The notes beneath the pieces are model-generated. The model did not search any database. It was given only the letters and a program-made list of their open reading frames with translations, and was not told the DNA's origin. A stretch of DNA of 46,767 nucleotides. It comes from Oscillatoriales cyanobacterium. GTDB lineage: Bacteria > Cyanobacteriota > Cyanobacteriia > Cyanobacteriales > Laspinemataceae. Made by a program: the position numbers and the translations under genes. Of this stretch, positions 1 through 46,767 are shown piece after piece. The stretch is taken from contig JAABRM010000057.1 in NCBI GenBank assembly GCA_011390955.1, positions 1-46,767 on the forward strand, written 5' to 3'. Each line of letters starts with the position of its first letter. Positions within the stretch are counted from its first letter, which is position 1.

Positions 1-346
1 TGGATTCCCGCCTTCGCGGGAATGACAGATTCTCCCGACAATGATGGATTCCCGCCTTCGCGGGAATGACAGATTCTCCCGACAATGATGGATTCCCGCC
101 TTCGCGGGAATGACAGATTCTCCCGACAATGATGGATTCCCGCCTTCGCGGGAATGACAGATTCTCCCGACAATGATGGATTCCCGCCTTCGCGGGAATG
201 ACAGATTCTCCCGACAATGATGGATTCCCGCCTTCGCGGGAATGACAGATTCTCCCGACAATGATGGATTCCCGCCTTCGCGGGAATGACAGATTCTCCC
301 GACAATGATGGATTCCCGCCTTCGCGGGAATGACAGATTCTCCCGA
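1..346. repeat. Tandem array of a 44-bp palindromic repeat
   Basis: Eight near-perfect head-to-tail copies of a 44-bp unit start at 1, 45, 89, 133, 177, 221, 265 and 309. Each contains the palindrome ATTCCCGC-CTTC-GCGGGAAT followed by GACAG and a 16-bp linker ending CCCGACAATGA. The array may continue upstream of the window. Its last copy runs directly into the cimA stop codon (347-349), so cimA transcripts reading leftward would carry up to eight consecutive stem-loops. The 20-bp core has the ATTCCC-N8-GGGAAT layout known from neisserial dRS3 repeats, and single copies recur through this window. There are no variable spacers, so it is not CRISPR. Confidence 0.97.
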
Positions 347-1972
347 CTAAGAATATGCGTTTGTCACCGCAAGTTTGGCTTGTTTGTGCAGGATTAAACC
401 ATATTCTAAGCCTTCCACTACCGCTTGATAAGAGGCTTCGATGATATTGGTAGAAACTCCCACCGTTGACCAGCGTTTATGACTATTTCGGGATTCGATT
501 AAAACGCGAGTTTTGGCGGAAGTTCCTGCCCCACCATCGAGAATTCTGACTTTGTAGTCCGCGAGGTGAAATTGAGAGATTTCGGGATAAAAATTCATCA
601 AGGCTTTGCGTAAGGCCGCATCAAGGGCAGATACGGGGCCATTCCCTTCTGCGGCGGCTAAAATATCTTGGCCATTAACGGTAACTTTCACCGTTGCCAG
701 AGAATTTATGTCCCCAGCCCCTTTGTCACAATGCACTTGAAATCCGCGCATTTCAAAGAATTGCTCTCTTTCTCCCAAGGCTTCGCGCATGAGCAGTTCA
801 AAGGATGCCTCTGCCGCTTCAAATTGATAGCCTTGATGTTCTAAGTCTTTGAGTTTTTGCAAAATTTTTCGGCAAGTTTCGTCTTCTTTATTTAAGTCTA
901 TGCCAAAGCTGCGGGCTTTTTCTAAGACATTGCTGAGTCCCGCTTGATCGGAAATGACAATGCGCCGTCGGTTGCCAATTTTTTCCGGTTGAATATGTTC
1001 GTAGGTGAGGGGGTTTCGCTGCACCGCCGATACATGAATGCCGCCTTTGTGGGCAAAGGCAGATAAACCTACAAATGGGGCGTGTTCGTCGGGGGCTAAA
1101 TTGGCTACTTCGCTGATCAGTCGGCTGGTTTCTGTTAGTTGTTCTAGTTCGCTTTGGGGAATGCAATGAAAGCCTAATTTGAGTTGCAAATTGGGAATTA
1201 ATGAGCAAAGGTTGGCGTTGCCGCAACGTTCCCCATAACCATTGATGGTGCCTTGTACCATTGTGGCGCCTTCCAGTACGGCGGCGATCGCATTTGCTAC
1301 GGCAGTTTCCGAGTCATTGTGGGTGTGGATACCCAACTGCACCCCGGTTGCCTGAATTTGGGGCAAAGCCTGAAACACTTCTCGGACAATTTGCGTAATT
1401 TCGTGGGGCAGGGTGCCGCCATTGGTATCGCAGAAAACCAGCCATTCCGCCCCGGCATTCATGGCGGTTTCTAGGGTTTTTAAGGCATATTTTCGATTTT
1501 GTTTATAGCCATCAAACCAATGTTCCGCATCATAAATCACCCGTCTCCCTTGACTGCGAAGGTATTCAATGGTGTCGCGGATCATCGCCAGGTTTTCCTC
1601 TAGGGTGGTGTGCAGTCCTTCGGTGACATGAAAATCCCAGGACTTGCCAAAAATTGTCACCCAGTGAGTTTCTGCGGATAAAATGCTTTGAAGCATTGGG
1701 TCTTCAGCGGCTAATTTTCCCGGTCTGCGGGTGGAACAAAAGGCGACTACTTCCGCATGGGTGAGGGGTTCTTCTTTTAAGCGCCAGAAAAATTGCCCAT
1801 CCTTGGGGTTTGCTCCGGGCCATCCCCCTTCAATAAAAGGAATGCCCATTTCATCTAGACGATGGGCAATTCTTAATTTGTCTTCAATGGATAAAGATAA
1901 GCCTTCGCTCTGAGCTCCATCTCGGAGGGTGGTGTCGTAAACTACGATGTGTTTTTTTTGATTGGTTGTCAT
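347..1972 (-). CDS. cimA: Citramalate synthase, LeuA/homocitrate synthase family (CimA type)
   Basis: This 541-residue protein of the DRE-TIM metallolyase family would condense pyruvate with acetyl-CoA to (R)-citramalate, the first step of the threonine-independent route to isoleucine. The N-terminus reads VYDTTLRDGAQSEG, which holds the catalytic/metal-binding RDGAQ signature, and the metal-ligand HTHND motif is near residue 218. The C-terminal 140 residues form the LeuA-type allosteric dimer domain. Length and the two-domain layout fit the TIGR00977 citramalate/2-isopropylmalate-like group; a substrate assignment to isopropylmalate is less likely because of the N-terminal signature. The ATG start at 1972 follows no strong Shine-Dalgarno sequence. 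The stop codon abuts the 44-bp tandem array. The gene stands alone, with a MITE-like element upstream. Confidence 0.93.
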   Translation of the reverse strand: MTTNQKKHIVVYDTTLRDGAQSEGLSLSIEDKLRIAHRLDEMGIPFIEGGWPGANPKDGQFFWRLKEEPLTHAEVVAFCSTRRPGKLAAEDPMLQSILSAETHWVTIFGKSWDFHVTEGLHTTLEENLAMIRDTIEYLRSQGRRVIYDAEHWFDGYKQNRKYALKTLETAMNAGAEWLVFCDTNGGTLPHEITQIVREVFQALPQIQATGVQLGIHTHNDSETAVANAIAAVLEGATMVQGTINGYGERCGNANLCSLIPNLQLKLGFHCIPQSELEQLTETSRLISEVANLAPDEHAPFVGLSAFAHKGGIHVSAVQRNPLTYEHIQPEKIGNRRRIVISDQAGLSNVLEKARSFGIDLNKEDETCRKILQKLKDLEHQGYQFEAAEASFELLMREALGEREQFFEMRGFQVHCDKGAGDINSLATVKVTVNGQDILAAAEGNGPVSALDAALRKALMNFYPEISQFHLADYKVRILDGGAGTSAKTRVLIESRNSHKRWSTVGVSTNIIEASYQAVVEGLEYGLILHKQAKLAVTNAYS

Positions 1973-2035
1973 TATGAGTTTTTCCGGTGATTTGCCATGA
2001 TTTTAAACAGGTTTCCGCTGAAAATAAGCTTAAAA

Positions 2036-2190
2036 TAAGTAGGTGAACATAATTAATTGCACTTTTCGTTCTCCGCCGATAGGCTTTGGATTCCCGTCGG
2101 AGTTTACCCCCGCGAAGGCCGCCATCGGCGGGAATGACAGTTTTTCTTCTGATATGGTCTGTAGTGCATTTATTTCTGCCCACCTACTTA
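2036..2190. mobile_element. MITE-like element, family A copy 1 (155 bp)
   Basis: Terminal inverted repeats of about 27 bp begin TAAGTAGGTG on the left and end CACCTACTTA on the right. The outer 10 bp are perfect and the inner part is imperfect (both arms continue to TGCAC). The interior carries the dRS3-like palindrome in an expanded form with a 26-bp insert (2088-2140). No coding capacity. Further copies lie at 27970-28098 and, as a left half, at 42016-42094. Confidence 0.85.
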
Positions 2191-2242
2191 ATCAGAATAT
2201 TTACGCTAGATAATTTACGCCAGATAATTGCAATCTAAGATT

Positions 2243-2581
2243 ATGCCAAAAGTAACTGCTCAAGGGAAAACATTCGACTGTGAATCAGGGGCTAATCTGC
2301 GCCAGGTTTTACTCCGCAATGGCATTGACCTCTATAATGGTCAAGCTAATTTGATTAATTGTCGAGGAATTGGCAGTTGTGGCACTTGCGCTGTGATGGT
2401 GACAGGGGAAGTGTCTGAACCTAATTGGCGCGATCGCACTCGGCGATCGCTCCCTCCTCATTCTGCCACCAAAAATCTGCGCTTATCCTGTCAAACTAAA
2501 GTGCTTGGGGATGTCCAAGTGACTAAATTTGATGGGTTTTGGGGACAAGGAGATACGGCTGTTTGGGGGCCAGAAGGCTAA
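2243..2581 (+). CDS. 2Fe-2S ferredoxin-like protein
   Basis: This 112-residue soluble electron-transfer protein has a plant-type beta-grasp 2Fe-2S fold. The cluster ligands are visible as C40-x5-C46-x2-C49 (CRGIGSCGTC) and C83 in LSCQTK. An in-frame TTG at 2228 would add five residues, but ATG 2243 gives the normal MPKVTAQ N-terminus and is preferred. It is longer at the C-terminus (WGQGDTAVWGPEG) than photosynthetic PetF, so it is probably one of the secondary cyanobacterial ferredoxins rather than the main photosystem I acceptor; the partner enzyme is unknown. It is a monocistronic gene between a MITE-like element and a long intergenic region. Confidence 0.9.
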   Translation: MPKVTAQGKTFDCESGANLRQVLLRNGIDLYNGQANLINCRGIGSCGTCAVMVTGEVSEPNWRDRTRRSLPPHSATKNLRLSCQTKVLGDVQVTKFDGFWGQGDTAVWGPEG

Positions 2582-3290
2582 GTTATCCGCGTCAAACCCC
2601 GCATCAAACCCGCATCAACATTTTCGGGTCAGCCGATCGCGATCGCCTGGGATTGATGCCCTAGGGCGATCGCTGACTATTGGCGGCTCAATAGCGGCTC
2701 AATTTTGACATTTAGATGACATTTAGATGATAGATTAATTCTACTAGCTGACCTAGAAGAATATGGAATTATTTAGCAAATCTTTAGGATCGAAAATATC
2801 AACTGACCCCAATGCCATTACAGCGGTTTTCTTTCTTACTGAACCACGCTAGGGCGAAGCCCAAGCGGTATTTAATTTAGTATTGTAGGGGCGAATGGCC
2901 ATAAGGCCTGACGGATTATGCTCCGCAAAGACGCCCCTACGGAATGCTTCGCCCCTACAGGTATTTGTGGTTTACTCAACAGAAATTTGCTGTAAGGGTA
3001 AGTTTTTACGCCCAACTTAACATGGTAATTGTAGCAAGTAATTATAGCAAATTTTATCAAATTGTTCTAATTTTTTTTTCTTAAAAAATCGATATTCTAT
3101 TATATATTAATAATATATAAATAAAATGTCAATAATTGGCCAATTTATTGACAAAAAATTAAATCAGGCACAATTTAGGAGAAAATTTCGGTAAAAATTC
3201 GGTAAAATTTAAGAAAAAGTTAGGGAAAATTGGCGCGAATTTCTCATAAAATCTCCAAGGTATCTAATTACTCATCCATAAGATAGAGAT
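2582..3290. other. 709-bp intergenic region between ferredoxin and thiO/thiG
   Basis: No gene is supported here. It holds clustered HIP1-like sites (2635-2675), short direct repeats (CGGCTCAAT twice; ACATTTAGATG twice, about 2690-2732), the GTAGGGGCGAA repeat described separately, and a very AT-rich 3060-3200 stretch before the thiO/thiG start. No TPP riboswitch signature was recognised upstream of the thiamine gene. Confidence 0.6.
2885..2960. repeat. GTAGGGGCG...CGCCCCTAC inverted repeat with nested Y-repeat
   Basis: Arms GTAGGGGCGAATG and CGCCCCTACGG / GCCCCTACAGG flank a core reading GCCATAAGGCCTGACGG and ATGCTCCGC. The core is a variant of the TAAGCGGAGC...GCTTA element seen at 33555-33590 and 35875-35900. 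A short copy of the outer repeat is at 35321-35348. It is probably a short non-autonomous palindromic element. Confidence 0.7.
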
Positions 3291-5450
3291 ATGAACGAAA
3301 AACATGACATTTTGATTGTAGGCGGTGGCGCGATCGGTTTAAGTATTGCCATCGATTTGAAGTTACGGGGAGCCAATGTCACCGTACTCAGTCGCGATTT
3401 TGGGGCCAGTGCGGGAAATGCGGCTGCGGGAATGTTAGCCCCTCAAGCAGAGGCGATCGCTCCTGGGCCAATGTTGGACTTATGCCTGAAATCGCGATCG
3501 CTATATCCCGACTGGATCGACAAACTCGAAGACCTCACCGGCAGTCAAACCGGCTATTGGCCTTGTGGCATTCTCGCCCCCGTTTACCCAGAAACCCTGG
3601 AAACGACCAAAAATCAAGGCAATTCAGCTAATTCAGCCGCCCCTGACACCCCCGCGTATTGGCTAGATCGGGCAACTATCCATCAATATCAGCAAGGACT
3701 TGGCGATGATATCGTCGGCGGTCACTGGTATCCCGAAGATGGTCAAGTGGATAACCGGGCATTAAGTCGCACCTTGCGGATCGCCGCCCAAGAATTAGGG
3801 GTAGAATTGCGCGATGGCATCGTGGTGGAAGCCTTCCAACAACGGCAAGGGCGGGTGGTTTCCCTGCGAACGAATGCGGGAGACTTAAGCGCGGCCCATT
3901 ATATTTTGGCAACTGGGGCTTGGTCTAACCAATTATTGCCCATCCCGGTTTATCCCAAAAAAGGACAAATGTTTTCGGTGAGAGTGCCCGTCCCCCAATC
4001 ACCTTTTGAGGATGAAACCAATCAAGCCAATTATGGGCATCGATTACCCCTATTGCCCCTGAATGAATTACCCTTGCAACGGGTACTTTATGGGCCGGGT
4101 ACTTATATTGTGCCGCGACGGGATGGCCGGATTATTATTGGGGCAACCAGCGAGAATGTGGGATTTACTGCCGGGAACACCGCCAACGAGATGCAGCAAT
4201 TACTCGCTCGCGCCACTCGTTTGTATCCGCCCCTGGGAGACTATCCCATTCAAGAATTTTGGTGGGGTTTCCGACCGGGAACCCCTGATGAATTGCCCAT
4301 TTTGGGGCCGTCTCACTGTGAAAATCTCACCCTAGCGACGGGTCATTATCGCAATGGGATTTTGTTAGCCCCGGTTACGGCGGCTTTAATTGGGGATTGG
4401 GCGATCGAGGGAAAAGCCGATCCTTTGTTGGCGCATTTCCATTGGCAACGGTTTGTGACGGCAGCACAACCAGTTAGTCCAAATCCCATGCCCGCGACCA
4501 AAATTTATCCCACGGTTTCAGATCGATCTACTGATTCCTCTAACAATGATTCCTCTGCCGAAGTCTCTAATTCTTCTGATATGAATTCCATGATTAATTT
4601 ATCCCCGACTGCTGTCACTGCAAAACCCGCTAATTCTAAGTTATTGGAAACTTTAGACCCCGAACCTTTGGTGATTGCCGGACGAAAATTTCGCTCCCGC
4701 TTGTTTACCGGGACGGGCAAATATCGCAGTATTAAAGAGATGCAAGATACTATTGCCGCAAGTCAATGTCAAATTGTCACCGTGGCGGTGCGACGAGTGC
4801 AAACTAATGCTGCTGGACATGAAGGGTTAGCAGAGGCGATCGACTGGAACCAAATTTGGATGCTGCCCAATACCGCAGGCTGTCAAACCGCTGATGAAGC
4901 GATTCGGGTCGCCCGGTTGGGTCGGGAAATGGCTAAACTCTTGGGTCAAGAAGATAATAACTTTATCAAGTTAGAGGTGATTCCTGATTCTAAGTATTTG
5001 CTGCCTGACCCGATTGGCACTTTGCAAGCGGCAGAACAACTGGTAAAAGAAGGCTTTGCGGTTTTGCCTTATATTAATGCCGATCCTCTGTTGGCGAAAC
5101 GGTTAGAAGAGGTGGGCTGTGCTACGGTGATGCCCTTGGGTTCCCCTATTGGTTCCGGTCAGGGGATTAAGACCGCCGCGAATATTGAGATTATTATTGA
5201 TACGGTGAAAGTGCCGGTGGTGGTTGATGCCGGGATTGGGGTGCCTTCGGAAGCAGCAATGGCGATGGAAATGGGCGCTGATGCGGTGTTGATTAATAGC
5301 GCGATCGCTATGGCCCGAAACCCGGCAGCAATGGGTCGGGCAATGGCCCTAGCGGTGGAAGCGGGACGGTTAGCCTATTGCGCTGGTCGGATTCCCGTGC
5401 AAGCGATCGCCAGTGCCAGTTCTCCCTTAACTGGGACGATTACCAGTTAA
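3291..5450 (+). CDS. thiO/thiG: Bifunctional glycine oxidase ThiO / thiazole synthase ThiG fusion
   Basis: This 719-residue fusion makes the thiazole moiety of thiamine: ThiO oxidises glycine to dehydroglycine and ThiG assembles the thiazole phosphate. Residues 1-375 are a DadA/ThiO FAD oxidoreductase; the dinucleotide motif [12 protein letters not shown] is near residues 6-17, and the flavin-contacting C-terminal [11 protein letters not shown] is near 352-362. Residues 385-450 are a Ser/Asn-rich low-complexity linker. Residues 455-719 are a TIM-barrel ThiG; the Schiff-base lysine is K560 in FIKLEVIPD, and the GSPIGSGQG phosphate-binding loop follows. Such fusions are characteristic of cyanobacteria. 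It uses an ATG start after an AT-rich leader. No other thi genes are adjacent. Confidence 0.96.
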
Positions 5451-5701
5451 TTTGCCCGTTTGCTCATAAGTTGATCAATTAGCGATCCCCAGGGGTTAAT
5501 TATTGGTACAATAAGCATAACCATAAGTATCATCTCTGGCGATCGCTAGTCGCACATACTCAAAACAGGTGTGAATGATTTCTATTAAGAATGAATTTTA
5601 ACGGCTGTTAGCGGCTTTTTCATAAATTTGCCTTAAATCGTCAGCAATGATTATGACCACACAAAAACAAAAGTCATCAAAAACGGAGATACTTTAAACC
5701 A

Positions 5702-5881
5702 ATGCCATATACAGAAGAAGAAGGCGGAATTCTCAATAATTTTGCGATCGAACCCAAAGTTTACCAAGCCAAACCACCCAATGCCACGCAAAAGCGCAAC
5801 TATGCCATTCAAGCAGTTTTAGCCCTGCTATTGGTTGGCGGATTGTTAGCCTTGACCGTAGTCGCATCTAATCTGGGTTAA
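5702..5881 (+). CDS. psb34: Photosystem II assembly factor Psb34 (Ssl1498 family)
   Basis: This 59-codon gene encodes MPYTEEEGGILNNFAIEPK followed by VYQAKPPNATQKRNY and a single transmembrane helix near residues 38-57. This matches the Ssl1498/Psb34 small light-harvesting-like proteins, which bind CP47-containing photosystem II assembly intermediates in the thylakoid membrane. The cytoplasmic arm carries the conserved EGG..NNFAIEP..Y motif. A GGAG Shine-Dalgarno sequence lies about 11 bases before the ATG. It is monocistronic and followed by a long inverted repeat. The family assignment is from recall of the conserved arm; confidence is high because arm and helix both fit. Confidence 0.9.
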   Translation: MPYTEEEGGILNNFAIEPKVYQAKPPNATQKRNYAIQAVLALLLVGGLLALTVVASNLG

Positions 5882-5915
5882 TCTAGATTAATTTGGTAAT
5901 TTAAGAATTTTCTTT

Positions 5916-5992
5916 TTACCACAAAGACACAAAGGACACAAAGGGGATATCAAATAGGATATCTCTTCGTGTCCTTTGTGTCTTTGTGGTAA
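5916..5992. repeat. Long inverted repeat of the CTTTGTGTCTTTGTGGT family
   Basis: The arms TTACCACAAAGACACAAAGG and its near-perfect complement (about 25 bp each) flank a GATATC-containing centre. Related sequence occurs at 24176-24206, 28850-28911, 42446-42497 and 43275-43303. It follows psb34 and precedes the convergent Uma2 gene, so it may stop transcription, but there is no terminal T-run on either strand. Confidence 0.8.
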
Positions 5993-6008
5993 TAAAGTAA
6001 CAAAACTT

Positions 6009-6626
6009 TCAACTTTTTCCTGCCTGAAATACTTGCGCCACAGTCAAAGATGACTCTTGGTTCAATGCTGACAAAAAAGGCGAAGCAATTATCGCATCTC
6101 CCGTAAATTCTGCCTCCTCATAAAGACCTTCTACAAGAGTTAACACCGTAATCTTTTCTTGGATCGGATCGACAATCCAATATTCCCCAATTCCTCTGGC
6201 TTGATATTGCGATTTCTTGTAGCGATAATCGCGATTTTCATTCTCCTTTCCGGGGCTAACTACTTCTACAACTAATTGCGGCGGCGGCATATCTAGCATA
6301 ACAATCGAACGAGTTGCCCCGGTCATAACTTGCGCCAATTCTTCAGTAAATACCAGTAAATCTGGCACCCGCACTGTTGCCCGTCCCCCCATCACTACCA
6401 CTTCTGTCTTCATTCTCAACCGATAAAATGGAATACCCCGTTGAAGACAGTGGGCTAACAAAAACATGGCAATCCGTTGATTTATGTCGCTCTCACTAGG
6501 CATAAATAGTAATCTCCCATCCTCTAGTTCATAACACGCATCGGTTCCATCATCATAGTTGAGAAAGTCCTCTAAGGACATGATTTCCGATGTCACCGCT
6601 TCCGGTTTAATCAATGTATTCGTCAT
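6009..6626 (-). CDS. Uma2-family (DUF820) PD-(D/E)XK endonuclease-like protein
   Basis: This 205-residue protein has the Uma2 restriction-endonuclease-like fold, which is heavily expanded in cyanobacteria and of unsettled function. The nuclease-type residues are present: D89 in RVPDL, E121 in VVEVVSP and lysines at 137-138 in RYKKSQYQARG, followed by GEYWIVDP. The ATG start gives MTNTLIKPEAVTSEIMS, a usual N-terminus for the family. It lies downstream of the DUF4276/ATPase pair on the same strand but is separated from it by a terminator-like hairpin, so it is probably transcribed separately. Confidence 0.9.
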   Translation of the reverse strand: MTNTLIKPEAVTSEIMSLEDFLNYDDGTDACYELEDGRLLFMPSESDINQRIAMFLLAHCLQRGIPFYRLRMKTEVVVMGGRATVRVPDLLVFTEELAQVMTGATRSIVMLDMPPPQLVVEVVSPGKENENRDYRYKKSQYQARGIGEYWIVDPIQEKITVLTLVEGLYEEAEFTGDAIIASPFLSALNQESSLTVAQVFQAGKS

Positions 6627-6665
6627 GGCTGTTATTCCTGCGAACGTTTCTGACTATTTTAGCTC

Positions 6666-6701
6666 AAAAAACCGGGTTTATGCAACTAAACCTGGTTTTT
6701 T
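6666..6701 (-). terminator. Hairpin with T-run after the DUF4276 gene
   Basis: AAAAAACCGGGTTTA, a 6-base loop, then TAAACCTGGTTTTTT form a 15-bp stem with one mismatch. Read on the minus strand it ends in a run of six T, as expected for an intrinsic terminator of the 6795-8799 operon; the symmetric A/T tails could make it bidirectional. The ACCGGGTTT core is also a common repeat sequence here. Confidence 0.6.
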
Positions 6702-6794
6702 ACTTGATGGGCGATCGGGGATACGGCGATATTTGGCTAAACTTGATTTTAATCAATAGATTACTTCACTCTTTGTCTGTCCCAAATTATGCTT

Positions 6795-7451
6795 TTATGC
6801 TTTCTCTCTCTGGATATAATCAACTAACCGTTGGGCTTCATCAAAATCCCGCATGAGAAATTTTAGCTCCAGCAATCCGATTAATTTAGCTCCATCCTTA
6901 GTCTTTGAGTATCTTTTACCTTTTCGGCTTTCTTTGTTCCCTCTAATTTTGACAATATCAAAATATTGCCTAAAAATAGTGTCAAGTTTTTCATCAGGTT
7001 TGCTAATGGCTTCGGGATGTATATTTTTGATTAAAGGATTACTCTGGATATCTTCATTAACTCTTTTGCGGATCAAGCCTTCATTTCTGGCGAATTCTTC
7101 AATCTTGTCAACTTGGGAAAGGATCCATGCTTCCATTTCCTGAATCATAAAAAAGATTTTGCTGGTATCAAAGGGTTCATATTGATTAAGTCTTTCAAGT
7201 CTTTGTTCTTTGGGCGCATCCAAATCAATTAGTAGCACCCCATTAATCCCCTGTTTTTCTATATGTTCAAGCATTTTTCTCGACTGGGTTATGGTGCCAA
7301 ATGGTTGGATAATCAGATTAAATGTTTCAGAGGATAGCTGCTGAGAAAATAATTTATGGAAATTTTCCCGAAAAACGGCAGTATTATCAACGGTCACTAC
7401 TGCCGGATTGTCTGATTTGACTCCTTCTATATAAATCGTAATATCTATCAT
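6795..7451 (-). CDS. DUF4276-like (TOPRIM-type) protein
   Basis: This 218-residue protein has the layout of DUF4276, a TOPRIM-like family: an acidic residue in the first strand (IYIEG, E9), the DxD of LLIDLDAP (D76, D78), the family-typical EMEAWILS near 105-112, a KPDEKL segment near 152 and a basic SKTKDGAKLIG near 188. TOPRIM folds of this kind are usually Mg-dependent nucleases. The gene follows an ATPase gene by 121 bp on the same strand, an arrangement seen in two-gene defence modules in which an ABC-type ATPase partners a TOPRIM nuclease. The nuclease role is inferred. Confidence 0.75.
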   Translation of the reverse strand: MIDITIYIEGVKSDNPAVVTVDNTAVFRENFHKLFSQQLSSETFNLIIQPFGTITQSRKMLEHIEKQGINGVLLIDLDAPKEQRLERLNQYEPFDTSKIFFMIQEMEAWILSQVDKIEEFARNEGLIRKRVNEDIQSNPLIKNIHPEAISKPDEKLDTIFRQYFDIVKIRGNKESRKGKRYSKTKDGAKLIGLLELKFLMRDFDEAQRLVDYIQREKA

Positions 7452-7572
7452 TTTATCCCCATAATTTGATGATTAGACGGATTCTATGAAGTATAGATTT
7501 GTGGTGGATTCCTGACAGCGACAATCTGGAATCGTTAAAGGTGATTATCGTTGCTATATATTAACGGAATAT

Positions 7573-8799
7573 CTACCATCTTTTTCCGCCGATAAGACCT
7601 TGCAGCCACGCTTGACCGACCAGAAAATTATCGATCCAGTCGTCAAATTCATCTGATGACTTAATATTTACCTCTGTCTCATTGCGCTGGTTTTTTTCAA
7701 AAAGTAAGACATCCTCGATATCGAAAGAATTGAGCAGTAATGGTGAATGAGTCGTCACGATTATTTGGGTATTTTTTGATGCTTGCTTGATGGCATCGGC
7801 GATGGTATTAATCATGTCGGGATGAAGATTTGTTTCCGGCTCTTCAATGCAAACCAGATTGCCTCGTTCTGGGTTAAGTAATACGGATAATAGCAGAAGA
7901 TAGCGGAGCGTTCCATCTGATATATGCTCAATAGAAACTGACTTAGCCAGATAACTTTCACGCAGTACCAAGTATAATTTAGAACCTAAAAAATTAAAAT
8001 TGATGTCTAGAAAATGTGGGTTAATTTTCTTGATTGCTGCTTCGATTTGAGCATACCAGAGAGAATGGTTATTTCTGATGTTATTAATAATCGTCATCAG
8101 ATTTTGTCCATCATGGGACAATTTTCTTTCAGTACCATAACTGGCAGGTTGTCTGATGACACTGGAAAAGGTGGTATCAAAATAATCATAGACCGCTACT
8201 TCTTCTAAAGCTCTCTTTAAGGTAAAAATAGGATAAAATCTCTCCGGGTCTGAAATCTGACTTAAAACGGGTTCTGTGGATTTAAAATATACCTGTTGAC
8301 TTTCTTGGGGATATCTTTGAAAACCCACTTTTCCAGCTTCTCTGGTGGCAATAATCCCTTGTGCATTATTCATTTCCATGTAGATAAAATCATCTTCATC
8401 TTCATCGGGACTTTGAGAATATAGCTTTTCTTTTAAGTAATATGAAGTGGCGCCTACTTTACAGATTGTCAGATCGTAGATGGGATTTGTTTGAAATTGG
8501 AATCCTCTTATCCGGTTATTCTTGTTAATTGCATCTTTATTAAATTCAAAGGAAAGTTTGATATAGTCTTTTGTGTCGCTATTAAAATTGGCAACCGTAT
8601 CAAAGCCACTCCATTTTTTTAAGAAAATGTTTTCCAATCCATTACCGGCAATAATCTCATAGAGTAAATCGATCGCCTTTAAAAAGTTAGATTTGCCACT
8701 GCCATTAATGCCTAAGAGAATATTCACATCAGGATTAAGCTCGATGGTCGTGGGTTCCCGGAAGCTAAAAAAATTTTCTAAGGTTATTTTTGACAGCAT
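7573..8799 (-). CDS. RecF/ABC-like AAA family ATPase
   Basis: This 408-residue ATPase of the AAA_21/RecF-like group has Walker A GINGSGKS (residues 30-37) directly after the typical LENFFSFRE start, signature loop ISDGTLRYLLLLS near 294-306, Walker B LVCIEEPETNLHP near 317-329 and H-loop IIVTTHSPLLLNS near 347-359. No TOPRIM domain is fused at its C-terminus, unlike one-gene OLD nucleases; the downstream DUF4276 gene would supply it. The insert at residues 100-220 is variable, as usual for sensor regions. Likely role: the sensing or motor subunit of an anti-phage or DNA-repair complex, inferred from the partner. Confidence 0.85.
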   Translation of the reverse strand: MLSKITLENFFSFREPTTIELNPDVNILLGINGSGKSNFLKAIDLLYEIIAGNGLENIFLKKWSGFDTVANFNSDTKDYIKLSFEFNKDAINKNNRIRGFQFQTNPIYDLTICKVGATSYYLKEKLYSQSPDEDEDDFIYMEMNNAQGIIATREAGKVGFQRYPQESQQVYFKSTEPVLSQISDPERFYPIFTLKRALEEVAVYDYFDTTFSSVIRQPASYGTERKLSHDGQNLMTIINNIRNNHSLWYAQIEAAIKKINPHFLDINFNFLGSKLYLVLRESYLAKSVSIEHISDGTLRYLLLLSVLLNPERGNLVCIEEPETNLHPDMINTIADAIKQASKNTQIIVTTHSPLLLNSFDIEDVLLFEKNQRNETEVNIKSSDEFDDWIDNFLVGQAWLQGLIGGKRW

Positions 8800-8975
8800 A
8801 ATAGATCGGTTTTTCTTGGAAATAGTCGGTGTATTGATGACTATTATAGCACAATGTGTCTCAATTATAGACGAAAAAATACCATGCTCCTTAACTGTGC
8901 CCTTTTTCTGTGGTGATTACTTTTGTCTCCAAATGTAGTAAAATAATTACGATCGATTTTTCTGCCCATATTGCC

Positions 8976-9797
8976 ATGAATCCTTACGCTATTTTGCAGC
9001 AAACCCAACGAGAAAGAGTGAGCGATTCCCTTAAGGGATCCGCTGCGCGGAACCGCGCCTTTGTCCCGATTCTCAGCGATTGTGAATCTGCCCATCGTCT
9101 CTTAATACTAATTTGGTCACAATTAGGAGATTTTGATAGTTTAGAATATGCTTGGTGGTTGCAGCGAGAAGCGGCACAATTAAAATCCCAAGGAATTGCG
9201 ATTCGGGCCGTGGGAATTGGCGATCGCAATTCGGGATTAAAATTTTGTGAATATACGGGATTTCCCCCAGAGTGGCTATTTGTAGATCCCACTGCTGAAC
9301 TGCATCAACAATTAGAACTTTATCGGGGGTTATCGTTAAAAATTCCCGGTCTTTCCCCAGGGCAAAATGCCTGGATTAATTTAATGTTAATGTGTGCGGG
9401 AATTGCCAGTCCGGGAACTTTAGCCGAAGTGTTTCGCGGCTATCGGGGCGATCGCCAAGCCCCGCAATTAATCGGCGATGAAGAAGTGATTAAAGCGGCG
9501 CCATTACCACCTTTTAAAGGTTCGTTTTTCAACATGGCAGGAGGGACGGGTTTTCAGCGTCCTTTTGAATTAGCTACCCTGCGACTGAGAAACATGACGG
9601 AAGTGCTCAGTAATTGGCAAACTTATGTCCCCAATGCCGCTTATATGACCCAAAGGGGCGGCACTTTCTTATTTGATAATCAAGGAAATTTACTCTATGA
9701 ACATCGCGATCGCGGCATTCTCGGTTTTGCCGAAAATATGAGCCGTCCTCTGGCATTTTTATCTCTTGATTCAGAGGTGAAAACCGGAGTTAATTAA
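8976..9797 (+). CDS. Peroxiredoxin-like (AhpC/TSA) family protein with a short in-frame insert
   Basis: This 273-residue cyanobacterial thioredoxin-fold protein of the AhpC/TSA-2 group starts at ATG 8976 (MNPYAILQQTQRERVSD); an upstream in-frame GTG at 8910 would add an unconvincing leader. The central fold is recognisable in LLILIWSQLGDFDSLEYAW and in AIRAVGIGDRNSGLKFCEYTG, the latter with the candidate redox cysteine. Residues about 19-29 (LKGSAARNRAF) are encoded by a palindromic GC-rich sequence at 9029-9060 and look inserted into the otherwise smooth RVSD...VPILSDC segment. Role: probably peroxide defence or redox control; substrate unknown. Confidence 0.85.
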   Translation: MNPYAILQQTQRERVSDSLKGSAARNRAFVPILSDCESAHRLLILIWSQLGDFDSLEYAWWLQREAAQLKSQGIAIRAVGIGDRNSGLKFCEYTGFPPEWLFVDPTAELHQQLELYRGLSLKIPGLSPGQNAWINLMLMCAGIASPGTLAEVFRGYRGDRQAPQLIGDEEVIKAAPLPPFKGSFFNMAGGTGFQRPFELATLRLRNMTEVLSNWQTYVPNAAYMTQRGGTFLFDNQGNLLYEHRDRGILGFAENMSRPLAFLSLDSEVKTGVN

Positions 9798-9818
9798 CCA
9801 AAAAAATCACCCCTGAAA

Positions 9819-9883
9819 AGAAACCGGGTTTGTCCGACCATTTCTGCAACAAAACCGAAATTAAACAAAGAAACCCGGTTTCT
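9819..9883. repeat. GAAACCGGGTTT inverted repeat
   Basis: The arms AGAAACCGGGTTT and AAACCCGGTTTCT are separated by about 40 bp. It lies between the convergent ends of the peroxiredoxin-like and porin genes. The same arm sequence recurs at 32846, 34346 and 35293. Confidence 0.75.
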
Positions 9884-9913
9884 GACCCTCCGCCAATAAT
9901 TGACCCTAATTTT

Positions 9914-11584
9914 CTAGAAGAGGAAAATAGTGCGGATATTTCCCATCCAAATTGAATCGTTATCGGCGTTGTGTTCGGGATTAACAATCACCACAAAGCC
10001 CGGTTCAATCCCGATCTTATTATTGATCTGATAGCGATAAAAACCCTCAAAATGCCAAGCTGTATCTCGATCTTCAGGTCCGCTATCACTACTTGTCAGC
10101 TTCGGCGGCTGTCCTACCACAATTCCGGCCCGACTGCCTCTTGAGTCTAAGTTGGATGCGGCTAAAGTAACAGCCCAATTAAAAATTGTAGCTTCATCGC
10201 CCTTATTCACTCCAATTCCGGCAGCTTCAGCTTGAGCTAAAGTTAACCCAGCCCAACCCCCAAGAGTCAAGTTGGTATCGACGCGGTAGGAAGCTTGAAA
10301 ACCAAAGTGATTTGCTGAAGTAGCGGTTTGACCAAAGGGCTGATTCGCCAATTTGCTGCCAGTTTGCCCGGAAAGGAAAACTCGATCTCCAGGATTATAG
10401 GAATGGACATAAGTCAGACCAAAACGAAGATTATCTGTTGGCTTAATCGTCAGTTGTCCCAAGCTGGCAACGCTACCATTGAACAGCCCTTTTCCTGGAA
10501 TTGGTTGCTGGGCATTCGGCGCCAGATATCCCAGGGATAGATTAAAAGCGTTGCTCAGATTATAGGTGACAGTCGCCCCAGAACCTCCCAATCCTTGCCG
10601 ATAAATGGGATTAAATCGTCCAAAAGGGGAAAGAGCACCCGTGATTTCTGGCGTGAAGAATTCGTTGAAAGTGGGCAGATTGGCATTAAAACCACCGCCG
10701 ATCGCATCAATGTTAATCTGGAGATTTTCGCCCAGGGGAAAACGATAGAACATTTTCCCGTGTCTAACGTCGCCATTTGTGTCGAGATCGAAGGCCGAAC
10801 GAGTCATATTAGTTCCAGTTACATTGGCACCCAACGGCGTAGAATTGCCAGCCACCAAAAAGGTTTTTAACAAGTCGCGCCCGGTAAAGCTAGTATTAAG
10901 AATTAACCGAGTTCTGTATTGAAAAACGGTGTTTTCCTCGATATCGGAACCACTTCCATCAGCCTTTTTTCCTCCGATCGGCCCGGTCAGAAAAAAGCTG
11001 GCTTCCCCCTGAAGTTTGGTGGTGGAAGAGAACTGATTAGCCTCTAGAGAGTCGGTGATTCTTTCGATCGCGTCAACATCACGGCGTAGCATCGTCAATT
11101 CTCCGGCAAACTCTGCTTGTAAACGCTGCAATTCGGCTAAGTCTTCTGCATCGATATCCGTGCTGGCTTCTTGAATTAAGACTTGAATCTGCTTCAGACA
11201 TTCGCTTAAACCTGCGGCAAACTGGTAGCGGGTAATGGCGCGATTGCCGCGATAAGTTCCATCGGGAAAGGCAAGCAAACATCCGTATCGTTCAGCCAGG
11301 GACAGCAACGCCTGGAAAGCCCAATCCGTGGGGCGAACATCACTCAAATCATTGACGAAGTTGACTCGTTCCAGCGGTTCAGACTGTTGCTGAGACAGGT
11401 TTAGGGGATTGTATTGCTCAATTTGTTCCAGTATCAGAGTGCGTTCTGCCGGTGTTTCTTGAGCGTGAACCGAACGGGTCTGACTGAGCATCCCCAGACT
11501 GAACCAGAGGATCGCAGCAGCACTCACTAATAGAGGCTGGGGTGCCTGAGAAAGCCAAAATAGCCAAAACACTTTTAAAATCAT
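9914..11584 (-). CDS. Iron-uptake porin (SLH + OprB-type outer-membrane protein)
   Basis: This 556-residue cyanobacterial outer-membrane porin has a signal peptide at residues 1-41 (hydrophobic stretch LLVSAAAILWFSLGM, cleavage likely after SVHA). One SLH domain near 76-125 (DVRPTDWAFQALLSLAERYG, then PDGTYRGNRAITRYQFAAGL) would anchor it to peptidoglycan. A coiled-coil stretch spans about 140-175. An OprB-like beta-barrel follows to a C-terminal aromatic end (TIFLF), typical of outer-membrane proteins. Members of this family facilitate inorganic iron entry. A Fur-like palindrome lies upstream (11706-11727), consistent with iron repression. It is divergent from the zinc/metal transporter gene znuA. 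Confidence 0.92.
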   Translation of the reverse strand: MILKVFWLFWLSQAPQPLLVSAAAILWFSLGMLSQTRSVHAQETPAERTLILEQIEQYNPLNLSQQQSEPLERVNFVNDLSDVRPTDWAFQALLSLAERYGCLLAFPDGTYRGNRAITRYQFAAGLSECLKQIQVLIQEASTDIDAEDLAELQRLQAEFAGELTMLRRDVDAIERITDSLEANQFSSTTKLQGEASFFLTGPIGGKKADGSGSDIEENTVFQYRTRLILNTSFTGRDLLKTFLVAGNSTPLGANVTGTNMTRSAFDLDTNGDVRHGKMFYRFPLGENLQINIDAIGGGFNANLPTFNEFFTPEITGALSPFGRFNPIYRQGLGGSGATVTYNLSNAFNLSLGYLAPNAQQPIPGKGLFNGSVASLGQLTIKPTDNLRFGLTYVHSYNPGDRVFLSGQTGSKLANQPFGQTATSANHFGFQASYRVDTNLTLGGWAGLTLAQAEAAGIGVNKGDEATIFNWAVTLAASNLDSRGSRAGIVVGQPPKLTSSDSGPEDRDTAWHFEGFYRYQINNKIGIEPGFVVIVNPEHNADNDSIWMGNIRTIFLF

Positions 11585-11705
11585 TGATTTTTCGATTTTT
11601 TACACCATTGGTTTTGGGCAGGACATCAAGGGATTCATGGCGTGGCCAGATTAAGCGCCCAGCCCTTGACTTGTTTGCGTTGTCGAGAATCCCTCGAATC
11701 AGAAC

Positions 11706-11727
11706 GATTATAATAATCATTCTCATT
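11706..11727. promoter_or_regulatory. Fur-box-like site upstream of the iron-uptake porin
   Basis: On the minus strand it reads AATGAGAATGATTATTATAA, close to the GATAAT-hexamer arrangement of Fur boxes. It lies about 120 bp upstream of the porin ATG. A metal-dependent repressor site is inferred from sequence and gene context. Confidence 0.55.
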
Positions 11728-11904
11728 TTTGTCTAGCAAAAAAATAGTCCGGCAAGTCAGTCGATCGTCTACTTCAAGCATCCAGACCCCCCGTTTGGTG
11801 ACAAATAACCAGTAATTAATAAGCAATTCAAGAAATAATGGCCTTCAAGTCAAAAAAATATGACGGTATTGCATCTGAAAGATTTTTATGCCCTATCATG
11901 GAAA

Positions 11905-11917
11905 AATGATAATCATT
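11905..11917. promoter_or_regulatory. Zur/Fur-like operator of znuA
   Basis: Perfect 13-bp palindrome AATGATAATCATT, 23 bp before the chosen znuA ATG. The TGATAATnATTATCA-type core fits cyanobacterial Zur operators and also Fur boxes. Its position argues against extending the znuA coding region upstream to 11860. Confidence 0.65.
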
Positions 11918-11940
11918 CCCAGAAAATCGAGATATTCTCA

Positions 11941-12981
11941 ATGGACAATCAAGTGAAAAAGTCATATCGCTGGTCTGTGGTGGCGATCGCCCTGTGTTTG
12001 GGGGCAGCATTTCAAGGTTGCAGTCAGCCACCAGCCCCAAAAACTCAGGAAAAATTGGATATTACCGTGAGTATCTTGCCCCAGAAATATTTTGTAGAAC
12101 GCATTGGGGGCGAAAATGTGAACGTCAATGTCATGGTACAACCGGGAGATAGTCCACATACTTATGAACCGAAACCGCAGCAGTTGCGATCGCTTGCGGA
12201 AGCGGAAGCGTATTTGAGTATTGGTGTTTCTTTTGAAAAAGCTTGGATGGATCGACTCAAAGCCGCTAACCCGAAAATGCCAATTATTGATACGACCCAG
12301 GGAATGAAATTATTACCAATGGTTGCCCATCATCATGGAGAAGGGGGACACGAACACGAAGACGAACACGATGAAACCGGACATAAAGGTGAAGAAAAAG
12401 CGGCAGAAAAACTAAAAGAAAATCTCGATCCTCATGTTTGGCTGTCTCCTCAAAGGGTAAAAATTCAGGCACAAACAATTTATCAAACCTTGGTAGAACT
12501 CGATCCAGAAAATCAGGCTCAATATCAGGCTGCTTTAGACGAGTTTTTAGCAGATATCGAGCAACTTGATGCCGAAATTCGCCAAAGTTTGGCCGGAATT
12601 CAGCAACGAAAGTTTATGGTGTTTCATCCATCCTGGGGTTATTTTGCCGATGACTATGGACTAGAAATGATTTCCATCGAAGAGGGTGGACAAGAACCCA
12701 GTGCAGCGGAACTTGCCCAGTTAATTAGTCAGGCTAAAGCAGAAAATATTAGAGTGATTTTTGTGCAGCCAGAGTTTAGCACTAAAAGCGCCGAAACGAT
12801 TGCCCAAGAAATTAATGGTGAAGTGATAGCGATTAATCCCTTAATGTCCAATTGGCTAGAAGAAATGCAGCGGGTAACTCAAAAATTCGCTCGGGTACTC
12901 CGGGAAAATAGTGCGTTGGATATTCCCTTAATCATGGCTAACTCAAGATTGCTTGCTTCTGATGAGTTGGTATTGAGATAA
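11941..12981 (+). CDS. znuA: Metal (zinc) ABC transporter substrate-binding lipoprotein
   Basis: This 346-residue periplasmic cluster A-I/ZnuA-type solute-binding protein starts at ATG 11941, placed just after the palindromic operator; the frame stays open to 11860 without a better start. A lipoprotein signal ends at C27 (AAFQGC). The metal-site histidines are recognisable in SPHTYEPKP and LDPHVWLSP. A His/Asp/Glu-rich loop (HHHGEGGHEHEDEHDETGH) near residues 125-143 is the zinc-chaperone loop typical of ZnuA rather than MntC. It is followed after 45 bp by the ATPase gene znuC. No permease gene is present next to them. Confidence 0.92.
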   Translation: MDNQVKKSYRWSVVAIALCLGAAFQGCSQPPAPKTQEKLDITVSILPQKYFVERIGGENVNVNVMVQPGDSPHTYEPKPQQLRSLAEAEAYLSIGVSFEKAWMDRLKAANPKMPIIDTTQGMKLLPMVAHHHGEGGHEHEDEHDETGHKGEEKAAEKLKENLDPHVWLSPQRVKIQAQTIYQTLVELDPENQAQYQAALDEFLADIEQLDAEIRQSLAGIQQRKFMVFHPSWGYFADDYGLEMISIEEGGQEPSAAELAQLISQAKAENIRVIFVQPEFSTKSAETIAQEINGEVIAINPLMSNWLEEMQRVTQKFARVLRENSALDIPLIMANSRLLASDELVLR

Positions 12982-13026
12982 TTCCCTAGAACCGTTGCCG
13001 CATAAACCCTAACAACACTTAAACTT

Positions 13027-13827
13027 ATGATGACTACAACCATCGAGTCTGTAGAAAAAACCAATGTTGCCCTAGAAGCGATCGCGATCCAAAATCTTTG
13101 GGCGGGTTATAACGGGTATTCCGTCCTGGAAGATATCAATTTATCGGTGAAAGAATTGGATTTTGTTGGGCTAATTGGCCCCAATGGTGGCGGCAAAAGC
13201 ACATTATTAAAAGTGTTGCTGGGACTGCTGCCAATTACTAAAGGTGAGGTGAAAATTTTGGGGCGATCGATTAAACAAGGACGGCGATATATTGGCTATG
13301 TTCCCCAGGCCGTAGAATGCGATCGCAACTTTCCGATTAGTGTTTGGGATGTGGTAAAAATGGGGCGGTTGGGCAAACGCGGCATCTTTCAACCTTACAA
13401 TGCTAAAGATAATGAAATTGTCGCCAATGCTTTAAGAAATGTAGATATGCTCCATTTGCGCGATCGCACCATTGGGGACTTATCTGGAGGCCAAAGACAA
13501 CGGGTTTATATTGCCCGTGCCTTAGCCACAGAACCGCAAATATTACTATTAGATGAACCCACCGCCAGTGTAGACCCCCAAGTCCGCTCTAATATTTATG
13601 AATTACTCCAAAAATTAAATCAATCCATCACGATTTTAATGATTTCCCATGATATGGGCGTCATTTCTTCTTATGTGAAAACTGTGGGCTGTCTAAATCG
13701 GCGCTTATTCTATCACAATGACAGAGAAATTAAACCGGAAATGCTCGAAGCGGCTTATCAATGTCCCATTGATTTAATTGCCCACGGAGTCCCCCACCGG
13801 GTTTTTCCTCCCCACAAGCATATTTAA
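13027..13827 (+). CDS. znuC: Metal (zinc) ABC transporter ATP-binding protein
   Basis: This 266-residue cytoplasmic ABC ATPase has Walker A GPNGGGKST (51-59), Q-loop near YVPQAVECDRNFP, signature LSGGQRQRV near 155-163, Walker B ILLLDEPTASVD and switch His in MISHDMG. The PQA..D..FP..V.DVV.MGR segment is typical of the ZnuC/MntA group. The start may be ATG 13027 or the second ATG at 13030. It is probably co-transcribed with znuA under the palindromic operator. The expected membrane subunit znuB is missing: 400 bp of simple repeats follow and then an unrelated convergent gene. Confidence 0.93.
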   Translation: MMTTTIESVEKTNVALEAIAIQNLWAGYNGYSVLEDINLSVKELDFVGLIGPNGGGKSTLLKVLLGLLPITKGEVKILGRSIKQGRRYIGYVPQAVECDRNFPISVWDVVKMGRLGKRGIFQPYNAKDNEIVANALRNVDMLHLRDRTIGDLSGGQRQRVYIARALATEPQILLLDEPTASVDPQVRSNIYELLQKLNQSITILMISHDMGVISSYVKTVGCLNRRLFYHNDREIKPEMLEAAYQCPIDLIAHGVPHRVFPPHKHI

Positions 13828-13839
13828 GAGATAGGCCCG

Positions 13840-14226
13840 CCGTCGGCAGGGGAGCGGGGGAGCAGGGGAAGCCGTCGTCGTGTAGGGTGTAGGGTGTAGG
13901 GAAGAGGGAATAATTGATAATTGACAATTGATAATTGATAATTTGGTTAATTGTCAATTATCAATTGTTAATTGTTAATTTTCCCCCCACACCCTACACC
14001 CTACACCCTATTAAAATTGACAATTGATAATTGATAATTGATAATTTGGTTAATTGTCAATTATCAATTGTTAATTGTTAATTTTCCCCCCACACCCTAC
14101 ACCCTACACCCTATTAAAATTGATAATTGATAATTGATAATTGATAATTTTGTTAATTGTCAATTATCAATTGTTAATTGTTAATTTCCCCCCCCACACC
14201 CTACACCCTACACCGATGGCGGCCCT
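13840..14226. repeat. Repeat block after znuC: three units of about 100 bp
   Basis: Three similar units (from about 13911, 14016 and 14120) each hold TTGATAAT direct repeats, then TTAATTGTCAATTATCAATTG, which can fold back on the preceding part, then ACACCCTACACCCTACACCC. The GTGTAGG/CACCCTA motif also occurs at 18607, 37619 and 42126. At 14213-14224 the last copy is interrupted by CCGATGGCGGCC. The whole 400-bp interval between znuC and the next gene contains nothing else. Confidence 0.9.
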
Positions 14227-14227
14227 A

Positions 14228-14710
14228 TTAAAGATGATTATTCGCCCAAACCATAAATGATGACAGGTCATAGACCGCGAAGAGATTGGGGTTGGAGTGA
14301 ACTTGTTCTTTTAACCAGGCGATCGCCCCTGGTTTCATGCCGCCTCCATCAATCAAAACTATGGCTGGGACGGGATAACGTTTCTCAATATTTAAATTCA
14401 CATAAGGCAGCTTTTCATCCACCGATCCGCCACTTTGCTGCCACTTACATTCAATAATCAATCCCTTCGGGTATTTCTCGGCATCAATCAGATAGAAATC
14501 CACAAAAATATCGGTGTGGTAAATGCCCAATCCGATATAAACCTGCTTGGCATATCTTTTGGGGTTTTCATGGCTATTCAGCAACCAAGTTAATCGCTGT
14601 TTTTTGGGCAGATTAGGACAAATGGGGACATAACCATGACCGTCGAGTACAGCAGCGACAGTATTTTCTAAAACATTACCCGATTGATTCGCCCTAGCAC
14701 CTGCGGTCAT
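14228..14710 (-). CDS. PD-(D/E)XK nuclease-superfamily protein
   Basis: This 160-residue protein appears to be a small restriction-endonuclease-like enzyme. The N-terminus MTAGARANQSGNVLENTVA resembles the opening helix of type II restriction enzymes of this fold. DIFVDFYL near 69-76 would supply the metal-binding Asp and GLIIECKWQ near 83-91 is the E-x-K core; NIEKRYPVPAIVLIDGGG follows as a core strand. No methyltransferase is adjacent, so a restriction-modification role is not shown; it may be a solitary nuclease. ATG start at 14710. Confidence 0.75.
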   Translation of the reverse strand: MTAGARANQSGNVLENTVAAVLDGHGYVPICPNLPKKQRLTWLLNSHENPKRYAKQVYIGLGIYHTDIFVDFYLIDAEKYPKGLIIECKWQQSGGSVDEKLPYVNLNIEKRYPVPAIVLIDGGGMKPGAIAWLKEQVHSNPNLFAVYDLSSFMVWANNHL

Positions 14711-14780
14711 GGTTATTTCCGGTTAAAGATTTAATAGATTCATTTTAGCTTTTTGCCGATACGAGAAATTATTTTAATGG

Positions 14781-15605
14781 CTATTTTAATGGCCACCAGG
14801 AAACTTTATCTCTCGTGGCACTATAGACGGCTTTTAACGCTTCTGGATCCATCACTTCGACTAAATCCCCGGATGCATCACTATCTTTGATCGCGTTTAA
14901 TAGACCAATCTGCTGCATCCCTTTTAATACTTGTTCCACGGTCCGCTGATTCAGTTGACAAGCGCGGGCGATCGCATCCACCGGCAAATCGAAAGTATAA
15001 GTGTGATTCGCGGTGGGTTGGTTGCCCAGTTCTCGTTCCTGGTAAATCAGGGCACGCAGGAGGGCGGCTACGGCTTGCGGGGGGTAGCTACTACAGTTGA
15101 GCAGATGATATTGAAATTTCGTCCGCAGTTCAAATAACCGATGATAGCGATCGCGGAAAGTCTCGTTTTCCTGATAAATCCGCTGCACAGTCTCCAGGGG
15201 AATTTTGATCGCTTGAGTGGTTTTGTACGCTTCCACCAGACTGGGAAAAGCCCGGTACGCCATCCCATAACTAAACGGTAAATTTCTCATGCCAAAGCAT
15301 CCCCCCGGATAGCTAATGGCAATAATCCGGTCAAGGGGAGTGCTGCGGGTAATCACCAGCCCCTCATCCAGAATCACGTACAACACATCCAGATATTCAT
15401 CGGGCAAGTAAGCGGTGTAAATCGGACGGTTGGAAAACAATTTCTCGATTTTCAGGCTTTCCGGCGGCAGATAGTCTCTCAGCCACGCTTCATCTAAGCC
15501 TCGAAATAAAAAGTTTTGCTGGATCAGATGCTCCAACAGATTGGGTTCTTGCTGTTTGGCTCGTTTTGCCATCCCTGCAACCTTGCTGAATCTCCCTTCC
15601 ATCAT
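14781..15605 (-). CDS. Crp/Fnr-family transcriptional regulator (CysR-like by position)
   Basis: This 274-residue protein has an N-terminal cyclic-nucleotide-binding-like beta-roll (about residues 30-150, including VLYVILDEGLVITRSTP and ISYPGGCFGM) and a C-terminal winged helix (about 205-250, LPVDAIARACQLNQRTVEQV). The effector is unknown. It is transcribed away from the sulfate transporter operon across a 137-bp intergenic region with a perfect palindrome. A Crp-family regulator, CysR, sits with the sulfate permease genes in Synechococcus, so sulfur-responsive control of sbpA-cysTWA is the likely role. Start ATG 15605; the next ATG 15602 is equally possible. Confidence 0.85.
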   Translation of the reverse strand: MMEGRFSKVAGMAKRAKQQEPNLLEHLIQQNFLFRGLDEAWLRDYLPPESLKIEKLFSNRPIYTAYLPDEYLDVLYVILDEGLVITRSTPLDRIIAISYPGGCFGMRNLPFSYGMAYRAFPSLVEAYKTTQAIKIPLETVQRIYQENETFRDRYHRLFELRTKFQYHLLNCSSYPPQAVAALLRALIYQERELGNQPTANHTYTFDLPVDAIARACQLNQRTVEQVLKGMQQIGLLNAIKDSDASGDLVEVMDPEALKAVYSATRDKVSWWPLK

Positions 15606-15632
15606 GGCATAAAGCCCGATACCTTACATTTT

Positions 15633-15652
15633 TTTTGAAAAAGTTTTCAAAA
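15633..15652. promoter_or_regulatory. Candidate operator between the Crp-family gene and sbpA
   Basis: Perfect inverted repeat TTTTGAAAA-AG-TTTTCAAAA located between the two divergent starts and ending 4 bp before a candidate sbpA -35 box. Its size and position suit a dimeric Crp-family regulator, but it differs from the classical TGTGA-N6-TCACA site. Confidence 0.5.
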
Positions 15653-15656
15653 TGTA

Positions 15657-15685
15657 TTGCAAAACATTTGAACTTGATGTACAAT
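15657..15685 (+). promoter_or_regulatory. Candidate sigma-70-type promoter of sbpA
   Basis: TTGCAA (15657-15662), a 17-bp spacer and TACAAT (15680-15685) lie about 57 bp before the sbpA ATG, next to the palindrome at 15633-15652. Confidence 0.4.
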
Positions 15686-15742
15686 TCAATTATAAGGTAA
15701 AACGCTGACAAACATCCGTGACCTGTCAGCGGAGAAACAACC

Positions 15743-16792
15743 ATGCAGAAATCCTTACGCTTTAGCAGTTGGGTCTTGGTCGGATTATTGGCCAGTGGCG
15801 CGATCGCTGCTTGCAGTAACTCCGGGCAACAAGCCACCCAAGACGGCAATACCGCCAAACCCGTGACCCTAACCTTGGTTTCCTACGCGGTGACTCAAAG
15901 TGCTTATGAAAAAATCATTCCTAAATTCGCCCAAAAGTGGGAAGCGGAAACCGGACAGAAAGTTGAGTTTAATCAAAGCTACGCCGGATCTGGTTCTCAA
16001 ACTAGGGCGGTCATTGATGGCTTAGAAGCCGATGTGGTGGCTCTTGCGTTAGCGATGGATACGCAGAAAATTGAAAAAGCCGGACTGATTGACCCCGGAT
16101 GGGAGCAAGAATTCCCCAATGAGTCGATCGTGCATAAATCTGTAGCGGCGATCGTCAAACGGGATGAAAACGTCAAAGTCAGCCAGTGGTCTGATTTAGC
16201 CAGTGACGAGATCCAAGTCATCACCGCCAACCCCAAAACCTCTGGGGGCGCCCGCTGGAACTTCCTCGCCCTTTGGGGGGCTGTGACCCAAGCGGGAGGA
16301 ACTGCCCAAGAAGCGGAAACCTTTGTGGAAACAGTCTTTAAAAATGTGCCCCTGTTACCAAAAGATGCCCGGGAAGCCAGCGATGTTTTCTACAAACAAG
16401 GACAAGGAAATATCCTGATTAATTATGAAAATGAGTTAATTTTAGCCCAACAAAAAGGAGAAAAACAACCTTACTTTGTGCCAACCGATTACAATATTTC
16501 TATTGATAGTCCCGTAGCCGTTGTCGATAAAAATGTTGACAAACATGGCACCAGAAAAGCCGCTGAAGCGTTTGTGGCATTTCTCTTTACTCCCGAAGCC
16601 CAGAGGGAATTTGCTCAAGTGGGATTTCGTCCCGTAGATCCTAATGTGGCGACAGAATTTACCAGTCTATATCCCAAAATTGATAAGTTATTTACGGTCA
16701 AAGATTTAGGCGGTTGGGCAGAAATTCAAAAGCAATTTTTTGATGATGGGGCGATTTTTGATAAAATCTTAACTCAAGCGGGCAAATCTTAA
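15743..16792 (+). CDS. sbpA: Sulfate ABC transporter substrate-binding protein
   Basis: This 349-residue periplasmic sulfate/thiosulfate-binding protein is the first gene of a complete importer. It has a lipoprotein-like signal with Cys24 (SGAIAACSN). Sbp-family motifs are visible: SYAVTQSAYEKIIPKF at the start, NQSYAGSGSQTRAVIDGLEADVV, NPKTSGGARWNFLALWG and the C-terminal FRPVDP. Length is normal for the family. The gene is followed closely by cysT and cysW. A promoter candidate and palindrome upstream, plus the divergent Crp-family gene, suggest sulfur-dependent regulation. Confidence 0.95.
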   Translation: MQKSLRFSSWVLVGLLASGAIAACSNSGQQATQDGNTAKPVTLTLVSYAVTQSAYEKIIPKFAQKWEAETGQKVEFNQSYAGSGSQTRAVIDGLEADVVALALAMDTQKIEKAGLIDPGWEQEFPNESIVHKSVAAIVKRDENVKVSQWSDLASDEIQVITANPKTSGGARWNFLALWGAVTQAGGTAQEAETFVETVFKNVPLLPKDAREASDVFYKQGQGNILINYENELILAQQKGEKQPYFVPTDYNISIDSPVAVVDKNVDKHGTRKAAEAFVAFLFTPEAQREFAQVGFRPVDPNVATEFTSLYPKIDKLFTVKDLGGWAEIQKQFFDDGAIFDKILTQAGKS

Positions 16793-16842
16793 ATGCTGCA
16801 ATGCATAAATCTTGGCATAACTATTTATAAATGGGAGAAAAT

Positions 16843-17661
16843 ATGATGCCAACCCAAATATCTAAAATTTCCCTACCTTGGGTAGTTCTGCTGAGTTATT
16901 TAGTGGTGATGCTGTTGCTACCGATCGCCGCTTTAATCACCAAATCCCTCACATTAGGAATCGGTGAATTTTGGCGCATTGCCACCCAGCCGATCGCCTT
17001 ATCTGCTTATGAAGTAACCTTTATTACTGCATTAGCCGCAGGCATCATTAATGGCTTCATGGGCACCCTGGTGGCTTGGGTATTAGTCCGCTATAATTTT
17101 CCCGGCAAAAAAATCATTGATGCGGCGGTTGATTTACCCTTTGCCTTACCCACTTCCGTAGCGGGTTTAGTGTTAGCAACGGTGTACAGCGATCGCGGTT
17201 GGATTGGACAACTCTTTGCCCCCTTTGGCATCAAAATCGCCTTTACTCGTTTAGGAGTTTTTGTCGCCATGTTGTTTATTTCCTTGCCCTTTGTAGTGAG
17301 AACTTTACAGCCGGTATTACAGGAAATGGAACAGGAAATCGAAGAAGCCGCCTGGTCTTTAGGGGCTTCGCAATGGCAAACCTTTCGCCGGGTGATTCTG
17401 CCCCCATTAATTCCGCCAATTTTAACCGGAATTGCCCTAGGTTTTTCCCGCGCTGTGGGAGAATATGGTTCAGTAGTAATTGTCTCGTCTAATATCCCTT
17501 TCCGCGATTTAATTGCGCCAGTGTTAGTGTTTCAAAGACTAGAACAATACGACTATGCCGGGGCAACGGCGATCGGTACAGTATTGTTAATTGTGTCATT
17601 AATTCTGTTATTGGTGATTAATTTCTTGCAACAGTGGGGCCGTCGTTATGCAGTCCGCTAA
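16843..17661 (+). CDS. cysT: Sulfate ABC transporter permease CysT
   Basis: This inner-membrane subunit of the sulfate importer has 272 residues from ATG 16843, with about six transmembrane helices. The EAA loop that contacts the ATPase is visible as [28 protein letters not shown] at 16833-16840 is the ribosome-binding site, so the in-frame ATG at 16831, which overlaps that site, is less likely. The 3' end overlaps cysW by 14 bp, indicating translational coupling. Confidence 0.94.
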
Positions 17662-18487
17662 ACCTTCCAATCAATCTGATAAATTTAACTCCAAATTAAT
17701 CCTGATTTTCCTCGCTGTAGGCTATCTAGCGCTGATTCTGTTTATTCCCGCTGTGACTGTGTTTTATGAAGCCTTTCACCAAGGATTTAATGCCCTGGGA
17801 GAAGCGATCGCCAGTCGAGCTTTTCAATCCGCTGTTTTTTTAACAGTTATTATTACCGCGATCGCTGTTCCTCTGAATACAATTTTTGGCCTTTGTACCG
17901 CATGGGCGATCGCCCGCCATCAATTTCCCGGTCGTACCTTATTAATGAGTATTATTGACCTGCCATTTTCTATATCTCCAGTGGTTGCCGGGTTAATGTT
18001 AGTCCTATTATATGGTCGTAACGGCTGGCTAGGCGGAGTATTCGACGCAATGGGCATCAGAATTATTTTTGCCCTACCGGGAATGGTCTTAGCTACCCTA
18101 TTTGTCACCCTACCTTTTGTCGCTAGAGAAGTCATTCCCGTGATGGAAGAAATGGGAGAAGAAGAAGAAGAAGCCGCCCGAACTCTGGGGGCAAAAGATT
18201 GGCAAATTTTTTGGCGAGTTACTCTCCCGAATATCCGCTGGGGATTACTCTACGGAGTGCTATTAACTAATGCACGGGCAATGGGAGAATTTGGGGCGGT
18301 TTCTGTGGTATCCGGCAGCATTATTGGTAAAACTTCAACCCTGCCGCTTTTCGTGGAACAAGCCTATAAAAATTATCAAACCGAAGCCGCTTTTAGTGCC
18401 GCCGTAATTTTGGCTTTACTTGCCGTAGTGACTTTGGTTTTAAAAGAGATTTTAGAACGAAAAACTGGTCATAATGTTAATAGTTGA
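17648..18487 (+). CDS. cysW: Sulfate ABC transporter permease CysW
   Basis: The second membrane subunit has 279 residues and about six helices. The EAA motif is [20 protein letters not shown] near 169-188. The [20 protein letters not shown] segment near the C-terminus is characteristic of CysW. It overlaps cysT by 14 bp and would pair with it as a heterodimer. It is followed by 168 bp of low-complexity repeats before cysA. Confidence 0.94.
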
Positions 18488-18640
18488 TGGTTGATTGTTG
18501 ATGGTTGATTGTTGAAATTTATCTCCTCCGCTCCCCCGCCCCTCCGCTCCCCCGCCCCTCCGCTCCTCTGCTCCTCTGCTCCTCTGCTCCTCTGCTCCTC
18601 TGCTCCCCCCTACACCCTACACCCTACACCCTAAATAAAT
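18488..18640. repeat. Low-complexity repeat block between cysW and cysA
   Basis: Three motifs in series: GTTGATGGTTGATT direct repeats, then CTCC-rich runs of the type CCGCTCCCCCGCCCCT and CTCCTCTG, then CTACACCCTACACCC. It resembles the 13840-14226 and 37615-37765 blocks. It separates cysA from the rest of its operon and could reduce read-through or create a processing site. Confidence 0.85.
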
Positions 18641-18655
18641 TGGAGAACAATTAAA

Positions 18656-19663
18656 ATGAGTATTAACATTAAACAAGTCTCTAAACGCTTTGGTGAATTT
18701 CAAGCCCTGGATAATATTAATTTAGAAATTAAAGACGGGTCATTAGTGGCTTTATTAGGGCCATCCGGTTCGGGAAAATCTACCTTATTACGCGCGATCG
18801 CAGGGTTAGAATCTCCTGACACTGGCTCCATTTGGATCGACGGTCAAGACACCACTCATTTAGATGTCAAAGAAAGGAATATTGGTTTTGTTTTCCAACA
18901 TTACGCCCTATTTAAACATCTCACCGTCCGGCAAAATATTGCCTTTGGGTTAGAAATTCGCAAAACTCCGGCTAAGTTAATTAAAGAACGCACTGAAGAA
19001 CTATTAGATTTAATTCAACTCCAAGGATTAGGAAATCGCTATCCCAACCAACTTTCTGGTGGACAACGGCAACGAGTCGCCCTTGCCAGAGCTCTAGCGG
19101 TTCGTCCCCAAGTTTTACTCCTCGATGAACCTTTTGGGGCCTTGGATGCCAAAGTGCGGAAAGAATTACGGGCATGGTTGCGCCGCTTACATGATGAAGT
19201 TCATGTCACCAGTGTTTTTGTCACCCATGACCAAGAAGAAGCAATGGAAGTTGCCGATCGGATCGTGGTAATGAATCAAGGCAAAATTGAACAAGTGGGC
19301 ACTACCACCGAAATTTACGATCATCCCGCCTCCCCGTTCGTGATGAGTTTTGTCGGAGAAGTGAATGTTGTACCCAGTCATACTAATTTATTAAATATCA
19401 ATCATTCAACCCCCAATACTTACGCTTTTATTCGCCCCCACGAATTAGAAATTCATCGGGTTGAGAATGGCAATAGCACAATGGCCGTTGTCCGGCGAAT
19501 TACCCATTTAGGTTGGGAAATTCAAGTGGAGTTAATGTTAAGCGATCGCCTTGAAGTGATTGCCCACCTGAGTCGAGAACAATTTGCCCCGCTGAATTTA
19601 GAAGTTGGTCAAAAAGTATTTGTCACGCCTCGGAATGCCCACTTTTTTCCCAAAGCAGCATAA
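18656..19663 (+). CDS. cysA: Sulfate/thiosulfate ABC transporter ATP-binding protein
   Basis: This 335-residue ATPase has Walker [10 protein letters not shown] near 34-42, signature [15 protein letters not shown] near 129-143, Walker B/D-loop [15 protein letters not shown] and switch His in [15 protein letters not shown]. The C-terminal 100 residues form the CysA-type regulatory TOBE-like domain ([12 protein letters not shown]). It starts at ATG 18656 after GGAGAA. It completes the sbpA-cysT-cysW-cysA set for sulfate uptake. Confidence 0.95.
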
Positions 19664-20053
19664 TCCCTCCATCTTAACCCTTGCCGCCTAAAAAATTTCT
19701 ATTTGTCCACTCCAAACACAAAGAACCGCCAAAAATTTTCCCCTCTTGGCTCTCTGGATTTGGAGTATTTTTTTGATAAAAATAGTCGCTTTCACCGTAG
19801 GTTGGGTTTCGTACCTCAACCCAACCTATTATTTGCAAAAAATTGCGAAAAATTACGGTAATAACTTACGGTTATTAACTAATAACATATAGCAGTCCTA
19901 AATCACTTGTAGAAGACGTCGGCGGCCCCCCTGCCCCTCTCCCCTTCTGGGAGAGGGGAGATGAAAGTGTTACAAATCATTTAGTATTGCTATATCTGCC
20001 GTAAAAAATACTTATAGTCATTTAAATTGTAGTTTTTTCTAAAATCAATCTTT
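19664..20053. other. 390-bp intergenic region after cysA, repeats only
   Basis: It contains the inverted repeat GTAGGTTGGGTT...AACCCAACCTAT (19797-19828), which also occurs at 31020-31051, and a MITE-like element at 19887-19995. No coding region is supported. Confidence 0.7.
19887..19995. mobile_element. MITE-like element, family B copy (ATATAGCA...TGCTATAT)
   Basis: The imperfect terminal repeats are ATATAGCAGTCCTAAATCAC and, as the complement of the right end, ATATAGCAATACTAAATGAT, about 25 bp each. The interior includes GACGTCGGCGGCC and a GGGAGAGGGGAG stretch that folds with CCCCTCTCCCC. Other members lie at 27612-27749 and 41235-41339. Confidence 0.8.
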
Positions 20054-20352
20054 CTACCAAGGACTCCCCACTAAGGTAAATCCAGCCCAATAATAAGGAT
20101 GCTGAAAAGTTTCTCGATCTACGGTAATTTCCGGGGGTAAAAGAATATCATCATCAGAATTTAGAGCAATTAAATGACCATTTTCAATCCGCACCTCTCC
20201 CCGCAGCATCGCGAGTTGTGCTTCGCGCAATATTTCGGCTTTTAGCTTTGATTTTTTCTCAGTTTCTCCAGGGTTTTCGCTGCCTTGAAATGCCAGCCGA
20301 ATCTGCCGATAAAATTCACTCATTAAGCCCAAGGTAGCGCGATCGTGAAACG
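20054..20352 (-). pseudogene. Detached C-terminal fragment of the TPS/CHAT protein
   Basis: The fragment begins in frame at ATLGLMSEFYRQIR and runs to HPYYWAGFTLVGSPW, which is the normal C-terminal end of a CHAT peptidase domain. It is out of frame with the upstream 1281-codon ORF because of a 23-bp insertion at 20345-20367. Removing those 23 bases restores WYVDDRATLGLMSEF in one frame. Translation as a separate protein is unlikely. Confidence 0.85.
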
Positions 20353-23300
20353 TTGCGGAGCAATATCGTCCACATACCAAATACTGCCAATGGCGGATTT
20401 AACTTTAGCTTGCACTGCCAAACCAGCAAATCCTAATTCTGATGTTTCATTACCCAGAGCAGAATGACAAGCGGACAAAATCATTAAATTAATCGGAGAC
20501 GATCTCTCTAACAGAAAATCTCGCAGTTCACTCAAAGTTAACTTGCGGTCCCATAACTGAATATAAGAATCACTGGGTGCGTCTGGGACAAATTCCGCGT
20601 GAGTCGCTAAGTGAACAATTCCATAATTATGTTGACTAATTTGGTGGTGGAGATTTTCCCAGGTAAAAGCTTCATTCAAAAACGAGTCACCAGACCATGC
20701 TTGGGTAATAGTAGAAACTTCCAAAGGAACTCCGGGCAAATCAGCCAGATTATGTTCCTTAAAGGTCGAAGAACCCATTGCTAAAAGTTTGGCATTGGCT
20801 AAACTTTGATAGCTAGTATCTGTTAAATTTACACTAGGAATTAATCCCAGACTATACTTTTCAATTAAAAACTTTTCTCCATCATGTAAAGCTGCTAAAG
20901 GAATGCTGCGTAACTGAGCATCCATGACAAATACTAAAGTCTCAATATTGAGTTGTTCTAGGTCAGGTTCAATGGGTTCGATCATCCATTGATAAAGTTG
21001 CTGCGCTGATGCTAGATAGCGATTGTTTTTTCTGTATCGAGGGCTGGCTATTTTCTCCATAAAATCTTTGGCTACTGGCAACATATTGTTTCGTCCAGCA
21101 TCTCTGATTGGTCGATAGATGGGAGCGCCATTAATAGGTACTAAAATTACATCAAGTTGTTCGTCGCGGATCACCGTATAAACCAGAGCAAATTTTTTCT
21201 GAGTCGCTACGGAAATATTTTTTAATTCGTCTTGAATTGACTCAAAAGAGTTTAACTGAGGTTGGCTGGTTTCCACCTGACTTCCGGCGATGACTTCTTC
21301 CGTAAATACGCGATCGATAAATGGAACGGCTTCTGTTATTTCACCGGCATCAATTTGGGTAGCGATTTCAATCTTGCTCCCTAGAGGAATATTCCTTAGT
21401 CCAACTTTGATTGAATTGTCCGGCAATATTTCCCCTACGGTCGTATCGCTGCTAGAGTTTAAAACCGTCTGACTGCTATTCTCTGTACTTTCACTTTTAT
21501 TCAATACATTAGCAATTTCATTGGATGAATCTGATATAATCTCAGGTTGAGAATTATTTTGTTCGATCGCCGGGTTTGACTCTACGATAGTTGGTGAATT
21601 TGTACTCTCTGGGACGGTTGAGACAGATGGTTCTGCGATCGCATTAACGGTGGTTATTTCTGGTTCTTCTGCCTGAGATGTTATTTCTTCTATCGGAGTT
21701 TCTTCTATCGGAGTTTCTTCTATCGGAGTTTCTTCTATCGGAGTTTCTTCTATCGGAGTTTCTTCTATCGGAGTTTCTTCTATCGGAGTTTCTTCTATCG
21801 GAGTTTCTTCGGTGTTTTCCTCCGTAGGAGTTTCTTCTGTAGTTTCTGAATCAATGGGGACTGCTATATCTTCTTCTGGTGGTTCTGAAACTGGATTAGA
21901 CGTTGTGATAATTGTGATATTGCCTTGAGTGTAAATCCCATCATCATCAATGGGTACTTCAAAGGTGGGTGAAATGGTTTCCGAACCCGTGGTTAATGCG
22001 GCTGCGGTGCCATTGGTGGTGGCATTTCCGACAATAAATGGTGTTTCGCTGCCTCCTGCGTGTCTGATGCTAATTGGCCCACCACTGACTGTACCCGCAG
22101 TAGAAATGCTGGCGGTGCGATTATTTTGATCCACAAAACTGCCACGGGCTTGGAAAAAATTGCCTGCATTAATGTTAACATTGCCGCCAGTTCCATCACT
22201 CGCGAGTCCTTGAACATCGATCGCAAATATGTCAACATTTGTTAATCCATTAATCGTCACATTGCCGCCGCGATCGGCACTAGAATTTAACAAGCCCAAA
22301 ATTTGCATATTACCCTGGGCAAAAAGATTAATATCTCCTCCTTGGGTGACGATTCGGTCAATGATTAATTGGCCGCCAGAGTTAATCATCACCGGCCCCC
22401 CTGGAGTGGAAATTTGACTCACAGAAATATCCCGGTTAAGTTGGTCGGAGTCAGAGAGAAACGCGGTGTTTATCACGGTCAAATCCGGGGGAATATTCGC
22501 CGGATTACTCAGACTAGAAACGCCGGATCTTAAAATTAATGCTGGGGAGTTGGCCAAGATTTCCGCATCAGGATCCGGCAAACCGGATAAAGTCACATCT
22601 GGGTTAGTAATAGTGATATTCCCGGCATCAATTCCTCCCGTGGCTTCTACTTTTAAGGAAACCCCAGTATATTCATCAAAACTCACATTACCATCAGCAC
22701 TAATAATTGGGTCATAATAACTGATAAAATCACCGAAATCGCCAGCTACATTGCGAATGAAAAAATTGCCCTCCGTGGCAAAATGAGCATCGGTGGCAAT
22801 ATTTCCGCCACTAATTAAGGTAATATCACCACCTGCCTGAAAAGTTGCGCCTTGGTTGACAGAATTTAAGGCGAAAATATCAATTTTTTGCAATCCCGTT
22901 AGATTCAGATTACCGCCTGCGATCGCGGAAAAATGGTTTTGATAACTCTTATTTCCCGGCAACTGATAATCTAGATTATCACTGTCATTCCCGCTATCAC
23001 TGTCATTGCCGCTATCACTGTCATTCCCGCTATCACTGTCATTCCCGCTATCACTGTCATTCCCGCTATCACTGTCATTCCCGCTATCACTGTCATTCCC
23101 GCGAAGGCGGGAATCCATAAAATCGCGAATTTTTAGACGATTACCGGCGAATAAATTTAAATCGCCTGTGGCTTGAAGATTACTCCCGAATAAACTTAAA
23201 TTATTGGCAGCGGATAAAGTAGCATTTCCTGAGATAATTGTTGCCGATTGATTTGATTGATTCGTGGGGTGAATCACCACATCCCCATTACCTATCCCCA

Positions 23301-24168
23301 AGGCAGAACCGGATAAAACTACTTGCCCCGCTTGATTGACTGTCACCTGGTTGGCATCAATAATATTGCCACCCCCGGTTAATAATTCAGGGAGAGAAAG
23401 TGGATTAAAAGCCTCCGTTTCTAAGTTGGATAAACTCACTTCTAAACTAAGTAAATGTCCGGGCTGACTAATCCGCAGAATACTTTCTCCTGGAACCGCA
23501 GTAACAATCAGATTGCCTTGGGGTGCAGCGATCGCCCCGGTACTGAGTATGGTGCCGCCAATTAAAGATAAAGATTGTCCCGATCGCACCGCTAAATCGG
23601 CAAAATTAATCAGACTCCCTGGCTGAATATTGTCAAAAGAAAAATAAATCGGATTCCCGACTAATGTGGTATAATTATTATTACCGAATACTTGCAATAT
23701 TCCGTCATCAAAGCCTAAACTGGTGGCAGTGGTGGCGGTAAAATCACCGAGGACATTTAAGGCAGCATTTGGACCAAATACTATGCCTGCCGGATTGAGC
23801 AAAAAGAGGTGAGAATTTCCACCATTAACTTGAATTAAACCATTAATTAACGATGGATTACCCCCAGAAATTCTGCCGAGAATATTGACAATTTCTGGAC
23901 GGGATAAAAAGTTGGCAATTTGTCCATCACTCAGTCCAAATTCTTGGAAATTGTGAAATAAATTTGCCCCATTTCCAGAGGTTTGACCCCCGGTAATGTT
24001 AATCCGATCGCCCTCAGTAGTGACAACAGTTCCCGTCCCGTCTGTTGCTGGGGTAATTGTTTGGGCAAAGACTAGACCCTTATTGACTCCTATGGTCAGG
24101 AAAAGGACTCCAAGGAATAAGGGATAAAAGGGCGATCGCCCATCAAGATTAGTAATTTTTATTTTCAT
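20323..24168 (-). CDS. Secreted TPS (filamentous haemagglutinin N-terminal) protein with CHAT protease domain, C-terminus frameshifted
   Basis: This 1281-residue ORF starts with a signal peptide (residues 1-36, ending GLVFAQ). A two-partner-secretion domain follows at about 37-200, with SHLFLLNPAGIVFGPNAALN, and predicted beta-helix to about 800. A CHAT domain spans roughly 1030-1281, with catalytic His in HLATHAEF and Cys in LSACHSALGN. Residues near 355-400 contain seven SDSGND units beside RLRGND, and the stretch near 790-830 is eight ETPIE units; both come from DNA tandem repeats. The reading frame ends early (ALPWA) because of a 23-bp insertion, so the last 100 residues of CHAT are lost. 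It is either an inactivated gene or one with a shortened product. No TpsB exporter is nearby. Confidence 0.88.
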   Translation of the reverse strand: MKIKITNLDGRSPFYPLFLGVLFLTIGVNKGLVFAQTITPATDGTGTVVTTEGDRINITGGQTSGNGANLFHNFQEFGLSDGQIANFLSRPEIVNILGRISGGNPSLINGLIQVNGGNSHLFLLNPAGIVFGPNAALNVLGDFTATTATSLGFDDGILQVFGNNNYTTLVGNPIYFSFDNIQPGSLINFADLAVRSGQSLSLIGGTILSTGAIAAPQGNLIVTAVPGESILRISQPGHLLSLEVSLSNLETEAFNPLSLPELLTGGGNIIDANQVTVNQAGQVVLSGSALGIGNGDVVIHPTNQSNQSATIISGNATLSAANNLSLFGSNLQATGDLNLFAGNRLKIRDFMDSRLRGNDSDSGNDSDSGNDSDSGNDSDSGNDSDSGNDSDSGNDSDNLDYQLPGNKSYQNHFSAIAGGNLNLTGLQKIDIFALNSVNQGATFQAGGDITLISGGNIATDAHFATEGNFFIRNVAGDFGDFISYYDPIISADGNVSFDEYTGVSLKVEATGGIDAGNITITNPDVTLSGLPDPDAEILANSPALILRSGVSSLSNPANIPPDLTVINTAFLSDSDQLNRDISVSQISTPGGPVMINSGGQLIIDRIVTQGGDINLFAQGNMQILGLLNSSADRGGNVTINGLTNVDIFAIDVQGLASDGTGGNVNINAGNFFQARGSFVDQNNRTASISTAGTVSGGPISIRHAGGSETPFIVGNATTNGTAAALTTGSETISPTFEVPIDDDGIYTQGNITIITTSNPVSEPPEEDIAVPIDSETTEETPTEENTEETPIEETPIEETPIEETPIEETPIEETPIEETPIEETPIEEITSQAEEPEITTVNAIAEPSVSTVPESTNSPTIVESNPAIEQNNSQPEIISDSSNEIANVLNKSESTENSSQTVLNSSSDTTVGEILPDNSIKVGLRNIPLGSKIEIATQIDAGEITEAVPFIDRVFTEEVIAGSQVETSQPQLNSFESIQDELKNISVATQKKFALVYTVIRDEQLDVILVPINGAPIYRPIRDAGRNNMLPVAKDFMEKIASPRYRKNNRYLASAQQLYQWMIEPIEPDLEQLNIETLVFVMDAQLRSIPLAALHDGEKFLIEKYSLGLIPSVNLTDTSYQSLANAKLLAMGSSTFKEHNLADLPGVPLEVSTITQAWSGDSFLNEAFTWENLHHQISQHNYGIVHLATHAEFVPDAPSDSYIQLWDRKLTLSELRDFLLERSSPINLMILSACHSALGNETSELGFAGLAVQAKVKSAIGSIWYVDDIAPQRFTIALPWA
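20345..20367. repeat. 23-bp insertion breaking the CHAT reading frame
   Basis: GTGAAACGTTGCGGAGCAAT followed by ATC sits between GATC and GTCCAC. It shares CGTTGCGGA-(T)-GCAATATCG with the sequence at 24653-24671 in the neighbouring RTX gene. Excision restores one continuous CHAT frame. Confidence 0.75.
21691..21810. repeat. 15-bp coding minisatellite (ETPIE x8)
   Basis: Eight identical copies of TATCGGAGTTTCTTC (start every 15 bp from 21691) encode ETPIE repeats on the minus strand. They form an acidic, proline-containing linker between the TPS/beta-helix part and the CHAT domain. The perfect identity suggests recent expansion and length polymorphism. Confidence 0.95.
22976..23117. repeat. 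18-bp coding tandem repeat fused to a dRS3-like palindrome
   Basis: Seven copies of an 18-bp unit (TGTCATTCCCGC plus TATCAC) end in a complete palindrome at 23091-23117 (CATTCCCGCGAAGGCGGGAA). On the minus strand this reads DSRLRGND followed by SDSGND x7. The first 12 bp of the unit equal one arm of the palindrome, so the array appears to have grown from the inserted palindrome. Confidence 0.93.
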
Positions 24169-24301
24169 TTCTCTTCTCTTGTGTCCTCTGTGTCTCTGTG
24201 GTTAATATCTTAAATAGGACTTACGCAAGTAATCTATATATGGCGTATTGGTGCGTTACGCTTTGCGCTTTCACACCCTACGAATAGCTGTGGTTAATAT
24301 A

Positions 24302-26647
24302 TTAAATAAACTGAATTAAATTAGGTTCAATCCCTTGACCTCCTTGTAAAATGGCTAGATATTCCCCGGTTGCTTGATGCTGAATGATTAGATCGTTAGC
24401 ATAATTTCCCGTTCCTTGGGTAATATTTAAGGATTCAGAAGTTAAGCCCCCTGCGGTGGCAGAATCCATTAAATCGATCGCATCTTCCTCCACATTAAAA
24501 TCAGTGATAACATCTGCTGCTTCTAATGTCAATCCGCCCATGCCTAAACCGATCGCAAATACATCCCGTCCTTGTCCTCCCGTCAGGGTATCTGCACCTA
24601 AATCCCCCGATAAATAGTCATTGTCTTTATGACCCAATAGCCGTTCGCGGAGCGTTGCGGATGCAATATCGCTGCCATCTCCTCCTAACAGGCGATCGCT
24701 GCCACTTTCACCAAACATTAAATCATTGCCCGCATTACCTTCAATATAATCATCGTCCTGACCGCCCCAAATTTTATCATCGCCATCTCCTCCTAGAATA
24801 TAGTCATCATTCTCCAGACCATAGAGGCGATCGCTCCCCCCTTGACCATCAATAAAATCATTGCCTTCTCGTCCATGTAGAATATTTATTTCCACAGTTC
24901 CAAGTAGGCGATCGGTCAGATTAGTTCCTGCTAAATTTGGGCGATCGTCACCCTCAAAAACCTCTCCTAAATCATCATTATCGCTCACATTAGCGGTTAA
25001 ATTAACCGTTAAATTATCATCCCGAGCATCGCTACTGGTAATAGTATGAATAATCTCACTACTATGCAGTTCTTCTTGCACATTATCATCTACCGCTTTA
25101 ACCATTACGGTTTGGGCAATATTCCAACTTGATGGAGTAAATAAGATTGTTGATTGATTTAACTGAATTTGACCATCGGTGGTAATATTAATCGTCACAT
25201 CAGCAGTAGGTTGAGTGGCAAGTTTGACTTTATATAAATCAAATCCGCCATTTTCCTGCACATCAGTGCTAAATAAAGGTTGAATCAGTTTAATATTACC
25301 AATAGATACATGAACAAAGGCATCAGTATCGGCATAAGTTTTGCCATCATAACCATTCCAAGTAAAACTGGTATTCCCATTAAAATTAGCATTAGGCGTA
25401 AAATTCAGATTACTTAATTGGTCAACGGCAATTTCTTGATTAACCGTAACTTCTGTGCCATTTAAATTGAGAATTCCGTTAGCCGGAAGCGAAGTTATTT
25501 TAATTTGGGATAAGCTATCATTGTCTAAGTCAGCAAAAGCCGAGGTAAAGTCAGCAATAGCAAAAGCAATCTGACTATTTTGAGTCCCAGACTTGCTCAC
25601 GGTGGTCAGACTTGGGGCATCATTAATCGGGACAATATTCAAGTTAACTTCTGCATCACTGACCGCGTAAGTCTGTCCATCATAACCATTCCAAGTAAAA
25701 CGGGTTATCCCGGTAAAATTATCAGCGGGGGTAAAGGTAAGGTTATTTAAATCAGCCGCCAGAATTTCTTGATTAACCGTCACTTCAGCGTCACTTAATT
25801 TCAAAATTCCCTGGTCAGGAAGCGAAGTTATTTTAATTTGGGATAGGCTGTTGGCATCTACATCAGAAAAAGCGTTAATAAAGTCGTTTGCTGTTAAGAC
25901 AATATTAGTGTCTTCATCCCCCGTCCGACTAATATTAGTCAGGGTGGGGGCATCATTAACTATATTAGCTATCCGAGTTAACTGAGTGGCAGCACTATTA
26001 TTATTTCCCGCATTATCCGCTGCCACATTTGCCGCAATATCTACGGTGACATTTCCATCCGCAGTGGGAGTAATATCAAAGGTGTAATTAATATTATCCG
26101 TGGTTTGGAAATTCCCAGCAGTTCCATTACCAACAATAATATCCGTTGCGTCGAAAACCGTGACCGCTTCGCTGAAAGTAGCAGTAACAGTAAATGGTGC
26201 ATTTACGAGAGAAGGCGCGGAGGAAGTTAAAGTAACAGTTGGAACCACGCCATCAACGAATACACTCACGGTAGAACCGACACTATTTAAATTTAAAATA
26301 GCGTTGCCGCCGAAGATATTTTGAATTGTTGCGCCTACGGGCAGGTTCAAAGCGGTGCCCACCGTAATGCCATCGGGGTCTAAATTCCCAGAAGCAATTG
26401 TATAGGTGAAATTGTGGCTAGTAGCCGATGCCCCTGTACCATTGAAAGTGGCATTCACCACACCGCCAGTATTTAAAGTAATCGGTAAAATAGGACTGCC
26501 AGTAATTGTCACCGCTTCGCTGAAATTAACCGTAAAGTTGAGAACATCGCCGATTTTATAGTTGCCGTTAGTGGGGACGGTGACACTCGCGATAATGGGC
26601 AAGGGATTAATAGTAATATTGGCAGTTTCTGTAGCACTACTAAACAC
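24302..26647 (-). CDS. C-terminal part of a large surface protein: Ig/cadherin-like domains and RTX calcium repeats (broken gene)
   Basis: This 781-residue ORF is the 3' part of a broken gene. Residues 1-230 are bacterial Ig-like segments (VNFSEAVTITGSP, VTATFSEAVTVFDATD). Residues 230-445 are two near-identical cadherin-like repeats with FTWNGYDGQTYA and FTWNGYDGKTYA. Residues about 580-700 are RTX-type nonapeptides (GGDGDDKIWGGQDDDYIEGN). A DVITDFNVEEDAIDL tail follows, typical of secreted calcium-binding proteins exported by type I secretion. ASATLRER near residues 660-668 interrupts the RTX register and comes from a short inserted element (24641-24670). The true start is missing: an upstream frame carries the N-terminus. 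Confidence 0.82.
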   Translation of the reverse strand: MFSSATETANITINPLPIIASVTVPTNGNYKIGDVLNFTVNFSEAVTITGSPILPITLNTGGVVNATFNGTGASATSHNFTYTIASGNLDPDGITVGTALNLPVGATIQNIFGGNAILNLNSVGSTVSVFVDGVVPTVTLTSSAPSLVNAPFTVTATFSEAVTVFDATDIIVGNGTAGNFQTTDNINYTFDITPTADGNVTVDIAANVAADNAGNNNSAATQLTRIANIVNDAPTLTNISRTGDEDTNIVLTANDFINAFSDVDANSLSQIKITSLPDQGILKLSDAEVTVNQEILAADLNNLTFTPADNFTGITRFTWNGYDGQTYAVSDAEVNLNIVPINDAPSLTTVSKSGTQNSQIAFAIADFTSAFADLDNDSLSQIKITSLPANGILNLNGTEVTVNQEIAVDQLSNLNFTPNANFNGNTSFTWNGYDGKTYADTDAFVHVSIGNIKLIQPLFSTDVQENGGFDLYKVKLATQPTADVTINITTDGQIQLNQSTILFTPSSWNIAQTVMVKAVDDNVQEELHSSEIIHTITSSDARDDNLTVNLTANVSDNDDLGEVFEGDDRPNLAGTNLTDRLLGTVEINILHGREGNDFIDGQGGSDRLYGLENDDYILGGDGDDKIWGGQDDDYIEGNAGNDLMFGESGSDRLLGGDGSDIASATLRERLLGHKDNDYLSGDLGADTLTGGQGRDVFAIGLGMGGLTLEAADVITDFNVEEDAIDLMDSATAGGLTSESLNITQGTGNYANDLIIQHQATGEYLAILQGGQGIEPNLIQFI
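24641..24670. repeat. Short element inserted in frame in the RTX repeats
   Basis: CCGTTCGCGGAGCGTTGCGG then ATGCAATATC lies inside the RTX coding region and encodes about ten residues that break the nonapeptide periodicity. It shares CGTTGCGGATGCAATATCG, apart from one base, with the insertion in the CHAT gene. Confidence 0.7.
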
Positions 26648-26648
26648 A

Positions 26649-27100
26649 CTAGAAACTGCTATCTAGGGCGATCTCGATGACCTCACCACTTGCATTGGGG
26701 TCAAAGGTGGGATCGACACTGCCATCAGAGTTTAACCGGGCAATGCGGTTGCGAGTTTGACCGCCGATACTGGTGAAATTGCCACCGACATAGATCCAAT
26801 CGTCAATAGTAACCGTGCCGTTAGTGCCCGTGGTGTCGATACTTTCCACGGTGAGTCGTCCGGTTCCGGTGTCGTTGCCTAGGACATTGATGATGCTGTT
26901 GGTGGGACTGGCACTGACTGTAACCGCTTTGCTGTCCGCATTGGCAACAGGATTGGCGAGAATGTAGTCATAGTTTGTCGGGGTAATGGCTGCGGTTTCG
27001 ATATTGCCCACTTGGGTTTCTAATTCCCAATCGCCCCCAAAGCCCGTTGTGTCGTCACTTGCGGCGATATCTGCTTGGGTAAGTTCCTGGAGTTTTTGCA
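26649..27100 (-). pseudogene. Middle fragment of the DUF4347/RTX surface-protein gene
   Basis: The open frame reads LQKLQELTQADIAASDDTTG, then FGGDWELETQVGNIET, the usual end of a DUF4347 domain. It continues to a single delta-60-type repeat (IYVGGNFTSIGGQTRNRIAR) and stops at ALDSSF. The next ORF downstream is in another frame and begins in Ig-like sequence, so sequence appears to have been lost at about 26648. The ORF start at 27011 is only the first usable start codon; the homologous sequence goes further upstream to the repeat at 27105. Confidence 0.8.
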
Positions 27101-27104
27101 GGAT

Positions 27105-27238
27105 CCCCCCTGCCCCCCTTAATAAGGGGGGTTCTGAGGCTTGAGGTTCCCCCCCTTCAAAAAGGGGGGGGTTAGGGGGGGTTCTGAGGCTTGAGGTTCC
27201 CCCCCTTCAAAAGGGGGGGTTAGGGGGGGTTCTGAGGC
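27105..27238. repeat. G-rich repeat insertion in the DUF4347 gene
   Basis: Two 50-bp units (GGCTTGAGGTTCCCCCCCTT followed by a G7-8 run and TTAGGGGGG) and a partial third unit interrupt the gene right after LLYGCDIA. On the minus strand they encode ASEPPLTPPF..GG peptides and introduce the stop codon of the N-terminal fragment. The homologous protein sequence resumes on the other side in another frame. Confidence 0.88.
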
Positions 27239-27553
27239 AATATCACATCCATATAATAGGATATCGGCATTTGCAGTTAGAAAGTTTTGCCACTGTTGTA
27301 GCTGCGGGCGATAGATTTCTAACTGCTGCTCATCAATCGTATCTTGCCCTAGTTTAAACCGGCCTTTTTCCCCATGAGAAATAATATGAATCGCGGCGAT
27401 ATTTTCTGCTAGTTCTAACCGTTCCGTGATTTGCTCAAGGCCATTGCGGGTGCCATCTAGAATCATCACTTCCGCATCAGCGGGAATGGCGTCGATTAAG
27501 GTTTGATAATCGGCTACGTTGGGGTCAATAAAAACTAAGGTGGAATGTGACAT
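27119..27553 (-). pseudogene. N-terminal DUF4347 fragment of the broken surface-protein gene
   Basis: Residues 1-107 are a clear DUF4347 domain (LVFIDPNVADYQTLIDAIP, AAIHIISHGEKGRFKLG, ILLYGCDIA), the domain that opens many giant cyanobacterial surface proteins and resembles a caspase/CHAT-like fold. After the cysteine-containing GCDIA motif the sequence turns into repeat-derived SEPPLTPPFEGGEPQ and ends at NPPY. Together with 26649-27100 and 24302-26647 it formed one gene of at least 3.2 kb. Confidence 0.85.
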
Positions 27554-27611
27554 GGTGAGGGTTCCCCGGTTGATTAATTAATTAATCTTATGATTGATTA
27601 TGGGGCGCGAT

Positions 27612-27749
27612 ATATAGCAATCCGTGCAGGAATTGTGGTAATTGCAGGGGTAATTCCTAAAGGCGGTGGCTGCCTCTAGACGCTCCGGGCCAACCACCCG
27701 CGATCGATTGCTCCTACAAAAATATTACGATTAAAATAGTATTGCTATA
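27612..27749. mobile_element. MITE-like element, family B copy
   Basis: Ends are ATATAGCAATCCGT on the left and ATAGTATTGCTATA on the right. The interior is unrelated to the 19887 copy and contains GGCGGTGGCTGCCTC. Terminal repeats are only about 10-12 bp. Confidence 0.65.
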
Positions 27750-27969
27750 CTCTTTATTTTACCACAATTACAAAAATAATTCGGGTAAATACTTATCTTC
27801 ACAATATCTTTAAAATTGGAAAAATATTTTTTTATGTAGTTTTGTAGCGATTTTGTTACATTGATAGATTGTCGGGAGCGAGGAGGGAGTACCACAGAGA
27901 GGAGATGATATTGGCAAATACTGACCGCTGAACTTTTCCCACCAAACCCGATAAATTTGCTAAATTAAT

Positions 27970-28098
27970 TAAGTAGGTGAACATAATTAATTGCACTTTT
28001 CGTTACCCGCCGATAGGCTGTGGATTCCCGCATTCGCGGGAATGACAGTTTTTTTTCTAATTGGGTCTGCGGTGCATTTATTTCTGCTCGTAAACTTA
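27970..28098. mobile_element. MITE-like element, family A copy 2 (129 bp)
   Basis: The left end is TAAGTAGGTGAACATAATTA, identical to copy 1. The right end TTTCTGCTCGTAAACTTA is degenerate. The centre holds the unexpanded palindrome ATTCCCGC-ATTC-GCGGGAAT; the 26-bp size difference from copy 1 equals the insert in that palindrome. Confidence 0.82.
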
Positions 28099-28120
28099 TA
28101 TATTCCATAAGGAGCCAACA

Positions 28121-28354
28121 ATGAATCTTGCTAAAATTGTCCAAGATGGCAATACCCAGAGTCTCATATTGCCCGATGAATTTCATCTCGAAGGTGATGA
28201 AGTCTATATTAAAAAAGTTGGCACCGCATTAGTGGTGATTCCTAAAGATAATCCTTGGCAGCCTTTAATTGACAGTTTAAGTTTATTTTCCGAAGATTTT
28301 ATGGCAACCAGAGAACAACCGAAGCTGGAAAATAGAGAGGAGCTTTTTGAGTGA
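28121..28354 (+). CDS. vapB: VapB-type antitoxin (AbrB/SpoVT-like)
   Basis: This 77-residue protein has an N-terminal swapped-hairpin DNA-binding domain (KIVQDGNTQSLILPDEFHLE and GDEVYIKKVGTALVVIPK), as in VapB/MazE antitoxins. The C-terminal tail (LFSEDFMATREQPKL) would wrap the toxin. It has a GGAG ribosome-binding site at 28110. It overlaps the PIN-domain toxin gene by 4 bp (GTGA). It probably represses its own operon. Confidence 0.88.
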   Translation: MNLAKIVQDGNTQSLILPDEFHLEGDEVYIKKVGTALVVIPKDNPWQPLIDSLSLFSEDFMATREQPKLENREELFE

Positions 28355-28752
28355 AGTTTTTATTGGATCCGAATATTTGTATATACATTATCAAACAGAA
28401 ACCCGCTAAGGTACTGGAGAAATTTCAGAGATTAAATCCCTCTGATGTAGGAATCTCATCGATTACACTTGCAGAGTTAGAATATGGAATCGTGAAAAGT
28501 CAACAAAGCGAGAAAAATCGAATGGCACTTAATCAATTTCTCATTAGCTTGGAAATTGTTAAATTTGATGAAAAAGCATCCAATATTTATGGAGTTGTCA
28601 GGGCGGAACTGGAACGAAAAGGCTTAGTTATTGGCGCGATGGATATGCTGATTGCTGCCCATGCTATTAGTCTAGACCTAATTTTAGTGACAAATAATGT
28701 CAAGGAATTTTCACGGATTCCTAATTTGCGTTTAGAAAATTGGGCTAAATAA
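28351..28752 (+). CDS. vapC: VapC-type PIN-domain ribonuclease toxin
   Basis: This 133-residue PIN-domain nuclease starts at GTG 28351, overlapping the antitoxin stop. Acidic residues: D6 in LLDPNICIYII, E42 in LAELEYG and D98 in GAMDMLIAAHA, followed by VTNN (112-115). The end EFSRIPNLRLENW is typical of the VapC group that cleaves initiator tRNA. The first motif reads LLDPN instead of the usual LLDTN; the catalytic Asp is kept, so activity is plausible. Confidence 0.9.
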   Translation: MKFLLDPNICIYIIKQKPAKVLEKFQRLNPSDVGISSITLAELEYGIVKSQQSEKNRMALNQFLISLEIVKFDEKASNIYGVVRAELERKGLVIGAMDMLIAAHAISLDLILVTNNVKEFSRIPNLRLENWAK

Positions 28753-28849
28753 TTAATAATAGGGGATAAAAATATGCTTTGAGCTTTGAGTGCGATCGCC
28801 CATAAATCCTGTTTTTTTTTGCTTGGGGTGCGACTTGCCAGCATTGTGT

Positions 28850-28911
28850 CCTTTGTGTCTCTGTGGTTGATTCATTGGTTTTTTCACCACAGAGACACAG
28901 AGAACCACAGA
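28850..28911. repeat. CTTTGTGTCTCTGTGGTT inverted repeat
   Basis: CTTTGTGTCTCTGTGGTT is opposed by CACCACAGAGACACAGAG across about 20 bp. It belongs to the same family as 5916-5992. It lies between the convergent vapC and AAA+ genes. Confidence 0.75.
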
Positions 28912-28935
28912 GAGAGATAATATTTTGGGCGATCG

Positions 28936-30936
28936 CTAAGAAATATCCCATCCTTTGGTTTCCAAACTGGAAAGCGATCGCCCCCATTTGAGATACTCGG
29001 TTTTCGTAGCTTCTAGGATATGTTTCATCATCACAGGTTCATTGGCATCAGCGGCTAAAAAAGCAGCATTCAGGGCAATAGATTTAATATTGCCCCCGGT
29101 AATATCTAATTGCCCCAAACGTTTATAATTGAGTTCTTTAGTAGGAGTTTCTTGGGGAAAAGCCCGCTGCCAAATTTCGCTACGTTCCGGGGCTTTGGGA
29201 AACGGAAAGGTGACAATAAAACGCAGCCGACGCAAAAAAGCTTGATCTAAATCCTCTTTTAAATTAGTGGTGAGAATGGCCAATCCTTGATAAGCTTCCA
29301 TGCGTTGTAATAAATAGCTGACTTCGATATTTGCGTGGCGATCGTGGCTATCTTTGACTTGAGTTCGCTTGCCAAATAGGGCATCTGCTTCATCAAATAG
29401 TAGGATTCCGCCGCCGGTTTCTGCGGCGTCAAAAATGCGGCGTAAATTCTTTTCGGTTTCCCCAATATATTTGCTCATTACTGAGCTTAAATCGATGCGA
29501 TATAAGTCCAAATTTAGTTCATAAGCTAAGACTTCGGCGGCGGTAGTTTTGCCGGTGCCACTGGTTCCGGCAAATAATACAGTTAATCCTAATCCTCGCT
29601 GATTTTTGCGGGCAAATCCCCACTTTTGATAAACTTTCGCTTGCTGGCGAATTTGAGCCAGAATTTGCTTTAAAATCTTTTTTTCTTGTTCTGGCAAGAC
29701 TAAATCATCCCAGGAAGTTTTAACATTAATCCGTTGGGCTAATCCTTCTAAGTGCGGACGGGCTTGTAATCGACAAAAATCCCATAAGCGATCGCCCCAT
29801 TCTTTTGGTTCTAATGGTTCTAATTCTATATTTAATTGTACCGCAGAACTGGCGGTTTGAATCATCCCTGGGGATAAGCGAAATTGTGCCGCTAATCGTT
29901 CGAGTTGGTTGCCGATTTCCCCTTCATTATCCGGTAATGCCCCTTGCCATAGATCGAGTTGTTCTGCATATTCCAAACCGGCAACATCATAAGTGATGAC
30001 TACCGGATGAGAAAGGGACAATCTTTGGTCTGTGGCCACTAAAACCGGCACTTTTAATGATTCTAAAAACCTGTCGGTCGCGCTGATTCTTTGCCCTTCT
30101 GCCATTGCCCCGGATTCTTTAATTTCTAATAGCAATAAACTGGGTTCGAGGAGATACCAGCGCTGCCACCGCATGACTAAGGATTTGATTTCGGCGCGAT
30201 CGCTGGGGATAGCATCACTGGGGATAAAATACAAAGGTAAATCTAAATGTTCGCTCACGGTTGCAGCAATTTCTCGTTGGGATTCTCGCAGAGTGCCGCA
30301 TAATTGAATAATCGGCACCTGGGTTTGGGGAGACTGAAAAATAGCGATAATTTGGTTAACAATTTTTTGATAAGAAGGTTGCAGAGAAATCGGTGGTGAA
30401 GAGGAATCAAATTCGCGGGCGATCGCGCCAGTAAGAATTGGATCGCTGTAGGGTTCTCCCATGAGATAATGTAAAATTGCTTCATCAATTTGTAAGCAAG
30501 CCCGAGGCAATTCAGGACTGGTAGCACAATGAACCAATTGCCAGCGACGCAAAGGCCGATTTTCGGTGAAAGCATCCCAATGGACTTCGGGAAAACACTG
30601 ACAAGCTAGTTGAAAAGTGGGATAATTTAATTCGGCATTATTATGGGCGATCGCAAATAGGTTGGGAAAGTTAGGGTCGATCGCTTGTGCGGCACAACAA
30701 AGCAAAATCATCCGTTCAAAATTGGATAAATCAAAAGTCTGACAAACTTCTTCCAACCTGGGAGAAAAAGGCATAGCATCAGCAATATCTGCCAGTTCTG
30801 CCAAATCATCGTCCAAACTTAAACTTTCTTCACCCCGCGACTCCGCAATGTGACGATTCAGTAAACCTTGAACACAGGCGATCGACTGGAGCAAATAGTC
30901 GATATTACTGGAATACCAAGCCTGATTTTCCTTCAT
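28936..30936 (-). CDS. AAA+ ATPase of the contractile-injection-system type (Afp15/Pvc15-like)
   Basis: In this 666-residue protein the N-terminal 200 residues are helical, and residues about 200-340 look like a degenerate first ATPase module. The C-terminal AAA+ domain has Walker A GTSGTGKT (about 456-463), Walker B ILLFDEADALFG (about 507-518), sensor 1 AILTTNLKEDLD and arginine finger AFLRRLRF. This size and layout match the ATPases that accompany extracellular contractile injection systems. The divergent neighbour is a DUF4157 protein, which supports that context. No sheath, tube or baseplate genes are in the window, so it may be a satellite cargo locus. Confidence 0.8.
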   Translation of the reverse strand: MKENQAWYSSNIDYLLQSIACVQGLLNRHIAESRGEESLSLDDDLAELADIADAMPFSPRLEEVCQTFDLSNFERMILLCCAAQAIDPNFPNLFAIAHNNAELNYPTFQLACQCFPEVHWDAFTENRPLRRWQLVHCATSPELPRACLQIDEAILHYLMGEPYSDPILTGAIAREFDSSSPPISLQPSYQKIVNQIIAIFQSPQTQVPIIQLCGTLRESQREIAATVSEHLDLPLYFIPSDAIPSDRAEIKSLVMRWQRWYLLEPSLLLLEIKESGAMAEGQRISATDRFLESLKVPVLVATDQRLSLSHPVVITYDVAGLEYAEQLDLWQGALPDNEGEIGNQLERLAAQFRLSPGMIQTASSAVQLNIELEPLEPKEWGDRLWDFCRLQARPHLEGLAQRINVKTSWDDLVLPEQEKKILKQILAQIRQQAKVYQKWGFARKNQRGLGLTVLFAGTSGTGKTTAAEVLAYELNLDLYRIDLSSVMSKYIGETEKNLRRIFDAAETGGGILLFDEADALFGKRTQVKDSHDRHANIEVSYLLQRMEAYQGLAILTTNLKEDLDQAFLRRLRFIVTFPFPKAPERSEIWQRAFPQETPTKELNYKRLGQLDITGGNIKSIALNAAFLAADANEPVMMKHILEATKTEYLKWGRSLSSLETKGWDIS

Positions 30937-31176
30937 AAAAAACCATCCCGGACTGAAGCCGGATACTATTAATATTTATGCCATTAGGTTGGGTTGATAA
31001 ACGAAACCCAACGGATCAAGTAGGTTGGGTTTCGTTCCTCAACCCAACCTACGAAACTACGAAACTATTTTAAGCAGAAACCTAGGAACAAATACTAGAC
31101 TTTAGTCTAATACATCGAAGCAGAAAAAAGATTTAAAATAATTGGTTATCCCAGAAATTTTCACCCCACATAAAAA
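30937..31176. promoter_or_regulatory. Divergent intergenic region between the AAA+ ATPase and DUF4157 genes
   Basis: 240 bp with two GTTGGGTT repeats: 30985-31012, and a perfect 13-bp-arm hairpin GTAGGTTGGGTTT...AACCCAACCTAC at 31020-31051. Promoters for both genes must lie here, but no confident -35/-10 pair was chosen. Confidence 0.5.
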
Positions 31177-32733
31177 ATGAGCCCACAACAAACTCGGATT
31201 TCTGCCAAGAAATCCTCATCGATACCAATGGGGCCGAAATATACCCCAGCGCCCGTGCTTCAACCCAAGGCCACCAAAAAACCCGATCGACAACTTCCAG
31301 AGTGGCAACCGGAAGGCGGTGGCATGGTCAGCCCCCTGCAAAGATTACTCGACAGTAATGCCGTCCAAGCCAAATTGACCATCGGCGAACCCAACGATAA
31401 ATACGAGCAAGAAGCGGATACCGTGGCCCAAGATGTGGTGCAGCGGCTGCATTCTCCCCTGTCTGAAGCGCCACCGGAAACGGAAGTGCAACGGGAAACC
31501 GAAGCCGGGAAAGATAAATTGCAGATGAAACCGATTCTGCAAAGAACTCATGCAGTGGGTGGTGAACCGGCATCAGCGGATTTAGAAGGGGCGATTAATC
31601 GGGCAAAAGGCGGCGGTCAGCCCTTGGAAGCGGGGTTGCAACGGTCTATGAGTCAGGCAATGGGCGCTGATTTTTCCGGGGTGCGGGTGCATACGGATGG
31701 TCATGCGGATGAGTTAAATCAGTCGATTCAAGCCAAGGCTTTTACCACCGGGCAGGATGTATTTTTTAAGCAGGGCGAATATCAACCAGGGAGTCGCGGG
31801 GGGCAGGAGTTGATTGCCCATGAGTTGACCCATGTGGTGCAGCAAGGTGGGGCGGCAAGCATACCAGCTAACGTCCAACGTAATGCAGTTAAAGAAGCTT
31901 CAAATATCACAATTAATAGTCAAACTCAAATTAGCAAGATGCCAGAAGATTCAGCATTGCTAATTCAGCGCGATATTGAAACAAATGGTGGTAAGTGGAA
32001 AACTGATTCTTATAAAACTGTTTCTGATGGAGCAGAAATTATCCTAGATTTTGCTCCCAATGACAATGTAAAAGCAACGAAAATTGGCTTAATCCAAAAA
32101 TCTTTAAAAGTAGAGAAAGGTATAAATTACGATATTTCAGCACGCAGCGATTACGAATCAAAGAAATTTCAAATGCCAACGCAAAAACGAAAAGCTCAGA
32201 GATCTGATGGTCAAAGTCACATCGATCGTGACATTAGAATGAATAATCCAATTTATGGGGCTCCCAATTTAGCTCAGGGAAAAGATTTATCAGCTACTCC
32301 TACAGGTAAATTGGATATGAGCGATAAAGCTCAACAAAAAGGAACTGCTCAAAATTATCAGCTTGGCTGGCGATATAAATCGATGTTAGGGTTAAAAACA
32401 AACAAGCGCAGCGCTAAGTTATATGACAAACCTAATCTGCCTGGGGCAACTAATGCAGTTGCCAAAGATAGCAGCAAGAAATCAAAAATGACTTTTGAAA
32501 CTACAGCCGTCTGTATTCAAGGCAAACAAAAAGGAATGTATTATGGATCTGTAGGATGGGGTTTTACTATTGATGATGCATCGGGTGCTACTCTTCTACC
32601 ATTAAGGAAATTAACTGACGGTGTACCAACAAAGGAAATGATTGGTGTTATGAAAAACTGGAATGAAGGTGAATTTAATCAAGGTGAATTGAATCCACAA
32701 ATACCCATACCTACAACAGATGAAGAGAAGTAG
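31177..32733 (+). CDS. DUF4157 (eCIS core domain) protein, candidate injection-system cargo
   Basis: This 518-residue protein has a proline-rich N-terminus. A DUF4157 domain lies at about 145-225, ending in the HELTHVVQQGG metallopeptidase-like motif (H215, E216, H219), preceded by MGADFSGVRVHTDGHADELN and FTTGQDVFFKQGEY. DUF4157 marks proteins linked to extracellular contractile injection systems and is often fused to toxin or cargo regions. Residues 230-518 are not recognised: a lysine-rich region that includes GLIQKSLKVEKGINYD, MYYGSVGWGFTIDD and GVPTKEMIGVMKNW. The acidic C-terminal end (PTTDEEK) is intact. Function of the cargo part unknown. Confidence 0.85.
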   Translation: MSPQQTRISAKKSSSIPMGPKYTPAPVLQPKATKKPDRQLPEWQPEGGGMVSPLQRLLDSNAVQAKLTIGEPNDKYEQEADTVAQDVVQRLHSPLSEAPPETEVQRETEAGKDKLQMKPILQRTHAVGGEPASADLEGAINRAKGGGQPLEAGLQRSMSQAMGADFSGVRVHTDGHADELNQSIQAKAFTTGQDVFFKQGEYQPGSRGGQELIAHELTHVVQQGGAASIPANVQRNAVKEASNITINSQTQISKMPEDSALLIQRDIETNGGKWKTDSYKTVSDGAEIILDFAPNDNVKATKIGLIQKSLKVEKGINYDISARSDYESKKFQMPTQKRKAQRSDGQSHIDRDIRMNNPIYGAPNLAQGKDLSATPTGKLDMSDKAQQKGTAQNYQLGWRYKSMLGLKTNKRSAKLYDKPNLPGATNAVAKDSSKKSKMTFETTAVCIQGKQKGMYYGSVGWGFTIDDASGATLLPLRKLTDGVPTKEMIGVMKNWNEGEFNQGELNPQIPIPTTDEEK

Positions 32734-32763
32734 CCCGTAGGTTGGGTTGAAGTTCTCGCTCTT

Positions 32764-32829
32764 GTAGGGTGGGCAAATAGATATAATTTTTGCATAAATT
32801 GTCAAATATTGATATGTTGCCCACCCTAC
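32764..32829. repeat. GTAGGGTGGGCAAA...TTGCCCACCCTAC element, copy 1
   Basis: 66 bp with 13-bp terminal inverted repeats and an AT-rich interior that includes TTTTTGCATAAATTGTCAAA. Other copies lie at 34219-34283, 35220-35281 and 35905-35970. No coding capacity; MITE-like. Confidence 0.88.
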
Positions 32830-32841
32830 TTGCTCTAACCC

Positions 32842-32925
32842 AAGAAACCGGGTTTCTTTTGGGAATATTAGAGTTAACTGTGGCACCGAAAAAAGAAACC
32901 CGGTTTCTGAGTCCCAGGCAATTTT
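32842..32925. repeat. AAGAAACCGGGTTTCTTTTG composite repeat, copy 1
   Basis: Opposed AAGAAACCGGGTTTC and GAAACCCGGTTTCTGAGTCC arms with GAGTTAACTGTGGCACCG between them. Copies at 34344-34430 and 35289-35402. It lies between a GGTGGGCAAA element and a HIP1 array, an order that is repeated in the other loci. Confidence 0.85.
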
Positions 32926-32933
32926 TTTGGGGC

Positions 32934-33057
32934 GCGATCGCTTTTTTGGGGGGCGATCGCTTTTTGTATGGGCGATCGCTTTTTTGTGGGCGATCGCTTT
33001 TTTGTGGGCGATCGCTTTTTTTGTGGGCGATCGCGTTTTTGGGGGGCGAGCGGTTTT
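32934..33057. repeat. HIP1 tandem array A (six GCGATCGC at 18-19-bp spacing)
   Basis: Perfect GCGATCGC starts at 32934, 32953, 32972, 32990, 33008 and 33027, then a degenerate GGCGAGCGG. The unit is GCGATCGCTTTTTTGTGGG. HIP1 is normally dispersed in cyanobacterial genomes, so head-to-tail clustering with a poly-T spacer is unusual. Confidence 0.95.
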
Positions 33058-33139
33058 GAGTGCGCGATCTCACCTCACCATTTTTAAGCATCTTATTCTA
33101 TAATTGTCTGTGTAAACCAAAGTGATAAGGAGTTAATGT

Positions 33140-33322
33140 TTGCCAACCGAGCCACAAAAAGATACAGCGATATTTATTTGTCAGTTACTTTCTAATCTAT
33201 ACCAGCCTATCAATTTATTTCGCTATGACAAAAGACTAAAAATTATTTATATTTTAGCCGGAATAAATGATGGGTTAGAGACTGTAATCTATCGAAATGA
33301 AACTTGGGATTTTCAAATATGA
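33140..33322 (+). CDS. Small DUF6888-like protein, copy 1
   Basis: This 60-residue protein (MPTEPQKDTAIFICQLLSNL, then YQPINLFRYDKRLKIIYILAG) has no enzymatic motif. I recall this pattern as the cyanobacterial DUF6888 family; that label is from memory. It uses a TTG start at 33140 with a strong AAGGAG at 33127-33132, seven bases upstream; the ATG at 33136 is out of frame. Its stop overlaps the next gene's ATG (ATGA, 33319-33322), so the two are translationally coupled, as in toxin-antitoxin pairs. A paralogue of the pair follows 380 bp later. Confidence 0.75.
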   Translation: MPTEPQKDTAIFICQLLSNLYQPINLFRYDKRLKIIYILAGINDGLETVIYRNETWDFQI

Positions 33323-33519
33323 AAAAATCACCTTTAGAAATGAGCGATACCGAAATTCGTCAATATCTTTCGGGAAATCGTCATAATGAAGAAGCATTTA
33401 GCCAAGCGCTAGAAGTATTAATGAACCGAAAAAAAGACAATTTTAAATATCCTCCACCGTCGGAGATGGACGCGGCAGAAATTGAAGCAATTTTTAAAGC
33501 AAAATTAGAGCGAAATTGA
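33319..33519 (+). CDS. Small DUF6887-like protein, copy 1
   Basis: This 66-residue acidic helical protein starts MKKSPLEMSDTEIRQYLSGN at ATG 33319, overlapping the preceding stop by 4 bp; the earlier in-frame start at 33304 would lie within that gene. The pattern M(S/T)..E.R.Y...(N/H)R...EAF is shared with the second copy at 33876. Function unknown; partner of the DUF6888-like protein. Confidence 0.75.
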   Translation: MKKSPLEMSDTEIRQYLSGNRHNEEAFSQALEVLMNRKKDNFKYPPPSEMDAAEIEAIFKAKLERN

Positions 33520-33554
33520 AACCGATTGTTGTCATTGGGCAAAATTTCAATGGG

Positions 33555-33590
33555 CGGTAAGCGGAGCTATGCCGTCAGGCTTATCGCGTT
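33555..33590. repeat. TAAGCGGAGCTATGCCGTCA short palindromic element
   Basis: TAAGCGGAGCTATGCCGTCA then GGCTTA has TAAGC/GCTTA ends. An identical copy is at 35875-35900 and a variant core is at 2897-2925. Confidence 0.75.
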
Positions 33591-33595
33591 TTTGG

Positions 33596-33647
33596 GGTGC
33601 GATCGCTTTTTTGCTCTGGCGATCGCTTTTTTGGGGGGCGATCGCTC
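33596..33647. repeat. HIP1 tandem array B (three GCGATCGC)
   Basis: Three perfect HIP1 sites with TTTTTTG spacers, between the two copies of the small gene pair. The second pair's leader overlaps this block. Confidence 0.92.
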
Positions 33648-33703
33648 TGGGCATAGAAATGCTATGGTTGGTTAATTGTCGAAAACCATCTGATGCAATT
33701 ATA

Positions 33704-33895
33704 ATGCCAACAGAGTCACAATTATTAAAGTGCCTGGTTCTCTGTCAAATTCTCTCGAATTGTTATCAACCCATTCAATTAGTTCGCTATGATGAGAACA
33801 GAAAAGAGATATTTATTATTGCCGGAGAACTAGGAACCATCGAAATCACCATCTTTGAACAGGGACAGTGGAGATATGATATTACCCAAGCCTAA
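33704..33895 (+). CDS. Small DUF6888-like protein, copy 2
   Basis: This 63-residue protein (MPTESQLLKCLVLCQILSNC, YQPIQLVRYDENRKEIFIIAG) is clearly paralogous to the 33140 gene. It starts at ATG 33704, which matches the first copy's N-terminus; the frame extends to 33569 only through repeat sequence. It overlaps its partner by 20 bp. It ends with WRYDITQA. Confidence 0.76.
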   Translation: MPTESQLLKCLVLCQILSNCYQPIQLVRYDENRKEIFIIAGELGTIEITIFEQGQWRYDITQA

Positions 33896-34073
33896 CTTTA
33901 GCAAAATGAGCCTTCAGGAACTCCGACGTTATGTTTTAGCCCATAGAGACGATCGAGAAGCTTGGCAGGAATTTACCCATCGTGAACGACCGAATGCCAT
34001 CTATTTTGATACAGATATACCTCTGGCGGAACAGCAAACTAAACTACAAGAACTTCTTCAAGACGATCGCTAA
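33876..34073 (+). CDS. Small DUF6887-like protein, copy 2
   Basis: This 65-residue partner protein starts MILPKPNFSKMSLQELRRYV at ATG 33876 and is related to the 33319 gene (EL R.Y....R..REA). The stop at 34073 is followed within 5 bp by the next HIP1 array. Function unknown. Confidence 0.75.
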   Translation: MILPKPNFSKMSLQELRRYVLAHRDDREAWQEFTHRERPNAIYFDTDIPLAEQQTKLQELLQDDR

Positions 34074-34075
34074 TT

Positions 34076-34197
34076 TCTGCGATCGCGTTTTTGCTCTTGC
34101 GATCGCGTTTTTGCTCTTGCGATCGCTGTTTTGGGGGCGATCGCTTTTTGTATGGGAGATCGCTTTTTTGTGGGGCGATCGCTTTTTGTGGGCGATC
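34076..34197. repeat. HIP1 tandem array C
   Basis: Five perfect GCGATCGC and two one-mismatch sites (GAGATCGC and GCGATCGG) at about 18-20-bp spacing with TTTTTGCTCTT or TTTTTGTGGG spacers. Confidence 0.93.
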
Positions 34198-34218
34198 GGT
34201 TTGTTGAACGGTAGCACT

Positions 34219-34430
34219 TAGGTGGGCAAAAGAATCAAATTGATTAATTTGAGCATAAATTCTGGATAATTTGCCCACCCTACAATTGATATGTGTGGGC
34301 GATCGCTTTTTTGCTCTGGCGATCGCGTTTTTACCCGAAGACAAGAAACCGGGTTTCTTTTGGGAATATTAGAGTTAACTGTGGCACCGAGAGAATCAAC
34401 CCGGTTTCTGAGTCCCAGGCAATTTTTTTG
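34219..34430. repeat. Repeat cluster: GGTGGGCAAA element, HIP1 pair, GAAACCGGGTTTC repeat
   Basis: 34219-34283 is copy 2 of the GGTGGGCAAA...TTTGCCCACC element with a diverged interior. 34298-34331 holds two HIP1 sites. 34344-34430 is copy 2 of the AAGAAACCGGG repeat. The rest of 34074-34651 has no gene. Confidence 0.85.
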
Positions 34431-34651
34431 GGGGGCGATCGGAAACCCTTAACCAAATTAGATAATTTTATTCTATAATTATATGTGTTTACATTGTTTA
34501 CATCAACAGATGCGATCGCCGATATTAACCGATATTACAGTAGGCTGCAATGAAATAATAGACCAACCCAACATAAACGAAAATCTATCCGACTCATAGA
34601 GCCAAAATAGAATAGATAGGAGAGAATACCTGGATTTGAGAGTAGTAAAAA

Positions 34652-34927
34652 ATGCGATTTGATTGGGATAACCACAAAAGTCAAATTTTAGAGCGCAACC
34701 GAGGATATTCCCTCGAAGAAGTCGCTCAGATATTCGCTGGTGACTATGTGGAAAGAATGAAAAATGATGACCCCGAACAATTTATAGCCATTGGTTATTT
34801 AAATAATGCTCTTTTATCGGTGATTTATGAAGTTCGTTATGATGATGAAGGGGAATATATCTGGTTAATCACATATTGGAAAAGCACGAAAAGGGAGAAA
34901 GAAATTTATGAACAATATTTCTATTGA
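34652..34927 (+). CDS. BrnT-family toxin
   Basis: This 91-residue RelE-like fold protein begins MRFDWDNHKSQILERNRGYS, close to the F.WD..K...N...HGV opening of BrnT, and ends with EYIWLITYWKSTKREKEIYE, similar to the family's R.IS.R.A...E..Y end. The canonical first-motif histidine is replaced. It probably acts as an mRNA-cleaving toxin. It overlaps the following RHH gene by 20 bp. Confidence 0.82.
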   Translation: MRFDWDNHKSQILERNRGYSLEEVAQIFAGDYVERMKNDDPEQFIAIGYLNNALLSVIYEVRYDDEGEYIWLITYWKSTKREKEIYEQYFY

Positions 34928-35210
34928 AGCAATTGAACAAAAAATTGAAGCCGGAGAAGAAGTTATCGATCGCTATTTTGACTCCACCACAACCAGAGTC
35001 GGTAAAAGCTATCCGATGACTTCCCGCAGAAAGCCGGATCTAGAAACCGGCAACCTGGAAATTCCGATTTCTATACTCAATGAACTCGATCAAATGGCAA
35101 AAGAACTTAAAATTAGTCGTCAAGCGGTGATTACCATGATGTTAAGACGAGCCCTTGATGAACATTATCTGGCCAAACAGCAGATTAAATCAGTGCGATC
35201 GCTTTTGTAG
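34908..35210 (+). CDS. Ribbon-helix-helix (BrnA/CopG-type) antitoxin
   Basis: This 100-residue protein has a C-terminal RHH domain (LEIPISILNELDQMAKELKI, SRQAVITMMLRRALDEHY). The N-terminal half (IEQKIEAGEEVIDRYFDSTT) would bind the toxin. It is encoded after the BrnT-like toxin with overlapping ends, the usual BrnTA order, and probably autoregulates the operon. Confidence 0.84.
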   Translation: MNNISIEAIEQKIEAGEEVIDRYFDSTTTRVGKSYPMTSRRKPDLETGNLEIPISILNELDQMAKELKISRQAVITMMLRRALDEHYLAKQQIKSVRSLL

Positions 35211-35219
35211 CTCTTGTCC

Positions 35220-35402
35220 GGTGGGCAAATAGACATAATTTTTGCATAAATTGTCAAATATTAATATTTTGCCCACCCTACTCGGTCTAACCCAAGAAAT
35301 CGGGTTTCTTTTAGGAATATGTAGGGGCGAATGCGAGAACGCCCCTACTGTGGCAACGAAAAAAGAAACCCGGTTTCTGAGTCATCGGCAATTTTTTTGG
35401 AG
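35220..35402. repeat. Composite repeat, copy 3, with swapped core
   Basis: 35220-35281 is a GGTGGGCAAA element; 35289-35402 is the AAGAAATCGGGTTTC repeat. The central TAGAGTTAA of the other copies is replaced by the GTAGGGGCGAATGCGAGAAC palindrome (35321-35348), that is, one repeat family inserted into another. Confidence 0.85.
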
Positions 35403-35421
35403 GGCGATAATTATTAATCCC

Positions 35422-35652
35422 TCAAGCAACTTGTAACGGCTTTGTCGGCACGATTCTCGGTTCTGGTAGTGGTTTATTCTCTTCAAGCAGCATTGCCACA
35501 TAAGCCTCGATTACTTCCTGACCGTTTTTGGCAGCTTCCTCGTAAGTTCTCCCGTGGGTATGAAACTCTTGCCAGGGAAACTCAGGCAAATGAACTAAGA
35601 AAAGTTGATCTTCTTGTGACCATTGAATCACCATGCTGTAGTTATAGATCAT
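35422..35652 (-). CDS. HicB-family antitoxin-like protein (orphan)
   Basis: This 76-residue HicB-type RNase-H-like fold (MVIQWSQEDQLFLVHLPEFP, then THGRTYEEAAKNGQEVIEAY) has no C-terminal DNA-binding domain. No hicA toxin gene lies next to it. Immediately upstream, overlapping by ATGA, is only an 18-codon frame (complement 35650-35706). It is widespread in cyanobacteria as a solitary gene; function uncertain. Confidence 0.82.
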   Translation of the reverse strand: MIYNYSMVIQWSQEDQLFLVHLPEFPWQEFHTHGRTYEEAAKNGQEVIEAYVAMLLEENKPLPEPRIVPTKPLQVA

Positions 35653-35865
35653 ACTTCATCGTCCTCGTTTTCTTGAATTTCGATCTCTTCAATCTTTTTC
35701 AGCATCGATCATAATTGTTGGGAAGAGAGCATAATCACTTTAAACCTAGAATAGAGCGATCGCTCATGTTATGGGTAAACTTCCACCTCGCAATTCCACA
35801 CCCCATCAATGATTATGATTATAACCGTTTGCGGATGAAAAAATTTTCGGCGATCGCTTTTGTAG

Positions 35866-35970
35866 TGCGGTAAGCGGAGCTATGCCGTCAGGCTTATCGC
35901 TCTTGTAGGGTGGGCAAATAAACATAATTTTTACACCAATGGTCGAAGATTAATATTTTGCCCACCCTAC
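35866..35970. repeat. Adjacent TAAGCGGAGC element and GGTGGGCAAA element copy 4
   Basis: TAAGCGGAGCTATGCCGTCA lies at 35875-35894 and GTAGGGTGGGCAAA...TTTGCCCACCCTAC at 35905-35970. The remainder of 35653-36063 shows no gene. Confidence 0.8.
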
Positions 35971-36063
35971 TCGCTCGCTGCGGCGCACAACCACTGGCAT
36001 CGGATCCCATAACTTTGTAAACTTATGTAAAATAATCTCAAACAAGCTAAAAAGTTAACCCCT

Positions 36064-36600
36064 ATGAACCCGCCCATTATCTCATCTACATTCTTGCTGA
36101 CCCTATTGATGATGGTTGGCTTAGTATTCTTTATTCGCGCATCAGTGAAAGATCGCACGGAAGAACTAGAATTTATCAGCCAGCAACCGGAAGTTTCTGT
36201 ACTTCAGCAGCTAGAAAAACATTTTACCCAGCGAGCCTATCGGGTGGCGGCAGTAGATGCGGATCGGCATCAAGTAAAGTTTGAAGGATTTGTCAGCCCT
36301 AGCTGGTTTCTAGCTATCTTCTTATCATTCCTAGCCGGGGTGGGCACCTTAAGCTTGGCATTGGTATTATCAATGCTATTCCCTGATGCGGGCAATATCT
36401 TTTTAGGTTTACTGCTACTGTCCCCTTTGGCTGGGGTGTTCTACTGGCAAAAAGCCGGTCGCAGGGAACAGGTGTTACTCACGGTGGTGGCGCAAGAGTC
36501 CCAAGAAAATACGGAGTCAGCTTGTCAGGTGAGAGTGAGTGCTCACCGGGATGAACTGATTGTTTTACGGGAAACACTCCAGTTGCCCTTATCCCATTAA
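36064..36600 (+). CDS. Cofactor assembly of complex C subunit B (CCB-type) membrane protein
   Basis: This 178-residue thylakoid membrane protein resembles the CCB2/CCB4 group, needed to attach haem ci covalently to cytochrome b6. There is an N-terminal helix (FLLTLLMMVGLVFFIRASVK) and a central pair of helices (about 80-125). A soluble segment between them contains the family-typical RTEELEF and RVAAVDADRHQVKFEGFVSP. It starts at ATG 36064 and is monocistronic. Confidence 0.85.
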   Translation: MNPPIISSTFLLTLLMMVGLVFFIRASVKDRTEELEFISQQPEVSVLQQLEKHFTQRAYRVAAVDADRHQVKFEGFVSPSWFLAIFLSFLAGVGTLSLALVLSMLFPDAGNIFLGLLLLSPLAGVFYWQKAGRREQVLLTVVAQESQENTESACQVRVSAHRDELIVLRETLQLPLSH

Positions 36601-36662
36601 ATAGGATGAAAACCCTGGTTCTAAATCAGAGATTTTGTCGCCATATAGCAATTGTCAGAGTT

Positions 36663-36726
36663 ATGAAGTACAAAAAAACCTGTCATTCCCGCGAATGCGG
36701 GAATCCAGAAAACCTCTGTACTTCAT
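36663..36726. repeat. ATGAAGTACA...TGTACTTCAT element with nested dRS3-like palindrome
   Basis: A 64-bp inverted-repeat element encloses ATTCCCGC-GAAT-GCGGGAAT (36685-36704). An ATATAGCAAT sequence resembling family B ends lies just upstream at 36642. Confidence 0.75.
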
Positions 36727-36858
36727 CCGGATCGCGAACCGCCATAATGTATCGCTAAATACAATTTGAGCGGGTCTGACTGGTATTTGCTTAGATCGAA
36801 AGCAGCCGCTTTTTACCTAAGCAATAGCTGCTAGATTTTTGAATGATTCCCAAATAAA

Positions 36859-36894
36859 TTAGCCCCGATCAAACCTTTAGGGTTGACTGGGGCT
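36859..36894. terminator. Hairpin between convergent CCB and DUF3155 genes
   Basis: TAGCCCCGATCAAACC-TTTA-GGGTTGACTGGGGCTA forms an imperfect stem-loop; an A-run follows at 36904-36910, which would be a T-run on the minus strand only before the stem. Terminator activity is plausible but not certain. Confidence 0.45.
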
Positions 36895-36968
36895 AGTACA
36901 GTATAAAAAAACTCTAACCTAAGTTTTCATCAGCCTTGACAGAGCACGAGTGTCTCTGCCAGGATTTC

Positions 36969-37310
36969 TCATACAGCTTTTGCTTTTATTTCCGAGCGAG
37001 TGTTAACAGATGTGAGAGAATTATCTGTATGCACCTCGATGGATTTAAGGCTAGGGAATAAAAAATGATTTTCTTCCACATATTGTGCCCCAAACAAGCC
37101 TTTTTCCGCCCAGAAGTATCGATCAGTGGTGTGCTCATTTCTTTTTACTAGCAATAAAGCGGGGGGCGTAATCCCTTCTGCTTTAATATATTTACGGGCA
37201 GCCGTGACGGGCTTATCTTCTCCACTTTCGATACTATATTGAGGCACCTGTTCGAGAATTCTACGCCCCTCTTGGCGACGACGGCTTTTCCGCTTACGTC
37301 TCCTAGCCAA
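36969..37310 (-). CDS. DUF3155 domain-containing protein
   Basis: This 113-residue cyanobacteria-specific small protein has a highly basic N-terminus (MARRRKRKSRRRQEGRRILE) and the conserved core KPVTAARKYIKAEGITPPAL plus KGLFGAQYVEENHFLFPSL. Role unknown; the basic end suggests nucleic-acid or membrane contact. ATG start at 37310. Confidence 0.88.
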   Translation of the reverse strand: MARRRKRKSRRRQEGRRILEQVPQYSIESGEDKPVTAARKYIKAEGITPPALLLVKRNEHTTDRYFWAEKGLFGAQYVEENHFLFPSLKSIEVHTDNSLTSVNTRSEIKAKAV

Positions 37311-37808
37311 TCTCGTTACCTCCTATTTCAGCCAACGGTTGTAGTGATAATTACAAAAACCTTGAAGATTATATCGTTTTCAACTAGAAAAGTCAACAGT
37401 TTTTAATTTGTAAATACAAAACCTGTAGAAGCTATGCTACGGTTCGATAATGGCCTTAATTTCTCAAACTATACCACAAAAAATGTGATTTTTTTTACAA
37501 AAATACATAAATTTACAGCATTTGTTACAAATTTGTAATTAGTAAAAATACTTAAGCCCTGGGGTAATGTCCAATCTGTGATTTTCGCGATCGCTTTTTA
37601 GTCTAGTGAGGTCTGGGAGGGTGTAGGGTGTAGGGTGTAGGGTGTAGGGGCGGGGGAGCAGAGGAGCAGGGGAGCGGGGGAGCAGAACAACCAACAAATA
37701 ACAAATAACAAATAACCAACAACAATCAACAAATAACCAACCACCAACAACCAACAAATAACAGATGGTCTGGTAAAATACTAAAGATTGGGGAGGATAT
37801 TTTTGTTC
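37311..37808. other. About 500-bp intergenic region with low-complexity block
   Basis: 37315-37550 is AT-rich with no ORF. 37615-37765 consists of GGGTGTAGGGTGTAGGG repeats, then GGAGCAGGGGAGCGGGGG, then AACAAATAAC/CAACCAACAA repeats: the complement of the pattern at 18488-18640. A GGGAGG ribosome-binding site for the kinase lies at 37791-37796. Confidence 0.75.
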
Positions 37809-39269
37809 ATGTTCATGCCTGCCAGTTCCGAATTTATGACACTCTGCCGATCGCAAATGGTTTTGTTAAGCCAGGTTTTGGGGTCGGCATTGAGTGTAGT
37901 CTATTTAACCGGGGAACTGGTGGAAGGGGAAGAAGCCAAGCTGATTCCGATTTTGGCCTATCCTGACAGCGATCTGGTGTGGCAAAAACATCAAGAGTTC
38001 GATTTGTTGCCGGTGCAACTGTTGCGGAAAGAACCAATTCGCGGGTTACTGGCAGCGGGAAAACCCCCAGAACTGCCGCGATCGCTTCCTCCATTCGATT
38101 CTATCGAGGAGTTTTTCCCCGATACTTTCCCGGATACTAATGATGAGTCATATCGGCACGATCGCGCTGCCGATCGAACTTCCTCTCGGCAGTTGGTTTT
38201 ACCTTTAATGCATGAAGAGATGGTGATTGGTCTGTTGGTGACGACTCGTCGCGATCGCCCTTGGCAACCCCGCGAGGTGAGTCAGATTTCCCGAATTGCC
38301 GATACTTTGGCGATCGCCCGGATTTTGGATCGACGGGGGGGTTGGCTGGAAAATCAGCTACGGCAAAAACAAGTGATTCAGTCTCAGCAACAGGATCTCT
38401 TGGATGACTTGCTGCATCAACTCCGCAGTCCCCTGACCGCTTTACGGACTTTTGGTAAGCTATTGCTGAAGCGGCTGCAAGGGGAAGATCCCAATCGCCA
38501 AATCGCCGCGAATATCCTCCGAGAAAGCGATCGGGTTCAAGAATTGCTGAATCTTATGGATCGGACGGTTGACCTGAATCATCCCGAACTGATTTATCCT
38601 TTGGAATTGGTCGGTGAGTCAGAACAGATTGAGAAAAATCCTCAAGCTTCCCCAGTCAGTAGTTCAGGGATGTTGCGGTTGTTACCTCCTCACGCGATCG
38701 CCTCTTGTTCTTTGGCAGAAGTGCTCCAACCTTTGTTTATTTCCGCCCAGGCGATCGCCGCCGAAAAAGACATTTCTTGTCACCTGGAATTGGCAGAAAA
38801 TTTGCCATCGGTTCGGGCAAATCCGCCAGCTTTGCGCGAAGTTTTAAGTAATTTAATTGATAATGCGGTGAAATATACAGCACCCGGTGGCGATGTTTAT
38901 ATTCAGGTGAATCTTTTAGAGCAACAAACTGACTCTAATCACCCTAATTCTAATTCCTTATCTTCATTAATGGCGATCGCGATTAGTGATACGGGGCCGG
39001 GAATTCCCGAACAAGATTTAGACCATTTATTTGAGCGACATTATCGCGGCGTTCAAGCCAACGGCGATATCCCAGGCACAGGTTTGGGATTGGCGATCGT
39101 GCAGGAATTACTCAACGAAATGCACGCAGATATTGAAGTGTTTAGCCCTGCGGCGACCCGGTGGCTGCCGCCCAACCGTTTGCCCAGCATTCATCCGGGC
39201 ACCACTTTTGTCATCTGGCTACCCACGGAAGTTGTAGAAAGTGAAGAAAAGCACCCTGAGAAATCGTAA
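37809..39269 (+). CDS. GAF-domain sensor histidine kinase
   Basis: This cytosolic kinase has 486 residues from ATG 37809. A GAF domain spans about 1-175 (LGSALSVVYLTGELVEGEEA). The HisKA phosphoacceptor His is near residue 203 in LLHQLRSPLTALRTFGKLLL. The HATPase domain has N-box LREVLSNLIDNAVKYTAPGG, G1 AISDTGPGIPEQDLDHLFER and G2 GTGLGLAIVQELL. The signal is unknown; no response regulator is adjacent. Start uncertain: GGGAGG at 37791-37796 suits TTG 37803 (spacing 6) better than ATG 37809, and homologous-looking MPASSEF starts at 37815. Confidence 0.9.
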   Translation: MFMPASSEFMTLCRSQMVLLSQVLGSALSVVYLTGELVEGEEAKLIPILAYPDSDLVWQKHQEFDLLPVQLLRKEPIRGLLAAGKPPELPRSLPPFDSIEEFFPDTFPDTNDESYRHDRAADRTSSRQLVLPLMHEEMVIGLLVTTRRDRPWQPREVSQISRIADTLAIARILDRRGGWLENQLRQKQVIQSQQQDLLDDLLHQLRSPLTALRTFGKLLLKRLQGEDPNRQIAANILRESDRVQELLNLMDRTVDLNHPELIYPLELVGESEQIEKNPQASPVSSSGMLRLLPPHAIASCSLAEVLQPLFISAQAIAAEKDISCHLELAENLPSVRANPPALREVLSNLIDNAVKYTAPGGDVYIQVNLLEQQTDSNHPNSNSLSSLMAIAISDTGPGIPEQDLDHLFERHYRGVQANGDIPGTGLGLAIVQELLNEMHADIEVFSPAATRWLPPNRLPSIHPGTTFVIWLPTEVVESEEKHPEKS

Positions 39270-39271
39270 TG

Positions 39272-39318
39272 TTTAGCGAGATTTTTAGCGAGATTTTTAG
39301 CGAAATTTTTAGCGAGAT
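39272..39318. repeat. 12-bp tandem repeat TTTAGCGAGATT (about four copies)
   Basis: Four copies, the third with GCGAAAT, lie between the convergent kinase and cNMP-binding genes and overlap the end of the latter. Confidence 0.85.
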
Positions 39319-39876
39319 TTAGGCGAAGGTTGAACCTTGTTTAACTCCTTGGATCAATCGCTCAAATTTAGCCTTGGCCATTTCCAAGTTTGCTCCTCCC
39401 ATCACATTCTCTGCATCATCCAAACCGTTATTTTGGTCTTTTGAGGATTCCTTCATACTAAAACTTTGGAAAGTGTCGCGTAATCGGTAGGAGAGAAACT
39501 TAGTAATTGCCTGATAAAAGCGCAAAGCAAACAGCACATCTTCTTCTAATTTTTGGCTCAATTTTTTTTGATTGATGGCTAAAACTAAAGAATCTTCAAT
39601 GGCTTTCACTGTTGCGGACGGGGGGCTACCATCCACAAAAGACATTTCTCCCAACACTTCCCCACAGCCAATTTTGGCCACTTCCCGATTGCCTAAACCA
39701 GCCACGGAAACAGTCAAAATGCCATCGAGGACAATGTACAAAGCATTAAGGGGCTGTCCTTCGTGAATTAAAACGGTGCCTTGGGTGATTTCTTGGGGTT
39801 CGCCGTGAGCCAATAGCCAGTCAATATCCCGCGTACACAATTCACTGAGGATAAATAAAACTTTTTTCATAATCAC
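39319..39876 (-). CDS. Cyclic-nucleotide-binding-domain protein without DNA-binding domain
   Basis: This 185-residue protein has a cNMP-binding beta-roll at about 20-125 (VLIHEGQPLNALYIVLDGIL, GCGEVLGEMSFVDGSPPSAT). The phosphate-binding cassette GEMSFVDGSPPSAT has Pro-Ser where cAMP binders have an Arg, so cAMP binding is doubtful. A C-terminal helical tail (MAKAKFERLIQGVKQG) follows; there is no helix-turn-helix. Likely a regulatory adaptor. A long inverted repeat lies in its leader. Confidence 0.85.
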   Translation of the reverse strand: MIMKKVLFILSELCTRDIDWLLAHGEPQEITQGTVLIHEGQPLNALYIVLDGILTVSVAGLGNREVAKIGCGEVLGEMSFVDGSPPSATVKAIEDSLVLAINQKKLSQKLEEDVLFALRFYQAITKFLSYRLRDTFQSFSMKESSKDQNNGLDDAENVMGGANLEMAKAKFERLIQGVKQGSTFA

Positions 39877-39942
39877 TTGCTCTCACAAGTTGAATGGGTT
39901 GACGATCGCTGTTTCGAGCCTACTTATATTATACACTATACT

Positions 39943-40001
39943 TCTGGCAAAATTATAAAAAGTCTTCCTTAAAAAGAGGTTATTTTTATAATTTTGCCAG
40001 A
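39943..40001. repeat. Perfect 19-bp inverted repeat with 21-base loop
   Basis: TCTGGCAAAATTATAAAAA and TTTTTATAATTTTGCCAGA flank GTCTTCCTTAAAAAGAGGTT, in which CCTT/AAGAGG can also pair. It lies 67 bp upstream of the cNMP-binding gene and just beyond the end of the four-Cys gene; the arms contain TATAAT-like sequence. Confidence 0.85.
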
Positions 40002-40038
40002 GGTCTAATATGAAAAGCGGATTTGGTATGATTAATAA

Positions 40039-40251
40039 TTATCCATAGCGATCCAAATAATCTTGGATAATGCGATCGAGCATCTCGGCGGCAGTCAATC
40101 CTTTTTCTTTCGCTATTTTTTTGATAACTTGAATTTGTTTTGCCGAAATTTTAATCGGAGCAAAATATTCAGGAAAAGCCCAGGGGCATTGATTACACTC
40201 CAGGGTACAACCTCGACAAGCGGTACTTTTATGGATGCCTGGGTCATGCAA
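40039..40251 (-). CDS. Small four-cysteine protein with RHH-like C-terminus
   Basis: The 70-residue product begins MHDPGIHKSTACRGCTLECN; cysteines 12, 15, 19 and 22 form a C-x2-C-x3-C-x2-C cluster that could hold zinc or an Fe-S cluster. Residues 35-68 (ISAKQIQVIKKIAKEKGLTA then AEMLDRIIQDYL) resemble a ribbon-helix-helix DNA-binding fold. It is divergent from the DNA methyltransferase with a 40-bp inverted repeat between them, suggesting a repressor/control protein. The family was not recognised; function is inferred from position. Confidence 0.65.
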   Translation of the reverse strand: MHDPGIHKSTACRGCTLECNQCPWAFPEYFAPIKISAKQIQVIKKIAKEKGLTAAEMLDRIIQDYLDRYG

Positions 40252-40280
40252 CTACGATCGACAATAGATTAAAATAAATT

Positions 40281-40320
40281 AGAATTTTCTGTAGACGAAA
40301 ATCGTCTATCAGAAAATTCT
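40281..40320. promoter_or_regulatory. 40-bp inverted repeat upstream of the methyltransferase
   Basis: AGAATTTTCTG-TAGACGA-AAA-TCGTCTA-T-CAGAAAATTCT: an 11-bp outer and 7-bp inner arm, interrupted by one extra base. It ends 11 bp before the methyltransferase ATG and 30 bp from the divergent four-Cys gene. It suits an operator or a translation-blocking hairpin. Confidence 0.65.
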
Positions 40321-40331
40321 GTCCTATCAAT

Positions 40332-41240
40332 ATGAATCAAGTGGTAGAAGTAAAGAACCATAAAAAGATGCGCGTTGCATCATTTTTTACCGGAATTGGC
40401 GGATTTGATCTAGGCATGGAAAGAGCAGGAATGGAAGTAGTCTTTCAATGCGAAATAGATCGGTTTTGTCAACAAATTTTAAAACGTCACTGGCCTCAAG
40501 TACCAATTTATGAAGACATCAGAACCCTCACATCTTCAACTATCCCTACCGCTGAATTATGGTGTGCCGGATGGCCTTGTCAAGACCTCAGTCACGCCAA
40601 CACAAACCGTCAAGGCTTGGCCGGAGAAAGAAGCGGACTCTTCTATAAATTTATGGAACTTGTTGGAGAAGTTCACCCAGCGTGGTTGGTCATGGAAAAT
40701 GTGCCTGGTTTACTCTCCGCAGAGCAAGGAACCGCTCTTGAGGCAGTTATCGACACCCTGGAAGCGCACGGGTATTTGGGGGGATGGCTATCGTGTAACG
40801 CTCTCCATACGGGCTTACCTCACAACCGAGATCGAGTGTTCTTTATTGCCAGTTTTGGATCAAAAAGTGTCTATCAAATCTTTACTGACAGCAGCGAATT
40901 GTCTGGGGATTCTCCGACGGGAAAATCGAGCGGGACGGAAACTCGATCGCCCATTTGTCAAAGCCCTGTCAGAGACTATCCGCTTGTGGTACAACGTCGC
41001 GGCGGCTTCGGGTACACCCTGGCAAGAAATATCTGCCCCACGTTACGCGCCCAAACTGGAAAACATCAAGGAGGTCATTCAGACCGACCAATACTCTGTG
41101 GCGAGAAACTTGACCTGGACCGAGTGGGAAAGGCTGATGGGGTTTCCCCCAGGTTGGACGGTCGTCGAGGGAGAGTCCTTGGTAACGCAGTTGTCCCCGC
41201 GATCGCCGAATGGATCGGCAGAAAAATCCTAGAAATATAG
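40332..41240 (+). CDS. C5-cytosine DNA methyltransferase (solitary, phage-like)
   Basis: This 302-residue enzyme transfers a methyl group from SAM to cytosine C5. Motif I is FFTGIGGFDLGMERAG (18-33), motif IV catalytic Cys83 is in GWPCQDLS, motif VI is MENVPG (121-126), motif VIII is NRDRVFFI and motif X is GNAVVPAIAEWIG near the C-terminus. The target-recognition part is short (about 190-265). No cognate endonuclease is adjacent. The canonical motif IX is weak in this frame, while a matching sequence occurs in the overlapping +1 frame. The stop codon TAG (41238-41240) lies inside the end of a MITE-like element. Confidence 0.93.
   Translation: MNQVVEVKNHKKMRVASFFTGIGGFDLGMERAGMEVVFQCEIDRFCQQILKRHWPQVPIYEDIRTLTSSTIPTAELWCAGWPCQDLSHANTNRQGLAGERSGLFYKFMELVGEVHPAWLVMENVPGLLSAEQGTALEAVIDTLEAHGYLGGWLSCNALHTGLPHNRDRVFFIASFGSKSVYQIFTDSSELSGDSPTGKSSGTETRSPICQSPVRDYPLVVQRRGGFGYTLARNICPTLRAQTGKHQGGHSDRPILCGEKLDLDRVGKADGVSPRLDGRRGRVLGNAVVPAIAEWIGRKILEI
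40510..41232 (+). CDS. Overlapping ORF inside the methyltransferase gene (+1 frame)
   Basis: This 240-codon ATG-started frame lies fully inside the methyltransferase gene. Its sequence does not look random: STPWKRTGIWGDGYR, SLLTAANCLGILRRENRAGR, KALSETIRLWYNVAAASGTP and a C-terminal NLTWTEWERLMGFPPGWT that resembles methyltransferase motif IX. From memory, similar ORFs with MKTSEPSP-type starts accompany many phage cytosine methyltransferases, including the GILRR..RGK.L segment. No independent Shine-Dalgarno sequence is evident before 40510. It may be a second overprinted protein or the C-terminal part of a methyltransferase read after a frame change. Expression is unproven. Confidence 0.5.
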   Translation: MKTSEPSHLQLSLPLNYGVPDGLVKTSVTPTQTVKAWPEKEADSSINLWNLLEKFTQRGWSWKMCLVYSPQSKEPLLRQLSTPWKRTGIWGDGYRVTLSIRAYLTTEIECSLLPVLDQKVSIKSLLTAANCLGILRRENRAGRKLDRPFVKALSETIRLWYNVAAASGTPWQEISAPRYAPKLENIKEVIQTDQYSVARNLTWTEWERLMGFPPGWTVVEGESLVTQLSPRSPNGSAEKS

Positions 41241-41339
41241 CAATCCGTTTAGGGGTTTTGGTAGGGGTAATTGATGAATTACCCCTACGGCCAGGGTGAC
41301 ATTTCAAAACATATTACAACTTAAATAAGATTGCTATAT
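41235..41339. mobile_element. MITE-like element, family B copy, abutting the methyltransferase
   Basis: Left end ATATAGCAATCCGTTTA, right end TAAGATTGCTATAT; inside, GGTAGGGGTAATTGATGAAT folds with ATTACCCCTACGG. The left end supplies the last codon and stop of the methyltransferase. Confidence 0.8.
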
Positions 41340-41480
41340 CATCTGAATGGCTTTTATAGTTATTTCAATGAAAACTAATACAATTATTTAGGAACGCAAG
41401 CATTGCGGGCGCTGATTTTCTAAAATATAATTCAGAATTCACGATGGGCGATCGGGAACAGACAAGGAGAAGCCATTTCT

Positions 41481-42002
41481 TTGAACGGTTTAGGCGCTGC
41501 TTCCGCTGACCTGGGACACTATGAAGATGGCATCTATTTTCATCAGCAGTCTCTGGAAATTTCACGAGATATCGGGGACAGAAAAGGAGAAGCCATTTCT
41601 TTAGGCAATTTAGGCAATGCTTACAATTCCCTGGGACGCTATCAAGAAGCTATCTCTTATTTCCAGCAATCTCTGGAAATTAAACGAGAGTTAAAGGACA
41701 AACGAGGAGAAGCTAATACTCTCTTTGTATTGAGTGGTTTATATCAAAAAGTAGGCAGAATCAAAGAAGGATGGGCGCCATCTCAGCAAGCCACATTAAT
41801 TTACCAAGAATTAGGTTTACCTCTGGATGCTTACCCACTTCCCAATTGGATGAAAAAACTGGCTAAATTTGCCCGAAGGAGTAAATTTCATCTGGTTTTC
41901 TGTTTTACCGTTGGGCTGTTTGCTTTTCCGTTTGCCCTGGTTGGGTTCCTGTTGGTGATGTTGTATCGTCTGGTTCGGAGTCGGTTGCCCCGTTCTTCCT
42001 AG
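41481..42002 (+). pseudogene. 5'-truncated TPR protein with C-terminal membrane helix
   Basis: The 173-residue frame holds two full TPR units (AISLGNLGNAYNSLGRYQEA and IGDRKGEAISL) and part of a third, then a membrane segment (LVFCFTVGLFAFPFALVGFL) and a basic end. The frame upstream of the TTG 'start' still encodes the end of another TPR (IGNRQGEAISLNGLG) before running into a stop, so the N-terminal repeats have been lost. A MITE-like element lies 140 bp upstream. Probably a remnant, although a short product is possible. Confidence 0.7.
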
Positions 42003-42629
42003 GAATAGAATAGGCTAAGTAGGTGAACATAATTAATTGCACTTTTCGTTCCCCACCGTAAATCTTTGGATTCCCGCCTTCGCGGGAATGACAGAAATAG
42101 CTATAATATTCGTAGGTTGGGTTGAGGGTGTAGGGTGTGGGGTGTGGGGCCGCCATCGGGGAAGAGAGATGCATAGAAGAGAGAAAAAAGAATTTTCCTA
42201 TGCATCCTCTATCCTATGCATCCTCAGTGTGGAATTTTGCCCACCCGACAATATAAATACTTTGGATTCCCGTCGGAGTTTACCCCCGCGAAGGCCGCCA
42301 TCGGCGGGAATGACAGAAATAGCTATAATATGGAATTTTGCCCAACCTACAATATAAATACTTTGGATTCCCGCCTTCGCGGGAATGACAGAAATAGCTA
42401 TAATATGGAATTTTGCCCACCCTACAATATAAATAATCGCTAAAAACACAAAAAACACAAAGGAAACCTCTCTTTGTGTCCTCTGTGTCTTTGTGGTAAA
42501 TTTTATCGGTGACATTTCTCATCGTTTCCCGGTTCATACCTACCAGAAAAATAAAGCGCGATCGAAGCCTTCTCAGAAGCAAAAAATATTGCTAAAATAG
42601 ATCGATACGAGAAAAAACGGAGGTAAACA
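42003..42629. repeat. Repeat-only interval with half MITE A and three palindrome units
   Basis: 42016-42094 is the left half of family A (TAAGTAGGTGAACATAATTA up to the palindrome). 42220-42430 holds tandem units of about 75-100 bp, each with GGAATTTTGCCCACC, CAATATAAATACTTTGGATT, the dRS3-like palindrome and GACAGAAATAGCTATAATAT. The first unit carries the 26-bp-expanded palindrome (42264-42316), identical over 53 bp to 2088-2140. A CTTTGTGTCC/TTTGTGGT repeat follows at 42446-42497. Confidence 0.9.
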
Positions 42630-42881
42630 ATGCTAACCAGTCTTGAAGGAGTTTACCGCAATGGTCGCGTAGAACTCACAGAAAATCCCCATGATGTCCC
42701 CGAAGGCACTGCGGTGATTGTCACCTTTTTGAAGTCTTATGATATTGACTTAGAATCTAGGGGCATTGACATAGAACAAGCTAAGATACTCCGAGCAAGT
42801 CTCGCTACTTTCTCGGAAGATTGGGATAACCCAGAAATGAGTATTTACGACAACTATGATGCAGCCAAAGCTAACAGTTAA
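42630..42881 (+). CDS. Antitoxin of a MazF-type pair
   Basis: This 83-residue protein begins MLTSLEGVYRNGRVELTENP and VPEGTAVIVTFL, a beta-hairpin fold common to many cyanobacterial antitoxins next to PIN or MazF genes. The C-terminus (FSEDWDNPEMSIYDNYDAAK) is the acidic toxin-binding tail. A GGAGG ribosome-binding site lies at 42620. It overlaps the toxin start by 23-26 bp. Confidence 0.84.
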   Translation: MLTSLEGVYRNGRVELTENPHDVPEGTAVIVTFLKSYDIDLESRGIDIEQAKILRASLATFSEDWDNPEMSIYDNYDAAKANS

Positions 42882-43215
42882 ACGCGGGGATATTGCTCTG
42901 GTACTTTTCCCAAATTCTCACCTCACTTCTGCTAAACCGCGACCTGCTTTAATCGTGCAAGCGGATGACTTACAAACAGGGTTATCTCAGATCATTGTGG
43001 CGATGATTACTAGCCAAATGTTTCGATCGGGGCATCCTAGTCGGGTGACAATTTTGCTCAGTTCTCCAGAGGGACAGCAGTCAGGTTTGCTAACAGATTC
43101 AGTTGTAATGACGGATAATTTGGCAACCATTATGCTTTCGGCAGTCGATCGCGTCATTGGTTCACTACCCATGACAGATATTGATACAGCATTGAAGCAT
43201 ACACTTGGGCTGTAG
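42856..43215 (+). CDS. mazF: MazF/PemK-family endoribonuclease toxin
   Basis: This 119-residue MazF fold has KRGDIALVLFPNSHLTSAKP and RPALIVQADDLQ with the conserved P-R-P; the second conserved block is SGLLTDSVVMTDNLATI and the end is AVDRVIGSLPMTDIDTALKH. It starts at ATG 42856 or the adjacent ATG 42859. Its gene overlaps the antitoxin gene, the standard arrangement for a sequence-specific mRNA interferase pair. Confidence 0.9.
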   Translation: MMQPKLTVKRGDIALVLFPNSHLTSAKPRPALIVQADDLQTGLSQIIVAMITSQMFRSGHPSRVTILLSSPEGQQSGLLTDSVVMTDNLATIMLSAVDRVIGSLPMTDIDTALKHTLGL

Positions 43216-43404
43216 TGAGGCAATGATTTGAGTCAGGACACAGCAATCTGTGTCCCTACAGGTTCTGCCTCTTTTCTCTGGGTTCTCTGTGTCTCTGTGG
43301 TAAAAGACCAAAATCTGGCTTATTTTGCGAATATTTTAGGGCGCAAACATTGCGCCCCTTAAAAGTAGTAAAGATTGTCGTAATTGTCGGAATTACTTTC
43401 CTGA

Positions 43405-45009
43405 TTACTTGCCTTTTTCCCCTCCATCTTCCGCTTGAATTTGTCGCACTGCGGTCAATGCGGAATAACTCACCCCAGCAGTTCCCTCCCCTGGGTGAGT
43501 AGAGTCTCCCACTAACCATAAATGCTGAATTGGGGTGCGAGTGGCAATGCCAAAAGGCCCAAAAGTTTTAATCCGTTGTCCCACTCCCCCAACAATTCCA
43601 TGTAGACGCCCGGTGTAGTGAGCAAAAGTGCGCGGTGTCGCCGCTTCTTGGTAAATGATTGTATCAGCATTGAGCTTAAAATATTGCCCTAACCGCTGAA
43701 TGGCTTTTTCCGTATAAGCTTGTTTTAAAGCTGCATAATCTGGGCAATTTTGCCACAGTTTTGGATCCGTAAAAGAAGAGGCGGTAATGGTAAATTTGCC
43801 GTCGGGGGCGCGACCATCCCCAGGTTTACTGACCGAAACAAATAGAGAATTATTTTCCCCAATAGTTTGCCTTGCGCCGATTTTTCCATCTTCTGCATAT
43901 TCATAGAGAAATTGCAGATGGGGGGGACAATTTTCGGGAATAGCTTCTTGAGTAACACCTAAATAAACCACATAAGCACCGGAAGCGGGGGGCAAGTTTT
44001 CCACTCGTTTTTGATACAGGTTTTGGAAAAAGCGATGCTGCGGATTGGTTTTATGTTCTGGGACAACGGAAGTTAACATTTTGACTAGGTTTTGTACCGG
44101 CACATTGGCGACAATACGATCGGCTTTTTCTGTCCAAATTTTGCCAGTTTTCTGGTTGCTAATTACCACACTTGATGCCCCATGTTGATCGATGTTGATT
44201 TCTTTGACTGTATGGCGCATAAATAGCTGACCGCCATATTTTTCTAAGCCTTCAACTAGGCGATCGCTCAACACTTGCATACTGCCTTTCAGATGAAACA
44301 GTCCTTGAGGAGATTGAGAAACTCCCAAGGCGGTGGCGGCATATAATAAGGCGGTTTCATTGGCATCAACTTGAGAATATAACTTCAGTTGTAAATCTAA
44401 AAAAGTTTTTAAGCGGTGATTCTTTTCTAAGCCAAATAATCGCAGGGCATCTAATACCGTCATTAAGGTAAAAGGGACGGTAATTAATGTGTCTGGTCGC
44501 AAGGCTTTGACTAATTGCCATATATCCCAACTATTGCGCGGCGGCAGTACCGGATCGCGGCCTTGAAATTGCCAACTAGCTTGAAATAATGTATCCATTA
44601 ATTGCCAAAAAGGTTGGCTACCGGGAAAGTGGCGATCGCGTTCTGCTTGCCATTTTTTTGGGTCGCGCCAAATATTAATTGGTTCGGTTTCTCCGGGTAA
44701 AAATACCGCACAAGCGGGATCGCAGTAGGTAGCTTCGGGCAGGTCAATTTCTAACTCCGAGAAAATACGGTGATGAATGCCTCCCGGTTCTAATCCTGCG
44801 ACTTGGGTTGCCCCTACATCAAAGGTAAATCCTTGGCGTTTGAAGGTAGAAGCACAGCCCCCAGGAGCGATCGCCTGGTCATAAATTCGCACTTGATAAC
44901 CCCGTTTGGCTAACAGTACACCTGCGGTTAACCCACCAATTCCTGCCCCAATCACGATCGCGGTTTTTTGATGATTCTCTGGGGGATGATTCTGTTGACT
45001 GTTGGCCAT
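43405..45009 (-). CDS. crtD: C-3',4' carotenoid desaturase CrtD
   Basis: This 534-residue FAD-dependent desaturase of the phytoene dehydrogenase family is used for myxol/myxoxanthophyll-type carotenoids in cyanobacteria. The dinucleotide motif IVIGAGIGGLTAGVLLAKRG is near 18-37, with APGGCASTFKRQGFTFDVGA downstream and the C-terminal WLVGDSTHPGEGTAGVSYSA FAD-binding block. The subfamily call (CrtD rather than CrtO or CrtH) rests on the overall sequence pattern. It is monocistronic; ATG start at 45009. Confidence 0.88.
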   Translation of the reverse strand: MANSQQNHPPENHQKTAIVIGAGIGGLTAGVLLAKRGYQVRIYDQAIAPGGCASTFKRQGFTFDVGATQVAGLEPGGIHHRIFSELEIDLPEATYCDPACAVFLPGETEPINIWRDPKKWQAERDRHFPGSQPFWQLMDTLFQASWQFQGRDPVLPPRNSWDIWQLVKALRPDTLITVPFTLMTVLDALRLFGLEKNHRLKTFLDLQLKLYSQVDANETALLYAATALGVSQSPQGLFHLKGSMQVLSDRLVEGLEKYGGQLFMRHTVKEINIDQHGASSVVISNQKTGKIWTEKADRIVANVPVQNLVKMLTSVVPEHKTNPQHRFFQNLYQKRVENLPPASGAYVVYLGVTQEAIPENCPPHLQFLYEYAEDGKIGARQTIGENNSLFVSVSKPGDGRAPDGKFTITASSFTDPKLWQNCPDYAALKQAYTEKAIQRLGQYFKLNADTIIYQEAATPRTFAHYTGRLHGIVGGVGQRIKTFGPFGIATRTPIQHLWLVGDSTHPGEGTAGVSYSALTAVRQIQAEDGGEKGK

Positions 45010-45101
45010 GAAATCAATCTTTACATTTGTTTACAATGTCGATTGTAGTTGATTTTTTCTCATGGCATAAGTCGCTTGGGGTGAATATTCCCCACAGATG
45101 C

Positions 45102-45121
45102 ACCACGGATGTGAATCCGTG
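45102..45121. repeat. CCACGGAT-GTGA-ATCCGTGG hairpin
   Basis: Perfect 8-bp stem with a 4-base loop between coaE and crtD, followed by no T-run. Short palindrome of unknown role. Confidence 0.6.
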
Positions 45122-45187
45122 GCTAGATGAGTTCGCGAATAGCGGACGAAAACAACACTATCAAGGGTTAACAACGGTTAACAAGGG

Positions 45188-45877
45188 TTAACGAGAAGAC
45201 TTACCCAAAGCCGCATCAATCTGTTGAACTAAATGATCCATTGTGGAGGAGTTGTCGAGTACCACGTCAGCTAGGGACGCTTTTTCGTCAATGGACATTT
45301 GGCTATCAATGCGGGCGATCGCTTGTTCTGCCGTCAGACCATCTCGTTTGATTAACCGCTCGATTTCTAAAGCCCGTGGCGCATAAACCACCCAAATTTC
45401 CGTGACTAAATCGGTCATTTTGGCTTCAAACAACAAGGGAACTACTAAAACAATTGGGGTTTGTGGTATTGGTTGAATTTTGCCATTATTTTTGGCTGGA
45501 GGTTGCTTGGGTGTGAGAATTTTATGGATTCCTTCGCGCAACCGACGCCGCACATAAGGATGAATCTGTTGCTCAATCCAATGCCTTTCTGCTGGGTTAT
45601 TAAAGATAATATTGCCGAGTTGTCCTCGATTCAAATTACCATCGTCAAGGAGAATACCTGTGCCGTAACGGTTGGCGATCGCCTTGAGTACCGGAGAACC
45701 GAGTTTCACTGCGTCGCGAGCAAAAATATCTGCATCAAATACTGGCAATTGGTGAACGGTTGCCAAATAGTCAGAAACGGTCGTTTTGCCGGTGCTGATG
45801 CCGCCGGTTAAACCAATGATTCGGGGTTGGGTGTTAGTGTATGTAGGCAAGGGTCTGGGATTGGCGATCGTGGTCAT
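45188..45877 (-). CDS. coaE: Dephospho-CoA kinase
   Basis: This 229-residue P-loop kinase performs the last step of coenzyme A synthesis, phosphorylating the 3'-hydroxyl of dephospho-CoA. The Walker A motif GLTGGISTGKTTV spans 22-34; PVFDADIFARD follows with the catalytic Asp, then IEQQIHPYVRRRLREG and VVPLLFEAKM. An 18-residue N-terminal extension precedes the P-loop. ATG start 45877. Confidence 0.95.
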   Translation of the reverse strand: MTTIANPRPLPTYTNTQPRIIGLTGGISTGKTTVSDYLATVHQLPVFDADIFARDAVKLGSPVLKAIANRYGTGILLDDGNLNRGQLGNIIFNNPAERHWIEQQIHPYVRRRLREGIHKILTPKQPPAKNNGKIQPIPQTPIVLVVPLLFEAKMTDLVTEIWVVYAPRALEIERLIKRDGLTAEQAIARIDSQMSIDEKASLADVVLDNSSTMDHLVQQIDAALGKSSR

Positions 45878-46187
45878 TAGTCAACTCCGCTTCAGTGACA
45901 TCACCACAAATAATATAGCTGGTCGTTGGCATACTCTAGAAACAGCCCAGATTCATGGTAATCCTGAATTAGATATAGGATGTTACCATTTTTAGGTGTT
46001 AACTGTTGGTAAAAATACAATTTGATTAATTTTTTTGATACCCCAGGAAGCGATCGCGGTGATTTTGATAATTTATTGCCCGAATGTCTCTGCGATCGCC
46101 ATGAATCGCCATAAATGAAGAATGCGATCGAACCCGCGCCCAATTTTGGCAAATTTTTTCAAAGTTTTTCAAATAACTAGGCATTGA
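45878..46187. other. 310-bp intergenic region, no supported gene
   Basis: An 83-codon minus-strand frame (45901-46152) starts with TTG and has no recognisable family or ribosome-binding site. A few HIP1 sites (for example 46052, 46093) are present. Confidence 0.5.
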
Positions 46188-46767
46188 CTAATTTTGATTA
46201 TCTTCTTGATTCCGCTGATTTAATAAAATATCCAATAACCGGGCGGTTTCGGTTCTTAATCCGACAATTTCTGCCTGTTGTAGATCCATCCGTTTAAATA
46301 GTTGATCTCGTTCTTCTTTTGCTTCGACTGAGACATTTGCTAAAGCTTGGACTACCCGCGCATTACTTTCGACTAGGCGATCGAGTCTTTGAATATCTTC
46401 TTGATGACGTTGAATATCTTCTTGATGACGTTGAATATCTTCTTGATGACGTTCTTGGGCCTCAAGGATTTTTTCTATTCGCCGATCGATTCTTTGAATA
46501 CTTTCATCGTGACGTTGACTTGCCTGAGCGTTTTGTTCTACAAGCCGCTCAAGTCTTTGAATATCTTCTTGATTACGTTGACTTGCCTGGTTGTTTTGTT
46601 CTACCAGCCGCTCAATTCTTTGAATATTTTCCTCGTGACGTTCTTGAGCCTCAAGGATTTTTTCTATTCGCCGATCGATTCTTTGAATACTTTCATCGTG
46701 ACGTACTTGAGCCTGGATATTGCAGGCGACCAAATCAGCCAACTGGCTTAATCTTTCATCTGTCCAA
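46188..46767 (-). CDS. Coiled-coil repeat protein, truncated by the window end
   Basis: The frame is open to the window edge (upstream codons read TDERLSQLADLV), so the start lies outside. The visible 190 residues are an almost continuous coiled coil made of repeats such as RHDESIQRIDRRIEKILEAQ (twice) and RHQEDIQ (three in a row). The tail RMDLQQAEIVGLRTETARLL ends at 46188. Repeats at 46389-46450 are 21 bp at the DNA level. Such short coiled-coil proteins are common in cyanobacteria; function unknown. Confidence 0.8.
   Translation of the reverse strand, partial: WTDERLSQLADLVACNIQAQVRHDESIQRIDRRIEKILEAQERHEENIQRIERLVEQNNQASQRNQEDIQRLERLVEQNAQASQRHDESIQRIDRRIEKILEAQERHQEDIQRHQEDIQRHQEDIQRLDRLVESNARVVQALANVSVEAKEERDQLFKRMDLQQAEIVGLRTETARLLDILLNQRNQEDNQN

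Follow-up and report, generated by a model that had tools for sequence, protein, structure and literature searches.

A putative two-chain C5-cytosine methyltransferase encoded in overlapping reading frames of a cyanobacterium, and its relatives in viruses

Known split methyltransferases and the cyanobacterial locus

In ordinary C5-cytosine methyltransferases, the bridge that follows motif VIII and motif IX are placed between motifs VIII and X of a single chain. In M.EcoHK31I (YGGCCR), the small chain is coded in another frame inside the large-chain gene. In the excerpted text of PMC3404938, motifs I-VIII and X of this enzyme are located on one chain and motif IX on the other, and the naturally split M.AquI, also treated in an excerpt of PMC5944983, is formed by two chains with both IX and X on the small one.

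Among phages, Streptococcus phage MM1 1998 (DQ113772) has annotated overlapping alpha and beta subunits with beta in the +1 frame, and Paenibacillus phage Bloom has nested genes 56/57, both annotated as cytosine methyltransferase, with IX in the +1 frame and X in alpha; in Mycobacterium phage Catdawg and Arthrobacter phage ArV1, a second overlapping ORF holds IX and X and looks M.AquI-like. The E. coli plasmid pCE10C, considered as a possible source of an EcoHK31I relative, is annotated with one dcm gene of 380 codons including the stop. No survey of overlapping-frame methyltransferases was recognised in the literature searched, outside which most subscription journals fall; the excerpts of two reviews on overlapping genes and frameshifting (PMC8227390, PMC5009743) gave no phage methyltransferase case, and those of PMC8541194 and PMC3556154 nothing bearing on split methyltransferases.

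The DNA analysed here, called the window, is a whole stretch of 46,767 nucleotides from an Oscillatoriales cyanobacterium. Its relevant features are the following:

40039..40251, - strand: ORF of 70 aa, C-terminal remnant of an HNH restriction-enzyme-like gene, HNH core absent
40332..41240, + strand: alpha, C5-cytosine methyltransferase large chain of 302 aa with motifs I-VIII and X, without IX
40383..40415, + strand: alpha motif I, FFTGIGGFDLG, with columns mostly invariant among relatives
40510..41232, + strand: beta, +1-frame ORF nested in alpha, ATG start, 240 aa plus stop
40569..40592, + strand: alpha motif IV, GWPCQDLS (sequence and alignment)
40695..40703, + strand: alpha motif VI, ENV (sequence and alignment)
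40815..40850, + strand: alpha motif VIII, LPHNRDRVFFIA (sequence and alignment)
40840..40989, + strand: beta residues 111-160, bridge/GILRR module, over which alpha is relaxed and beta constrained
40986..41081, + strand: alpha residues 219-250, PTLRAQTG region, strongly conserved (alignment)
41098..41169, + strand: beta motif IX, VARNLTWTEWERLMGFPPGWTVVE (alignment and profile match)
41166..41219, + strand: alpha motif X, RGRVLGNAVVPAIAEWIG (sequence and alignment)

Beta ends 8 bases short of the end of alpha. Motif IV (GWPCQDLS) contains the presumed catalytic Cys, and alpha residues 219-250 are a probable part of the target recognition region. Alpha residues 13-174 match PF00145 only over profile positions 1-161 of 324, the match ending after motif VIII, and the match of beta to profile positions 184-300 is weak (E 0.0034, 17.3 bits) and falls below the curated cut-off of 22 bits. 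In comparison with a profile built from 18 single-chain cyanobacterial enzymes, taken from the 30 control loci described below, alpha 11-175 aligns with positions 2-164 at 99.9% probability and beta 197-220, in which LTWTEWERLMGFPPGWT is located, with positions 257-280 (motif IX region) at 59.6%, the matches of beta to single-chain enzymes being weak overall (2.6-59.6%). Since the matches of alpha and beta cover complementary parts of the profile, with X again in alpha, the two frames look like parts of one enzyme; motifs I-X are not found together in the window alpha, as they are in single-chain PF00145 enzymes. The coordinates and the profile matches confirm the description, given in an earlier note on this DNA, of a 240-codon +1 ORF within the methyltransferase that carries motif IX. 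The own genome contains 15 PF00145 matches, some of which are pieces of one gene, and one beta.

By its description, M.EcoHK31I is resembled by the window enzyme in the presence of I-VIII and X on alpha and of IX on a small chain and not on the large one, and in the coding of the small chain in another frame within the large-chain gene; the window beta also has the GILRR module. In its testable features, the window enzyme agrees with the M.EcoHK31I kind. M.AquI (cyanobacterial, CYCGRG) shares with it the two chains, whereas X is on the large chain in the window; MM1 1998 shares the overlapping subunits and the +1 frame of beta, but its alpha has an in-frame IX and its beta (142 codons with the stop) ends before IX; in Bloom, unlike in the window, no GILRR motif was seen in beta. 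The earlier note had called the arrangement unexplained, a word that no longer fits given the M.EcoHK31I precedent (excerpt of PMC3404938) and the annotated alpha and beta of MM1 1998.

Elsewhere in the window, interspersed direct repeats of 46-57 nt (GCGGGAATGACAGAAATAGCTATAATAT...), in three copies per family with 61-100% identity, are found at 42064-42435, downstream of the methyltransferase, and the protein encoded at 31177-32733 (+) contains an eCIS core domain (PF13699, E 7.3e-33).

Conservation of both frames in cyanobacteria

The longest +1 stretch in the window alpha is 249 codons and the longest +2 stretch 74; in 10,000 synonymous shuffles of the alpha codons, the +1 stretch has a mean of 82 and a 95th percentile of 129, and none reaches 249. 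The 30 control genes, namely the 30 cyanobacterial PF00145 loci requested from a search of 59 genomes, have a median longest +1 stretch of 44 codons versus a shuffle mean of ~60, and the stretch is unusually long (observed length reached by at most 15 of 300 shuffles) in two of them.

Relatives of beta were collected by one scan of GTDB species genomes, the reach of which is limited to close relatives; it returned 19 loci, every title cyanobacterial, 18 of them intact over the compared region. In the remaining one (L019), the matches of alpha and beta are each split in two pieces lying in different frames, so both frames are broken. The arrangement is rare in the phylum, since 4 of 386 genomes match, including the own genome and with two of the four matching weakly. 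These two, G373 and G173 (loci L023 and L024), had been considered unrelated on a one-strand reading, which was overturned by matches of the beta profiles on the opposite strand (in G173 again with E 3.8e-15 and one stop inside the match), and for this reason they are counted as probable relatives.

The conservation set is composed of the window and the 18 intact relatives, aligned without gaps over the 239-codon overlap. In all 19 sequences, the +1 frame has 0 stops across the overlap, while the +2 frame has 9-16 stops each; 5' of the overlap, 18 of the 19 have a +1 frame interrupted by stops. Across the overlap, pairwise identity averages 0.798 for alpha, 0.784 for +1 and 0.670 for +2, and upstream of it 0.853 for alpha and 0.479 for +1. 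Shuffling of columns with the same consensus residue introduces ~6 stops per sequence and reaches the observed +1 identity in 0 of 500 trials, and per-sequence synonymous shuffling gives ~5 stops (0 of 200). The ratio of observed to expected differences, calculated on 171 sequence pairs that are not independent of descent, is 0.20 for alpha-silent/beta-changing versus 0.68 for doubly silent differences, 0.18 for alpha-changing/beta-silent ones and 0.069 for those changing both. Alpha-silent changes are suppressed where beta would change, and both frames are therefore selected as proteins.

The constraint is distributed unevenly along the gene. The alpha-silent/beta-changing rate goes from ~0.55 to 0.22 at the beta start, is 0.46 over beta 26-49 and drops to 0.03-0.07 in the GILRR module and again in motif IX, with the alpha-changing/beta-silent rate rising there to 0.24-0.52; in two stretches alpha is conserved less than beta. 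Over beta 1-48 the constraint is weak (0.338 vs 0.622; alpha-only part 0.554 vs 0.724). The start codon of beta is ATG in 18 of 19 sequences and ACG in L017, which has an ATG four codons upstream. The possibility raised in the earlier note that two proteins are made from one stretch is supported by the stop-free +1 frame in 19 of 19 and by the rates of 0.20 and 0.68; the two outcomes that it had listed as contrary, homologues with a +1 frame full of stops and synonymous variation that ignores frame two, did not occur, the former being contradicted by 0 stops over the overlap in all 19 and the latter by frame-one silent variation that respects frame two.

Viral relatives and the composition of beta

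Neither the window beta nor the 19-sequence alignment, used as query, found relatives in viral contigs; viral relatives of beta surfaced once viral loci were collected by alpha. Two types were obtained from IMG/VR: the first is represented by 80 loci kept of at least 600 and chosen by alpha only (alignment A4, phage alphas with the window alpha), the second by 80 further loci (L118-L197; alignment A5, alphas mostly with in-frame IX). There may be redundancy among the loci, and a number of contigs were picked up by two scans, e.g., L179/L307, L158/L319 and L172/L342.

With motif patterns that were composed after the sequences had been seen, motif IX is found in the +1 frame of 75 of the 80 first-type loci (in 74 within the longest +1 stretch, which measures 113-380 codons) and in neither frame in 4; in L092, the main frame holds IX together with the catalytic motifs in one ORF, due to either a natural fusion or a sequencing frameshift. 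The statement of the earlier note that overlapping ORFs accompany many phage methyltransferases is thus largely right. In the second type, 59 of 80 loci show the IX pattern in the main frame, or 58 of 80 once the spurious hit in L124 is removed, and the +1 stretch (139-315 codons, 145-185 in 65/80) stops at alpha residues 200-235 in 75/80. A GILRR-like pattern is contained in the +1 stretch of 78/80 second-type loci and of 1/80 first-type loci, and the second-type +1 ORF ends in KYYLSxKACxGILRRAExRGKxLP. The contig L124 has the architecture of the window, with I-VIII and X in alpha and a nested beta of 313 codons that contains the bridge, GILRR and IX.

The observed +1 length is reached by at most 15 of 300 shuffles in 72/80 loci of the first type and 54/80 of the second; the same test for the +2 length gives 1/80 and 2/80. 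In a third viral scan with the single-chain profile, which is mixed, the +1 length is unusual in 39/80 loci, 2 among L266-L295 and 37 among L296-L345, a split chosen afterwards. In the overlap, alpha-silent/beta-changing differences have a rate of 0.525 versus 0.965 for doubly silent ones in the first type (2545 pairs) and of 0.424 versus 0.959 in the second (1675 pairs, 78 sequences). The two rates are about equal before the overlap (0.686/0.698 and 0.673/0.631, respectively) and reversed after it (0.682/0.481 and 0.664/0.555), and the +2 control frame in the overlap shows a smaller effect too (0.531/0.667 and 0.432/0.678). Of the differences that change alpha, those that also change beta are not clearly rarer in the overlap (0.442 vs 0.370; 0.273 vs 0.299) and are more frequent before it (0.363 vs 0.253; 0.357 vs 0.234). 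To judge from these substitution patterns, the betas of both viral types are probably selected as proteins.

Motif placement varies further in 19 complete second-type loci lacking the IX pattern in either frame, which were examined beyond the alpha end. In 13 of them (L128, L130, L131, L133, L140, L151, L152, L156, L162, L166, L170, L175 and L193), IX and then an X-like GN are found in a further open frame past the end of alpha, the opening of which overlaps alpha in 12; among the other six, four have an X-like motif ending alpha itself and two are at contig ends. This suggests that some viral enzymes may be spread over three ORFs, i.e., alpha, a nested beta and a downstream ORF with IX and X. 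A second-type beta match inside an ORF also holding PCQ-like and ENV-like motifs was found in none of 157 cases.

In searches of phage and plasmid records, the window beta matched one phage record and no plasmid, while alpha matched 1443 phage records; a first-type phage beta yielded 114 phage and 7 plasmid records and a second-type beta 321 phage records, part of which may be an alpha shadow in both cases. In fact, the second-type profile, with its N-terminal ~100 positions, picks up stop-ridden stretches of other cyanobacterial genomes as well. Three of these stretches, checked by coordinates, are ordinary methyltransferase genes read in the +1 frame; most such matches stop by profile position ~110, before the GILRR part. 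The N-terminal half of beta is therefore partly a shadow of the conserved alpha.

Beta has counterparts in both viral types: window beta 15-155 aligns with the second-type beta including the GILRR module (hhalign 99.4%) and window beta 15-238 with the first-type beta including motif IX (98.5%). The post-VIII bridge pattern (LxDILExxVxxKYYLS-like) was located in the main frame for 9 of 16 bacterial-type viral enzymes (those of the 30 in L266-L295 with motif VIII found) and for 2 of 17 cyanobacterial controls (of 30, likewise), and never in their +1 frame; the second viral type has it in the main frame in 0/80 and in the +1 frame in 65/80, and in L296-L345 it is in the main frame in 5 and in the +1 frame in 31 of 46 testable. 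In neither frame is the pattern detected in the first type (43/80 testable) and in the window family (12/19 testable). The bridge element aligns collinearly with single-chain enzymes in a weak profile match (3.9%). This distribution suggests that beta may be a displaced segment of the canonical enzyme. AlphaFold2 models the window beta confidently over residues 121-190 only (block means 74-88; overall 50.6) and one second-type beta over residues 121-159 with block means of 91-98 pLDDT; Foldseek comparison of both models with the PDB gave no match at E <= 0.001, and sequence searches of solved structures gave no meaningful match for the window beta and none for the second-type profile.

The proposed enzyme, its alternatives and its genomic context

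The reading that we hold with high confidence is that one C5-methyltransferase is made as two chains from the same DNA, as in the M.EcoHK31I kind. Alpha (frame 0) would form the SAM-binding and catalytic domain with motifs I-VIII and would contribute motif X, whereas beta (frame +1) would start at its own internal ATG and supply the helical bridge module and motif IX; the two chains would then assemble into an active enzyme, as reported for M.EcoHK31I. Both ORFs, the selection on both frames, the collinear way in which their motifs complete each other and the linkage to an HNH gene in relatives are shown by the sequences, and from there we infer that beta is translated, that the chains assemble and that the enzyme is active on a target site. 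An assembly of two chains, one of the options of the earlier note, finds support in the complementary motifs and in the dual-frame selection, as far as sequences can tell.

The same note had also proposed ribosomal frameshifting, by which the two frames would be joined into a single chain with motifs I-X. The collinearity of the motifs across the frames agrees with it, but two shifts are required, +1 after VIII and a return before X, and the beta frame is open and conserved far upstream of a useful shift point, with its own ATG in 18/19. Moreover, a Shine-Dalgarno-like sequence precedes the first viral beta start in 32/80 (first type) and 43/80 (second type) loci, versus 11% and 16% of later +1 start codons, and precedes the viral alpha starts, placed by match, in 24/80 for each type; in the window, no such sequence was seen before the beta ATG nor before alpha. 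Programmed frameshifting is thus the less supported of the options in the note and is judged very improbable, internal initiation being favoured on this pattern of starts. Another explanation is that beta is untranslated and that its frame is open as a by-product of the residues and codons used by alpha, or through recent descent. The N-terminal similarity of beta, partly an echo of alpha given the matches of the second-type profile to stop-ridden +1 frames, and the non-independence of the counted pairs are in its favour; against it, alpha-preserving shuffles fail to produce the open frame, alpha-silent changes avoid beta-changing sites in the overlap and not, or less, before it in both cyanobacterial and viral sequences, beta is the better conserved of the two proteins in two stretches and 28/30 cellular controls lack an unusual +1 stretch. 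A by-product is for these reasons largely refuted and hardly credible.

Beta could also be translated as a separate protein, e.g., a regulator or a counter-defence factor, and not as a subunit. The second-type alpha mostly keeps IX in frame (58/80) and a conserved beta persists anyway, with residues 121-159 of one such beta confidently predicted at block means of 91-98 pLDDT. However, beta holds motif IX, which is in the main frame in single-chain enzymes, in the window and in the first viral type, the second-type beta holds the post-VIII bridge (+1 in 65/80 vs main frame in 0/80) and the second overlapping ORF of Catdawg and ArV1 holds IX and X, so that the reading of beta as a separate protein has only a slight chance of being correct. 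The two-chain enzyme appears to go beyond the EcoHK31I kind in that its beta carries the GILRR module as well, that both frames are tightly selected across cyanobacteria, and that viral relatives are widespread and graded in their motif placement.

The genomic context of the cyanobacterial enzymes suggests restriction-modification. A divergent gene of ~235-267 residues is located upstream of alpha in the loci of 14 of the 18 relatives (the L011 copy is incomplete) and is adjoined in 13 by a small gene of ~80 residues; the three long flanking proteins tested all match HNH (PF01844) and PADLOC REase_II models (best E 8.6e-16), and the single small protein examined gave hits to HTH_3 and control-protein models (XRE-type). 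L002 and L006 are without the flanking gene, their contigs having only ~120-220 bases before alpha, and no homologue of the HNH-type gene was seen in L003 and L017. In the relatives, the methylase probably belongs to a Type II restriction-modification system in which the endonuclease is of the HNH kind. The 70-aa ORF of the window aligns with the C-terminus, past the HNH core, in 13 of 14 flanking homologues, and this C-terminal remnant is all that is found in the window of a linked restriction endonuclease; the enzyme is thus probably an orphan methylase in which dual coding has been retained, the endonuclease gene would have decayed and the methylase probably acts alone. A second C5-methyltransferase gene is located beside the alpha/beta gene in L003 (762-1817) and L008 (738-1778), the latter matching PF00145 across nearly its full length.

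To our knowledge, long same-strand nested genes with both products selected are rare in cellular genomes. We lean slightly towards a wider view in which overlapping frames encode the two or three chains of C5-methyltransferases throughout a large clade carried mostly by phages, with bridge, IX and X dealt differently by lineage and with a beta that would be essential even where alpha holds the classical motifs; the cyanobacterial restriction-modification family of the window would be a domesticated or exchanged member of this clade. Of 20 annotated phage regions, 15 carry, by our reading, an annotation for just one of the two frames. Should beta be a required subunit, cloning the annotated ORF would yield an incomplete enzyme for many phage methyltransferases listed as single genes, and predictions of their activity and specificity would fail. 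Natural split enzymes are used as scaffolds for targeted methylation (excerpt of PMC3439449), and the graded motif placement described here offers a natural series for asking why enzymes split across frames.
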